DNA of 33,210 bases from contig JAEEZC010000293.1 in the NCBI GenBank assembly GCA_016288465.1, positions 1 to 33,210 on the forward strand. The letters run 5' to 3'. The notes below the pieces were generated by a model. That model did not search any database and was not told the DNA's origin. It was given only the letters and a program-made list of their open reading frames with translations. The DNA comes from Verrucomicrobiota bacterium. GTDB taxonomy: Bacteria; Verrucomicrobiota; Kiritimatiellia; RFP12; UBA1067. This document shows, in pieces, positions 1 to 33,210 of this stretch; position 1 is the stretch's first letter; every line of letters begins with the position of its first letter. Both the position numbers and the translations under genes were made by a program.

Positions 1-7
1 CCTGCCT

Positions 8-113
8 GTGTACGGAGGAGTTTTGACGTCACTTCAGTGGTGAAGTGACGTCAATATACCATTGAAGTGACGTCACTTCTATGGTGTAATGACGTCAAAA
101 CTCCCCCGTACAC
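8..113. repeat. Large imperfect inverted repeat enclosing TGACGTCA palindromes
   Basis: Positions 8-31 and 90-113 are inverted copies over 24 nt with one mismatch; both outer tips read GTGTACGG or its complement. Nested inside are a perfect 13-bp inverted repeat (24-36 with 41-53, 4-nt loop 37-40) and a perfect 16-bp palindrome (64-79) flanked by further pairing between 55-62 and 81-88. The whole block can therefore fold or extrude as a compound cruciform. It could be a protein-binding array, a transposon-related end, or a structured regulatory element. No transposase is visible in the window, and I cannot assign a function. Confidence 0.8.
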
Positions 114-173
114 GCCTAGCAAACGCCGCGTACACCATTAGTAAACACTACGTGCACAGGCTGAAAACGCGCA
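20..173. repeat. 22-bp periodic repeat array
   Basis: TGACGTCA occurs at 24-31, 46-53, 68-75 and 90-97, each exactly 22 bp from the next. After a shift of phase the period continues as GTACAC at 108, GTACAC at 130 and GTGCAC at 152, each followed 12-13 nt later by AAAC. The sequence between the conserved blocks varies. Twenty-two is not a multiple of three, so this is not a repeat within a protein; it is close to two helical turns, which would place bound proteins on the same face of DNA. Degenerate traces may continue to about 283. Operator array, iteron-like element or decayed tandem repeat are all possible. Confidence 0.75.
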
Positions 174-455
174 AAACACAACTGGAAAGGGAGAAAACGC
201 CTCAATACCCAGCGTGAGGACTGTCCGTTTGAGCTTACAATTCGCGCAGGCGGTTTCCGTGCCGCCAAAGGCGTTTCAGTGTGTTCCGTGGTAGATGTCT
301 CCACACTCAGAGTTGGAGATTCCCCAATTTTTGGGGCATGAAAAACGTCGCACCCCTGTAATTTAGGATTATCGGTTGCCGTTGGGGGAACTTGCTGGCC
401 GCCTAGGGCGAGCCGAGAGCTTTTCCAAGAGCCCGGCAGAGCACTTCGCGAGAGC
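174..455. other. Stretch without a convincing gene
   Basis: No ORF here looks coding. The only ORF of note, 62 codons on the minus strand at 116-304, runs through the repeat array and shows no domain. A short hairpin (322-327 with 331-336, CCCCAA/TTGGGG) lacks a T tract on either strand. No promoter or RNA gene was recognised. Confidence 0.5.
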
Positions 456-538
456 GAGGACTTCCGACTTATGAGATCAGACTTATGTTTTTCCGCCGCG
501 CCGTCCGGAAGTCCGAAGTCGGGAGTCTGAAGTCCTCT
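456..538. repeat. Imperfect inverted repeat built from GAAGTC/GACTTC units
   Basis: GAGGACTTC at 456-464 pairs with GAAGTCCTC at 529-537 (9 bp), and 461-470 pairs with 516-525 with one mismatch. Within the arms, short direct repeats of GAAGTC (and GACTTATG at 467-474 and 480-487) recur. It lies about 80 nt downstream of the last gene of the 6473-615 operon. It may act as an mRNA 3' hairpin, but there is no clean stem plus U-tract, so terminator function is uncertain. Confidence 0.5.
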
Positions 539-614
539 CTCAATACACTTCTTCTGCTCTTCGCTGGCGAAGGCCGATGTCCTTCCTTCTCGTTCCCCTT
601 CTGTTGCTCAGGCG

Positions 615-1577
615 CTAAACGGAACTGGCGAAGTATGCGGACATGTCTGGCGGAACCGCTGCCTCAAGCTCCAGCTGGCCGCCTGACACGGGGTGCCGAA
701 GCGAAAGCCGCCATGCATGAAGCATCTGCCGCGCGGGAACGGGATCAAGCCTCTTGTCGAGCGCGCTACGTCCGTAAGTCCTGTCCCCGATGACCGGACA
801 GCCGATGGACGCCATGTGCACCCTTATCTGGTGCGTCCGGCCAGTCTCTATGCGGCACTCCATGAGAGAGATCGGAAGGTCCTGTCGCAGGGGCAGAGCT
901 GAGCCGTCCTGCCGCGGAAGCCCCTGCAGCACGCGCCAGTTGGTGATGGCGAGCTTGCCGCGGCGCACGTCTGCGCCAGACGTGCGAAGCTGGGCCGGGG
1001 CGTCGAGTATCGCCATCCGCTTTCTGTCGACGGGATGGCGGCCGATCATGTTCTCCAGTCGTCCGGAACATGCGCTCGGACGGCCATGACAGACGGCAAG
1101 ATAGGTCTTTACGATGTCACGGTGCGACGAAAACGCGCGGACAAGCCCGTCCATCGCGGCCTGTGACTTGGCGACGACGATGAGGCCGGAAGTGTCCTGG
1201 TCGAGCCTATGGACGATGCCGGGACGCGCGACGCCGCCGATTCCGGAGAGGTTGGGGCAGTGGTGAAGAAGAGCGTTGACGAGCGTGCCGGAATGGTGGC
1301 CGGGCGCAGGATGGACGACGAGACCCGGCGGCTTGTCCACGACGACGAGGTCGTCGTCCTCGAACACGACGGAGAGCGGAATGTCCTCGGGCTCAGGCAC
1401 AGCGGGGACAGGCGGCGGCAGCTCGACGACTATTTCGTCGTCGTCGGAGACCTTCATGCCGGCCTTCCCCGCTACCGCGCCGTTGACGGTGACGTAGCCT
1501 GCCTTGACCAGCCCTTCTATCCGCGACCTGGAGAAGTCGGGGTAGAGGTCAAGAAGCGCCTTGTCCAGTCTTTGCAT
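615..1577 (-). CDS. rluD: RluA-family pseudouridine synthase (RluD-like)
   Basis: Converts uridine to pseudouridine in rRNA; RluD-type members modify helix 69 of 23S rRNA. The 320-aa protein has an N-terminal S4 RNA-binding domain (about residues 2-48) followed by the RluA catalytic domain with the signature HRLDQDTSG, in which D126 is the expected catalytic aspartate, and the later RTHQIRVH motif. The length is normal for RluD. The start overlaps the 3' end of the upstream gene by 29 nt and has no clear ribosome binding site, so it probably depends on translational coupling. It is the last gene of the operon headed by der. RluC/RluD specificity cannot be told from sequence alone. Confidence 0.9.
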   Translation of the reverse strand: MQRLDKALLDLYPDFSRSRIEGLVKAGYVTVNGAVAGKAGMKVSDDDEIVVELPPPVPAVPEPEDIPLSVVFEDDDLVVVDKPPGLVVHPAPGHHSGTLVNALLHHCPNLSGIGGVARPGIVHRLDQDTSGLIVVAKSQAAMDGLVRAFSSHRDIVKTYLAVCHGRPSACSGRLENMIGRHPVDRKRMAILDAPAQLRTSGADVRRGKLAITNWRVLQGLPRQDGSALPLRQDLPISLMECRIETGRTHQIRVHMASIGCPVIGDRTYGRSALDKRLDPVPARQMLHAWRLSLRHPVSGGQLELEAAVPPDMSAYFASSV

Positions 1578-2295
1578 CGCGGTCGCGTTTGTGGGTTCTC
1601 ATGTAGATGATGCCCGCCTGCCGCATTATCTCCAGCAGCAGCGCTCGGCTCTGGGGCTGTGCGCGTCGCAGGCCTTCGGCGGCCCAGTAGATTGCGGAAA
1701 GCTGCGGATCTGTCCAGTCGTCGAAGCCAGTGTCCTTCTCTATCACGAGCATCTTGTGCGGCTCCATGCGAAGCTCCTCCCATGCGCCGCGAGCCTTGAC
1801 GTCCTCGACGATCTTTCGCCACATGGCGCGGTAGGTCTCGGACGCCGCGTCGATGTCCGCGCCGATCTTGAGCTCGAAGAGCCAGGCAAGTTCGCGGCAG
1901 AGGTCGGGGTCGCCGGGATTCAGGACGAGCCCCTCGTCCCTGAGCAGGCGCAGGCCGGCAAGCACCCAGCGCCAGCGGTCCTCGTGCGTCGGCATCATGA
2001 CCGAGATGTTGTACGCGAGGTTCCACGCGGCGTAGCTCCAGACCTCCTGCGTATGAGGCTCCATGGCCGCAAGCGCGCTGGCGAGCTGAGCGAGCTCCAC
2101 GTAGCGCCCCTCCTCCTGCAGACGGTCGGCGCGGAACCATATGACCTCGGCTGCGATGGAGCGCAGTCCGCCGAGCGCGGCGAACGCGCCTTCGGCCATG
2201 GCCGGAGCGGATGCGTCGCGCGCGCGCCTCAGCCATGTCTGGCTGGCGGCGGAGACCGAGAGAAGCAGAACAACTGCAATGAGCGTCTTTTTCAT
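1549..2295 (-). CDS. Secreted TPR-like protein of unknown function
   Basis: The 248-aa product begins with a typical signal peptide (MKK, then a hydrophobic stretch to about residue 18). The mature part is tryptophan-rich and alpha-helical in character, with helix-turn-helix spacing resembling tetratricopeptide repeats (for example RLQEEGRYVELAQLASALAA followed by PHTQEVW). I recall similar W-rich proteins in PVC bacteria, but I do not know a function. The start is the ATG at 2295, which overlaps the stop of the upstream antiporter (ATGA). The long upstream extension of this frame lies inside the antiporter gene and is rejected. A role in envelope assembly is only a guess. Confidence 0.75.
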   Translation of the reverse strand: MKKTLIAVVLLLSVSAASQTWLRRARDASAPAMAEGAFAALGGLRSIAAEVIWFRADRLQEEGRYVELAQLASALAAMEPHTQEVWSYAAWNLAYNISVMMPTHEDRWRWVLAGLRLLRDEGLVLNPGDPDLCRELAWLFELKIGADIDAASETYRAMWRKIVEDVKARGAWEELRMEPHKMLVIEKDTGFDDWTDPQLSAIYWAAEGLRRAQPQSRALLLEIMRQAGIIYMRTHKRDRDAKTGQGAS

Positions 2296-4316
2296 GATGT
2301 TATGCCAAGAAGGTCCTTCAAAGCCGCAATTTGGCGCGGTTCGCCCAGCGCGACGAGCGTGTCCCCGACACGGAAATCGACATCCGGCCCGATGTTGCGG
2401 ATGACAGCGCCCTTCCTTTCCACCGCGACGACAGACGCGCCTGTCTTTGCGCGGATGTTGAGGGAGACGACGTTGGAGCCGATGGCCACCGAGCCCATCG
2501 ACAGGCTCAGCTTGTGGAGCGTTCCCTCCGGAAGGGAAAGCGTCATCATCTTGGCGAGCTTCTCTCTGCGTTCGTCGGCGGTCATCGCCTCGTTGAAACG
2601 CGCGACGGCCTGCCTGCCGGCGTTCGAGAAGAAGCGCCAGCCGAACGCGCCGACCCCGAAGAGAACGACAATCATCGCACACCGCACCCACACGTCTGCC
2701 GACTGCAGGTTGATGTTGAGCATCAAGACCTCGGCAAAGAGGAGGACAATCAGCGCGACCGTGACGATCAGCGAGATTCCGTTGCGGACGGAATCCGCCC
2801 ACTTTGCGTCCTCACGGCCGACGAGCATCCGCGCGACCGCGTCGCCGGCGGTCTTCGCGAGCTTCGCGGCAAGCGGCGCGGTGGATATCGCGAAAAGGTT
2901 CGCCAGGAACAGGAAGAAGGACGAGTCGTGCCGCTCGAAGAATCCGCTGAACCGCGTGTAGTCGTAGAGCGAGAGAAGTCCGCACGCTGTGAACACCGCG
3001 AAGAGGAGCGCGCAGACGACGCCGAGGGCGAGCAGCGCACGGTCGAGCGTCCTCCGCTCGCCCGAGGCCGCGGAGACCGTCTTCAGCTTGGCGACGAGGC
3101 CCCTGTAGTCCTCGATCCATGCGGCGACCTTCGCAGGAACGTGCGACTCGGCCCATTCGCCGACGGGCTCCGACCAGCGTATCATGAACGGGTTCAGCAG
3201 CGTGGTCGCGAGCGAGACCGCGACGACGATCTGGAACATCGAGCTGTGGCTGTCGCCCGTGCAGGCGACGTACAGCAGGGCGACCATGAACGCGAACTCT
3301 CCGATCTGGGCGAGGCTCATGCCGATCTGGACGGCGGTCTTGACGCTCTCGCCGGCGAGCAGGGCCCCTGCCGCGCAGTTGGCGAACTTGCCGACCATGA
3401 CGAGCGCCGAGAGGAACGCTATCGCCCCTGCATGCGAGAGGCATGCCGCGGGATCGACAAGAAGCCCGATGGATACGAAGAAGACGGCGGCGAACATCGA
3501 CCTGAGAGGCGCCGAAAGAGCCGCGATGCGCAGGCGCACGTCCGACGACGCTCCGAGGACGCCCACGAGGAACGCGCCTAGCGCCAGCGAGAACTGGAAG
3601 CGGTAGGCGACGTATGACACGAGAAAGCAGCATCCAAGCACGGACAGAAGAAGAGACTCGTCGTCGCCGCGCTTAGCGACCGAGGCGAGCAGCCTCGGCA
3701 CCAGCACGAAGCCGAAGACGATCACCGACAGGAAGAACACGAGAAGCCCGCCGATGGACGTGGCGGCGGCGGAGAAGCTGAGCCCGTCGCCCGCGGCAAA
3801 GCCGGTGACGAGCGCGATCACGCCGACCGTTATCACGTCCTCGCAGACGGACGAGCCGAGCGTGAGGCGCGCGAACGGCCTGCCGCGCCAGTGCATCTCG
3901 TCCACCACCTTTGCCAGCATCGTCGTCGCCGAGTCGCATATCGCCGCGCCGAGGAAGAGCGACTGGACGGGGCTCCATCCGAACACCCTGGTGCCGACGG
4001 TGTAGCCAAGCCAGGTCATGACGACGGTGTCCAGCGCCGCGACCGGGATTGTGACGGACTTCATCTTGTGCATGTCCCTGGCCGAGAACTCAAGGCCCAT
4101 CGAGAACATGAGAAAGACGACGCCGAGCTGGCCGACGGTGTTGACGGACTGCGCGTCGGCAAGCAGGCTGCCGCCCCAAGTATGCTCGCCGAGGAAGACT
4201 CCGGCGAGTATGTAGCCGAGAACCTTGGGCCACTTCAGACGCGCAAAGACGACCGCCACGACTCCGGCGGCCGCCATGAGCATCGCAAGGTCCTGGAAGA
4301 ATGCACCTTCGCTCAT
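2292..4316 (-). CDS. CPA2-family cation/proton antiporter with C-terminal RCK_C domain
   Basis: The 674-aa membrane protein has an N-terminal Na+/H+-exchanger fold of about a dozen hydrophobic segments (for example KVLGYILAGVFLGEHTWGG near the start), a middle section with a second group of membrane helices, and a C-terminal cytoplasmic TrkA-C (RCK_C) domain over roughly the last 75 residues. This is the architecture of Kef/CPA2 potassium or sodium antiporters gated through the cytoplasmic domain. There is no RCK_N/Rossmann NAD domain, so ligand control probably differs from KefB/KefC. The start was set at ATG 4316 because the extension to 4487 runs into the rlmB gene. The ion specificity is unknown. 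Confidence 0.88.
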   Translation of the reverse strand: MSEGAFFQDLAMLMAAAGVVAVVFARLKWPKVLGYILAGVFLGEHTWGGSLLADAQSVNTVGQLGVVFLMFSMGLEFSARDMHKMKSVTIPVAALDTVVMTWLGYTVGTRVFGWSPVQSLFLGAAICDSATTMLAKVVDEMHWRGRPFARLTLGSSVCEDVITVGVIALVTGFAAGDGLSFSAAATSIGGLLVFFLSVIVFGFVLVPRLLASVAKRGDDESLLLSVLGCCFLVSYVAYRFQFSLALGAFLVGVLGASSDVRLRIAALSAPLRSMFAAVFFVSIGLLVDPAACLSHAGAIAFLSALVMVGKFANCAAGALLAGESVKTAVQIGMSLAQIGEFAFMVALLYVACTGDSHSSMFQIVVAVSLATTLLNPFMIRWSEPVGEWAESHVPAKVAAWIEDYRGLVAKLKTVSAASGERRTLDRALLALGVVCALLFAVFTACGLLSLYDYTRFSGFFERHDSSFFLFLANLFAISTAPLAAKLAKTAGDAVARMLVGREDAKWADSVRNGISLIVTVALIVLLFAEVLMLNINLQSADVWVRCAMIVVLFGVGAFGWRFFSNAGRQAVARFNEAMTADERREKLAKMMTLSLPEGTLHKLSLSMGSVAIGSNVVSLNIRAKTGASVVAVERKGAVIRNIGPDVDFRVGDTLVALGEPRQIAALKDLLGITS

Positions 4317-4332
4317 TCCGCGCCCTGGCCGC

Positions 4333-5127
4333 TCATCCGCGCTGGCGGAGCACCTCGTACATCGCCACGGCTGATGCGACGCCCGCATTGAGCGACTCGA
4401 ACCCGCCCGGCATGGGAATCTCGGCAATGAAGTCGCACGTCTCGCGGACGAGTCGCGAGAGACCCTCGCCCTCGGCGCCGACGACAAGGCACACGCGACC
4501 GGAGAAGTCGATGTCAGTATACGTCTTCGCGCCCTCGCACTTGTCGAGGCCCGTCAGCCAGAATCCGGCCTTCTTGAGATCTTCAAGCGCGCGGACCACG
4601 TTGACGACGCGGGCGGCCCTGAGATGCTCGGAGCCGCCTGCCGAAGCGCGGACCGCGGCAGGCGTTATGCCGCACGCGCGGTCCTCCGGCATGACGACGC
4701 CAGTCGCCCCGACCGCGCAGGCGGTGCGGAGTATCGAGCCCACGTTCTGCGGGTCCTCAAGATGGTCCAGCACGGCGACGAGCGCGTTTTCGTCCGCCTC
4801 GGACGCGCGAAGGATGTCCTGGAAGCCGACATAGGGATATCCGGTGGTCTTGAGCGCAACGCCCTGATGATGGCCGAAGCGGACGAGCCTGTCGAGGTGA
4901 TCGCGGTCCATCGTCCGCACGACGAGCCGCCTGGCATGCGCCTCGTCGCGTATCCGGCGAAGCTGGTCGTCCTCGTCCGACGAGGCCGGCGGAAGCACTA
5001 TCTCGCTGGCGGTGCGCCTTCCCGCGGCAAGCGCCTCCTCAACCGGATTCCTTCCGTATATCCACTCGCCGCCCGTCACCATCTCGCGCGGGCCGCGGTG
5101 CCTGTGTCCGTTGCGGTCTGAGCTCAC
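4333..5127 (-). CDS. rlmB: TrmH/SpoU-family 23S rRNA 2'-O-methyltransferase (RlmB-like)
   Basis: This SPOUT-fold enzyme transfers a methyl group from SAM to a ribose 2'-OH; RlmB acts on a G in 23S rRNA. The 264-aa protein has an N-terminal RNA-substrate-binding domain (from about residue 20, GEWIYGRNPVEEAL) and the three SpoU motifs: DHLEDPQNVGSILRTA, VVGAEGEGLSRLV and PMPGGFESLNAGVASAVAMYE. The start is a GTG at 5127 that overlaps the der stop as GTGA; an ATG 15 codons later is the alternative. Another TrmH target is possible, but the domain layout fits RlmB best. Confidence 0.88.
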   Translation of the reverse strand: MSSDRNGHRHRGPREMVTGGEWIYGRNPVEEALAAGRRTASEIVLPPASSDEDDQLRRIRDEAHARRLVVRTMDRDHLDRLVRFGHHQGVALKTTGYPYVGFQDILRASEADENALVAVLDHLEDPQNVGSILRTACAVGATGVVMPEDRACGITPAAVRASAGGSEHLRAARVVNVVRALEDLKKAGFWLTGLDKCEGAKTYTDIDFSGRVCLVVGAEGEGLSRLVRETCDFIAEIPMPGGFESLNAGVASAVAMYEVLRQRG

Positions 5128-6473
5128 TTCGAAGAGTCCTTTCTCTGCCGCGCCTTCAGGAACATCCGGAGCGGCGCGCCCTCGAGGCCGAACCGCGCGC
5201 GGAGACTGCGTTCGACATATGCGAGGTAGGCCGGCGTCGCGAGCTTCGGGTCGTTCACGAACAGGCGGATCGTCTGCGGATTGCCCGAAACCTGGAGCGC
5301 GTAGAAAATCTTGAGCCGCTTGCCGCGGCGCATCGGAGCGAGAGTCTTCTTCGCGGCGGTCTCGATCGTGCGGTTGAGAATGCCGGTGGGCAGCTTCTCG
5401 GAGGCGCTCGCCGCCGCCCTGTCGATCGCCTCGACGGTCTTGCGGATGTTGTAGCCCGACTTGTTCGAGCAGAACACGATCGGCGCGAAGGCGAGGAACG
5501 GCATCATCTGGCGGACGGCGTCAGCCGCCTTGCGCTCGTCAGTCAGGCCGTCGGCCAATGCAAGGTCCCACTTGTTCATCATGACGACGCACGCCTTGTT
5601 CGCGTCGAGTATCTTGCCGGCGATTCGCTTGTCCTGCATCGTCGGGCCCATGACCGGGTCGAGAAGAAGAACGACCACGTCCGCCTCCTCGATCGCCTGC
5701 TCCGAGCGGAAAAGGGAGAAGTTGTCGACGCTTGTCTTGGACATTCGCGTGTGCGGCTTCATGCCTGCCGTGTCGACGAGCATGTAGTGGCGTGCGTCCG
5801 GGCCCGAGCCGATGGTGAACGGAACCTCCACCGCGTCGCGCGTAGTGCCGGCGATCTCTGAGACGATTACCCTAGGCGCGTTGAGCAGCCGGTTGACGTA
5901 AGAGCTTTTGCCGGTGTTCGGGCGCCCTACTATCGCCACTCGCAGAGGCCGCGCGTTCTCTCCGCCGCTCGGCGCGGGAGGCAGCTTGGCCACCACCGCG
6001 TCGACAAGGGCCTGCACGCCCCTTCCATGCTCGGCCGACGTCGCGAAGACCGGCAGGCCGAAGCGCTCGAACTCGGCGGCGCGCCAGTCGTCGCCGTCGG
6101 TGTCGCACTTGTTGGCCGCGATCATGCACGGAACGCCGGAGCTGCGGACGCGGTCTATGACCTCCGCGTCAAGCGGCGTTATCCCGTCCCGCGCGTCCAC
6201 GACGATCACGCAGACGGCGGAATCCTCGACGGCAAGCGCCGCCTGGCCGCGCGTCTCGTCGTCAAGCGGATCCTTCGTGACCCGCTTGTCGAAGGCTATG
6301 CCGCCCGTGTCGACGAGCATGACCTTGCGACCGGAGATCTCAACCTCGCGAGTCACGCGGTCGCGCGTCACACCAGGCTGGTCAAAGACTATTGCGACGC
6401 GCTTCTTCGCGATGCGATTGAAAAGCGCGCTCTTGCCCGTATTCGGACGGCCTACTAAGGAAACAACGTTCAT
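5124..6473 (-). CDS. der: Ribosome assembly GTPase Der (EngA)
   Basis: Der is an essential double-GTPase for 50S subunit maturation. The 449-aa protein has two G domains, each with the P-loop GRPNTGKS (first at residues 8-15, second near 180), the switch-II motifs DTGG and DTAG, NKCD and NKWD for guanine recognition, and a C-terminal KH-like domain (about 355-445) that ends in a short basic tail. The first G domain has DTGG rather than the more usual DTPG. It is the first gene of a five-gene operon, and its ATG lies only about two nucleotides after the predicted transcription start. Confidence 0.97.
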   Translation of the reverse strand: MNVVSLVGRPNTGKSALFNRIAKKRVAIVFDQPGVTRDRVTREVEISGRKVMLVDTGGIAFDKRVTKDPLDDETRGQAALAVEDSAVCVIVVDARDGITPLDAEVIDRVRSSGVPCMIAANKCDTDGDDWRAAEFERFGLPVFATSAEHGRGVQALVDAVVAKLPPAPSGGENARPLRVAIVGRPNTGKSSYVNRLLNAPRVIVSEIAGTTRDAVEVPFTIGSGPDARHYMLVDTAGMKPHTRMSKTSVDNFSLFRSEQAIEEADVVVLLLDPVMGPTMQDKRIAGKILDANKACVVMMNKWDLALADGLTDERKAADAVRQMMPFLAFAPIVFCSNKSGYNIRKTVEAIDRAAASASEKLPTGILNRTIETAAKKTLAPMRRGKRLKIFYALQVSGNPQTIRLFVNDPKLATPAYLAYVERSLRARFGLEGAPLRMFLKARQRKDSSK

Positions 6474-6474
6474 T

Positions 6475-6490
6475 TTGGTGTATTATACCA
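6475..6490 (-). promoter_or_regulatory. Extended -10 promoter of the der operon
   Basis: On the minus strand the sequence ATTTTTGGTATAAT is followed after 8 nt by the der ATG. TATAAT occupies 6487-6482 and is preceded by TGG, a good extended -10 element. No -35 box is visible at the usual spacing. A start site 7 nt past the -10 would be near 6475, leaving a leader of about two nucleotides. Confidence 0.7.
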
Positions 6491-6627
6491 AAAATCGCCC
6501 GCTACTGGCGCGGCACCGCCCGAGCCGCGACTTCGCGGGCAGTCGACCAGAAACGCGTCGGAATCGACCGAAAGGCCGAGACTGCCATATCTGCAACTTG
6601 CGGGTGCGCAGTGCAACGACCGCGTCA

Positions 6628-6671
6628 GCTGTCGGAAACGACAGCGCCACCGTCGGACGACAGGTGGCGCT
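6628..6671 (-). terminator. Double hairpin downstream of the GH123 gene
   Basis: Two adjoining stems lie 30-70 nt past the glycosidase stop: a 9-bp stem (6643-6651 with 6663-6671, AGCGCCACC) and a 7-bp stem (6628-6634 with 6639-6645) closing a GAAA/TTTC tetraloop. They share bases at 6643-6645, and CGACA occurs both at 6639-6643 and 6658-6662, so alternative pairings exist. There is no strong U-tract, so this may be an RNA-stabilising 3' structure or an imperfect terminator. The rest of the 6474-6700 interval holds only the der promoter. Confidence 0.5.
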
Positions 6672-6700
6672 ACCGCAGCTTCAACGGACCTGATGCCGCG

Positions 6701-8173
6701 TCAGCGGTTGACGAGCTTGAGCGTGTCGGCCTTGAGCTTCGCGAAGTCCACCTTGTTGGACACTGCCGCGTTGAAGTCATAACGAGCGGCAAGGGCTGCG
6801 ATCTCGTCGGCGAAAAGCCCCTGCTCGCGCAGGATGCGGAGCTTTTCAGCGGCGACTATTCCGTTGCGGATCTCAAGGAAGCGGTAGGACGGAGCCGCGC
6901 CAGGATACGCAAGGTAGGTGTCTCCTGCGATCCAGCCGCGGAACGAGCTGTCCTTGACGGGATCCTCAGGCCAGCTGTTCCAGGCCCAGCGGAGGAATCC
7001 GTCAAGCCCGACCATCGCAGGGAACGCACCCGTCCAGAAGTTTTCTTCCGGAGCGGACGAAAGGAAGTTGTTGGGGTACTTGGGCGCGCAGCAGACATAG
7101 TATGTCGTGATGAAGCCCTTGTCCTTACGGGCTGGGATCTCGTCGAGGAAGTCCTTTGTCAGGTAGGTTAGGAACTGAGAATAGCTGTCGATTGCGATTC
7201 CCTTGAACTCGCTGGGCTTCTTGTTGCCGGCCATCGAGATCTTCATGCCGGGGGCGCGCGACTGTATGAAGTCCGCAATGATCTTCACGTCCTTGGGGTC
7301 GCGTTCGTCCATCGAGATGTACGTGTCGTCAAACCAGCCCTTCTGCTTGAGGTGAGCCGCGAAATCGGCAAGGAAGTCGCCCCAGAAGTCCTCGAACTCC
7401 CTGCTTCCGGGCGGCGCGCTGACGCGCTCGCTGCTTCCGTCGGCGCCGGTCCAGGCGACCATGTTGCCCCACGGACACATCGTGTAGCAGGAGATGTGCG
7501 GACCCAGACCGCAGCTTCGGCCGAAATCCACATACTCGTCGAACAGCGAATAGTCGAACTTCCACGAGCCGTCCGCATTCTTCACGCGGCCGACCATGGA
7601 ACCGTATGCGTCGCGGCACTGATGGTTCCAGGGGCTGTCGAGCAGCGTCACCGTCAGCGTCTTCTGTCCTGCGGACGCAAGGAGTTCCCACAACGGGCGC
7701 ATAGCCGCATAGTGTTCGTCGGAAAACGGCTTCACACCTGCGATGCGCGCGACGGCCCACGGATGCTGCCAGAGGTCAAGGTAGTACTTCCACTCCCGCG
7801 CAGGCGGCATTTCACGGTCGACGACGCGAATGTCCATCAATCCCCATTTGTACACGCCTGGCTTCGCGTCTCGCGGGACCGATATCTCTGCGACGCAGGG
7901 CGCGCCCTCGACATCCCACTCGACGCGGTCGTAGCACTCCGAAAGCTGAAGCCCGTGCGGAGTCGTCCTGTACTTGACCGGATGCAGAACGCCACGGCGA
8001 ACGGAAAGTCCCTCGGGCGCCTCGCCGAGCTCGGTGTAGTCCGGCACAAGCGTTGCCAGCGTCTCGCCGCGCCAGACGGACACTTCGCAGCTGTCAGCAT
8101 GGACGAGAAATGGCGCAGCCATGAGGGCCAGCGCTGTCAGTTCTTTTCTCAACATGGTCACTCTAGTTTTCAT
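6701..8173 (-). CDS. GH123-like secreted glycosidase (DUF4091-type)
   Basis: GH123 enzymes are N-acetyl-beta-galactosaminidases acting on glycolipids and glycosaminoglycan-like glycans, using an adjacent Asp-Glu pair and substrate-assisted catalysis. This 490-aa protein has a signal peptide (about residues 1-26), a beta-rich N-terminal region, and a TIM-barrel-like region with YISMDERDPKD, where D289-E290 match the expected catalytic pair. The tryptophan-rich GFLRWAWNSWPEDP segment near residue 420 is also typical. The start ATG at 8173 has a strong AGGAGG site 8 nt upstream and overlaps the dsbD-like gene by 11 nt. Its place in an operon of cytoplasmic metabolism is odd. The exact substrate is not determined. 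Confidence 0.78.
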   Translation of the reverse strand: MKTRVTMLRKELTALALMAAPFLVHADSCEVSVWRGETLATLVPDYTELGEAPEGLSVRRGVLHPVKYRTTPHGLQLSECYDRVEWDVEGAPCVAEISVPRDAKPGVYKWGLMDIRVVDREMPPAREWKYYLDLWQHPWAVARIAGVKPFSDEHYAAMRPLWELLASAGQKTLTVTLLDSPWNHQCRDAYGSMVGRVKNADGSWKFDYSLFDEYVDFGRSCGLGPHISCYTMCPWGNMVAWTGADGSSERVSAPPGSREFEDFWGDFLADFAAHLKQKGWFDDTYISMDERDPKDVKIIADFIQSRAPGMKISMAGNKKPSEFKGIAIDSYSQFLTYLTKDFLDEIPARKDKGFITTYYVCCAPKYPNNFLSSAPEENFWTGAFPAMVGLDGFLRWAWNSWPEDPVKDSSFRGWIAGDTYLAYPGAAPSYRFLEIRNGIVAAEKLRILREQGLFADEIAALAARYDFNAAVSNKVDFAKLKADTLKLVNR

Positions 8174-9365
8174 TGGTTGTTCCTCCTATCACAACAAAAG
8201 CGGGAAGTCCGCGCAGCCAGCCAAAACCAGGGACTCGCCTAAGCTCCGAGAGGTCCTCTGCCTGAAGTCGCAGCACCGTGAACGACTCCAGCTCCGCCTT
8301 TACGCGAGGCTCGTCCATCACTCTTTCCATCGCCGTGCAGTTCTTGCACCAAGTGGCCCAGCAGTCGACAAGCACCGGCTTCGAGGACGATTCAAGCCCT
8401 TTGAGGACTTCCGATATCGTGGCGGGCGTTGCGTCCGCGGCAATGTCCGAAGTCTTCGAAAAGCCGATCCAGGCGATGCGACCGTACCATGCAGCCAGCG
8501 CGAGGACAGCGGCGGACGTCACCCACCTCACGACGCGCATCCAGGCACCGGGCTTCGGAAGCACGCGCAGGCCAGCGCCGAGGAAAGGCCAGGGAAGCGC
8601 CATTCCGACGCCAAAGGCGAACGGAAGCGCGAGCGCCCCTGCGGCGCCGTCGGCGTACATCCTCGCGGAGAGCACGAGCACGCCTACCAGGACTGGAGCG
8701 ACGCACGCGCCGGCGAGGACCGCGCTTACGGCGCCCATGGCGAAGGCGAAAAGCCAGGGGAGACCGGGCGGCATGCTTCTCGCGATTGCGCCGCGGTGCT
8801 TCGAGAAGTCCAGATGGAACACGCCGCCTGCGGCAAGAGCGAGCGCCGCGAACAGCACGCACGCGCCGGCGTTGAACCATGGGCTGCCCTGAATCTCGCC
8901 GAACGCCATGCCGCCAGTCGTTGCAAGCGCGCCCATCGCACCATATGCGGCTATGATGCCCAGAGAATACATGGCGCCGCGCGCGGCAGATCTGCCAATG
9001 ATCATCAGATTCACAGGAACCATCGGAAGGACGCATGGCGTGAGGTTCATCGCAAGCCCGCCGAGAACCGCCGCGAGAACTGCGGCCCAGAATGCGGCGG
9101 ACGAAGCTGGCAAGGCGGGCGGCTCGGCCGCCGATTCGCCGCGCAAGAAGGCAATGAACTCATCGGCGCCCATGTAGCCCTGGGCGACGCGCCATCCCCT
9201 GTTTGGCTCTTCGGAACTTGCAACGGCAGGCGGTGTGTCTTCCACGATTCTGCACACGCCGTCAACGCACTCGTACTTTACGCCTCCAGCAAGTTCGCCG
9301 TCCGCAGAGGCGGGAACGGCAAAGGCCATCGTCAAGGCCGCGAGCAGCACGAGCCTTGCGCTCAT
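8163..9365 (-). CDS. DsbD-like membrane thiol reductase with short thioredoxin domain
   Basis: DsbD/CcdA-type proteins carry electrons from cytoplasmic thioredoxin across the membrane. The 400-aa protein has a signal peptide, a short periplasmic stretch with a CVDGVC pair, about six to eight membrane segments with the paired redox cysteines NLTPCVLPMVP and ACVAPVLVG, and a C-terminal thioredoxin-like domain with WCKNC. There is no full DsbD-alpha domain. The thioredoxin domain ends just after the cis-proline strand (LPAFVVIGG), lacking the last strand and helix normally present, so it looks truncated. The start at 9365 overlaps the ispH-uppS stop by one base (TGATG). Roles in cytochrome or envelope disulfide chemistry are possible. 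Confidence 0.83.
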   Translation of the reverse strand: MSARLVLLAALTMAFAVPASADGELAGGVKYECVDGVCRIVEDTPPAVASSEEPNRGWRVAQGYMGADEFIAFLRGESAAEPPALPASSAAFWAAVLAAVLGGLAMNLTPCVLPMVPVNLMIIGRSAARGAMYSLGIIAAYGAMGALATTGGMAFGEIQGSPWFNAGACVLFAALALAAGGVFHLDFSKHRGAIARSMPPGLPWLFAFAMGAVSAVLAGACVAPVLVGVLVLSARMYADGAAGALALPFAFGVGMALPWPFLGAGLRVLPKPGAWMRVVRWVTSAAVLALAAWYGRIAWIGFSKTSDIAADATPATISEVLKGLESSSKPVLVDCWATWCKNCTAMERVMDEPRVKAELESFTVLRLQAEDLSELRRVPGFGWLRGLPAFVVIGGTTNEN

Positions 9366-10894
9366 CACACGCCCCCCATGCGCCGATGACGAGACGCGTA
9401 TGATTCCAGGGCCTTGTCGAGGTCCGACTCGGAGAAGTCGGGCCAGAGGACGTCTGTAAAGTAGTATTCGCTGTAGGCGGACTCCCAAAGAAGGAAGTTC
9501 GACGTGCGCAGCTCGCCGCTCGTGCGTATCACTAGATCCGGGTCGGGGACGTCGGGTGCGTAGAGGCAGCGGGAAAACGTCTCTTCGGTCATCGGCTCGC
9601 CTCTTCGAATCGCCTCGTTCACGGCATCGACGATCTCCGCTCGCCCTCCGTATGAAATTGCGACGATGAACTGCCTCTCGAAGCCGGCGGTCCTGCGTTC
9701 AAGCTCCTCGATGGTGGCGAGGAGTCCCTTGGAAAGGTCGCCGCGGCGGCCGATCATCCTGAACCTCACCTTTTTCCTGACGAAGTCGCCGCCCTTCAGC
9801 TTGAGCATGCGCGCGAAGAGCGACATCAACCCGTCGACTTCAGCCTTCGGACGCTTCCAGTTCTCTGTCGAAAAGGCGTAGACCGTCAGATACGCTATGC
9901 CCCTGTCGCCGCACCATTCCAGCACCTTCGAGAGCGTTTCGGCTCCGGCGACATGCCCTTCGCCGCGCTTCTTGCCGCGCTGCGAAGCCCAGCGCCCGTT
10001 GCCGTCCATCACAATCGCAACGTGCCGCGGGACGTTGCGCAGATACCGTACGGCCTCGGTGAAGAAGCGCTCAGGCGTTGAGGCTCCGCTTGTGACGCCA
10101 AGGACGTCAACGCCGTTGAGGTCGAGGGCGCGAACCTCGTCCATTGTCCCGGCCAGGAGAGAGCCCGTCCCGCACTCGCGGGCTATCTCGGCGAGACGTC
10201 TGCAGTTTGACGAAGAGGGCGAGCCAAGAACAAGCACACGCGATCCCTCTCCGTGATGCGTCTTCGCAAAGCGCCGCACGGCGTTCTGTCTGTCCTTTGT
10301 CGCGGCGCACACGTCGGCGGACGACTCGATGTCGTACTTGCCGCGCAAGACGGCCACACAGCGCTCGACGTCGTCGGCGTTCATGGTCGTCTGAGCGACG
10401 ACGCCGATCTTCCGCCCCTCAAGACCCTTTGCCGGACCGCTTCCGCCCGGCCAGTCCGAAAGAAGTCCGTTCTCGGGGACGAGCGCGCGACCGTCCGGAA
10501 GATCGAGAACCTCGTCGGCAATTCCTCGCGCCTCCACATGCGCGGGATCGCAGATTATCGCGACAGGCATGCCGCGCTTCGCGAACGACCTTGCGGCGCG
10601 ATGCACTCTGTCGACGAACGGGCAGGTGGCGTCGACAACCGTAAGCTCTCGGTCCTTCGCCGCGCGGCGGACGCTGGGCCCGACACCGTGAGCCGAGAAG
10701 ACGACGGTTCCGCCCTTCGGCACGTCTTCCACGCTCTCGACGAACTTGAAGCGGAGATCCCTGAGATCGCCTGTGATGATCTCGTTGTGGACAAGGCCGT
10801 GAAGGCAGTAAACGTCACGAAGCCTAAGCGCCCTGGCAACTGCGGCGTCCACTCCGGCGCAAAGTCCGTGCGGCTCTATGATCTCCACCGTCAT
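9365..10894 (-). CDS. ispH-uppS: Fused IspH (HMBPP reductase) - UppS (undecaprenyl diphosphate synthase)
   Basis: A single uninterrupted 509-aa frame contains two complete enzymes. Residues 1-283 are IspH, the last step of the MEP pathway, with the three [4Fe-4S] cysteines C12, C91 and C196, the HNEI segment (H36), HVEARG (H119, E121), QTT (168-170) and SSSNCRRL near 227-234. Residues 286-509 are UppS, the cis-prenyltransferase that makes the lipid carrier for peptidoglycan, with MDGNGRWA (catalytic D297), TENWKRP, and the C-terminal DLVIRTSGELRTSNFLLWESAYSEYYFTD block in pieces typical of the family. There is almost no linker. It lies 27 nt behind a RhaT-family gene and overlaps the dsbD-like gene by one base. 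IspH makes IPP, which UppS consumes. Confidence 0.93.
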   Translation of the reverse strand: MTVEIIEPHGLCAGVDAAVARALRLRDVYCLHGLVHNEIITGDLRDLRFKFVESVEDVPKGGTVVFSAHGVGPSVRRAAKDRELTVVDATCPFVDRVHRAARSFAKRGMPVAIICDPAHVEARGIADEVLDLPDGRALVPENGLLSDWPGGSGPAKGLEGRKIGVVAQTTMNADDVERCVAVLRGKYDIESSADVCAATKDRQNAVRRFAKTHHGEGSRVLVLGSPSSSNCRRLAEIARECGTGSLLAGTMDEVRALDLNGVDVLGVTSGASTPERFFTEAVRYLRNVPRHVAIVMDGNGRWASQRGKKRGEGHVAGAETLSKVLEWCGDRGIAYLTVYAFSTENWKRPKAEVDGLMSLFARMLKLKGGDFVRKKVRFRMIGRRGDLSKGLLATIEELERRTAGFERQFIVAISYGGRAEIVDAVNEAIRRGEPMTEETFSRCLYAPDVPDPDLVIRTSGELRTSNFLLWESAYSEYYFTDVLWPDFSESDLDKALESYASRHRRMGGV

Positions 10895-10921
10895 GGAGCT
10901 GTCGCCAGGAGATTCGACGCG

Positions 10922-11950
10922 CTAGAGCGACTTGGCGACGACCGCAATGCCGATTGACGCGGCAAGCACGGCAAGGCCGGCGCCGAGCGCAATTCTGGTT
11001 TTTACGCCAGTACCCTTCCACTCGCCGAGCACGACGCCGATAAGAGAGCTGAAGAGCACGCAGCTGCCCATCACGACCGCGAACGAGATGTAGCGCATCT
11101 CGCCCATCGCGGGCTCGCCGACCTTCTGGCAGACGAACTGGCAGGCCCAAAGGACGCCGGCGAAAGCCGCGAACGCGACCGGGGCGACGGACTTCGCTCC
11201 ATTGGCGTAGTCGGCGAACGAGCCGTTCTTTGCGTTCTGCCAAAGGCACCACGCGGCGTTCACGACGAAGCCGCCCCAAAGGACGATGACGAGGACGGGC
11301 ATGCCGATCCACTTCTGGTCGACACCTGCGCCGGCGGCCGCAGCCTCGAGAGGAGCGCCGCCCTGAAGGCCGAAGTTCATGCCAGCGGACGCGATGCCTG
11401 AAAAGAGCGCGACGACCATGCCCTTCTTGAAGTCGAACTCAGCGACGGCCTTCTTCTTAGCCTCCTCGTCAAGTTCGCCCTCCTTGAGCTTGCCGGCAAA
11501 ACCGACGAGAACTATGCCGAAGAGCGAGACGAGCACGGAGACGAACGTGACAATCGCCGCAGTGTCCTTGAAAAGGTCGCCAGCCCGACCCGAGACAATC
11601 GGCGGTATGAGCGTACCCGTCGCAGAGCAGAGACCGCAGCCGATGGCCAGGCCGAGACCAATGCCGAGATAGCGAATCATGAGGCCCCACGTAAGACCGC
11701 CGACGCCCCAAAGCGCGCCGAAGCCGATGCAGCGCGCGAGAACCGAGCCGTCGGCATTGCCGATGAAGTCCCACACGCCAGGACAGGTCGTCTGCGCCAG
11801 AAGCGCGGGAAACACCACAAGGCCGGCGATGGCGTAAACGAGCCAGTACGATTCGTACTTCATGCCCTTCACAGCCCGAAACGGCAATGCAAACGCGGCG
11901 CCGGCAAGACCGCCAAGCGCGCAAACGAGAGTTCCTGCAACCGTACCCAT
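10922..11950 (-). CDS. rhaT: RhaT-family (L-rhamnose/H+ symporter-type) permease
   Basis: The 342-aa integral membrane protein has about ten hydrophobic helices and aligns by eye with RhaT (E. coli RhaT is 344 aa): the N-terminal GLAGAAFALPFRAVKGMKYESYW segment matches the RhaT signature of proton/rhamnose symport. There is a long cytoplasmic charged loop (KLKEGELDEEAKKKAVAEF) between the halves. The start at 11950 has an excellent AGGAGGTG site. No rhamnose isomerase, kinase or aldolase is nearby, so the substrate may be another sugar. It sits between mazG and ispH-uppS in a housekeeping operon. Confidence 0.83.
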   Translation of the reverse strand: MGTVAGTLVCALGGLAGAAFALPFRAVKGMKYESYWLVYAIAGLVVFPALLAQTTCPGVWDFIGNADGSVLARCIGFGALWGVGGLTWGLMIRYLGIGLGLAIGCGLCSATGTLIPPIVSGRAGDLFKDTAAIVTFVSVLVSLFGIVLVGFAGKLKEGELDEEAKKKAVAEFDFKKGMVVALFSGIASAGMNFGLQGGAPLEAAAAGAGVDQKWIGMPVLVIVLWGGFVVNAAWCLWQNAKNGSFADYANGAKSVAPVAFAAFAGVLWACQFVCQKVGEPAMGEMRYISFAVVMGSCVLFSSLIGVVLGEWKGTGVKTRIALGAGLAVLAASIGIAVVAKSL

Positions 11951-11968
11951 CCTACACCTCCTAATCGG

Positions 11969-12616
11969 CTATTCGCCGTCTTTCCTTTCAAATTCCCTGA
12001 ATCGCGCCGCATAGGCCGCTGTGGCCTTCTCCAGCGCCGCCTCCGAGTCGACGCCCTTGGCGGCAAGTGTCTTCACGACCCTGAGCAGAAATTCGCCGGG
12101 GTCGCCTTCGGCGTCAACCGGCTTGAGGTGTTCCTCGTAGCCGACCCTCTTGGCCTTTTCAAGTGTACGCCGAGCCTTCAGCAGCGCCGGCAGCGTGCTG
12201 GGCACGCCGTCCAGCGCAGAACGGCGCGGACCATGCTCCTTGCGCTTTATCTGCTCCCAGTTGCGCATGACGGCGGCTTCGTCCTTCGCATCGACATCGC
12301 CAAACACGTGCGGGTGCCTATGAACCAGCTTGTCCGCAACGGCGTTTGCGACATCGTCGAAAGTGAAGGAGCCCTCCTGCTCGGCCATCACGCACTGGAA
12401 CATGACCTGAAGCAGCACGTCGCCCAGCTCCTCGATGTGGTTGGCCCTGTCGCTCGGGCGATCCATCGCCGCGAGAAGCTCATAGGTCTCCTCAAGAAGG
12501 CAGGGCTTGAGCGTCTCGAGCGTCTGCACCCGATCCCACGGGCACCCCGTCTGCGGATCGCGCAGACGGGCGGTGACCTCGTGGAGCCTTTCAATGCCAG
12601 ACATCTTGGCCGGCAT
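11969..12616 (-). CDS. mazG: MazG nucleoside triphosphate pyrophosphohydrolase
   Basis: MazG hydrolyses (d)NTPs, including damaged ones, to monophosphates. The 215-aa protein has the canonical N-terminal domain: CPWDRVQT (residues 25-32), the metal-binding EExxE at 42-46 and EELGD at 62-66. Its second half (LLKARRTLEKAKRVGYE and so on) is shorter than in the 263-aa E. coli MazG, so the C-terminal domain is abbreviated. The ATG at 12616 overlaps the pfp stop by one base (TAATG); M5 at 12604 is a possible alternative start. Confidence 0.9.
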   Translation of the reverse strand: MPAKMSGIERLHEVTARLRDPQTGCPWDRVQTLETLKPCLLEETYELLAAMDRPSDRANHIEELGDVLLQVMFQCVMAEQEGSFTFDDVANAVADKLVHRHPHVFGDVDAKDEAAVMRNWEQIKRKEHGPRRSALDGVPSTLPALLKARRTLEKAKRVGYEEHLKPVDAEGDPGEFLLRVVKTLAAKGVDSEAALEKATAAYAARFREFERKDGE

Positions 12617-13857
12617 TACCTGTTAGTGCGTTTCTTGCGCGGATTGGGCTGGCCGATCTCCGAAAGCATCTTGCGGAAGGAGCCCTTGCGTACGTTGAAC
12701 GGCTTGCCCCCCTTGACGCGGGTGAACTCGCAGGCGCGGATGGTGCCGGTCGCGTTCTCGTCAGGGCCGACAACGCCGGACTCGCCGGCGAGCGCGCACT
12801 CGACGGCCTTGCGGGCGCACTTCTCGATGAGCTCCAGGTCCTTCTTGTTCGGCGCGGCCGCACGAGCGAAATAGCCCGACTTGAACACTTGGACCTTCTC
12901 GGCTCTGAGGAGTTCGCCGAAGCGCTTGCCGACGTACTGGCCGACATTGACCTTGTCAAGCCGCGGATGGCCGAACGCATCGACGGGCACTTCCTCGCCG
13001 CGCTTCTTCATCTCGGCGATGATGTCCTTGACGCCGGCGCCCTCGGACACGAAGATGTTCACGGAGTCGTACTTGTCCATGACCGCCATAAGGCGCTTCG
13101 CCTCGGCCTTGAAGTCGATCTTGGACTCGGGCACGTAGATGGCGTGGACGTCCTGACGGCCCATGGTCAGGTTGAACGCGTCTAGGAAGCGCCCCTTCGC
13201 CGCCATGGACTTGAGCATCTTGCGGTAGTACTGGGCCGTCTTGTACGTAAGCCAGCCGCAGTTGCGGCCCATGACCTCGTGGATCGTCAGCGCGCGGGGA
13301 TTGGCGCTGTTCTCCTTGACTACGTTCAGGAAGAACTTGGCGCCCTCCTCGGCAGCGGTCCAAGCGCCAAGCGACTGCTTGATCGGGTAGACGTCGTTGT
13401 CGATGGTCTTGGGCAGGCCGACGACGATGAGAGGATAGTTGTTCTTCGCAAGATAGGCCGCGAGATCGGCTGCGGTCGTGTTCGTGTCGTCGCCGCCAAT
13501 GGTGTGGAGGACGTCAACGCCGTCCTTGACCAACTGGTCCGCCGCAACCTTGAGAGGATCTTCTCCCTCCTTGACGAGGCCGCGCTTGACGCAGTCTTCG
13601 ACGTTGGTGAGCTTGACGCGGCTGTTGCCGATCGGGCTGCCGCCGTGCTTGGTGAGGACAAGAGCGTTCTTGCGCACTTCGTCGGTGACGGGAATCGAGT
13701 CGCCCTTAAGGAGGCCCATGTAGCCGTTGATGTAGCCGATCATCTGGACATTCGGGGCCTTGCGATTGTACTCGTTGATCAGAAATCCAATCGAGCTGGA
13801 GAGACAAGGAGCGAGTCCACCGGCCGTCAGAAACGCGACTTTCTTCAATTCTTTCAT
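12616..13857 (-). CDS. pfp: Pyrophosphate-dependent 6-phosphofructokinase
   Basis: Phosphorylates fructose 6-phosphate using PPi (reversibly) in glycolysis/gluconeogenesis. The 413-aa protein has the group diagnostic residues: GGDDT at 121-125, with D124 where ATP-dependent enzymes have Gly, and PKTIDND at 149-155, with K150 where ATP enzymes have Gly. MGRNCGW (196-202) is the substrate-binding motif. PPi dependence is therefore well supported by sequence. The start at 13857 is preceded by AAGGAT at somewhat long spacing. It is the second gene after ribH and is coupled to mazG, itself a PPi-producing enzyme. Confidence 0.93.
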   Translation of the reverse strand: MKELKKVAFLTAGGLAPCLSSSIGFLINEYNRKAPNVQMIGYINGYMGLLKGDSIPVTDEVRKNALVLTKHGGSPIGNSRVKLTNVEDCVKRGLVKEGEDPLKVAADQLVKDGVDVLHTIGGDDTNTTAADLAAYLAKNNYPLIVVGLPKTIDNDVYPIKQSLGAWTAAEEGAKFFLNVVKENSANPRALTIHEVMGRNCGWLTYKTAQYYRKMLKSMAAKGRFLDAFNLTMGRQDVHAIYVPESKIDFKAEAKRLMAVMDKYDSVNIFVSEGAGVKDIIAEMKKRGEEVPVDAFGHPRLDKVNVGQYVGKRFGELLRAEKVQVFKSGYFARAAAPNKKDLELIEKCARKAVECALAGESGVVGPDENATGTIRACEFTRVKGGKPFNVRKGSFRKMLSEIGQPNPRKKRTNR

Positions 13858-13906
13858 TTTTTCTTTCGATCCTTAGTGTTTGTCTAAAACAGTTGTTAGC
13901 CAAATG

Positions 13907-14365
13907 TCAGATTGTACGCAAGACATTCACCATCTCGACTGCGCTCTGCATGGCGGAAAAGCCCTTGTTCCCCTGCTTCGTGCCGCAGCGCTCCACCGCC
14001 TGCTCAAGGCTCTCGGCGCTCACGATGCCGTTCAGAACAGGCACGCCGGTCTCGACGGATATCTCGCACAGCGCCTTCGCCGTGGCCTGGTTGATGAGGT
14101 CCGCATGGGAGGTCGCGCCCTGCACGACCGCGCCAAGCGCGACTACTGCGTCATACCCGCCGGACGCCAGCTTCTTGGCGACCACAGGTATCTCATATGC
14201 GCCCGGGACACGGACAAGCGATAGACCGTCGGCGTCGCCGCCAAGCCTCGTGAACGCATCGACCGCGCCACGAACGAGCTGCTCTGTCAGAAAACTGTTG
14301 AAACGGCTCACGACAAGGGCCATCTTCATGCCCTTGGCGCCGAGACTGCCAGAAATTTCATTCAT
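13907..14365 (-). CDS. ribH: 6,7-dimethyl-8-ribityllumazine synthase
   Basis: Catalyses the penultimate step of riboflavin synthesis. The 152-aa protein has SRFNSFLTEQL near the N-terminus, VPGAYEIP, ALGAVVQGATSHADLI with the catalytic histidine, and a C-terminal GNKGFSAMQSAVEMVNVL segment. The usual ALGxVIRGxTPHxxY form is altered to VQGATSH, a moderate variation. I place the start at ATG 14365, 8 nt behind GGGGAG; a GTG at 14374 in frame is an alternative. No other rib gene is in the window, so ribH is separated from its pathway partners. It is first in its operon. Confidence 0.92.
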   Translation of the reverse strand: MNEISGSLGAKGMKMALVVSRFNSFLTEQLVRGAVDAFTRLGGDADGLSLVRVPGAYEIPVVAKKLASGGYDAVVALGAVVQGATSHADLINQATAKALCEISVETGVPVLNGIVSAESLEQAVERCGTKQGNKGFSAMQSAVEMVNVLRTI

Positions 14366-14398
14366 CTCCTTCACTCCCCGAAATCAATAACTCGTGAA

Positions 14399-14427
14399 AT
14401 TCTATCAAACCGTGCGCATAATGTCAA
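14399..14427 (-). promoter_or_regulatory. Sigma-70 type promoter of the ribH-pfp operon
   Basis: A perfect -35 TTGACA (14427-14422) is followed by a 17-bp spacer and TAGAAT (14404-14399). The predicted start is near 14392, giving a leader of about 27 nt. It lies directly after the stop of the SNF2 gene. The leader is far too short for an FMN riboswitch. Confidence 0.75.
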
Positions 14428-14438
14428 TATGGCCCTCT

Positions 14439-16988
14439 TTACGAAAGCAGTTCATTGAGGTCTGCGGCCGTCAACTGCTCCATTACGGCGACGTCTGTCG
14501 TGTCAACCGTCGCCGAGATTATCGCCTGCTTGCGGCGCTGGAGCTTTAGGACTTTCTCCTCTATGGAGCCTGACGCGATCATCTTCATGACGTACACGTT
14601 CCTCTTCTGGCCTATGCGGTGCGCTCGGTCAGTCGCCTGGTCCTCGACTGCGGGATTCCACCACGGATCGTAGTGCATCACCATGTCGGCTCCCGTCAGG
14701 TTTAGCCCCGTTCCGCCAGCCATCAGCGATATGAGGAACACTGGTATGTCCTTGGACCGGTTGAACCTCTCGCACTGACCCAGACGGTCCTTTGTCGAGC
14801 CATCAAGGTAGCAGTAGGCTATGCCCTCGGCGCGAAGTCTCTTCTGGAGAATCGAGAGCATCTTGACGAACTGCGAGAAGACGAGCACCCTGTGACCTCC
14901 TTCAATCGCCTGCTGCAGCTGCTCCATGAACGTGTCGACCTTGGCGCGCGACGCTATCTGGCGAAGCTTCATGAGAACTGCCAGCAGCTCGAACTTGGAC
15001 TGCTTGAAGCCCTTCGCCTTGATGAGGTCGCCCGCCATCGTTCGAGCGCTGGCAAGAGCCTTGACGTACTCGCGCTGCGCCTCTTCGCCCATCGGACAGT
15101 ACGACACCTTCACGATCTTGTCCGGCAGGTCCTTCGCGACGGTCTTCTTAAGGCGTCTGAGGATGAACGGCGAAATCTTGCGCTTGAGCCGGGCGAGCAC
15201 CACGTCCGCGTTCTCGCCGTCGGCTATCGGGTCTTCGAAGTGCGCCTTGAACGTCTCGTAGTCGCCCAGGTAATCCGGCATAAGGAAGTCGAAGATGGAC
15301 CAGACGTCCGAAACCGAGTTTTCGACCGGCGTGCCCGTCAGAACCAGCCGCTGGATCGTGTGAAGGCCCTTGACCGACTTGGCGTTGCGAGTCTGCCGGT
15401 TCTTTATGTGCTGCGCCTCGTCCAGAACGACCACGGAAAAGTCCTGCCCGAGGTATGCGTCCTCGAAGTCGCGCTGGAGAAGAGCGTACGAGGTGATCAC
15501 GACGTCGGCGTCGGGAATGCGGCGGAAGTTCCTGGCCCTGTCCTGGCCTGATATCACAAGCGTTCTGAGGCCAGGCGTGAAGCGCTGAGCCTCAGCCTCC
15601 CAGTTCCTCACGAGCGAGGTGGGGCAGACGATCAGTGCCGGCAGATTGGCGCCCTGTGCGTCGTGTGCGCGGGGATCCGACCTTGGAAGCGTCAGCCACG
15701 CCAGCGTCTGAAGCGTCTTGCCGAGGCCCATCTCGTCCGCTAGGAGCCCTGAAAGCCCCGCGTTCTCGAGAAAGCGCATCCAGTACACGCCCTGCTTCTG
15801 GTATGGTCTCAGCACACCGTCGAGCTTGCCCAGCTTCACCGGCTCGAAATGCACGTCCGACCGACCGCTCTGCATCTTCGTCATCGTCCGCCAGTACTTC
15901 GCCTTGCAGGCGTTGACTTCGCATTCGACAAGCGACAGAGAGCTCTTGACATACTGCGCGTATGCGCCCTTCACCCTGAACCAGCCACGCTCGGCACCGT
16001 TCTGCGAGGGAGCGCAGTCACTGAAAACGTTGCGCAGGGCCTCGATGCCGCCGTTGTCCAGAAGCGTGACGTTTCCGTCGCGCAGCAGGTAGCCGTCGCC
16101 GCGGTTCAGCGCCTGCTGCACCTCGATGGGCGAAATCGTCCGCCCCTTGGCCTCAAAGGTGTAGTGGACGTCGAACGTCCCGCCTGGCGCGTCCTTTATC
16201 GTGACGATCGGCACGACGGACGGAATGTCGTCAACTATCTTCCCGAGCTTTTCCGAAAGCTGGATGCGCCATCCCTTGCGGCGAAGATCCGGCAGACCCG
16301 CACCGAGAAAGTTCAGCACCTTCTGAGGATCCGTCAGGTAATGACGAAGGTCTGCGTCCTTGTAGCCCGGCCCGAAGCCCCACTTGCGCAGCTCTTCAAG
16401 CGCGGCGCGCTCGGCAGAGACCGTACGGACGTTGCGAACGAGCGGGTCGTCTTCAGACTCCAGATACACGGTTTTCGCGCTCTGCACCGAGCACGCCGGG
16501 AACTCTATGGTGCCGTATCTGGCGTTGACCTCGATTGAAAGCGACGCACGGGAACCGGAGACGCGCGCGAAGAAGCGGGGCTTCATGGGCACCTCTATGA
16601 ACTCGGGCAGAGGCGGCTCCTTCGGCTCCGACTCGGCTTCCGCGTCCTTCTTCGCGGACTTCTCCTTCTGGTCCTCTTCCTCCAGGTCCAGCTCCATCAC
16701 CCAGAGCGCGATGCCGATCGCCACGACATGCGGACACACCTTGCCGAACTTCTGGTTCTGCACGCACGGGCACATCGACTTGATGCGGCCGCCTGGCATC
16801 AGCTTCAGCGAAACGGGCATCGCCCAGCCGTTGGGCTGCTCGATCTTGCCCGAAACGACCAGAGTGTCGTCGTTGTAGGAGACATCCTTGACGTCGCCCG
16901 AGTTGCACAGGGCGAAGGCCTGGTTGAACACCTCCGGCCCGCCCCATTCGATAAGCTCTTCCTTCGTTATACCGCTCTTGACCATCAT
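14439..16988 (-). CDS. SWIM zinc-finger SNF2-family helicase
   Basis: Superfamily 2 DNA translocase of the bacterial SNF2/RapA-like group. The 849-aa protein begins with a SWIM zinc finger (C73, C75, C85, H87), then a long bacterial SNF2-associated region (roughly 130-400), then the ATPase core: ADEMGLGKT (Walker A), LDEAQHI (DEAQ-type Walker B), LTGTPVENS, and the C-terminal helicase lobe with VFSQF, LDGSTKDR, LMAGGTGLNLTGAD and DRAHRIGQ. All core motifs are intact. The start is one of two adjacent ATGs (16988, 16985), 7 nt after rlmN. Its job in the cell (transcription recycling, DNA repair or defence) cannot be told from this context. Confidence 0.9.
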   Translation of the reverse strand: MMVKSGITKEELIEWGGPEVFNQAFALCNSGDVKDVSYNDDTLVVSGKIEQPNGWAMPVSLKLMPGGRIKSMCPCVQNQKFGKVCPHVVAIGIALWVMELDLEEEDQKEKSAKKDAEAESEPKEPPLPEFIEVPMKPRFFARVSGSRASLSIEVNARYGTIEFPACSVQSAKTVYLESEDDPLVRNVRTVSAERAALEELRKWGFGPGYKDADLRHYLTDPQKVLNFLGAGLPDLRRKGWRIQLSEKLGKIVDDIPSVVPIVTIKDAPGGTFDVHYTFEAKGRTISPIEVQQALNRGDGYLLRDGNVTLLDNGGIEALRNVFSDCAPSQNGAERGWFRVKGAYAQYVKSSLSLVECEVNACKAKYWRTMTKMQSGRSDVHFEPVKLGKLDGVLRPYQKQGVYWMRFLENAGLSGLLADEMGLGKTLQTLAWLTLPRSDPRAHDAQGANLPALIVCPTSLVRNWEAEAQRFTPGLRTLVISGQDRARNFRRIPDADVVITSYALLQRDFEDAYLGQDFSVVVLDEAQHIKNRQTRNAKSVKGLHTIQRLVLTGTPVENSVSDVWSIFDFLMPDYLGDYETFKAHFEDPIADGENADVVLARLKRKISPFILRRLKKTVAKDLPDKIVKVSYCPMGEEAQREYVKALASARTMAGDLIKAKGFKQSKFELLAVLMKLRQIASRAKVDTFMEQLQQAIEGGHRVLVFSQFVKMLSILQKRLRAEGIAYCYLDGSTKDRLGQCERFNRSKDIPVFLISLMAGGTGLNLTGADMVMHYDPWWNPAVEDQATDRAHRIGQKRNVYVMKMIASGSIEEKVLKLQRRKQAIISATVDTTDVAVMEQLTAADLNELLS

Positions 16989-16995
16989 GTTCGCG

Positions 16996-18024
16996 TCAAG
17001 CTGTCTCCAGGTTCCTTAGTCTAAGCTGTCCGCACGCGGCATTCGCGTCCTTGCCGCGCGACCTGCGAAGCATCGTCTGCACGCGGCTGCGCATCAGCAC
17101 GTCGAGGAACATCAGCATGGTGCTCTCGTCCGGCGTTCTGAAGTCAGGCCTGTGCGAGACAGGCGAAAGCGGTATGAGGTTGACCTTCGCCATCGGCACG
17201 CGCCGCACCTGCCTTGCAAGCTCCTCGGCGCATGCTCGCGAGTCGTTGACGCCGCCGATCACCGTGTATTCGAATGTTATGATTCGCTTGGTCTTCGCCG
17301 TGTACGCCGCGCACGCCGGAAGCAGGACGTCCAAGGGCCACTTCCTGTTGACAGGCATGAGACTGCTGCGAAGCTCGTCATTCGGGGCGTGGAGCGAGAC
17401 CGAAAGCTCGAACTGCACGCCCTCCCCTGCGAGCCGTTCGATGCCCGGCACGACTCCGCAAGTCGAAAGCGTGATGTGGCGGGCGCCGAGGTTTGGGCCT
17501 TTGCCGGCGTTGATCAGCCTGAGAGCGCGCATGGTCTCGTCGTAGTTGGCGAAAGGCTCGCCCATGCCCATGACCACGATGTTTGTGATGTCGCCATGCC
17601 TGCGGCCGGCCATGTACTCGGCGACAATCTCGTCCGCGGTAAGCGAACGCACGACGCCGCACGAGCCTGACGCGCAGAACGCGCAGCCCATGGCGCAGCC
17701 GACTTGCGTGGAGATGCACTGCGTGAAGCGGCCGGTCGCCGGGATGAGAACGGTCTCGACGGAGTTCCCGTCGGAAAAGCCAAGAAGGAGCTTCTTCGTC
17801 CCGTCCGCGCTCTCGGCGACATCCAGCACGTCCGTCTTGGTAATCGGGAATTCCGCAGTGAGCGTCTCGCGAAATTCCTTGGGCAGAGTCGTGGCGGCGC
17901 TCCAGTCGTCGACGTAGTCCCTGTACAACGACTGCAGGATCTGATCGGCCCGGAACGGACGCAGCCCCCTCTCAGCGAGAATGGGTCTCCATTCGTCCGG
18001 AAGAATGCTCCAAGCTGGCTTCAT
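16996..18024 (-). CDS. rlmN: 23S rRNA/tRNA adenine-C2 methyltransferase RlmN
   Basis: Radical-SAM enzyme that methylates A2503 of 23S rRNA and A37 of some tRNAs. The 342-aa protein has the cluster motif CAMGCAFC (C110, C114, C117), the upstream ETVLIP...CISTQVGC block, GMGEPFANYD, and the C-terminal ANAACGQL segment, whose cysteine is the methyl-carrying residue in the family. The start is ATG 18024, chosen because it is the first ATG after the promoter at 18081-18076; a further upstream frame opening would start before the promoter. It heads a two-gene unit with the SNF2 helicase. Confidence 0.95.
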   Translation of the reverse strand: MKPAWSILPDEWRPILAERGLRPFRADQILQSLYRDYVDDWSAATTLPKEFRETLTAEFPITKTDVLDVAESADGTKKLLLGFSDGNSVETVLIPATGRFTQCISTQVGCAMGCAFCASGSCGVVRSLTADEIVAEYMAGRRHGDITNIVVMGMGEPFANYDETMRALRLINAGKGPNLGARHITLSTCGVVPGIERLAGEGVQFELSVSLHAPNDELRSSLMPVNRKWPLDVLLPACAAYTAKTKRIITFEYTVIGGVNDSRACAEELARQVRRVPMAKVNLIPLSPVSHRPDFRTPDESTMLMFLDVLMRSRVQTMLRRSRGKDANAACGQLRLRNLETA

Positions 18025-18068
18025 CTTCTGGCTTCGTTCGCGCGCTCCGGAGCTCCGTCCGGAACGCG

Positions 18069-18087
18069 TGCCAACATTATACCATAT
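18069..18087 (-). promoter_or_regulatory. Extended -10 promoter of rlmN
   Basis: TATGGTATAATG on the minus strand, with TATAAT at 18081-18076 and TGG immediately upstream, matches the promoters of der, oadA and the GntR gene. The predicted start near 18069 gives a 45-nt leader. It lies just past the folD stop. Confidence 0.65.
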
Positions 18088-18088
18088 T

Positions 18089-18955
18089 TCACGTGCGCGA
18101 GGCGGACTCAAGCGTGTTCCAGAGCAGCATCGTTATCGTCATCGGCCCGACGCCGCCGGGAACGGGCGTTATCGCCGAGGCGACCTTCGCGCAGCTGTCG
18201 AAGTCGGCGTCGCCGACGAGGCGGAACCCCTTCGGCCTAGTCGCGTCGGGAATGCGGTTTACTCCTACGTCGATCACGACCGCGCCAGGCTTGAGCATGT
18301 CGCCCGTCAGCGTGCCCGGACGGCCCGCCGCGACAACGACTATGTCGGCCTGACGGGTGAACGCCCCGACATCCGGCGTTCCGGTATGGCAGACTGTGAC
18401 CGTCGCATTAGCCTCCTTGCGCGAGAGAAGCGCGGCGACGGGCTTGCCGACGATGTTGGAGCGGCCGATCACCACCGCATGCCTGCCGGCGGTCTCCATT
18501 CCGGAGAACTCGATCAGCTTGAGTATTCCGTGCGGCGTGCAAGGCAGAAAGCACGGCTCGCCTATCAGCATCCTGCCGACGTTGACGGGCGTGAAGCCGT
18601 CGACGTCCTTCTCGGGAGCGATCGAGTTGATGACCTTCTTCTCGTCGAAGCCCTTGGGAAGCGGCAACTGCACGAGTATGCCGTGTATGGCGTCGTCGGC
18701 GTTTAGCGCGGCGATGGCGCCGAGCAGCTCTTCCTCGGTGGCCGTCGCCGGCATGCGTATCTCGCGCGAGAGCATTCCCGCCTCTGCGCACGCCTTCTCC
18801 TTGGCGGTGACATACGAGACAGATGCGGGGTTGTCGCCGACGAGTATCACGGCGAGGCCCGGCGTGATGCCGCGCGCCGCCTTCAGCTTGGCGGTCTTCT
18901 CCGCAATCTCGCGCCTGAGGTCTGCGGCAAGCTTCTTTCCGTCGATTAGCTTCAT
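18089..18955 (-). CDS. folD: Bifunctional methylene-THF dehydrogenase/cyclohydrolase FolD
   Basis: Interconverts 5,10-methylene-, methenyl- and 10-formyl-tetrahydrofolate. The 288-aa protein has the family hallmarks: SVSYVTAKEKA (the Lys of the K/Y pair), VQLPLPKGFDEKKVINSI, PEKDVDGFTPVNVG, PCTPHGILKLIE, the Rossmann segment VIGRSNIVGKPVAALL, and the C-terminal PVPGGVGPMTITMLL. The start is ATG 18955 with AAGGAA 8 nt upstream; an in-frame GTG at 18985 lacks a site. It is the last gene of the unit begun by oadA. Confidence 0.96.
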   Translation of the reverse strand: MKLIDGKKLAADLRREIAEKTAKLKAARGITPGLAVILVGDNPASVSYVTAKEKACAEAGMLSREIRMPATATEEELLGAIAALNADDAIHGILVQLPLPKGFDEKKVINSIAPEKDVDGFTPVNVGRMLIGEPCFLPCTPHGILKLIEFSGMETAGRHAVVIGRSNIVGKPVAALLSRKEANATVTVCHTGTPDVGAFTRQADIVVVAAGRPGTLTGDMLKPGAVVIDVGVNRIPDATRPKGFRLVGDADFDSCAKVASAITPVPGGVGPMTITMLLWNTLESASRT

Positions 18956-19000
18956 GTCCAGTTTCCTTAGTTGTCGTTCAGTCACGTTCGCGCCAGCCCG

Positions 19001-20278
19001 TCAGTTTTCCTTCCACGAGATGTAGCGCACCTTCTTGTCCTTCACATAGCATTCGCACTCGGCCGAGTGCTCCATGTCCATGAGCGAGGCCGTTATCTTC
19101 ATCTTGAAGAGCGTCGAGTCGTCCGACGGCAGCGCCGAGAGATAGTTGCGCGCCTCGTCCGGAATCTCGACGTCGAACTCGTCGTAGACCCTTTTGACCA
19201 TGTCAGACCACCAGTCCGAGGTGAACTCGCCGTACCCCCACTCCGTTCTGTCCTCCGGCACGTCGTAGTCTTCGGGCTTTATCGAACGGCACTTCACTAT
19301 CGCCTCGGCGATTTCGCGGCTCTCGGACTTGTCGTCCTCGTCCACCTCGTCCACGTCGAATATGCCTGGCACCGTCAGCAGCTGGTCGACTGAGCAGCGG
19401 TTCACGTTGACCTTGCCGTCGCCTGTGACTCCGAAGATGCCCATGTTCATGAGTCCGCGCCGAATGACAACCGCTTCCTTGTCACGGGTTTTGCGCCCCG
19501 CTTCCTCCGGCATCAGAGGTCCTCCCGTAAGCACGGCGGGGAACTTCCTGAAGCAGATGACGCGCGAAAGCTCCTTAAGGTCGCCAATCTCCCCGTTCGC
19601 AGGCTCGAAGCGGTCTTCGTCTGCGAACTCCTTCTTGTGCTCGTCGTAGTATTCCTCGTACTCGGTCTTCTCCGCGCCTTCGGCGCCCTTGAAGTTCCCC
19701 GAGTCGTGTATGTCGTAGCGCGATTCGTCTTCGTCGCGGAAGTCCTGCCAGCATGCGATGATGTAGCTTTGCAGGTTGATGGACTTGCCTTCCTCGTCTC
19801 TCACCTCGTCGCGCGGCACTCCGCACAGGTCGAGTATGATGCGCCAGCGGTCCTCGAAGTTGGGGTCTTTGTCCTTGCAGAGCGTGTTTATGTTTATGCC
19901 CCCCGTCTCGTCGGACGACGAAATTGAGATTTCGACCTTCACCGTGCCTGAGTCGGGGTCCTCCTCGTCAAGCAGAATCGGACCTATCGTGCAGCCCTTC
20001 GAGTACTTGAGAGCCTGCTTTTCGACATACCAGCGGTCTTCTTCGAGCTCTTCGGCGAGATCCTCGTCCTCGGACCACTGCTTGCCGTCCTTGTAGCCCA
20101 GCAGAACCACCTCGCCTATGATGCGTCCCGCGTCAACGAGCCTGCGCACGCGGTTCTTGCCCTGGACGTAGACGTTTATGCCACCCTGCAGCTTTGCCTC
20201 GAACGAGAACGACAGCACGATCACCCCGAGCGCGAGGATGATCCAAAGCGCCATCAGCAGAGCCGACCCCCTTCTCAT
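19001..20278 (-). CDS. gspK: Type II secretion minor pseudopilin GspK-like
   Basis: GspK caps the pseudopilus tip together with GspI and GspJ. The 425-aa protein starts RRGSALLMALWIILALG: a short basic leader, cleavage expected after Gly4, and no Glu at +5, the known exception for GspK. The C-terminal region is long and very acidic (for example FDVDEVDEDDKSE and DEEDPDSG), fitting the large calcium-binding head of GspK, and contains the helix-hairpin-helix-like VNVNRCSVDQLLTVPGI that is common in GspK. The ATG overlaps the gspJ stop (ATGA). It is the fourth gene of a gspH-I-J-K block. Confidence 0.85.
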   Translation of the reverse strand: MRRGSALLMALWIILALGVIVLSFSFEAKLQGGINVYVQGKNRVRRLVDAGRIIGEVVLLGYKDGKQWSEDEDLAEELEEDRWYVEKQALKYSKGCTIGPILLDEEDPDSGTVKVEISISSSDETGGININTLCKDKDPNFEDRWRIILDLCGVPRDEVRDEEGKSINLQSYIIACWQDFRDEDESRYDIHDSGNFKGAEGAEKTEYEEYYDEHKKEFADEDRFEPANGEIGDLKELSRVICFRKFPAVLTGGPLMPEEAGRKTRDKEAVVIRRGLMNMGIFGVTGDGKVNVNRCSVDQLLTVPGIFDVDEVDEDDKSESREIAEAIVKCRSIKPEDYDVPEDRTEWGYGEFTSDWWSDMVKRVYDEFDVEIPDEARNYLSALPSDDSTLFKMKITASLMDMEHSAECECYVKDKKVRYISWKEN

Positions 20279-21138
20279 TTGCGGCCCCCCTTCTTGCCGT
20301 CTCCGCCCTTGCCATCGCCTCCTCCTGGCATGGCGGCGCCGTCAAGGGACTGCTCGTGCACTGGCATGCGGACAGTCCGCAGTATGGGCACCCTCTGCTT
20401 GCGGGACGCGTATTCAGGATCCTCCTTCATCACGTAGAACGTGAGCTGCACCTTGTACGGAACAGTGTTCGACGCCGAGAACTCGTCCTCGTACGAGTCC
20501 TTGTCCTCCTTCTTGCCCGACTCCATGTCGCTCGGCTCCGTCGCCTGCACGCGGCAGTTGAATCCGTCCACGTCCTTGGCAACGAGCACCGGTCTGTACA
20601 GCTCTTCGTTGGCGAACGAAAAGCCGTCTCTCGCCGTTCTCGAGTTCTTCGGCTCGATGACCTTCGCCATCGGCTTGACGCGGGCGTAGAGGCCCGTCCT
20701 CTCGATGCGCTCTCCCCAGGTCGTGTCGCCTTCCTCCAGCACCATGACCTGTATTCGGTGCACTGCGTCGCCGGTCGCGCTCCCGCCAACCATCGCAGGC
20801 CCCTTCTTGGTCCATTCGATGACGTCCGAATCTCGCGGCGAGTCGCCGTCGCCCTTGTCCGTCAGCATGAAGCCGTAGTCGAAGCTCTGCTCTCCGCTGT
20901 GCGGATAGAACGCGCACCGCAGGCCTGAAACGAGCTGGTCGATCGCATAGTCCGTCCTCTCAAGCCTGTCGACGTACTCGCGCGACACGCGCCAGCCCGT
21001 CGTAACGGCCCTGAAGGTCGCTATTGAGACGGCCGTCATCACGCCGAGCAGCGACACCGCCAGCATGAGCTCGATGAGCGTGAACGCCCTTCTCGTCTGA
21101 GCGGGTGCGGAACGCATGTAGTGCCTATCTGCGGACAT
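20275..21138 (-). CDS. gspJ: Minor pseudopilin GspJ-like
   Basis: The 287-aa protein has a type IV prepilin-like N-terminus, RRA/FTLIELMLAVSLLGVMTAVSIATF, with the conserved Glu at +5. The residue before the predicted cleavage is Ala instead of the usual Gly. The rest (GLRCAFYPHSGEQSFDYGF, then a beta-rich head) fits GspJ. The C-terminus is a low-complexity Gly/Lys tail (GGGDGKGGDGKKGGRK). The start at 21138 has AAGGAG inside the end of the gspI gene, showing coupling; ATG 21117 is possible. Assignment to J rather than another minor pilin rests partly on gene order. Confidence 0.78.
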   Translation of the reverse strand: MSADRHYMRSAPAQTRRAFTLIELMLAVSLLGVMTAVSIATFRAVTTGWRVSREYVDRLERTDYAIDQLVSGLRCAFYPHSGEQSFDYGFMLTDKGDGDSPRDSDVIEWTKKGPAMVGGSATGDAVHRIQVMVLEEGDTTWGERIERTGLYARVKPMAKVIEPKNSRTARDGFSFANEELYRPVLVAKDVDGFNCRVQATEPSDMESGKKEDKDSYEDEFSASNTVPYKVQLTFYVMKEDPEYASRKQRVPILRTVRMPVHEQSLDGAAMPGGGDGKGGDGKKGGRK

Positions 21139-21144
21139 CTCGCA

Positions 21145-21609
21145 TCACTCCTTCTCCGGGTCCCGCCAGACCGTGACGTAGCTTTCCTGGTTCTTCTCGC
21201 CGCGAAAGCGGTCGCCCCAGGTCACGGTCACGCGCACGAGGTGAAGATATCCCAGCCTCTTCAGGTCCTCGTCGTTCATGTTCTTCTCGACGCGCTCCCG
21301 CTCCCATCTGAAGCCGTGGTACTTCTCCTGCTGTTCGCGCGTCATGCGCGGGCCTCTGTCGCCGGCTATTATCCGCCAGAGGTCGTCGACCCGGCACTCC
21401 GGCACGTCAAGGTCGCGCTCGTCCTTCACCTCGGCAAGCGGATACGCCATGTCGCCCATGTCCATGACCTCCTGCGCCGTCATGAGATCCGGCATCGTGC
21501 GCATGAAGCGCTGGCTCTGCGACATCGCGACGAGTATGCCGGCGAGCCCGAAGCCGAGAATCACGGCCGCCAGAAGCACTTCGAGAAGAGTGAAGCCGCG
21601 CCTTGCCAT
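21145..21609 (-). CDS. gspI: Minor pseudopilin GspI-like
   Basis: The 154-aa protein begins MARRG/FTLLEVLLAAVILGFGLAGIL, a textbook prepilin peptidase site with Gly at -1 and Glu at +5 and a strongly hydrophobic first helix. A small globular domain follows and ends HLVRVTVTWGDRF...SYVTVWRDPEKE, typical of the GspI C-terminal beta sheet. The start ATG 21609 has GAGGAG at good spacing; an upstream in-frame start lies inside gspH and is disregarded. It is the second gene of the pseudopilin block. Confidence 0.82.
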   Translation of the reverse strand: MARRGFTLLEVLLAAVILGFGLAGILVAMSQSQRFMRTMPDLMTAQEVMDMGDMAYPLAEVKDERDLDVPECRVDDLWRIIAGDRGPRMTREQQEKYHGFRWERERVEKNMNDEDLKRLGYLHLVRVTVTWGDRFRGEKNQESYVTVWRDPEKE

Positions 21610-21611
21610 CG

Positions 21612-22340
21612 TCACTCCTCGATGTCGTCGCACTTCGGCTCGCCGAAGCGGTCGACATGTATGCAGACGCCCTTCTCCGGGCTCGACTCGGCCCTGTAGA
21701 TCCAGATTCTGTGCGGCGGGTTCACCGTGCCGTTCGCGGCAAAGGCCACTCTGAACGGACCGTCGTCGGCAGCGTCCTCCGCCGCGGATGCGTCGTCCGG
21801 CTGCGAGCTGTCCGATGTCAGCGTGCGCGACACGTTGTCGGCCGTCGAGAAGATCGATATCTTAGACCGCCTCGTCTCGTTCTCCGGCAGCCGCAGCTCG
21901 TCGCTTTCGTCAAGCACCTTGATTTTCAGGCCCTTCACCACGTCTGCGGGAATCGACTCGGGCGAAAGGACGTCCTCTAGCGTCTCGCCCTCCTGCCCTG
22001 CGACGTCCGCAGGCTCCGGCTCGACGACGACCTCGCCCGCGAGATTGTACACGCGCTCCTGCCTCTTGGACGACGAAAAGAGCTTCTTCGCCTGTATCTC
22101 CACCGACGCGCACGGCTCTTCCTCCACCGTGCCGTTAGAGTACGACACGACAACCGGCTGCTGCGTCACAAGGGCGAGAGACCTCGCTCTGCGCACCATC
22201 GCCATCACGTCCCGTCCGGCCGCGAAGACGCGCGTCGCCGACCGGGACGCGCCGATGCTGACGACGCCGACGGTGACCATCGCTGCCATTATCGCGACGA
22301 TCGCCATTAGCTCGATGAGTGTGAACGCCCTCTTCGCCAT
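21612..22340 (-). CDS. gspH: Pseudopilin GspH-like
   Basis: The 242-aa protein has the leader MAKRA followed by FTLIELMAIVAIMAAMVTVGV, so the prepilin -1 residue is Ala, as in the GspJ-like protein. The head shows the GspH pattern (VVVSYSNGTVEEE...FRVAFAANGTVNPPHRIWIYR near the end) but contains an extra acidic segment (VEPEPADVAGQEGETLEDV and SQPDDASAAEDAADD), making it longer than the usual 150-190 aa. The start was set at ATG 22340 to give the normal short leader; GTG 22367, 3 nt after the peptidase stop, is an alternative. Confidence 0.75.
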   Translation of the reverse strand: MAKRAFTLIELMAIVAIMAAMVTVGVVSIGASRSATRVFAAGRDVMAMVRRARSLALVTQQPVVVSYSNGTVEEEPCASVEIQAKKLFSSSKRQERVYNLAGEVVVEPEPADVAGQEGETLEDVLSPESIPADVVKGLKIKVLDESDELRLPENETRRSKISIFSTADNVSRTLTSDSSQPDDASAAEDAADDGPFRVAFAANGTVNPPHRIWIYRAESSPEKGVCIHVDRFGEPKCDDIEE

Positions 22341-22370
22341 CTTGCGCCAGCCGCACGCCGCCGCCACCGC

Positions 22371-23780
22371 CTACTGCGGCAGCGCGGAGATTATCCTCTT
22401 CGCCCAATCCTTCGCGAGAAGGAACTGCCTTATCGAGTAGGACTCGTTCGGCGAGTGTATCCGGTTCTCGGGCTGGCCCCATCCGACAAGAAGCGGCGCA
22501 GCGCACGTCGCCTCGCGGAGCGCCGACACAACCGGAATGGACGCGCCGTCCCACACAAACACCGGTCCCCTTGAGTCCATCTCCGCAAGCACGTCCTCCG
22601 CAAGCCGGAAGATCGGCGACGCAAGCGGCAGCCTGACCGCCGCCGAAAGGCCGCTGTCCTCGGGAAACGCAAGCTCCATGCCCTGCGGACAGCGCTCGGA
22701 AAGATGCGCCTTCACGGCCTCGAATGCGCGACGCGGGTTCTGCCCCGGAACCAGTCGTATCGAAAGCTTGCCGATCGCCTCGCACGGAATGACCGTCTTC
22801 GAGCCGGGCCCGCCGTAGCCGGAGTGGATTCCGTTTATCTCGATTGTCGGCTGGAACGAGCGGCGCTGCGCAATGCTCTTGCCGCGCTCCCCTCCGACAG
22901 GCTCGCAGCCGATGTCGTCACGGCACTCCGCCACTGTCGGCGCGGATTCCTCCGCCTTCGCAAGCTCGTCGTCGGTCGGCGGCACAAGACCGTCCGCAAA
23001 GCCCGCGACCGCGATCGAGCCGTCTGGATTGTGCAGGCTCGCAAGAAGCTCGGCCATGCCCTGCGCCGCGTTAGGCGCGACGCCGCCGTATTCCCCGGAA
23101 TGCAGATCTCGGTTCGCGCCAGTCAGCTTCACCGTGAAATGGCACACTCCCCTTAGCCCGGCGACGATCGCGGGCCTGAGGCCGCCGGCGGCGCCTGTGT
23201 CGCTCACCAGCAGCACGTCCGCCGCGATCCTGCGTCTGAACTCCCTGTCCTCCAGAAGCCTGAAGAGCGAGCCCGAGCCGGACTCCTCCTGTCCTTCCAG
23301 CACGAACTTGAGGTTTATGCGAAGCTCCGACGACGCGCAAAGCTCCCTTACGCCGCAGAGAAACGCGAAGAACTGGCCCTTGTCGTCCTGCGCGCCGCGG
23401 CAGTACACGCGGTCGTCCTTGACCGTCGGCTCGAAAGGCGGCGTCTCCCACTCCGAGACCGGATCCTCGGGCTGGACGTCGTAATGTCCGTACACCAGCG
23501 CCGTATGCGCGCCCTCGAAACGCCTTATCTCGCCGAACACGACTGGCACTGGCGTCTGCTTCGCCGTGCCGGACGCGTCGGATAGGCTCTGCTTCGGCAG
23601 GACCAGCTCGGCCTCAGCCCCTATCCCTTTTAGCCATTTCCTCAACCACGTCGCGGCCTGCACGCAGTCCCTCAGATGCGCCGGATCCGCTCCGACTGTC
23701 GGGAACCTTAGCAGCTCGAAGTAGTCTCTGGAATCTTCCGATTTCAGCCAGTCTTGCGTCTCGTCGCTCATAGTCTCCAT
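22371..23780 (-). CDS. M20-family metallopeptidase (dipeptidase-like)
   Basis: The M20 family contains zinc dipeptidases and deacylases. The 469-aa cytoplasmic protein has YGHYDVQP (H99, catalytic D101), RGAQDDKGQ (bridging D132), EGQEESGS (E165 general base, E166 metal ligand), NRDLHSGEYGG in the lid domain and RIHSPNES near the C-terminus for the final metal histidine. These match the dipeptidase/CNDP-like branch. It has no signal peptide. It lies between rsfS and the pseudopilin block, probably for peptide nutrition rather than secretion. The first (23780) or second (23771) ATG may be used. Confidence 0.9.
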   Translation of the reverse strand: METMSDETQDWLKSEDSRDYFELLRFPTVGADPAHLRDCVQAATWLRKWLKGIGAEAELVLPKQSLSDASGTAKQTPVPVVFGEIRRFEGAHTALVYGHYDVQPEDPVSEWETPPFEPTVKDDRVYCRGAQDDKGQFFAFLCGVRELCASSELRINLKFVLEGQEESGSGSLFRLLEDREFRRRIAADVLLVSDTGAAGGLRPAIVAGLRGVCHFTVKLTGANRDLHSGEYGGVAPNAAQGMAELLASLHNPDGSIAVAGFADGLVPPTDDELAKAEESAPTVAECRDDIGCEPVGGERGKSIAQRRSFQPTIEINGIHSGYGGPGSKTVIPCEAIGKLSIRLVPGQNPRRAFEAVKAHLSERCPQGMELAFPEDSGLSAAVRLPLASPIFRLAEDVLAEMDSRGPVFVWDGASIPVVSALREATCAAPLLVGWGQPENRIHSPNESYSIRQFLLAKDWAKRIISALPQ

Positions 23781-23802
23781 CCGCCATGCCGTCCTTCTTC
23801 GC

Positions 23803-24087
23803 TCAGACCCAGAGCTTCTCCAGCGCGTAGTATGCGCGCGCCTCCGGCGAAAAGACGTGCACGACCACGTCCACGTAGTCCGCGACTATCCATCCGCTCT
23901 CGGGATCGCCCGACACGCGATACGCCTTCTTCGGCAGCGCCTTGACAAGCGCCTTGAGGTGCGGCGCCGCCGCGCCGGTCGCGACCACGAAGTAGTCGGC
24001 GATTCCGGACTTCCCGCGCACGTCGTACGCCTTCACGTCAATGCCCTTGGCGTCGACAAGGGCCTGAACGATGTCGTCAGTAGTCAT
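23803..24087 (-). CDS. rsfS: Ribosomal silencing factor RsfS
   Basis: RsfS binds L14 of the 50S subunit and blocks joining with 30S when cells are starved. The 94-aa protein carries the DUF143 pattern: GIDVKAYDVRGKSGIADYFVVATG, SGWIVADYVDVVVHVFSPEAR and YYALEKLW at the C-terminus. Its length is close to the core domain (E. coli 105 aa). The start overlaps the glgA stop (ATGA), so it is coupled to glycogen synthesis in expression. Confidence 0.93.
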   Translation of the reverse strand: MTTDDIVQALVDAKGIDVKAYDVRGKSGIADYFVVATGAAAPHLKALVKALPKKAYRVSGDPESGWIVADYVDVVVHVFSPEARAYYALEKLWV

Positions 24088-25625
24088 TTGCCTCCGTGCT
24101 CCCTCTGCCCGTCTTCGGAGCCCTCGCCCCTAACAAGAGGACGGTCAAGCATCCTCTCGTAAAGGTTGATGTACTCCTGAGCGCAGGCGTGGTGGTTGAA
24201 GCGGTTGCGCGACTCCGTCATGATGCGCGCGATCTCTCTCGCGCGCACGTCGGCGCCAAGGTGGAAGAACTCCATCGCCTGGTCCATCGCCCACATCAGC
24301 CCGTTGGAGTCGTACGTGTCGAAGACGAAGCCGTTGCCGACGCTCGCGTTCCAGTCGAGCGGCTCGACGGTGTCGTGCAGCCCGCCGGTGTTGTGGGCGA
24401 CTGCGAGCGAACCGTAGATCGGCGCCTGCATCTGCGGCAGGCCGCAGGGCTCGAACAGCGACGGCATGAGCGTGAAGTCGCTCGCCGCGAAGCCCAGCTG
24501 CGAAAGGCGCCCGTCGAAGTTGCGCACGCCAAGCCTCCCCTCGATGCCGTGGAACTCGCGTATGTCCCAGAAAGGCTGCTGGTACGGACCGTTCGCGATG
24601 ACCGCGATCTGCGCGTCCGGATGCTTCTCCAGGAACTTGTACGTGATGTCCGTAAGGAGCTGAGGCCCCTTCTGCACCGGGTCGAGCCTGCTCGGCCAGA
24701 AGAAGAGCGCCCTGTCGGCGTCCTCGTCTAGCCCAAGCGCGTGCTGCAGCGCGAGCTTGTTCTGGCGCTTCATCTCGCGATGGTTCGCAGGACCGTACTT
24801 GAACGGTATCTTGTCGTCGGTCGCCGGGTCGTCCGAAGGATCGGGCGCGTTCAGGATGCCCGCAGCGCAGCCGGCGTTGAACTTGTTCCTTATCTCTCCG
24901 CGTATCGAGTCCGGTATGAACGAGTGCCAGCCGTTGACGATCTCCTTGAGGAACGTCGGCGAGACGGTGTTGATGAAGTGCGCCGCGAAGCAGCCCGACG
25001 CCTGAAGGTCAATCGCGTTCCTGTCGCGCGACTCCTCGTAGTTGTACGGCGGGTAGTCGTAGTAGAGGTGCATCCAGAACTCCGCCGCGTCGATCCCCGC
25101 GTCCTCGACGGCGGCGAGGTTCAGCTTCTGCGTGTGGATGTTGTGCACCGTGAAAAGGCAGGGTATGCCCATGCGCCGCGACGCCGCGGGTATGAGGCCC
25201 GTCATCCAGTCGTTGCAGTGTATGAGATCCGGCTGCACGTGCGGGATGATGTTGTTTATCACCTCGCGCTGGAACGCGAGCGCCAGCTTGACGTTGCCGT
25301 TGCCGCGGTCGTAGACGGTGTCGCGGTAGTAGAAGCAGCGGTCTTCGGCCAGGTGTATCCGCTCGTCGGAAAGATGGCTCTTGTACTTGCGCAGCTCGTT
25401 GGCGACAAGCTGCGCCGTCTCAACGTGGAACATCCGCCGGTAGTGCGGCAGCGCGACGTGCACGTCCGCCCCGAGCTCGAAAAGAGCCGAGACGAGCGAC
25501 GCGGAGACGTCCGCCATGCCGCCGGCCTTCGCGGACATCTTGCCCGCGAGGTTGCCCATGCCGTCCGGCAGATACGTGATCTCCGGAGTGACTATCAGTA
25601 TTCTCGGATTCCTAGCCTTCGCCAT
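24084..25625 (-). CDS. glgA: Glycogen synthase (GT5)
   Basis: GT5 glycosyltransferase that extends alpha-1,4-glucan from ADP- or UDP-glucose. The 513-aa protein has the N-terminal donor loop KAGGMADV (K33, normally KxGGLxDV), HCNDWMTGLIP, TVHNIHTQK, and in the C-terminal domain PSRLDPVQKGPQLL and LMPSLFEPCGLPQMQ with the catalytic Glu. The true start is ATG 25625; the frame stays open far upstream (to 27194) only because it runs antiparallel in frame behind the oadA gene. AGGGG lies 9 nt before the start. It is 14 nt after the carboxyltransferase gene. Confidence 0.93.
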   Translation of the reverse strand: MAKARNPRILIVTPEITYLPDGMGNLAGKMSAKAGGMADVSASLVSALFELGADVHVALPHYRRMFHVETAQLVANELRKYKSHLSDERIHLAEDRCFYYRDTVYDRGNGNVKLALAFQREVINNIIPHVQPDLIHCNDWMTGLIPAASRRMGIPCLFTVHNIHTQKLNLAAVEDAGIDAAEFWMHLYYDYPPYNYEESRDRNAIDLQASGCFAAHFINTVSPTFLKEIVNGWHSFIPDSIRGEIRNKFNAGCAAGILNAPDPSDDPATDDKIPFKYGPANHREMKRQNKLALQHALGLDEDADRALFFWPSRLDPVQKGPQLLTDITYKFLEKHPDAQIAVIANGPYQQPFWDIREFHGIEGRLGVRNFDGRLSQLGFAASDFTLMPSLFEPCGLPQMQAPIYGSLAVAHNTGGLHDTVEPLDWNASVGNGFVFDTYDSNGLMWAMDQAMEFFHLGADVRAREIARIMTESRNRFNHHACAQEYINLYERMLDRPLVRGEGSEDGQREHGGK

Positions 25626-25639
25626 ATCCAGCAGCCCCC

Positions 25640-27337
25640 TCACCCTATGCTCGCGACAGCCTGCCCCTTCTTGACGGCCTCGCCGTGCCCAACAAGAAAC
25701 GTGATTTTCCCTGACGCCGGCGCCTTGACCGGATTGAAGAGCTTCATCGCCTCGACGACGCACACCGCGTCGCCCGCCTTGACCGCGGCGCCGTCGGCCG
25801 CCATCGGCGGTTTGCCAGGCGCGTCGCTGCGGAAGAACGTTCCGTTTAGCGGCGCCAGCACCTGCGTCCCGGAAGCCGCCTGCGCGTTCGCAGGGCCGGA
25901 CGCCTTGGCAGACGGCGCCGCCCCCGCAGCCGGAGCCGCGGACGCCGACGAAACGGTCTCTTCGGAATCGGCCGGTATCGGTCCGCCCTCCTTGCGCCAC
26001 TTGAAGTAGCCGAGCGCCACTTCGGGGAAGAGCGCGTAGGAGAGGATGTCCTCCTCCGCCTCGATCGTGCCGGCCGGCAGCTCGGACGCCGCCGCGACAA
26101 GCCCCGGCTTCAGGAGGTCCGCCGGACGGCAGTCGATCGGCTTCAGCTTGCCGCACAGCTTCTTCCTCAGCTTCGGCTCGATCGGCGCGGGCGTGCGGCC
26201 GTAGTAGCCGGCCGCATAGCGCCTCGTCTCGTCCGTGACCATCGAATAGCGCTTGCCGGAAAGCACGTTGAGAACGGACTGCACTCCGACTATCTGCGAC
26301 GTAGGCGTGACAAGCGGAGGATATCCGAGGTCCGCGCGCGTCTTGGGCAGCTCCTCGAGCACCTCTGGCAGACGGTCGAGCGCGTCCTGCTGCGCGAGCT
26401 GCGAGCGGAGGTTCGAGATCATTCCGCCGGGTATCGCGTGGACGAGGACGCCCGCGTCCACCGGCTCCACCTTGGCGCACGACGCCGGCTGGCGCTTCGC
26501 CTTCAGGGCCTTGAAGTGCGCGTTGATCTTCGCAAGCGCCTCCTGGTCGAGCCCCGTGTCGAAGCCGCAGCTTTCGAGAATCGCCTTTATCGACTCCGTT
26601 GGCGGCTGTGACGAGAACGAGGAAAGCGCCGATATCGCGCAGTCGAGGCATCCGGCGCCGGCTTCCGCCGCCGCAAGGTACATCGCGGACGCCATGCCGC
26701 TCGTCATGTGCGAGTGGATCTGTATCGGCATGTCGGGCATCGCCTTCGCGAGCGCGGCGACAAGCTCGCGCGCGGCGCCAGGCGTGAGTATGCCGGCCAT
26801 GTCCTTGATCGCGATGGAGTCGACGCCCATGGACTCCTGCTCCTTCGCGAGCTTGACGTAGTTCTCGACTGTGTGCACGGGCGACGTCGTGTAGCAGATC
26901 GTGCCCTGCGCATGGCCGCCGTACTTCTTGACGCACTTCACCGCCGTCTCGAGGTTGCGCGGGTCGTTGAGCGCGTCGAACACCCTGAAGATGTCCATCC
27001 CGTTCTCGCAGGCGAGCGCCGCGAAGCGCTCGACGATGTCGTCGGGATAGTGCTTGTAGCCAAGGATGTTCTGCCCGCGGAAGAGCATCTGCAGCGGCGT
27101 CTTCCTGCAGACCTTCTTGATTCTCCGCAGCCGCTCCCACGGATTCTCCCGCAGGAAGCGCATGCACACGTCGAACGTCGCGCCGCCCCAGCATTCCAGC
27201 GAATAGAAGCCGGCCCCGTCGATCGTCTCGGCTATCTCGAGAATGTCGTCAGTCCGCATCCGTGTCGCCCAGAGAGACTGGTGCGCGTCCCGCAGAGTCG
27301 TGTCAGTAATGCGAATCTTCGTCTTGCCACTTTTCAT
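25640..27337 (-). CDS. oadA: Biotin-dependent carboxyltransferase/biotinyl subunit (OadA/PycB type)
   Basis: This family either decarboxylates oxaloacetate at a sodium pump (OadA) or carboxylates pyruvate (PycB). The 565-aa protein has the HMGL-like barrel with TDTTLRDAHQS (residues 11-21), AIKDMAGIL with the lysine expected to be carbamylated, and IQIHSHMTSGMA with the metal-binding HxH. A conserved PYC-OADA middle region follows, then an Ala/Pro/Ser-rich linker (about 480-500) and a lipoyl/biotinyl domain with EAMKL, where the lysine is biotinylated. No oadB/oadG or biotin carboxylase is in the window, so the direction of the reaction cannot be decided. The start lies 3 nt after the predicted transcription start. 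Confidence 0.88.
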   Translation of the reverse strand: MKSGKTKIRITDTTLRDAHQSLWATRMRTDDILEIAETIDGAGFYSLECWGGATFDVCMRFLRENPWERLRRIKKVCRKTPLQMLFRGQNILGYKHYPDDIVERFAALACENGMDIFRVFDALNDPRNLETAVKCVKKYGGHAQGTICYTTSPVHTVENYVKLAKEQESMGVDSIAIKDMAGILTPGAARELVAALAKAMPDMPIQIHSHMTSGMASAMYLAAAEAGAGCLDCAISALSSFSSQPPTESIKAILESCGFDTGLDQEALAKINAHFKALKAKRQPASCAKVEPVDAGVLVHAIPGGMISNLRSQLAQQDALDRLPEVLEELPKTRADLGYPPLVTPTSQIVGVQSVLNVLSGKRYSMVTDETRRYAAGYYGRTPAPIEPKLRKKLCGKLKPIDCRPADLLKPGLVAAASELPAGTIEAEEDILSYALFPEVALGYFKWRKEGGPIPADSEETVSSASAAPAAGAAPSAKASGPANAQAASGTQVLAPLNGTFFRSDAPGKPPMAADGAAVKAGDAVCVVEAMKLFNPVKAPASGKITFLVGHGEAVKKGQAVASIG

Positions 27338-27339
27338 AC

Positions 27340-27360
27340 AGGCCGTATTATACCAAAAAT
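27340..27360 (-). promoter_or_regulatory. Extended -10 promoter of the oadA operon
   Basis: ATTTTTGGTATAAT on the minus strand, with TATAAT at 27352-27347 and TGG upstream. The predicted start near 27340 is three nucleotides before the oadA ATG, so the mRNA would be almost leaderless. No -35 box is obvious. Identical over 14 nt to the der and GntR promoters. Confidence 0.7.
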
Positions 27361-27392
27361 TCACGCGAGGCGGGTCGATTCAGTAAAATGAG

Positions 27393-27926
27393 TTGCAAGG
27401 GGAGGAAAGAGAGGTCCCTGCCTTCCATTGCGCCGCCCGCACGCGAATTTCCCTGTTGGCGCTGCCACTATTGCTTGCGGCAATCGTGATTCTGTGGTTA
27501 GGAGGACGTGACGTCGCGCTGCTCGCGGCGCTGTCGCTTCTGGCTTTCGGCGCCTGCCACATAACCGCAGCCATTAAAGTGGACCATACGTGCTCCAAGG
27601 CGGATTGGATGATTGCCGCCATGTACCTGCCCTATTTCGCGGCAGTCTGCGCACTGCGGCTCGCCAATATTCACTGGGATTGCTGCTGCCTCATTCCGCT
27701 TCCGCTCTTCGTCAGCCTCCCTATTGTTCTCCGTTGGTTCTTCCCTCGCAGCGGACTTCGCGGCGCCGAACGCAGGGCGGCGGCAGCAGACATGCCGCGT
27801 CGCCTGGTTGCGGATATCCGTTCGGACGCGGAAAAGGCTCGCGACGCAGCATCTGAAAAGCGCCGGCGCAGAAACGAGCGCCGCCTTGCAAACTTCCGCC
27901 GCAGCAGAGGAACGCAATCCTCGTAA
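27393..27926 (+). CDS. Putative membrane protein of unknown function
   Basis: An open frame of 177 codons on the plus strand, divergent from oadA and not shadowed by a minus-strand gene. The translation has three to four hydrophobic helices (for example ISLLALPLLLAAIVILWLGG, VALLAALSLLAFGACHI, CLIPLPLFVSLPIVLRWFF) and a C-terminal tail of about 60 residues that is very basic (SEKRRRRNERRLANFRRSRG). The membrane-protein pattern argues it is real. The start is unclear: only TTG 27393 is available near the beginning, and an ATG at 27388 is in another frame that ends after 33 codons. A GGGGAGGAAAGAG run lies at 27399-27411. No known family was recognised; it might be a frameshifted remnant. Confidence 0.5.
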   Translation: MQGEEREVPAFHCAARTRISLLALPLLLAAIVILWLGGRDVALLAALSLLAFGACHITAAIKVDHTCSKADWMIAAMYLPYFAAVCALRLANIHWDCCCLIPLPLFVSLPIVLRWFFPRSGLRGAERRAAAADMPRRLVADIRSDAEKARDAASEKRRRRNERRLANFRRSRGTQSS

Positions 27927-28001
27927 CGTCGACCGCGGCGACTCGGACGCGTCTCCCAGGTCGAAACGCGCCCGGTGCCGCCAGCGCTTATGTCGGGCAA
28001 A

Positions 28002-29033
28002 TCATCTTTGCACGCGACCCGATGCGTTGCCGGCGGCAAGCGACTCGACCTCGGCAACCGACACGAGATTGAAATCGTGTTCGATCGAATGCTTGAGGCA
28101 GCTTGCCGCGACGGCGAAGTCGATGGCCTGCTGCTGCGGTCTGCCTGTCGCAAGCGCGTATATGAGCGCGCCGCCAAACGAGTCTCCGCCGCCTACGCGA
28201 TCGACGATGCTGATGTCGTATCCCGGCGAGAAACACGCCTTTCTGGTCTTGGCGTCGTAGAGCACTCCTGCCCAGAGGTTCCGCGACGCGGAAAGCGACG
28301 TCCTGAGCGTTATCGCCACTTTCCCGACGCCGAACCTCGCGACAAGCTGTTCGGCGACGGAAACGTATCCCGCCTTGTCCAGCTTCCCCGATTCGACGTC
28401 CGTCCCCTTCGCCTTGATGCCGAAGACATCCGCCGCGTCCGCTTCATTCGCAATGAGGACGTCAACATACGGCACAAGCTTCGCCATGCATTTCCCGGCT
28501 TCGGCTTTCGTCCACAGCTTGCCGCGGTAGTTGAGGTCGCACGAAACCGCGATCCTCTTTTCCTTGCACACCTTGAGCGCATCAAGGCAGATGGCGGGGA
28601 GTTCGCCGCCGAGCGCCGGCGTTATGCCGGTGAAGTGGAACCATTTCGCGCCCTTGAGAATCTTCGGCCAGTCGAAGTCGGCGCGCCTGGCGAGGGCAAT
28701 GGACGAGGCCGCCCTGTCGTAGACGACCTTCGACGGACGCTGGGAGGCGCCCTTTTCGACGAAGTAGAGCCCTAGGCGCGGGCCGCCCCAGACGATGTCG
28801 GACGTGTCCACGCCAAAGCGCCTTACCGCGTTCCGCGCCGCTTCGCCAAGCGGATTCTCGGGCAGCTTGGTCACAAAAGAGGCGTCCAGCCCGTAGTTTG
28901 CGAGAGACACGGCGACGTTCGCCTCGCCTCCCGCATAGCTCGCCTCGAACCTCTCGGCCTGCACGAAGCGCTGGTATCCCTCGGGATTGAGGCGCATCAT
29001 GATTTCACCGAATGTCACTGTCTTGATCTTCAT
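28002..29033 (-). CDS. kdgK: 2-keto-3-deoxygluconate (KDG) kinase, PfkB family
   Basis: Phosphorylates KDG to KDPG with ATP. The 343-aa ribokinase-fold protein has FGEIMMRLNPEG at the N-terminus (typical of KDG kinases), the PfkB first signature around GGEANVAVSLANYGL (35-49), CDLNYRGKLW (165-174), and the catalytic GGGDSFGGAL with D284 as base. It is the third gene of the transporter-eda-kdgK unit, and its product makes the substrate of the Eda enzyme. The intergenic leader before it is a low-complexity C/A-rich stretch. Confidence 0.9.
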   Translation of the reverse strand: MKIKTVTFGEIMMRLNPEGYQRFVQAERFEASYAGGEANVAVSLANYGLDASFVTKLPENPLGEAARNAVRRFGVDTSDIVWGGPRLGLYFVEKGASQRPSKVVYDRAASSIALARRADFDWPKILKGAKWFHFTGITPALGGELPAICLDALKVCKEKRIAVSCDLNYRGKLWTKAEAGKCMAKLVPYVDVLIANEADAADVFGIKAKGTDVESGKLDKAGYVSVAEQLVARFGVGKVAITLRTSLSASRNLWAGVLYDAKTRKACFSPGYDISIVDRVGGGDSFGGALIYALATGRPQQQAIDFAVAASCLKHSIEHDFNLVSVAEVESLAAGNASGRVQR

Positions 29034-29087
29034 AGTCGTAGGTTGTGGTTTGAGAGTTGTGGGTTGTTGGTTGCAAGTCGAGAGCTG
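29034..29087 (-). repeat. Low-complexity GTTGTGG/ACAACC repeat between eda and kdgK
   Basis: The 54-nt gap contains repeated GTTGTGG units (about 29042 and 29057) and GGTTGTT on the plus strand, read as C/A-rich ACAACC units in the mRNA. No ribosome binding site for kdgK is visible. An unstructured C/A-rich leader could act as a translation enhancer, or the stretch may be a chance simple repeat. Confidence 0.5.
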
Positions 29088-29747
29088 CTAGCGGCTGGCG
29101 GAGGCGGAGCGCTCCACGAGCTGGCGGGCGACATCCTCGATCTTGCCCCATTCTCCGGCGGCGATCCACTCCTTGTTCGTGAGGTTCCCGCCGACGCCCG
29201 CGCCCACGCATCCGACGCGCATGAAGTCCGCGACGTTGTCCGGCCCGATGCCGCCGACGGCGAGAAACGGTATGTGCGAAAGCGGCGCGCGTATCGCCTT
29301 CACGTAGCCGGGGCCGAGCGAACCCGCGGGAAACACCTTTACGAAGCTCGCCCCCGCATCCCACGCGTCAACCGCCTCGGACGGCGTAAGCGCGCCAGGC
29401 ATCGCGACGAGCCCGCGGCGCACGCATTCGCGGATCAGGCCGGGATTGACGTTTGGCGTTATCATGTACTCCCCGCCCGCCTGCTCGCACATCGAGAGCT
29501 GCTCTTCGGTGAGCACCGTTCCCGCGCCTACCCTGACCTCGCCGGCGAAGCGCTCGCGTATCGCGCGAATCGCCGAAACCGTCCGTTTCCACGTCTCGGG
29601 CGCCTTCTGGTCGAAAGTCACCTCTACAAGACCAATTCCGCCTGCGGCATACGCCTCCGCAAGCCGCAGGCACGTATCCGGCTCGAAACCGCGGATGATC
29701 GCTATGATCTTCCGCTCGCGAACGACGCTCTCTATTTTCGAAGTCAT
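29088..29747 (-). CDS. eda: KDPG/KHG aldolase
   Basis: Cleaves 2-keto-3-deoxy-6-phosphogluconate to pyruvate and glyceraldehyde 3-phosphate. The 219-aa class I aldolase has LVEVTFDQ (E42), GAGTVLT, ITPNVNP and the Schiff-base lysine K137 in FVKVFPAGSLGPGY. The position of E. coli Arg49 is Asp/Gln here (VTFDQKAPETW), a form I recall from other gut anaerobes rather than a defect. The start overlaps the transporter gene stop as ATGA. Directly downstream is kdgK, completing KDG use. Confidence 0.92.
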   Translation of the reverse strand: MTSKIESVVRERKIIAIIRGFEPDTCLRLAEAYAAGGIGLVEVTFDQKAPETWKRTVSAIRAIRERFAGEVRVGAGTVLTEEQLSMCEQAGGEYMITPNVNPGLIRECVRRGLVAMPGALTPSEAVDAWDAGASFVKVFPAGSLGPGYVKAIRAPLSHIPFLAVGGIGPDNVADFMRVGCVGAGVGGNLTNKEWIAAGEWGKIEDVARQLVERSASASR

Positions 29748-31489
29748 GGCTCAACTAGGACCTTTATTACCAGCTTTTTGATTCGCCGCGGGCCGTCCAC
29801 GCTGCAGGACGGTCCGTGTGCGCCGTACGGCGGCCTGAACATTATGAACTCGCCGGGGTTGACGACGACGACGTCCATCGGCTGCTTGTAAAAGCCGATG
29901 TCCTTCTCGACGTCGAACGGCAAGGCGGCATTCGCGTCCGAAAGGCGTCCGACGCCGTACGCCTCCGCGGCGGTCAGCGGCGCCTGGATGTCGATGTACC
30001 GTCTGTGCGCCTCGATCTTCATGTCCGAAACCGGTTTGAGCTCGCATTCCTGGACAAGCGCGAACACCTTGTCGCCGTCGATCTCGTGGCGGCCGACGGC
30101 CAGCGACGGGAGATCTGCGCGCTTTAGGAACGCAAAGGCCTTCTCAAGGCGCTCGTCCCCGCGCGCATGCTTTTCGCACGACTTGATCTCGCCGCGCTCG
30201 AAATAGTCCGCGCCGCCCTTTTCGCCGCGATCCAGCAGAGCCTTTGCACCTGCCGCAGCCGTCGCTACGGCAAACGCAAGCGCGGCGGCGAGCAGCGCGT
30301 TCATAACCCACCCTGCGCAGTGCTCGCCCATGACGGACCGACGGTTGACGAGGAACAATATCGCCGCCACCGCAAGCGGAAGAACGAAGACGTTTGAAAC
30401 CTGCACCGCGACAGTCACCGTGACGGGATTCGACCCGAGCAGCGGGACGACAAGCCCCCAAAGCGCCGCGACAAGGCAGATTACGCGGAACAGGGGCGTG
30501 TTCGTCTCCATCCGCCCGTCCTTCCAGTCCCCTATCAGCAGCGGGGCGACCATCATGATCGGGAACACGGACGAAAGGCCCGCGGCGAGAACCCCGACCA
30601 TGAAGAACGACACGGCGAAACGTCCGGCGACGGGCTCCAGCGTCGCGGCGATGTCGAGAATCTTCTCCAGCCCTCTCCCATGCGCGAAGAGCGCCCCCGC
30701 CGCAACGGCCATGACAGATCCCGAGACTGCGAACATGAGCGACGCAGAGACCGCCGAATCGCGACGCTCGGTTTTCAGGTCGCCCGAGCCCCAGCCCTTC
30801 TCGCGGACGAGCAGCGGACGCGTCACGAACGTCGGCGCGGCCATCGTCGTGCCGACGAAAGCCGCAAGCATCAGAAGCGATGCGCCGCCAGACGGCGCGA
30901 GCGGACGTATCGCGCGCTTCAGCGTCGCGGCGTCGGGCCATGTCGCGAAGACGGACACCACAAACGTCAGCGCCATCAGGAACACGAAGAACGCGAGAAT
31001 CTTCTCGAAGAACGAGTAGCGCCCGACCATGAGAAGCGCATACATCGCGTCCATGATCGCGCAGGCGATCGGAAAGACCCCGCACGAAAGGCCGAACGCC
31101 TCCTTGATTGCGCCGGAGGTCAGGATCATGATGCCGCCCAGGCATGTGTACTGCCCGACGACTACGCCGATGAAGACGAGCGCGGCGACGACCCTCCCGC
31201 ACGGCATGAAGCGAACCATCCCGTGTAGCGCCGTCTCGCCCGTGACGGCGGCGAACCTCCCGTACGCGGACATCAGAACGCCGGAAAACAGGCAGCTCAG
31301 GGCCAACACCCACAAAAGCCCCAGCCCGTAGTCCGCGCCCGCCTTCGCCATCGAAGTGACAGACCCCGTGCCTATCGTGTAGCCAATGGCGAAGATGCCG
31401 GGGCCGACCGCCGCCAGCGCCCTCATCGCCTTCGTCGCAGCATCTTTTACCGTCTGCGTCACTTTGTCTTCACTTCTCCAATCTTGCAT
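29744..31489 (-). CDS. NRAMP-like transporter fused to a YhcH/NanQ-family domain
   Basis: Residues 25-415 are an NRAMP-fold permease of about eleven helices: GPGIFAIGYTIGTGSVTSMAKAG resembles NRAMP TM1, but the metal-binding DPGN is replaced by GTGS (40-43), and the TM6 MPH motif is replaced by MAAP (216-219). Metal transport is thus unlikely. Residues about 430-581 form a complete YhcH/YjgK/YiaL (DUF386, EbgC-like) domain with EAHRRYIDIQ (H495) and GAHGP (H558). The YhcH member NanQ is a sialic-acid anomerase. The fusion is uninterrupted. With eda and kdgK behind it, I infer a keto-sugar-acid permease that carries its own anomerase. The start codon lies inside a GntR operator. Confidence 0.85.
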   Translation of the reverse strand: MQDWRSEDKVTQTVKDAATKAMRALAAVGPGIFAIGYTIGTGSVTSMAKAGADYGLGLLWVLALSCLFSGVLMSAYGRFAAVTGETALHGMVRFMPCGRVVAALVFIGVVVGQYTCLGGIMILTSGAIKEAFGLSCGVFPIACAIMDAMYALLMVGRYSFFEKILAFFVFLMALTFVVSVFATWPDAATLKRAIRPLAPSGGASLLMLAAFVGTTMAAPTFVTRPLLVREKGWGSGDLKTERRDSAVSASLMFAVSGSVMAVAAGALFAHGRGLEKILDIAATLEPVAGRFAVSFFMVGVLAAGLSSVFPIMMVAPLLIGDWKDGRMETNTPLFRVICLVAALWGLVVPLLGSNPVTVTVAVQVSNVFVLPLAVAAILFLVNRRSVMGEHCAGWVMNALLAAALAFAVATAAAGAKALLDRGEKGGADYFERGEIKSCEKHARGDERLEKAFAFLKRADLPSLAVGRHEIDGDKVFALVQECELKPVSDMKIEAHRRYIDIQAPLTAAEAYGVGRLSDANAALPFDVEKDIGFYKQPMDVVVVNPGEFIMFRPPYGAHGPSCSVDGPRRIKKLVIKVLVEP

Positions 31490-31494
31490 ACAAG
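31483..31494. promoter_or_regulatory. GntR operator O2, overlapping the transporter start codon
   Basis: CTTGCATACAAG, an almost perfect palindrome, differs from O1 by one base. The transporter ATG (31489) lies within it. Bound repressor would cover the transcription start and initiation codon. Confidence 0.7.
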
Positions 31495-31506
31495 TTTACG
31501 CGGTGA

Positions 31507-31535
31507 ATTATCTCATATTCTTGTATACAAGTCAA
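31507..31535 (-). promoter_or_regulatory. Promoter of the transporter-eda-kdgK operon
   Basis: TTGACT (31535-31530) and GATAAT (31512-31507) with a 17-bp spacer. The spacer contains most of operator O1. The predicted start near 31500 gives a leader of about 11 nt with no room for a normal ribosome binding site. Confidence 0.7.
31520..31531. promoter_or_regulatory. GntR operator O1
   Basis: CTTGTATACAAG, a perfect 12-bp palindrome of the TTGTATACAA type used by FadR-subfamily GntR regulators (compare the TGGTATACCA core of UxuR/ExuR). Located between the -35 and -10 of the transporter promoter and about 40-50 bp upstream of the regulator gene start, 37 bp from O2. Confidence 0.8.
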
Positions 31536-31550
31536 GGCGGAACATCGGAA

Positions 31551-31563
31551 TTTTTGGTATAAT
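31551..31563 (+). promoter_or_regulatory. Extended -10 promoter of the GntR gene
   Basis: TTTTTGGTATAAT, with TATAAT at 31558-31563. Seven nucleotides past its last base is the A of the ATG at 31570, so the transcript should be truly leaderless. Confidence 0.7.
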
Positions 31564-31569
31564 GCTGGC

Positions 31570-32262
31570 ATGAGGAAAAGACGGCACACCGACAAGCTCG
31601 ACGAACGGGCGTACGAATTCGTGTCAGGGCTGCTTGCGCGCGGAGAGCTGAAACCGGGGCAGAAGCTTTCCGAACCGTCGCTGGCCAAAGCCTGCGGCGT
31701 CAGCCGCACGCCCATGCGCGAAGCGGTGCGGCGTCTCATCACGGAAGGCGTGCTCAACCAGATACCGAAGTCCGGCACGTACGTCTGCAGCTTCAGCGAG
31801 AAAGACGTCAGCGACGCATACGACATAAGGATGGCCATCGAATCCGCGATGCTGGAGCGCGCCGTTCCGCGCCTCTCGAAATCCGACCTCTCGAAGCTCG
31901 CGGTCAGCTGCGAGAGGATGCACAAGGCGATCCACGCGATGAGGCGCGCCAAAATGACGATAATGACGGGAAAGCCGGAATCGGACTTTCTCGCAGCGGA
32001 CATCGACTTCCACCTTCTGCTCCTGCGGGCGTCGGGGAACGCCCTCGCCGAGCAGATAATCGCCAACGCCTACCGCCGCAACCAGTTCTTCGGCACGCAC
32101 TCCCACCAGCGCACCCTTCTCCACGTCTCTCTGGCGTGGCGGTACCACAGCGAGATCCTCAAGGCCTGCCGCGCGGGCGACACGGCCTTGGCAGTCTATT
32201 GGATCAAAAGGCACATCGCAAGGTCGGAGCGAGACGCGTTGATGCCGCTTTCGCGCATGTAG
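31570..32262 (+). CDS. GntR-family (FadR/FCD) transcriptional regulator
   Basis: The 230-aa protein has an N-terminal winged helix-turn-helix (about 10-75: LKPGQKLSEPSLAKACGVSRTPMREAV in parts, GVLNQIPKSGTYV) and a C-terminal FCD ligand-binding domain (about 80-220: MAIESAMLERAV, ADIDFHLLLLRASGN with a likely metal-binding His, AWRYHSEILKACRAGD). FCD regulators commonly bind sugar acids such as hexuronates. It is divergent from the transporter operon and the two operators between them suit autoregulation and repression. The likely inducer is the imported keto-sugar acid. It starts leaderless at 31570. Confidence 0.92.
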   Translation: MRKRRHTDKLDERAYEFVSGLLARGELKPGQKLSEPSLAKACGVSRTPMREAVRRLITEGVLNQIPKSGTYVCSFSEKDVSDAYDIRMAIESAMLERAVPRLSKSDLSKLAVSCERMHKAIHAMRRAKMTIMTGKPESDFLAADIDFHLLLLRASGNALAEQIIANAYRRNQFFGTHSHQRTLLHVSLAWRYHSEILKACRAGDTALAVYWIKRHIARSERDALMPLSRM

Positions 32263-32449
32263 CCGCTCGACGCGCCGCTCATCATTGGGATCGTGCTTGC
32301 AAAGCGCGCGTCCCTCGCGCCCGTCACTTGCCGCCTGAAAGGACACTCGGCAAAGGCACAATCGCCATAACTGCCTGAATCTCGCGAAAAGACAGTCATA
32401 ACGCGTCAAAAGGCCAAGACAAGTCCCCCTTGGCCTTATGAGCAGGAGC
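32263..32449. other. Intergenic stretch between convergent genes
   Basis: No ORF is supported here. The only recognisable element is the hairpin at 32410-32437, described separately. Confidence 0.6.
32410..32437 (-). terminator. Terminator-like hairpin after the small-gene pair
   Basis: AAGGCCAAG (32410-32418) pairs perfectly with CTTGGCCTT (32429-32437), with a 10-nt loop. On the minus strand the stem is followed by TTTTG-like bases (TT then GACGCG after the terminal TT), a weak U-tract. It sits 13 nt past the stop of the 122-aa gene and may serve the convergent regulator too. Confidence 0.5.
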
Positions 32450-32818
32450 CTATCGACCACCACCCCTTGATTCGAGCGGCAAGGAGTCTATCGCATTCAA
32501 GTTAGTTGAAGAAGAACCGCCAGGCTCACAGTTTGACTCGCCTACGCGCAACACTACAGACGTTTCGGCACCTTGTCCGTATACAAGACGTTCAAGCCTG
32601 TCAATTTTCATTGCCATGTCAGCGTTCTTCTTTAACAGCATTTCTATCGTCTGGGTGTTTAGACAAATTAAGCAATATAGGGAATCCATCAATAGCAAGA
32701 CACACGGGACAGGTGCGAGAGCTATCAACACCACCCGCCATGTCAAGCGATGCCTGACTTCTCGCTCTATGGGCGAGTCGTTTCCCCTGGAAAACAATTT
32801 CTTAATCAACTTCAACAT
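32450..32818 (-). CDS. Small single-pass membrane protein of unknown function
   Basis: The 122-aa protein has a basic N-terminus (LKLIKKLFSRGNDS), a membrane helix (about 29-50: VVLIALAPVPCVLLLMDSLYCL), a short heptad-like helix (TIEMLLKKNADMAMKIDRLERLVYG) that could form a coiled coil, and a polar Ser/Asn/Gly-rich tail. The start at ATG 32818 is set by a perfect AAGGAGG 8 nt upstream; the longer frame to 32863 is not used. It is 17 nt behind the 116-aa gene. Codon choice and base composition are AT-richer than the rest of the window, suggesting acquired DNA. No family was recognised. Confidence 0.7.
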   Translation of the reverse strand: MLKLIKKLFSRGNDSPIEREVRHRLTWRVVLIALAPVPCVLLLMDSLYCLICLNTQTIEMLLKKNADMAMKIDRLERLVYGQGAETSVVLRVGESNCEPGGSSSTNLNAIDSLPLESRGGGR

Positions 32819-32835
32819 TATATCGCCTCCTTTTT

Positions 32836-33186
32836 TCAATAGCCGTATTGTTCGCATGAACAATTGCGTGATCTAGCCTTGCTTGCACCTTCCATAATCT
32901 TGGCCGCCGCTCTCTGATTGATGTAAAGACCAATACCGCCATCCACAAACAATGCAGCAGCTACTTTTGGAGATGCGCGCATCGATAAGATTCCAACGCC
33001 AAAGTCCACTGCACGCGCAGTTGCGGCCGACTTTAAGAAGTTCGCAGCATATTCTATAGCTTCTCGCGAAACTTTTCTGTCCTTCTCCGCCCATCCCCAG
33101 CTAATATTCCAAACAATATCGCCATTACGCCAGGCCCCCTCGTTGAGATTGAATGTCACTGTTCCGTCCTGCTTCTCATGAGGCAT
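32836..33186 (-). CDS. Small protein of unknown function
   Basis: The 116-aa protein begins at ATG 33186 behind a strong GGGAGGCGACGAA site. No signal peptide is seen. The N-terminal part (TVTFNLNEGAWRNGDIVWNISWGW) looks beta-rich and the middle helical (REAIEYAANFLKSAATARAV), followed by a small-residue rich segment and a basic, cysteine-containing tail (SRNCSCEQYGY). It forms a two-gene unit with the membrane protein downstream. AT-richer than its neighbours. A toxin/immunity or surface-related pair is possible, but nothing in the sequence shows it. Confidence 0.65.
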   Translation of the reverse strand: MPHEKQDGTVTFNLNEGAWRNGDIVWNISWGWAEKDRKVSREAIEYAANFLKSAATARAVDFGVGILSMRASPKVAAALFVDGGIGLYINQRAAAKIMEGASKARSRNCSCEQYGY

Positions 33187-33210
33187 TTCGTCGCCTCCCC
33201 ACGCACGATC

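What the first reader, a model, noticed from the sequence alone, without database searches (positions are those of the whole stretch)
29744..31489. NRAMP-fold permease without metal ligands, fused to a YhcH/NanQ anomerase-type domain
Seen: TM1 DPGN is GTGS and the TM6 MPH motif is MAAP, the positions that bind divalent metal in NRAMP proteins; a whole YhcH domain with conserved histidines H495 and H558 follows in the same frame. Known: NanQ/YhcH speeds anomerisation of sialic acid. Inference: this is a sugar-acid transporter that delivers its substrate to its own anomerase. I know of no description of such a coupled protein; it is the best candidate for an undescribed system here.
Basis: partly seen in the sequence, partly recalled or inferred. 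Interest (0 to 1): 0.8.

Follow-up and report, generated by a model that had tools for sequence, protein, structure and literature searches.

The report
Sugar-acid permease carrying its own anomerase
A bacterial membrane protein from a family known for importing metals, but lacking the key metal-binding residues, is fused to a sugar-ring-opening enzyme domain and sits in a sugar-acid operon; it belongs to a widespread branch, found also in about a tenth of complete E. coli genomes, that probably imports sugar acids or other organic acids although databases call it a metal transporter.

Summary
The 581-aa gene at 29744-31489(-) joins a complete NRAMP domain (Pfam E 6e-52) to a complete YhcH/DUF386 domain (E 1e-31) in one open frame. 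TM1 DPGN is GTGS and the TM6 MPH position is MAA; the TM6 methionine ligand is kept. The transporter belongs to a well-supported clade (100/99) with invariant IGTGS in TM1, separate from MntH and from the Mg2+-type NRMTs. The clade is found in the window's phylum, a Bacteroidales MAG and 546 of 5,426 E. coli genomes. Its genes sit beside 2-keto-3-deoxy-sugar-acid aldolases, KDG-type kinases, glucuronate genes or (E. coli) CoA-transferase genes; none of the sugar-acid and glycan markers was found beside 21 other NRAMPs. Organic-acid import is therefore more likely than metal import. Exported DUF386 proteins exist in the same genus. The DUF386 fusion itself was found in this genome only. I favour a KDG-like sugar-acid importer with a tethered periplasmic anomerase. 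Substrate and activity are untested.

The parts
29744..31489 (-). NRAMP-DUF386 fusion gene, 581 aa
   Evidence: Single open frame; both Pfam domains over cut-off
30317..31360 (-). NRAMP domain, Pfam PF01566 (residues 44-391)
   Evidence: profile match to solved NRAMP structures, 7qia E 5e-32
31361..31372 (-). TM1 GTGS (residues 40-43) in place of DPGN
   Evidence: Invariant IGTGS in all 23 clade proteins that cover TM1, also in the E. coli member
30833..30844 (-). TM6 MAAP (residues 216-219) at the MPH position; Met kept, His lost
30245..30304 (-). Last transmembrane helix, TM11 (residues 396-415); the C-terminus after it is predicted periplasmic
   Evidence: Hydropathy over the clade; positive-inside counts
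29759..30184 (-). DUF386/YhcH domain (residues 436-577) with metal-site residues E493, H495, D500, H558
29088..29747 (-). KDPG/KHG aldolase (Eda type), ATGA overlap with the fusion gene
   Evidence: TIGR01182 170.8 bits, cut-off 156; overlap read
28002..29033 (-). PfkB sugar kinase, KDG-kinase type
   Evidence: PF00294; kinase half of NF041633 KHG/KDPG aldolase/sugar kinase fusion, E 5e-165
31570..32262 (+). Divergent GntR/FCD-type regulator
   Evidence: PF00392 and PF07729; homologue at the same operon in G450

Best explanation
The gene encodes a secondary importer of the NRAMP (SLC11) fold that carries a sugar acid, most likely 2-keto-3-deoxygluconate (KDG) or a close relative (hexuronate second), instead of a metal ion. 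Its C-terminal DUF386 domain most likely lies in the periplasm and speeds interconversion of the ring and open forms of the substrate at the outer mouth of the permease, so that the form the permease accepts is always available. The substrate is then phosphorylated by the PfkB kinase and split by the KDPG aldolase of the same operon, under a GntR-type regulator. Shown here: the fusion, the domain identities, the motif changes, the clade, the operon, the conserved context. Inferred: substrate, direction, periplasmic side, anomerase activity, functional coupling.
For: Both domains over cut-off in one frame. Clade with invariant IGTGS and 100/99 support, apart from the DPGN (MntH) and DAGG (NRMT) groups. 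Same NRAMP-aldolase-kinase order without DUF386 in G450 and G535; NRAMP with aldolase, kinase and LacI in G195 and G257; HpcH/HpaI aldolase directly upstream in G135, G470, G482 and G498; GH115, UxaC, UxuA and an RraA-like aldolase in G385. Aldolase found with a query from another locus in 9 of 24 clade loci against 0 of 21 other NRAMPs, p 0.002; any marker 14 of 24 against 0 of 21, p 1e-5. Topology: loop K+R favour N-in in 21 of 21. Exported DUF386 in the genus: signal-peptide-like N-terminus with BNR and DUF386 in G000 contig 23 and in G009. Three other clade members have a beta-propeller at the same C-terminal place. YhcH is a proven Neu5Ac anomerase (PMC8141875). Precedent for an organic substrate in the family: PxpT of C. 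glutamicum, 5-oxoproline (PMC13274462).
Against: No transport or enzyme data. The TM6 Met ligand is kept. The relative YcsG, once assigned to 5-oxoproline, raised Mn2+ in B. subtilis (PMC10448178). The YhcH paper argues that KDPG aldolase needs no anomerase and that YhcH has no effect on a mostly open keto-deoxy acid, which weakens KDG as the anomerase's substrate. The E. coli member sits with CoA-transferase and enoyl-CoA hydratase, so substrates differ across the clade. The fusion was found in one genome, an incomplete one (82.6%, 393 contigs). AlphaFold with two sequences gave no usable model (pLDDT 37). Context markers were partly drawn from clade loci, and loci are not independent.
Confidence: 0.55

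Rival explanations
1. One reading: the C-terminus is cytoplasmic, and DUF386 opens the ring of the sugar acid after import and hands it to the kinase or aldolase.
For: NanQ/YhcH is cytoplasmic in E. coli and feeds an aldolase (PMC8141875); the next genes are aldolase and kinase. A 12-helix form is known in some family members (own knowledge, e.g. human DMT1).
Against: Eleven hydrophobic segments in the clade and a positive-inside pattern with C-out in 21 of 21 proteins, matching the E. coli MntH control. PDB profile match runs to near the end of the 11-segment EleNRMT (PMC8806188).
Confidence: 0.18
2. It is a metal transporter after all. DUF386 needs Zn or Cu, and the permease supplies that metal or another divalent ion.
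For: NCBIfam Nramp_1 scores 75 bits, over its cut-off of 50; TM6 Met kept; YhcH is a Zn protein (PMC8141875); YcsG case (PMC10448178).
Against: Asp and Asn of DPGN replaced in every clade member; far below the MntH model (79 bits, cut-off 430); sugar-acid context in the clade and none in control NRAMPs.
Confidence: 0.12
3. The organic-acid transporter is real, but the fusion is an accident of one genome or of its assembly, with no functional coupling.
For: Only G000 of 115 held genomes of the family shows it; G472, the closest copy (83% identity), is cut by a contig end; no DUF386 fragment that close in G472.
Against: Domain and metal-site residues are intact; GC is even across the join; the stop/start overlap with the aldolase is tidy; an SSF symporter with a C-terminal DUF386 in G012 is an independent fusion of the same type.
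Confidence: 0.15

Closest known systems
PxpT of Corynebacterium glutamicum (NRAMP family, TCDB 2.A.55; PMC13274462)
   Same: NRAMP-family protein in a catabolic operon, 11 predicted helices, divergent GntR regulator, needed for growth on an organic acid (5-oxoproline).
NanQ/YhcH of E. coli (DUF386; PMC8141875)
   Same: Same domain family with the same metal-site residues.
   Different: Free cytoplasmic protein of the sialic acid operon; the window domain is fused to a permease, predicted periplasmic, and far below the NanQ equivalog cut-off (78 of 160 bits).
NanM of E. coli (periplasmic sialic acid mutarotase)
   Same: Proposed role: supply the transported form of the sugar acid on the periplasmic side.
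   Different: Unrelated Kelch-type protein, not fused (PMC8141875).
MntH/DraNramp and EleNRMT (metal-transporting NRAMPs)
   Same: Same family and, by homology, same fold.
   Different: They carry DPGN/MPH or DAGG/IAPW; the clade has IGTGS and VGTTM or VGTTV.
KdgT-KdgK-Eda route of E. coli (KDG uptake, kinase, aldolase; own knowledge)
   Same: Same three functions in order: importer, kinase, aldolase.
   Different: KdgT is a different transporter family and has no anomerase domain.

Membership tests
NRAMP / SLC11 (PF01566) | Profile score over the gathering cut-off across the full domain | tested here: met
   177 bits, cut-off 29.8, profile 1-354 of 357
NRAMP / SLC11 (PF01566) | Eleven or twelve helices, LeuT-type fold | tested here: met
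   11 segments; homology to solved NRAMPs along the whole length, E 5e-32. The direct AlphaFold model was unusable
NRAMP metal transporters (MntH type) | DPGN in TM1 and MPH in TM6 | tested here: not met
   GTGS and MAA; only the Met is kept
NRAMP metal transporters (MntH type) | MntH subfamily model NF001923 over its cut-off | tested here: not met
   79 bits, cut-off 430
NRAMP metal transporters (MntH type) | Divalent metal transport | not testable with these tools
   Needs an uptake assay
NRMT (Mg2+-type NRAMP) | DAGG in TM1 with IAPW in TM6; same branch of the tree | tested here: not met
   Different motif and separate branch
DUF386 / YhcH (PF04074) | Profile score over cut-off and the E-x-H, D, H metal-site residues | tested here: met
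   110 bits, cut-off 26.5; E493, H495, D500 and H558 aligned with NanQ and YiaL
NanQ N-acetylneuraminate anomerase (NF040884) | Equivalog score over cut-off | tested here: not met
   78 bits, cut-off 160
NanQ N-acetylneuraminate anomerase (NF040884) | Anomerase activity | not testable with these tools
   Needs an enzyme assay
PxpT-type organic-acid NRAMP | Sequence grouping with PxpT/YcsG | not tested
   No PxpT or YcsG sequence was retrieved

The most novel reading that the evidence does not exclude
A whole branch of the NRAMP family, marked by IGTGS in TM1 and found in several bacterial phyla including many E. coli strains, imports sugar acids and other carboxylic acids rather than metals; some members carry periplasmic domains (DUF386 anomerase or a beta-propeller) that prepare the substrate at the mouth of the transporter.
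Probability: 0.5. Interest if true: 0.8.

Novelty: new variant of a known kind. Interest (0 to 1): 0.6.

Why it matters
If true, databases name a whole transporter branch wrongly: NCBI's model calls these proteins divalent metal transporters, including in about 10% of complete E. coli genomes. It would show how the NRAMP metal site was rebuilt for an organic anion, and would give a rare case of an importer with its own ring-opening enzyme on the outer face. The unfused E. coli member makes the transport question testable in ordinary laboratory strains.

Tried and rejected
AlphaFold2 on the full protein with the one homologue whose sequence was allowed (L005): pLDDT 36.9, not used for any fold search. 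Scan of genome contigs with the whole protein gave one relative only. UxuA in the own genome: only sub-cut-off matches; UxaC is present but next to an acyltransferase gene, not in a visible uronate operon. Search for the same fusion in all 115 held family genomes: none besides G000, with G472 undecided. The 170-aa C-terminal extension of G482 and the 88-aa N-terminal extension of G431 match nothing in Pfam beyond the NRAMP domain and look like read-through frames (my reading). Idea that loss of DPGN alone proves a non-metal substrate: rejected, since NRMT and several other NRAMP branches lack it too. Sialic acid as substrate: not preferred, because the operon has KDPG aldolase and a KDG-type kinase and the domain fails the NanQ cut-off, but BNR sialidase-like neighbours in several clade loci keep a sialic-acid-like or KDO-like substrate open.

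Full report
WHAT IS THERE. The gene at 29744-31489(-) is one open frame of 581 codons. Residues 44-391 match Pfam Nramp (E 6.4e-52) and 436-577 match DUF386/YhcH (E 1.1e-31), each over its cut-off. It runs first in an operon: the KDPG aldolase at 29088-29747 starts inside its stop codon (ATGA), followed by a PfkB kinase at 28002-29033 whose best model is the kinase half of a KHG/KDPG aldolase/sugar kinase fusion (E 5e-165). A GntR/FCD regulator is divergent at 31570-32262. The genome (82.6% complete, 393 contigs) holds no other NRAMP and two other DUF386 genes.

MOTIFS. HMMER alignments to solved NRAMPs put GTGS on DPGN and MAA on MPH. Asp, Asn and the TM6 His are lost; the TM6 Met is kept. 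DUF386 keeps E493, H495, D500 and H558, all shared with NanQ and YiaL of E. coli.

THE CLADE. A profile of the NRAMP part found relatives in 20 of 338 genomes of the class; protein searches found others in the phylum, in a Bacteroidales MAG and, at 38% identity, in E. coli. All 23 proteins that cover TM1 read IGTGS, as does the E. coli one. IQ-TREE puts them in one group with 100/98 and, with E. coli added and doubtful long rows left out, 100/99, apart from the DPGN group with E. coli MntH and from the DAGG group. Several other NRAMP branches in the same phylum also lack DPGN, so motif loss alone says little.

CONTEXT. Within 5 kb of clade genes lie KDPG aldolase (G000, G195, G257, G450, G520, and also G535), KDG-type kinase, HpcH/HpaI aldolase directly upstream (G135, G470, G482, G498), and in G385 a glucuronate set: GH115, UxaC, UxuA, RraA-like aldolase. 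Using only queries from other loci, aldolases are found in 9 of 24 clade loci and 0 of 21 other NRAMPs (p 0.002), any marker in 14 of 24 against 0 of 21 (p 1e-5). The markers were chosen from clade loci and the loci are related, so the p-values are guides. BNR sialidase-like genes are also common. In E. coli the member lies between LacI regulator, CoA-transferase, enoyl-CoA hydratase and an FAD-dependent oxidoreductase, in 546 of 5,426 genomes, annotated as divalent metal transporter. The shared theme is a carboxylic acid.

TOPOLOGY. Hydropathy averaged over the clade shows 11 helices. Lys plus Arg counts in alternating loops favour N-in for 21 of 21 proteins (means 3.0, 3.0, 1.8, 4.9, 3.0, 3.1 inside against 1.0, 0.7, 1.5, 1.8, 0.4, 1.1 outside), with E. 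coli MntH behaving the same. EleNRMT has 11 segments (PMC8806188) and the clade profile aligns to residue 427 of its 438. An odd number puts the C-terminus outside. In the same genus DUF386 also occurs on proteins with signal-peptide-like starts and BNR domains (own genome contig 23; G009), and at the C-terminus of an SSF symporter in G012, where counting helices by eye also suggests an outside position. Three clade members have a beta-propeller at the same C-terminal place.

THE FUSION. Among all 115 held genomes of the family only G000 has it. G535, 69% identical, has NRAMP, stop, 16 bases, aldolase, kinase, so DUF386 was added exactly between transporter and aldolase. G472 (83% identical) is cut by its contig end. 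Composition gives no sign of a chimera.

MECHANISM. I favour a sugar-acid importer, KDG-like substrate first, with a periplasmic DUF386 that keeps ring and open forms in quick exchange at the permease mouth, as NanM is thought to do for sialic acid. The YhcH authors note that KDPG aldolase should not need an anomerase (PMC8141875), which speaks against a cytoplasmic feeding role and leaves the exact substrate open. Shown: anatomy, clade, operon, context. Inferred: substrate, side, activity, coupling.

KNOWN WORK. No paper in the library joins Nramp and YhcH. PxpT of C. glutamicum is an NRAMP-family protein required for 5-oxoproline growth (PMC13274462); YcsG is disputed as a Mn2+ importer (PMC10448178). 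An Nramp 'metal-ion transporter' is drawn in Alteromonas alginate systems beside KdgF and DehR (PMC6431674). Haloarchaeal NRAMPs of another branch precede hydantoinase/oxoprolinase genes. So organic-substrate NRAMPs have precedent; the clade, its sugar-acid setting and the fused enzyme appear undescribed in the open-access papers searched.

Noticed in passing
window 9365-10894(-): One 509-aa ORF carries a LytB/IspH domain and an undecaprenyl diphosphate synthase domain: two isoprenoid enzymes fused.
   Followed up: no
L141:7078-8307 (E. coli SK1144 chromosome): Clade member annotated as Nramp family divalent metal transporter in an operon with CoA-transferase, enoyl-CoA hydratase, FAD oxidoreductase and LacI regulator, between dnaB and qorA; in 546 of 5,426 E. 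coli genomes.
   Followed up: partly
L137, L138, L139, L140 (haloarchaeal plasmids): NRAMP genes directly upstream of hydantoinase/oxoprolinase A and B genes, TM1 motif FIGPGT: another likely organic-substrate NRAMP branch.
   Followed up: partly
L069:13513-15936(+) (genome G012): SSF sodium:solute symporter with a C-terminal DUF386 domain in one frame.
   Followed up: partly
L001:1218-2858(-) (own genome) and L015:1-2112(-) (G009): BNR sialidase-like proteins with signal-peptide-like starts fused to DUF386, in opposite domain order.
   Followed up: partly
L065, L067, L068: Clade NRAMPs fused to a C-terminal Lactonase-like beta-propeller of unknown role.
   Followed up: partly
window 24084-27194(-): Glycogen-synthase-type ORF of 1036 aa with about 530 N-terminal residues that match no Pfam family.
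   Followed up: no
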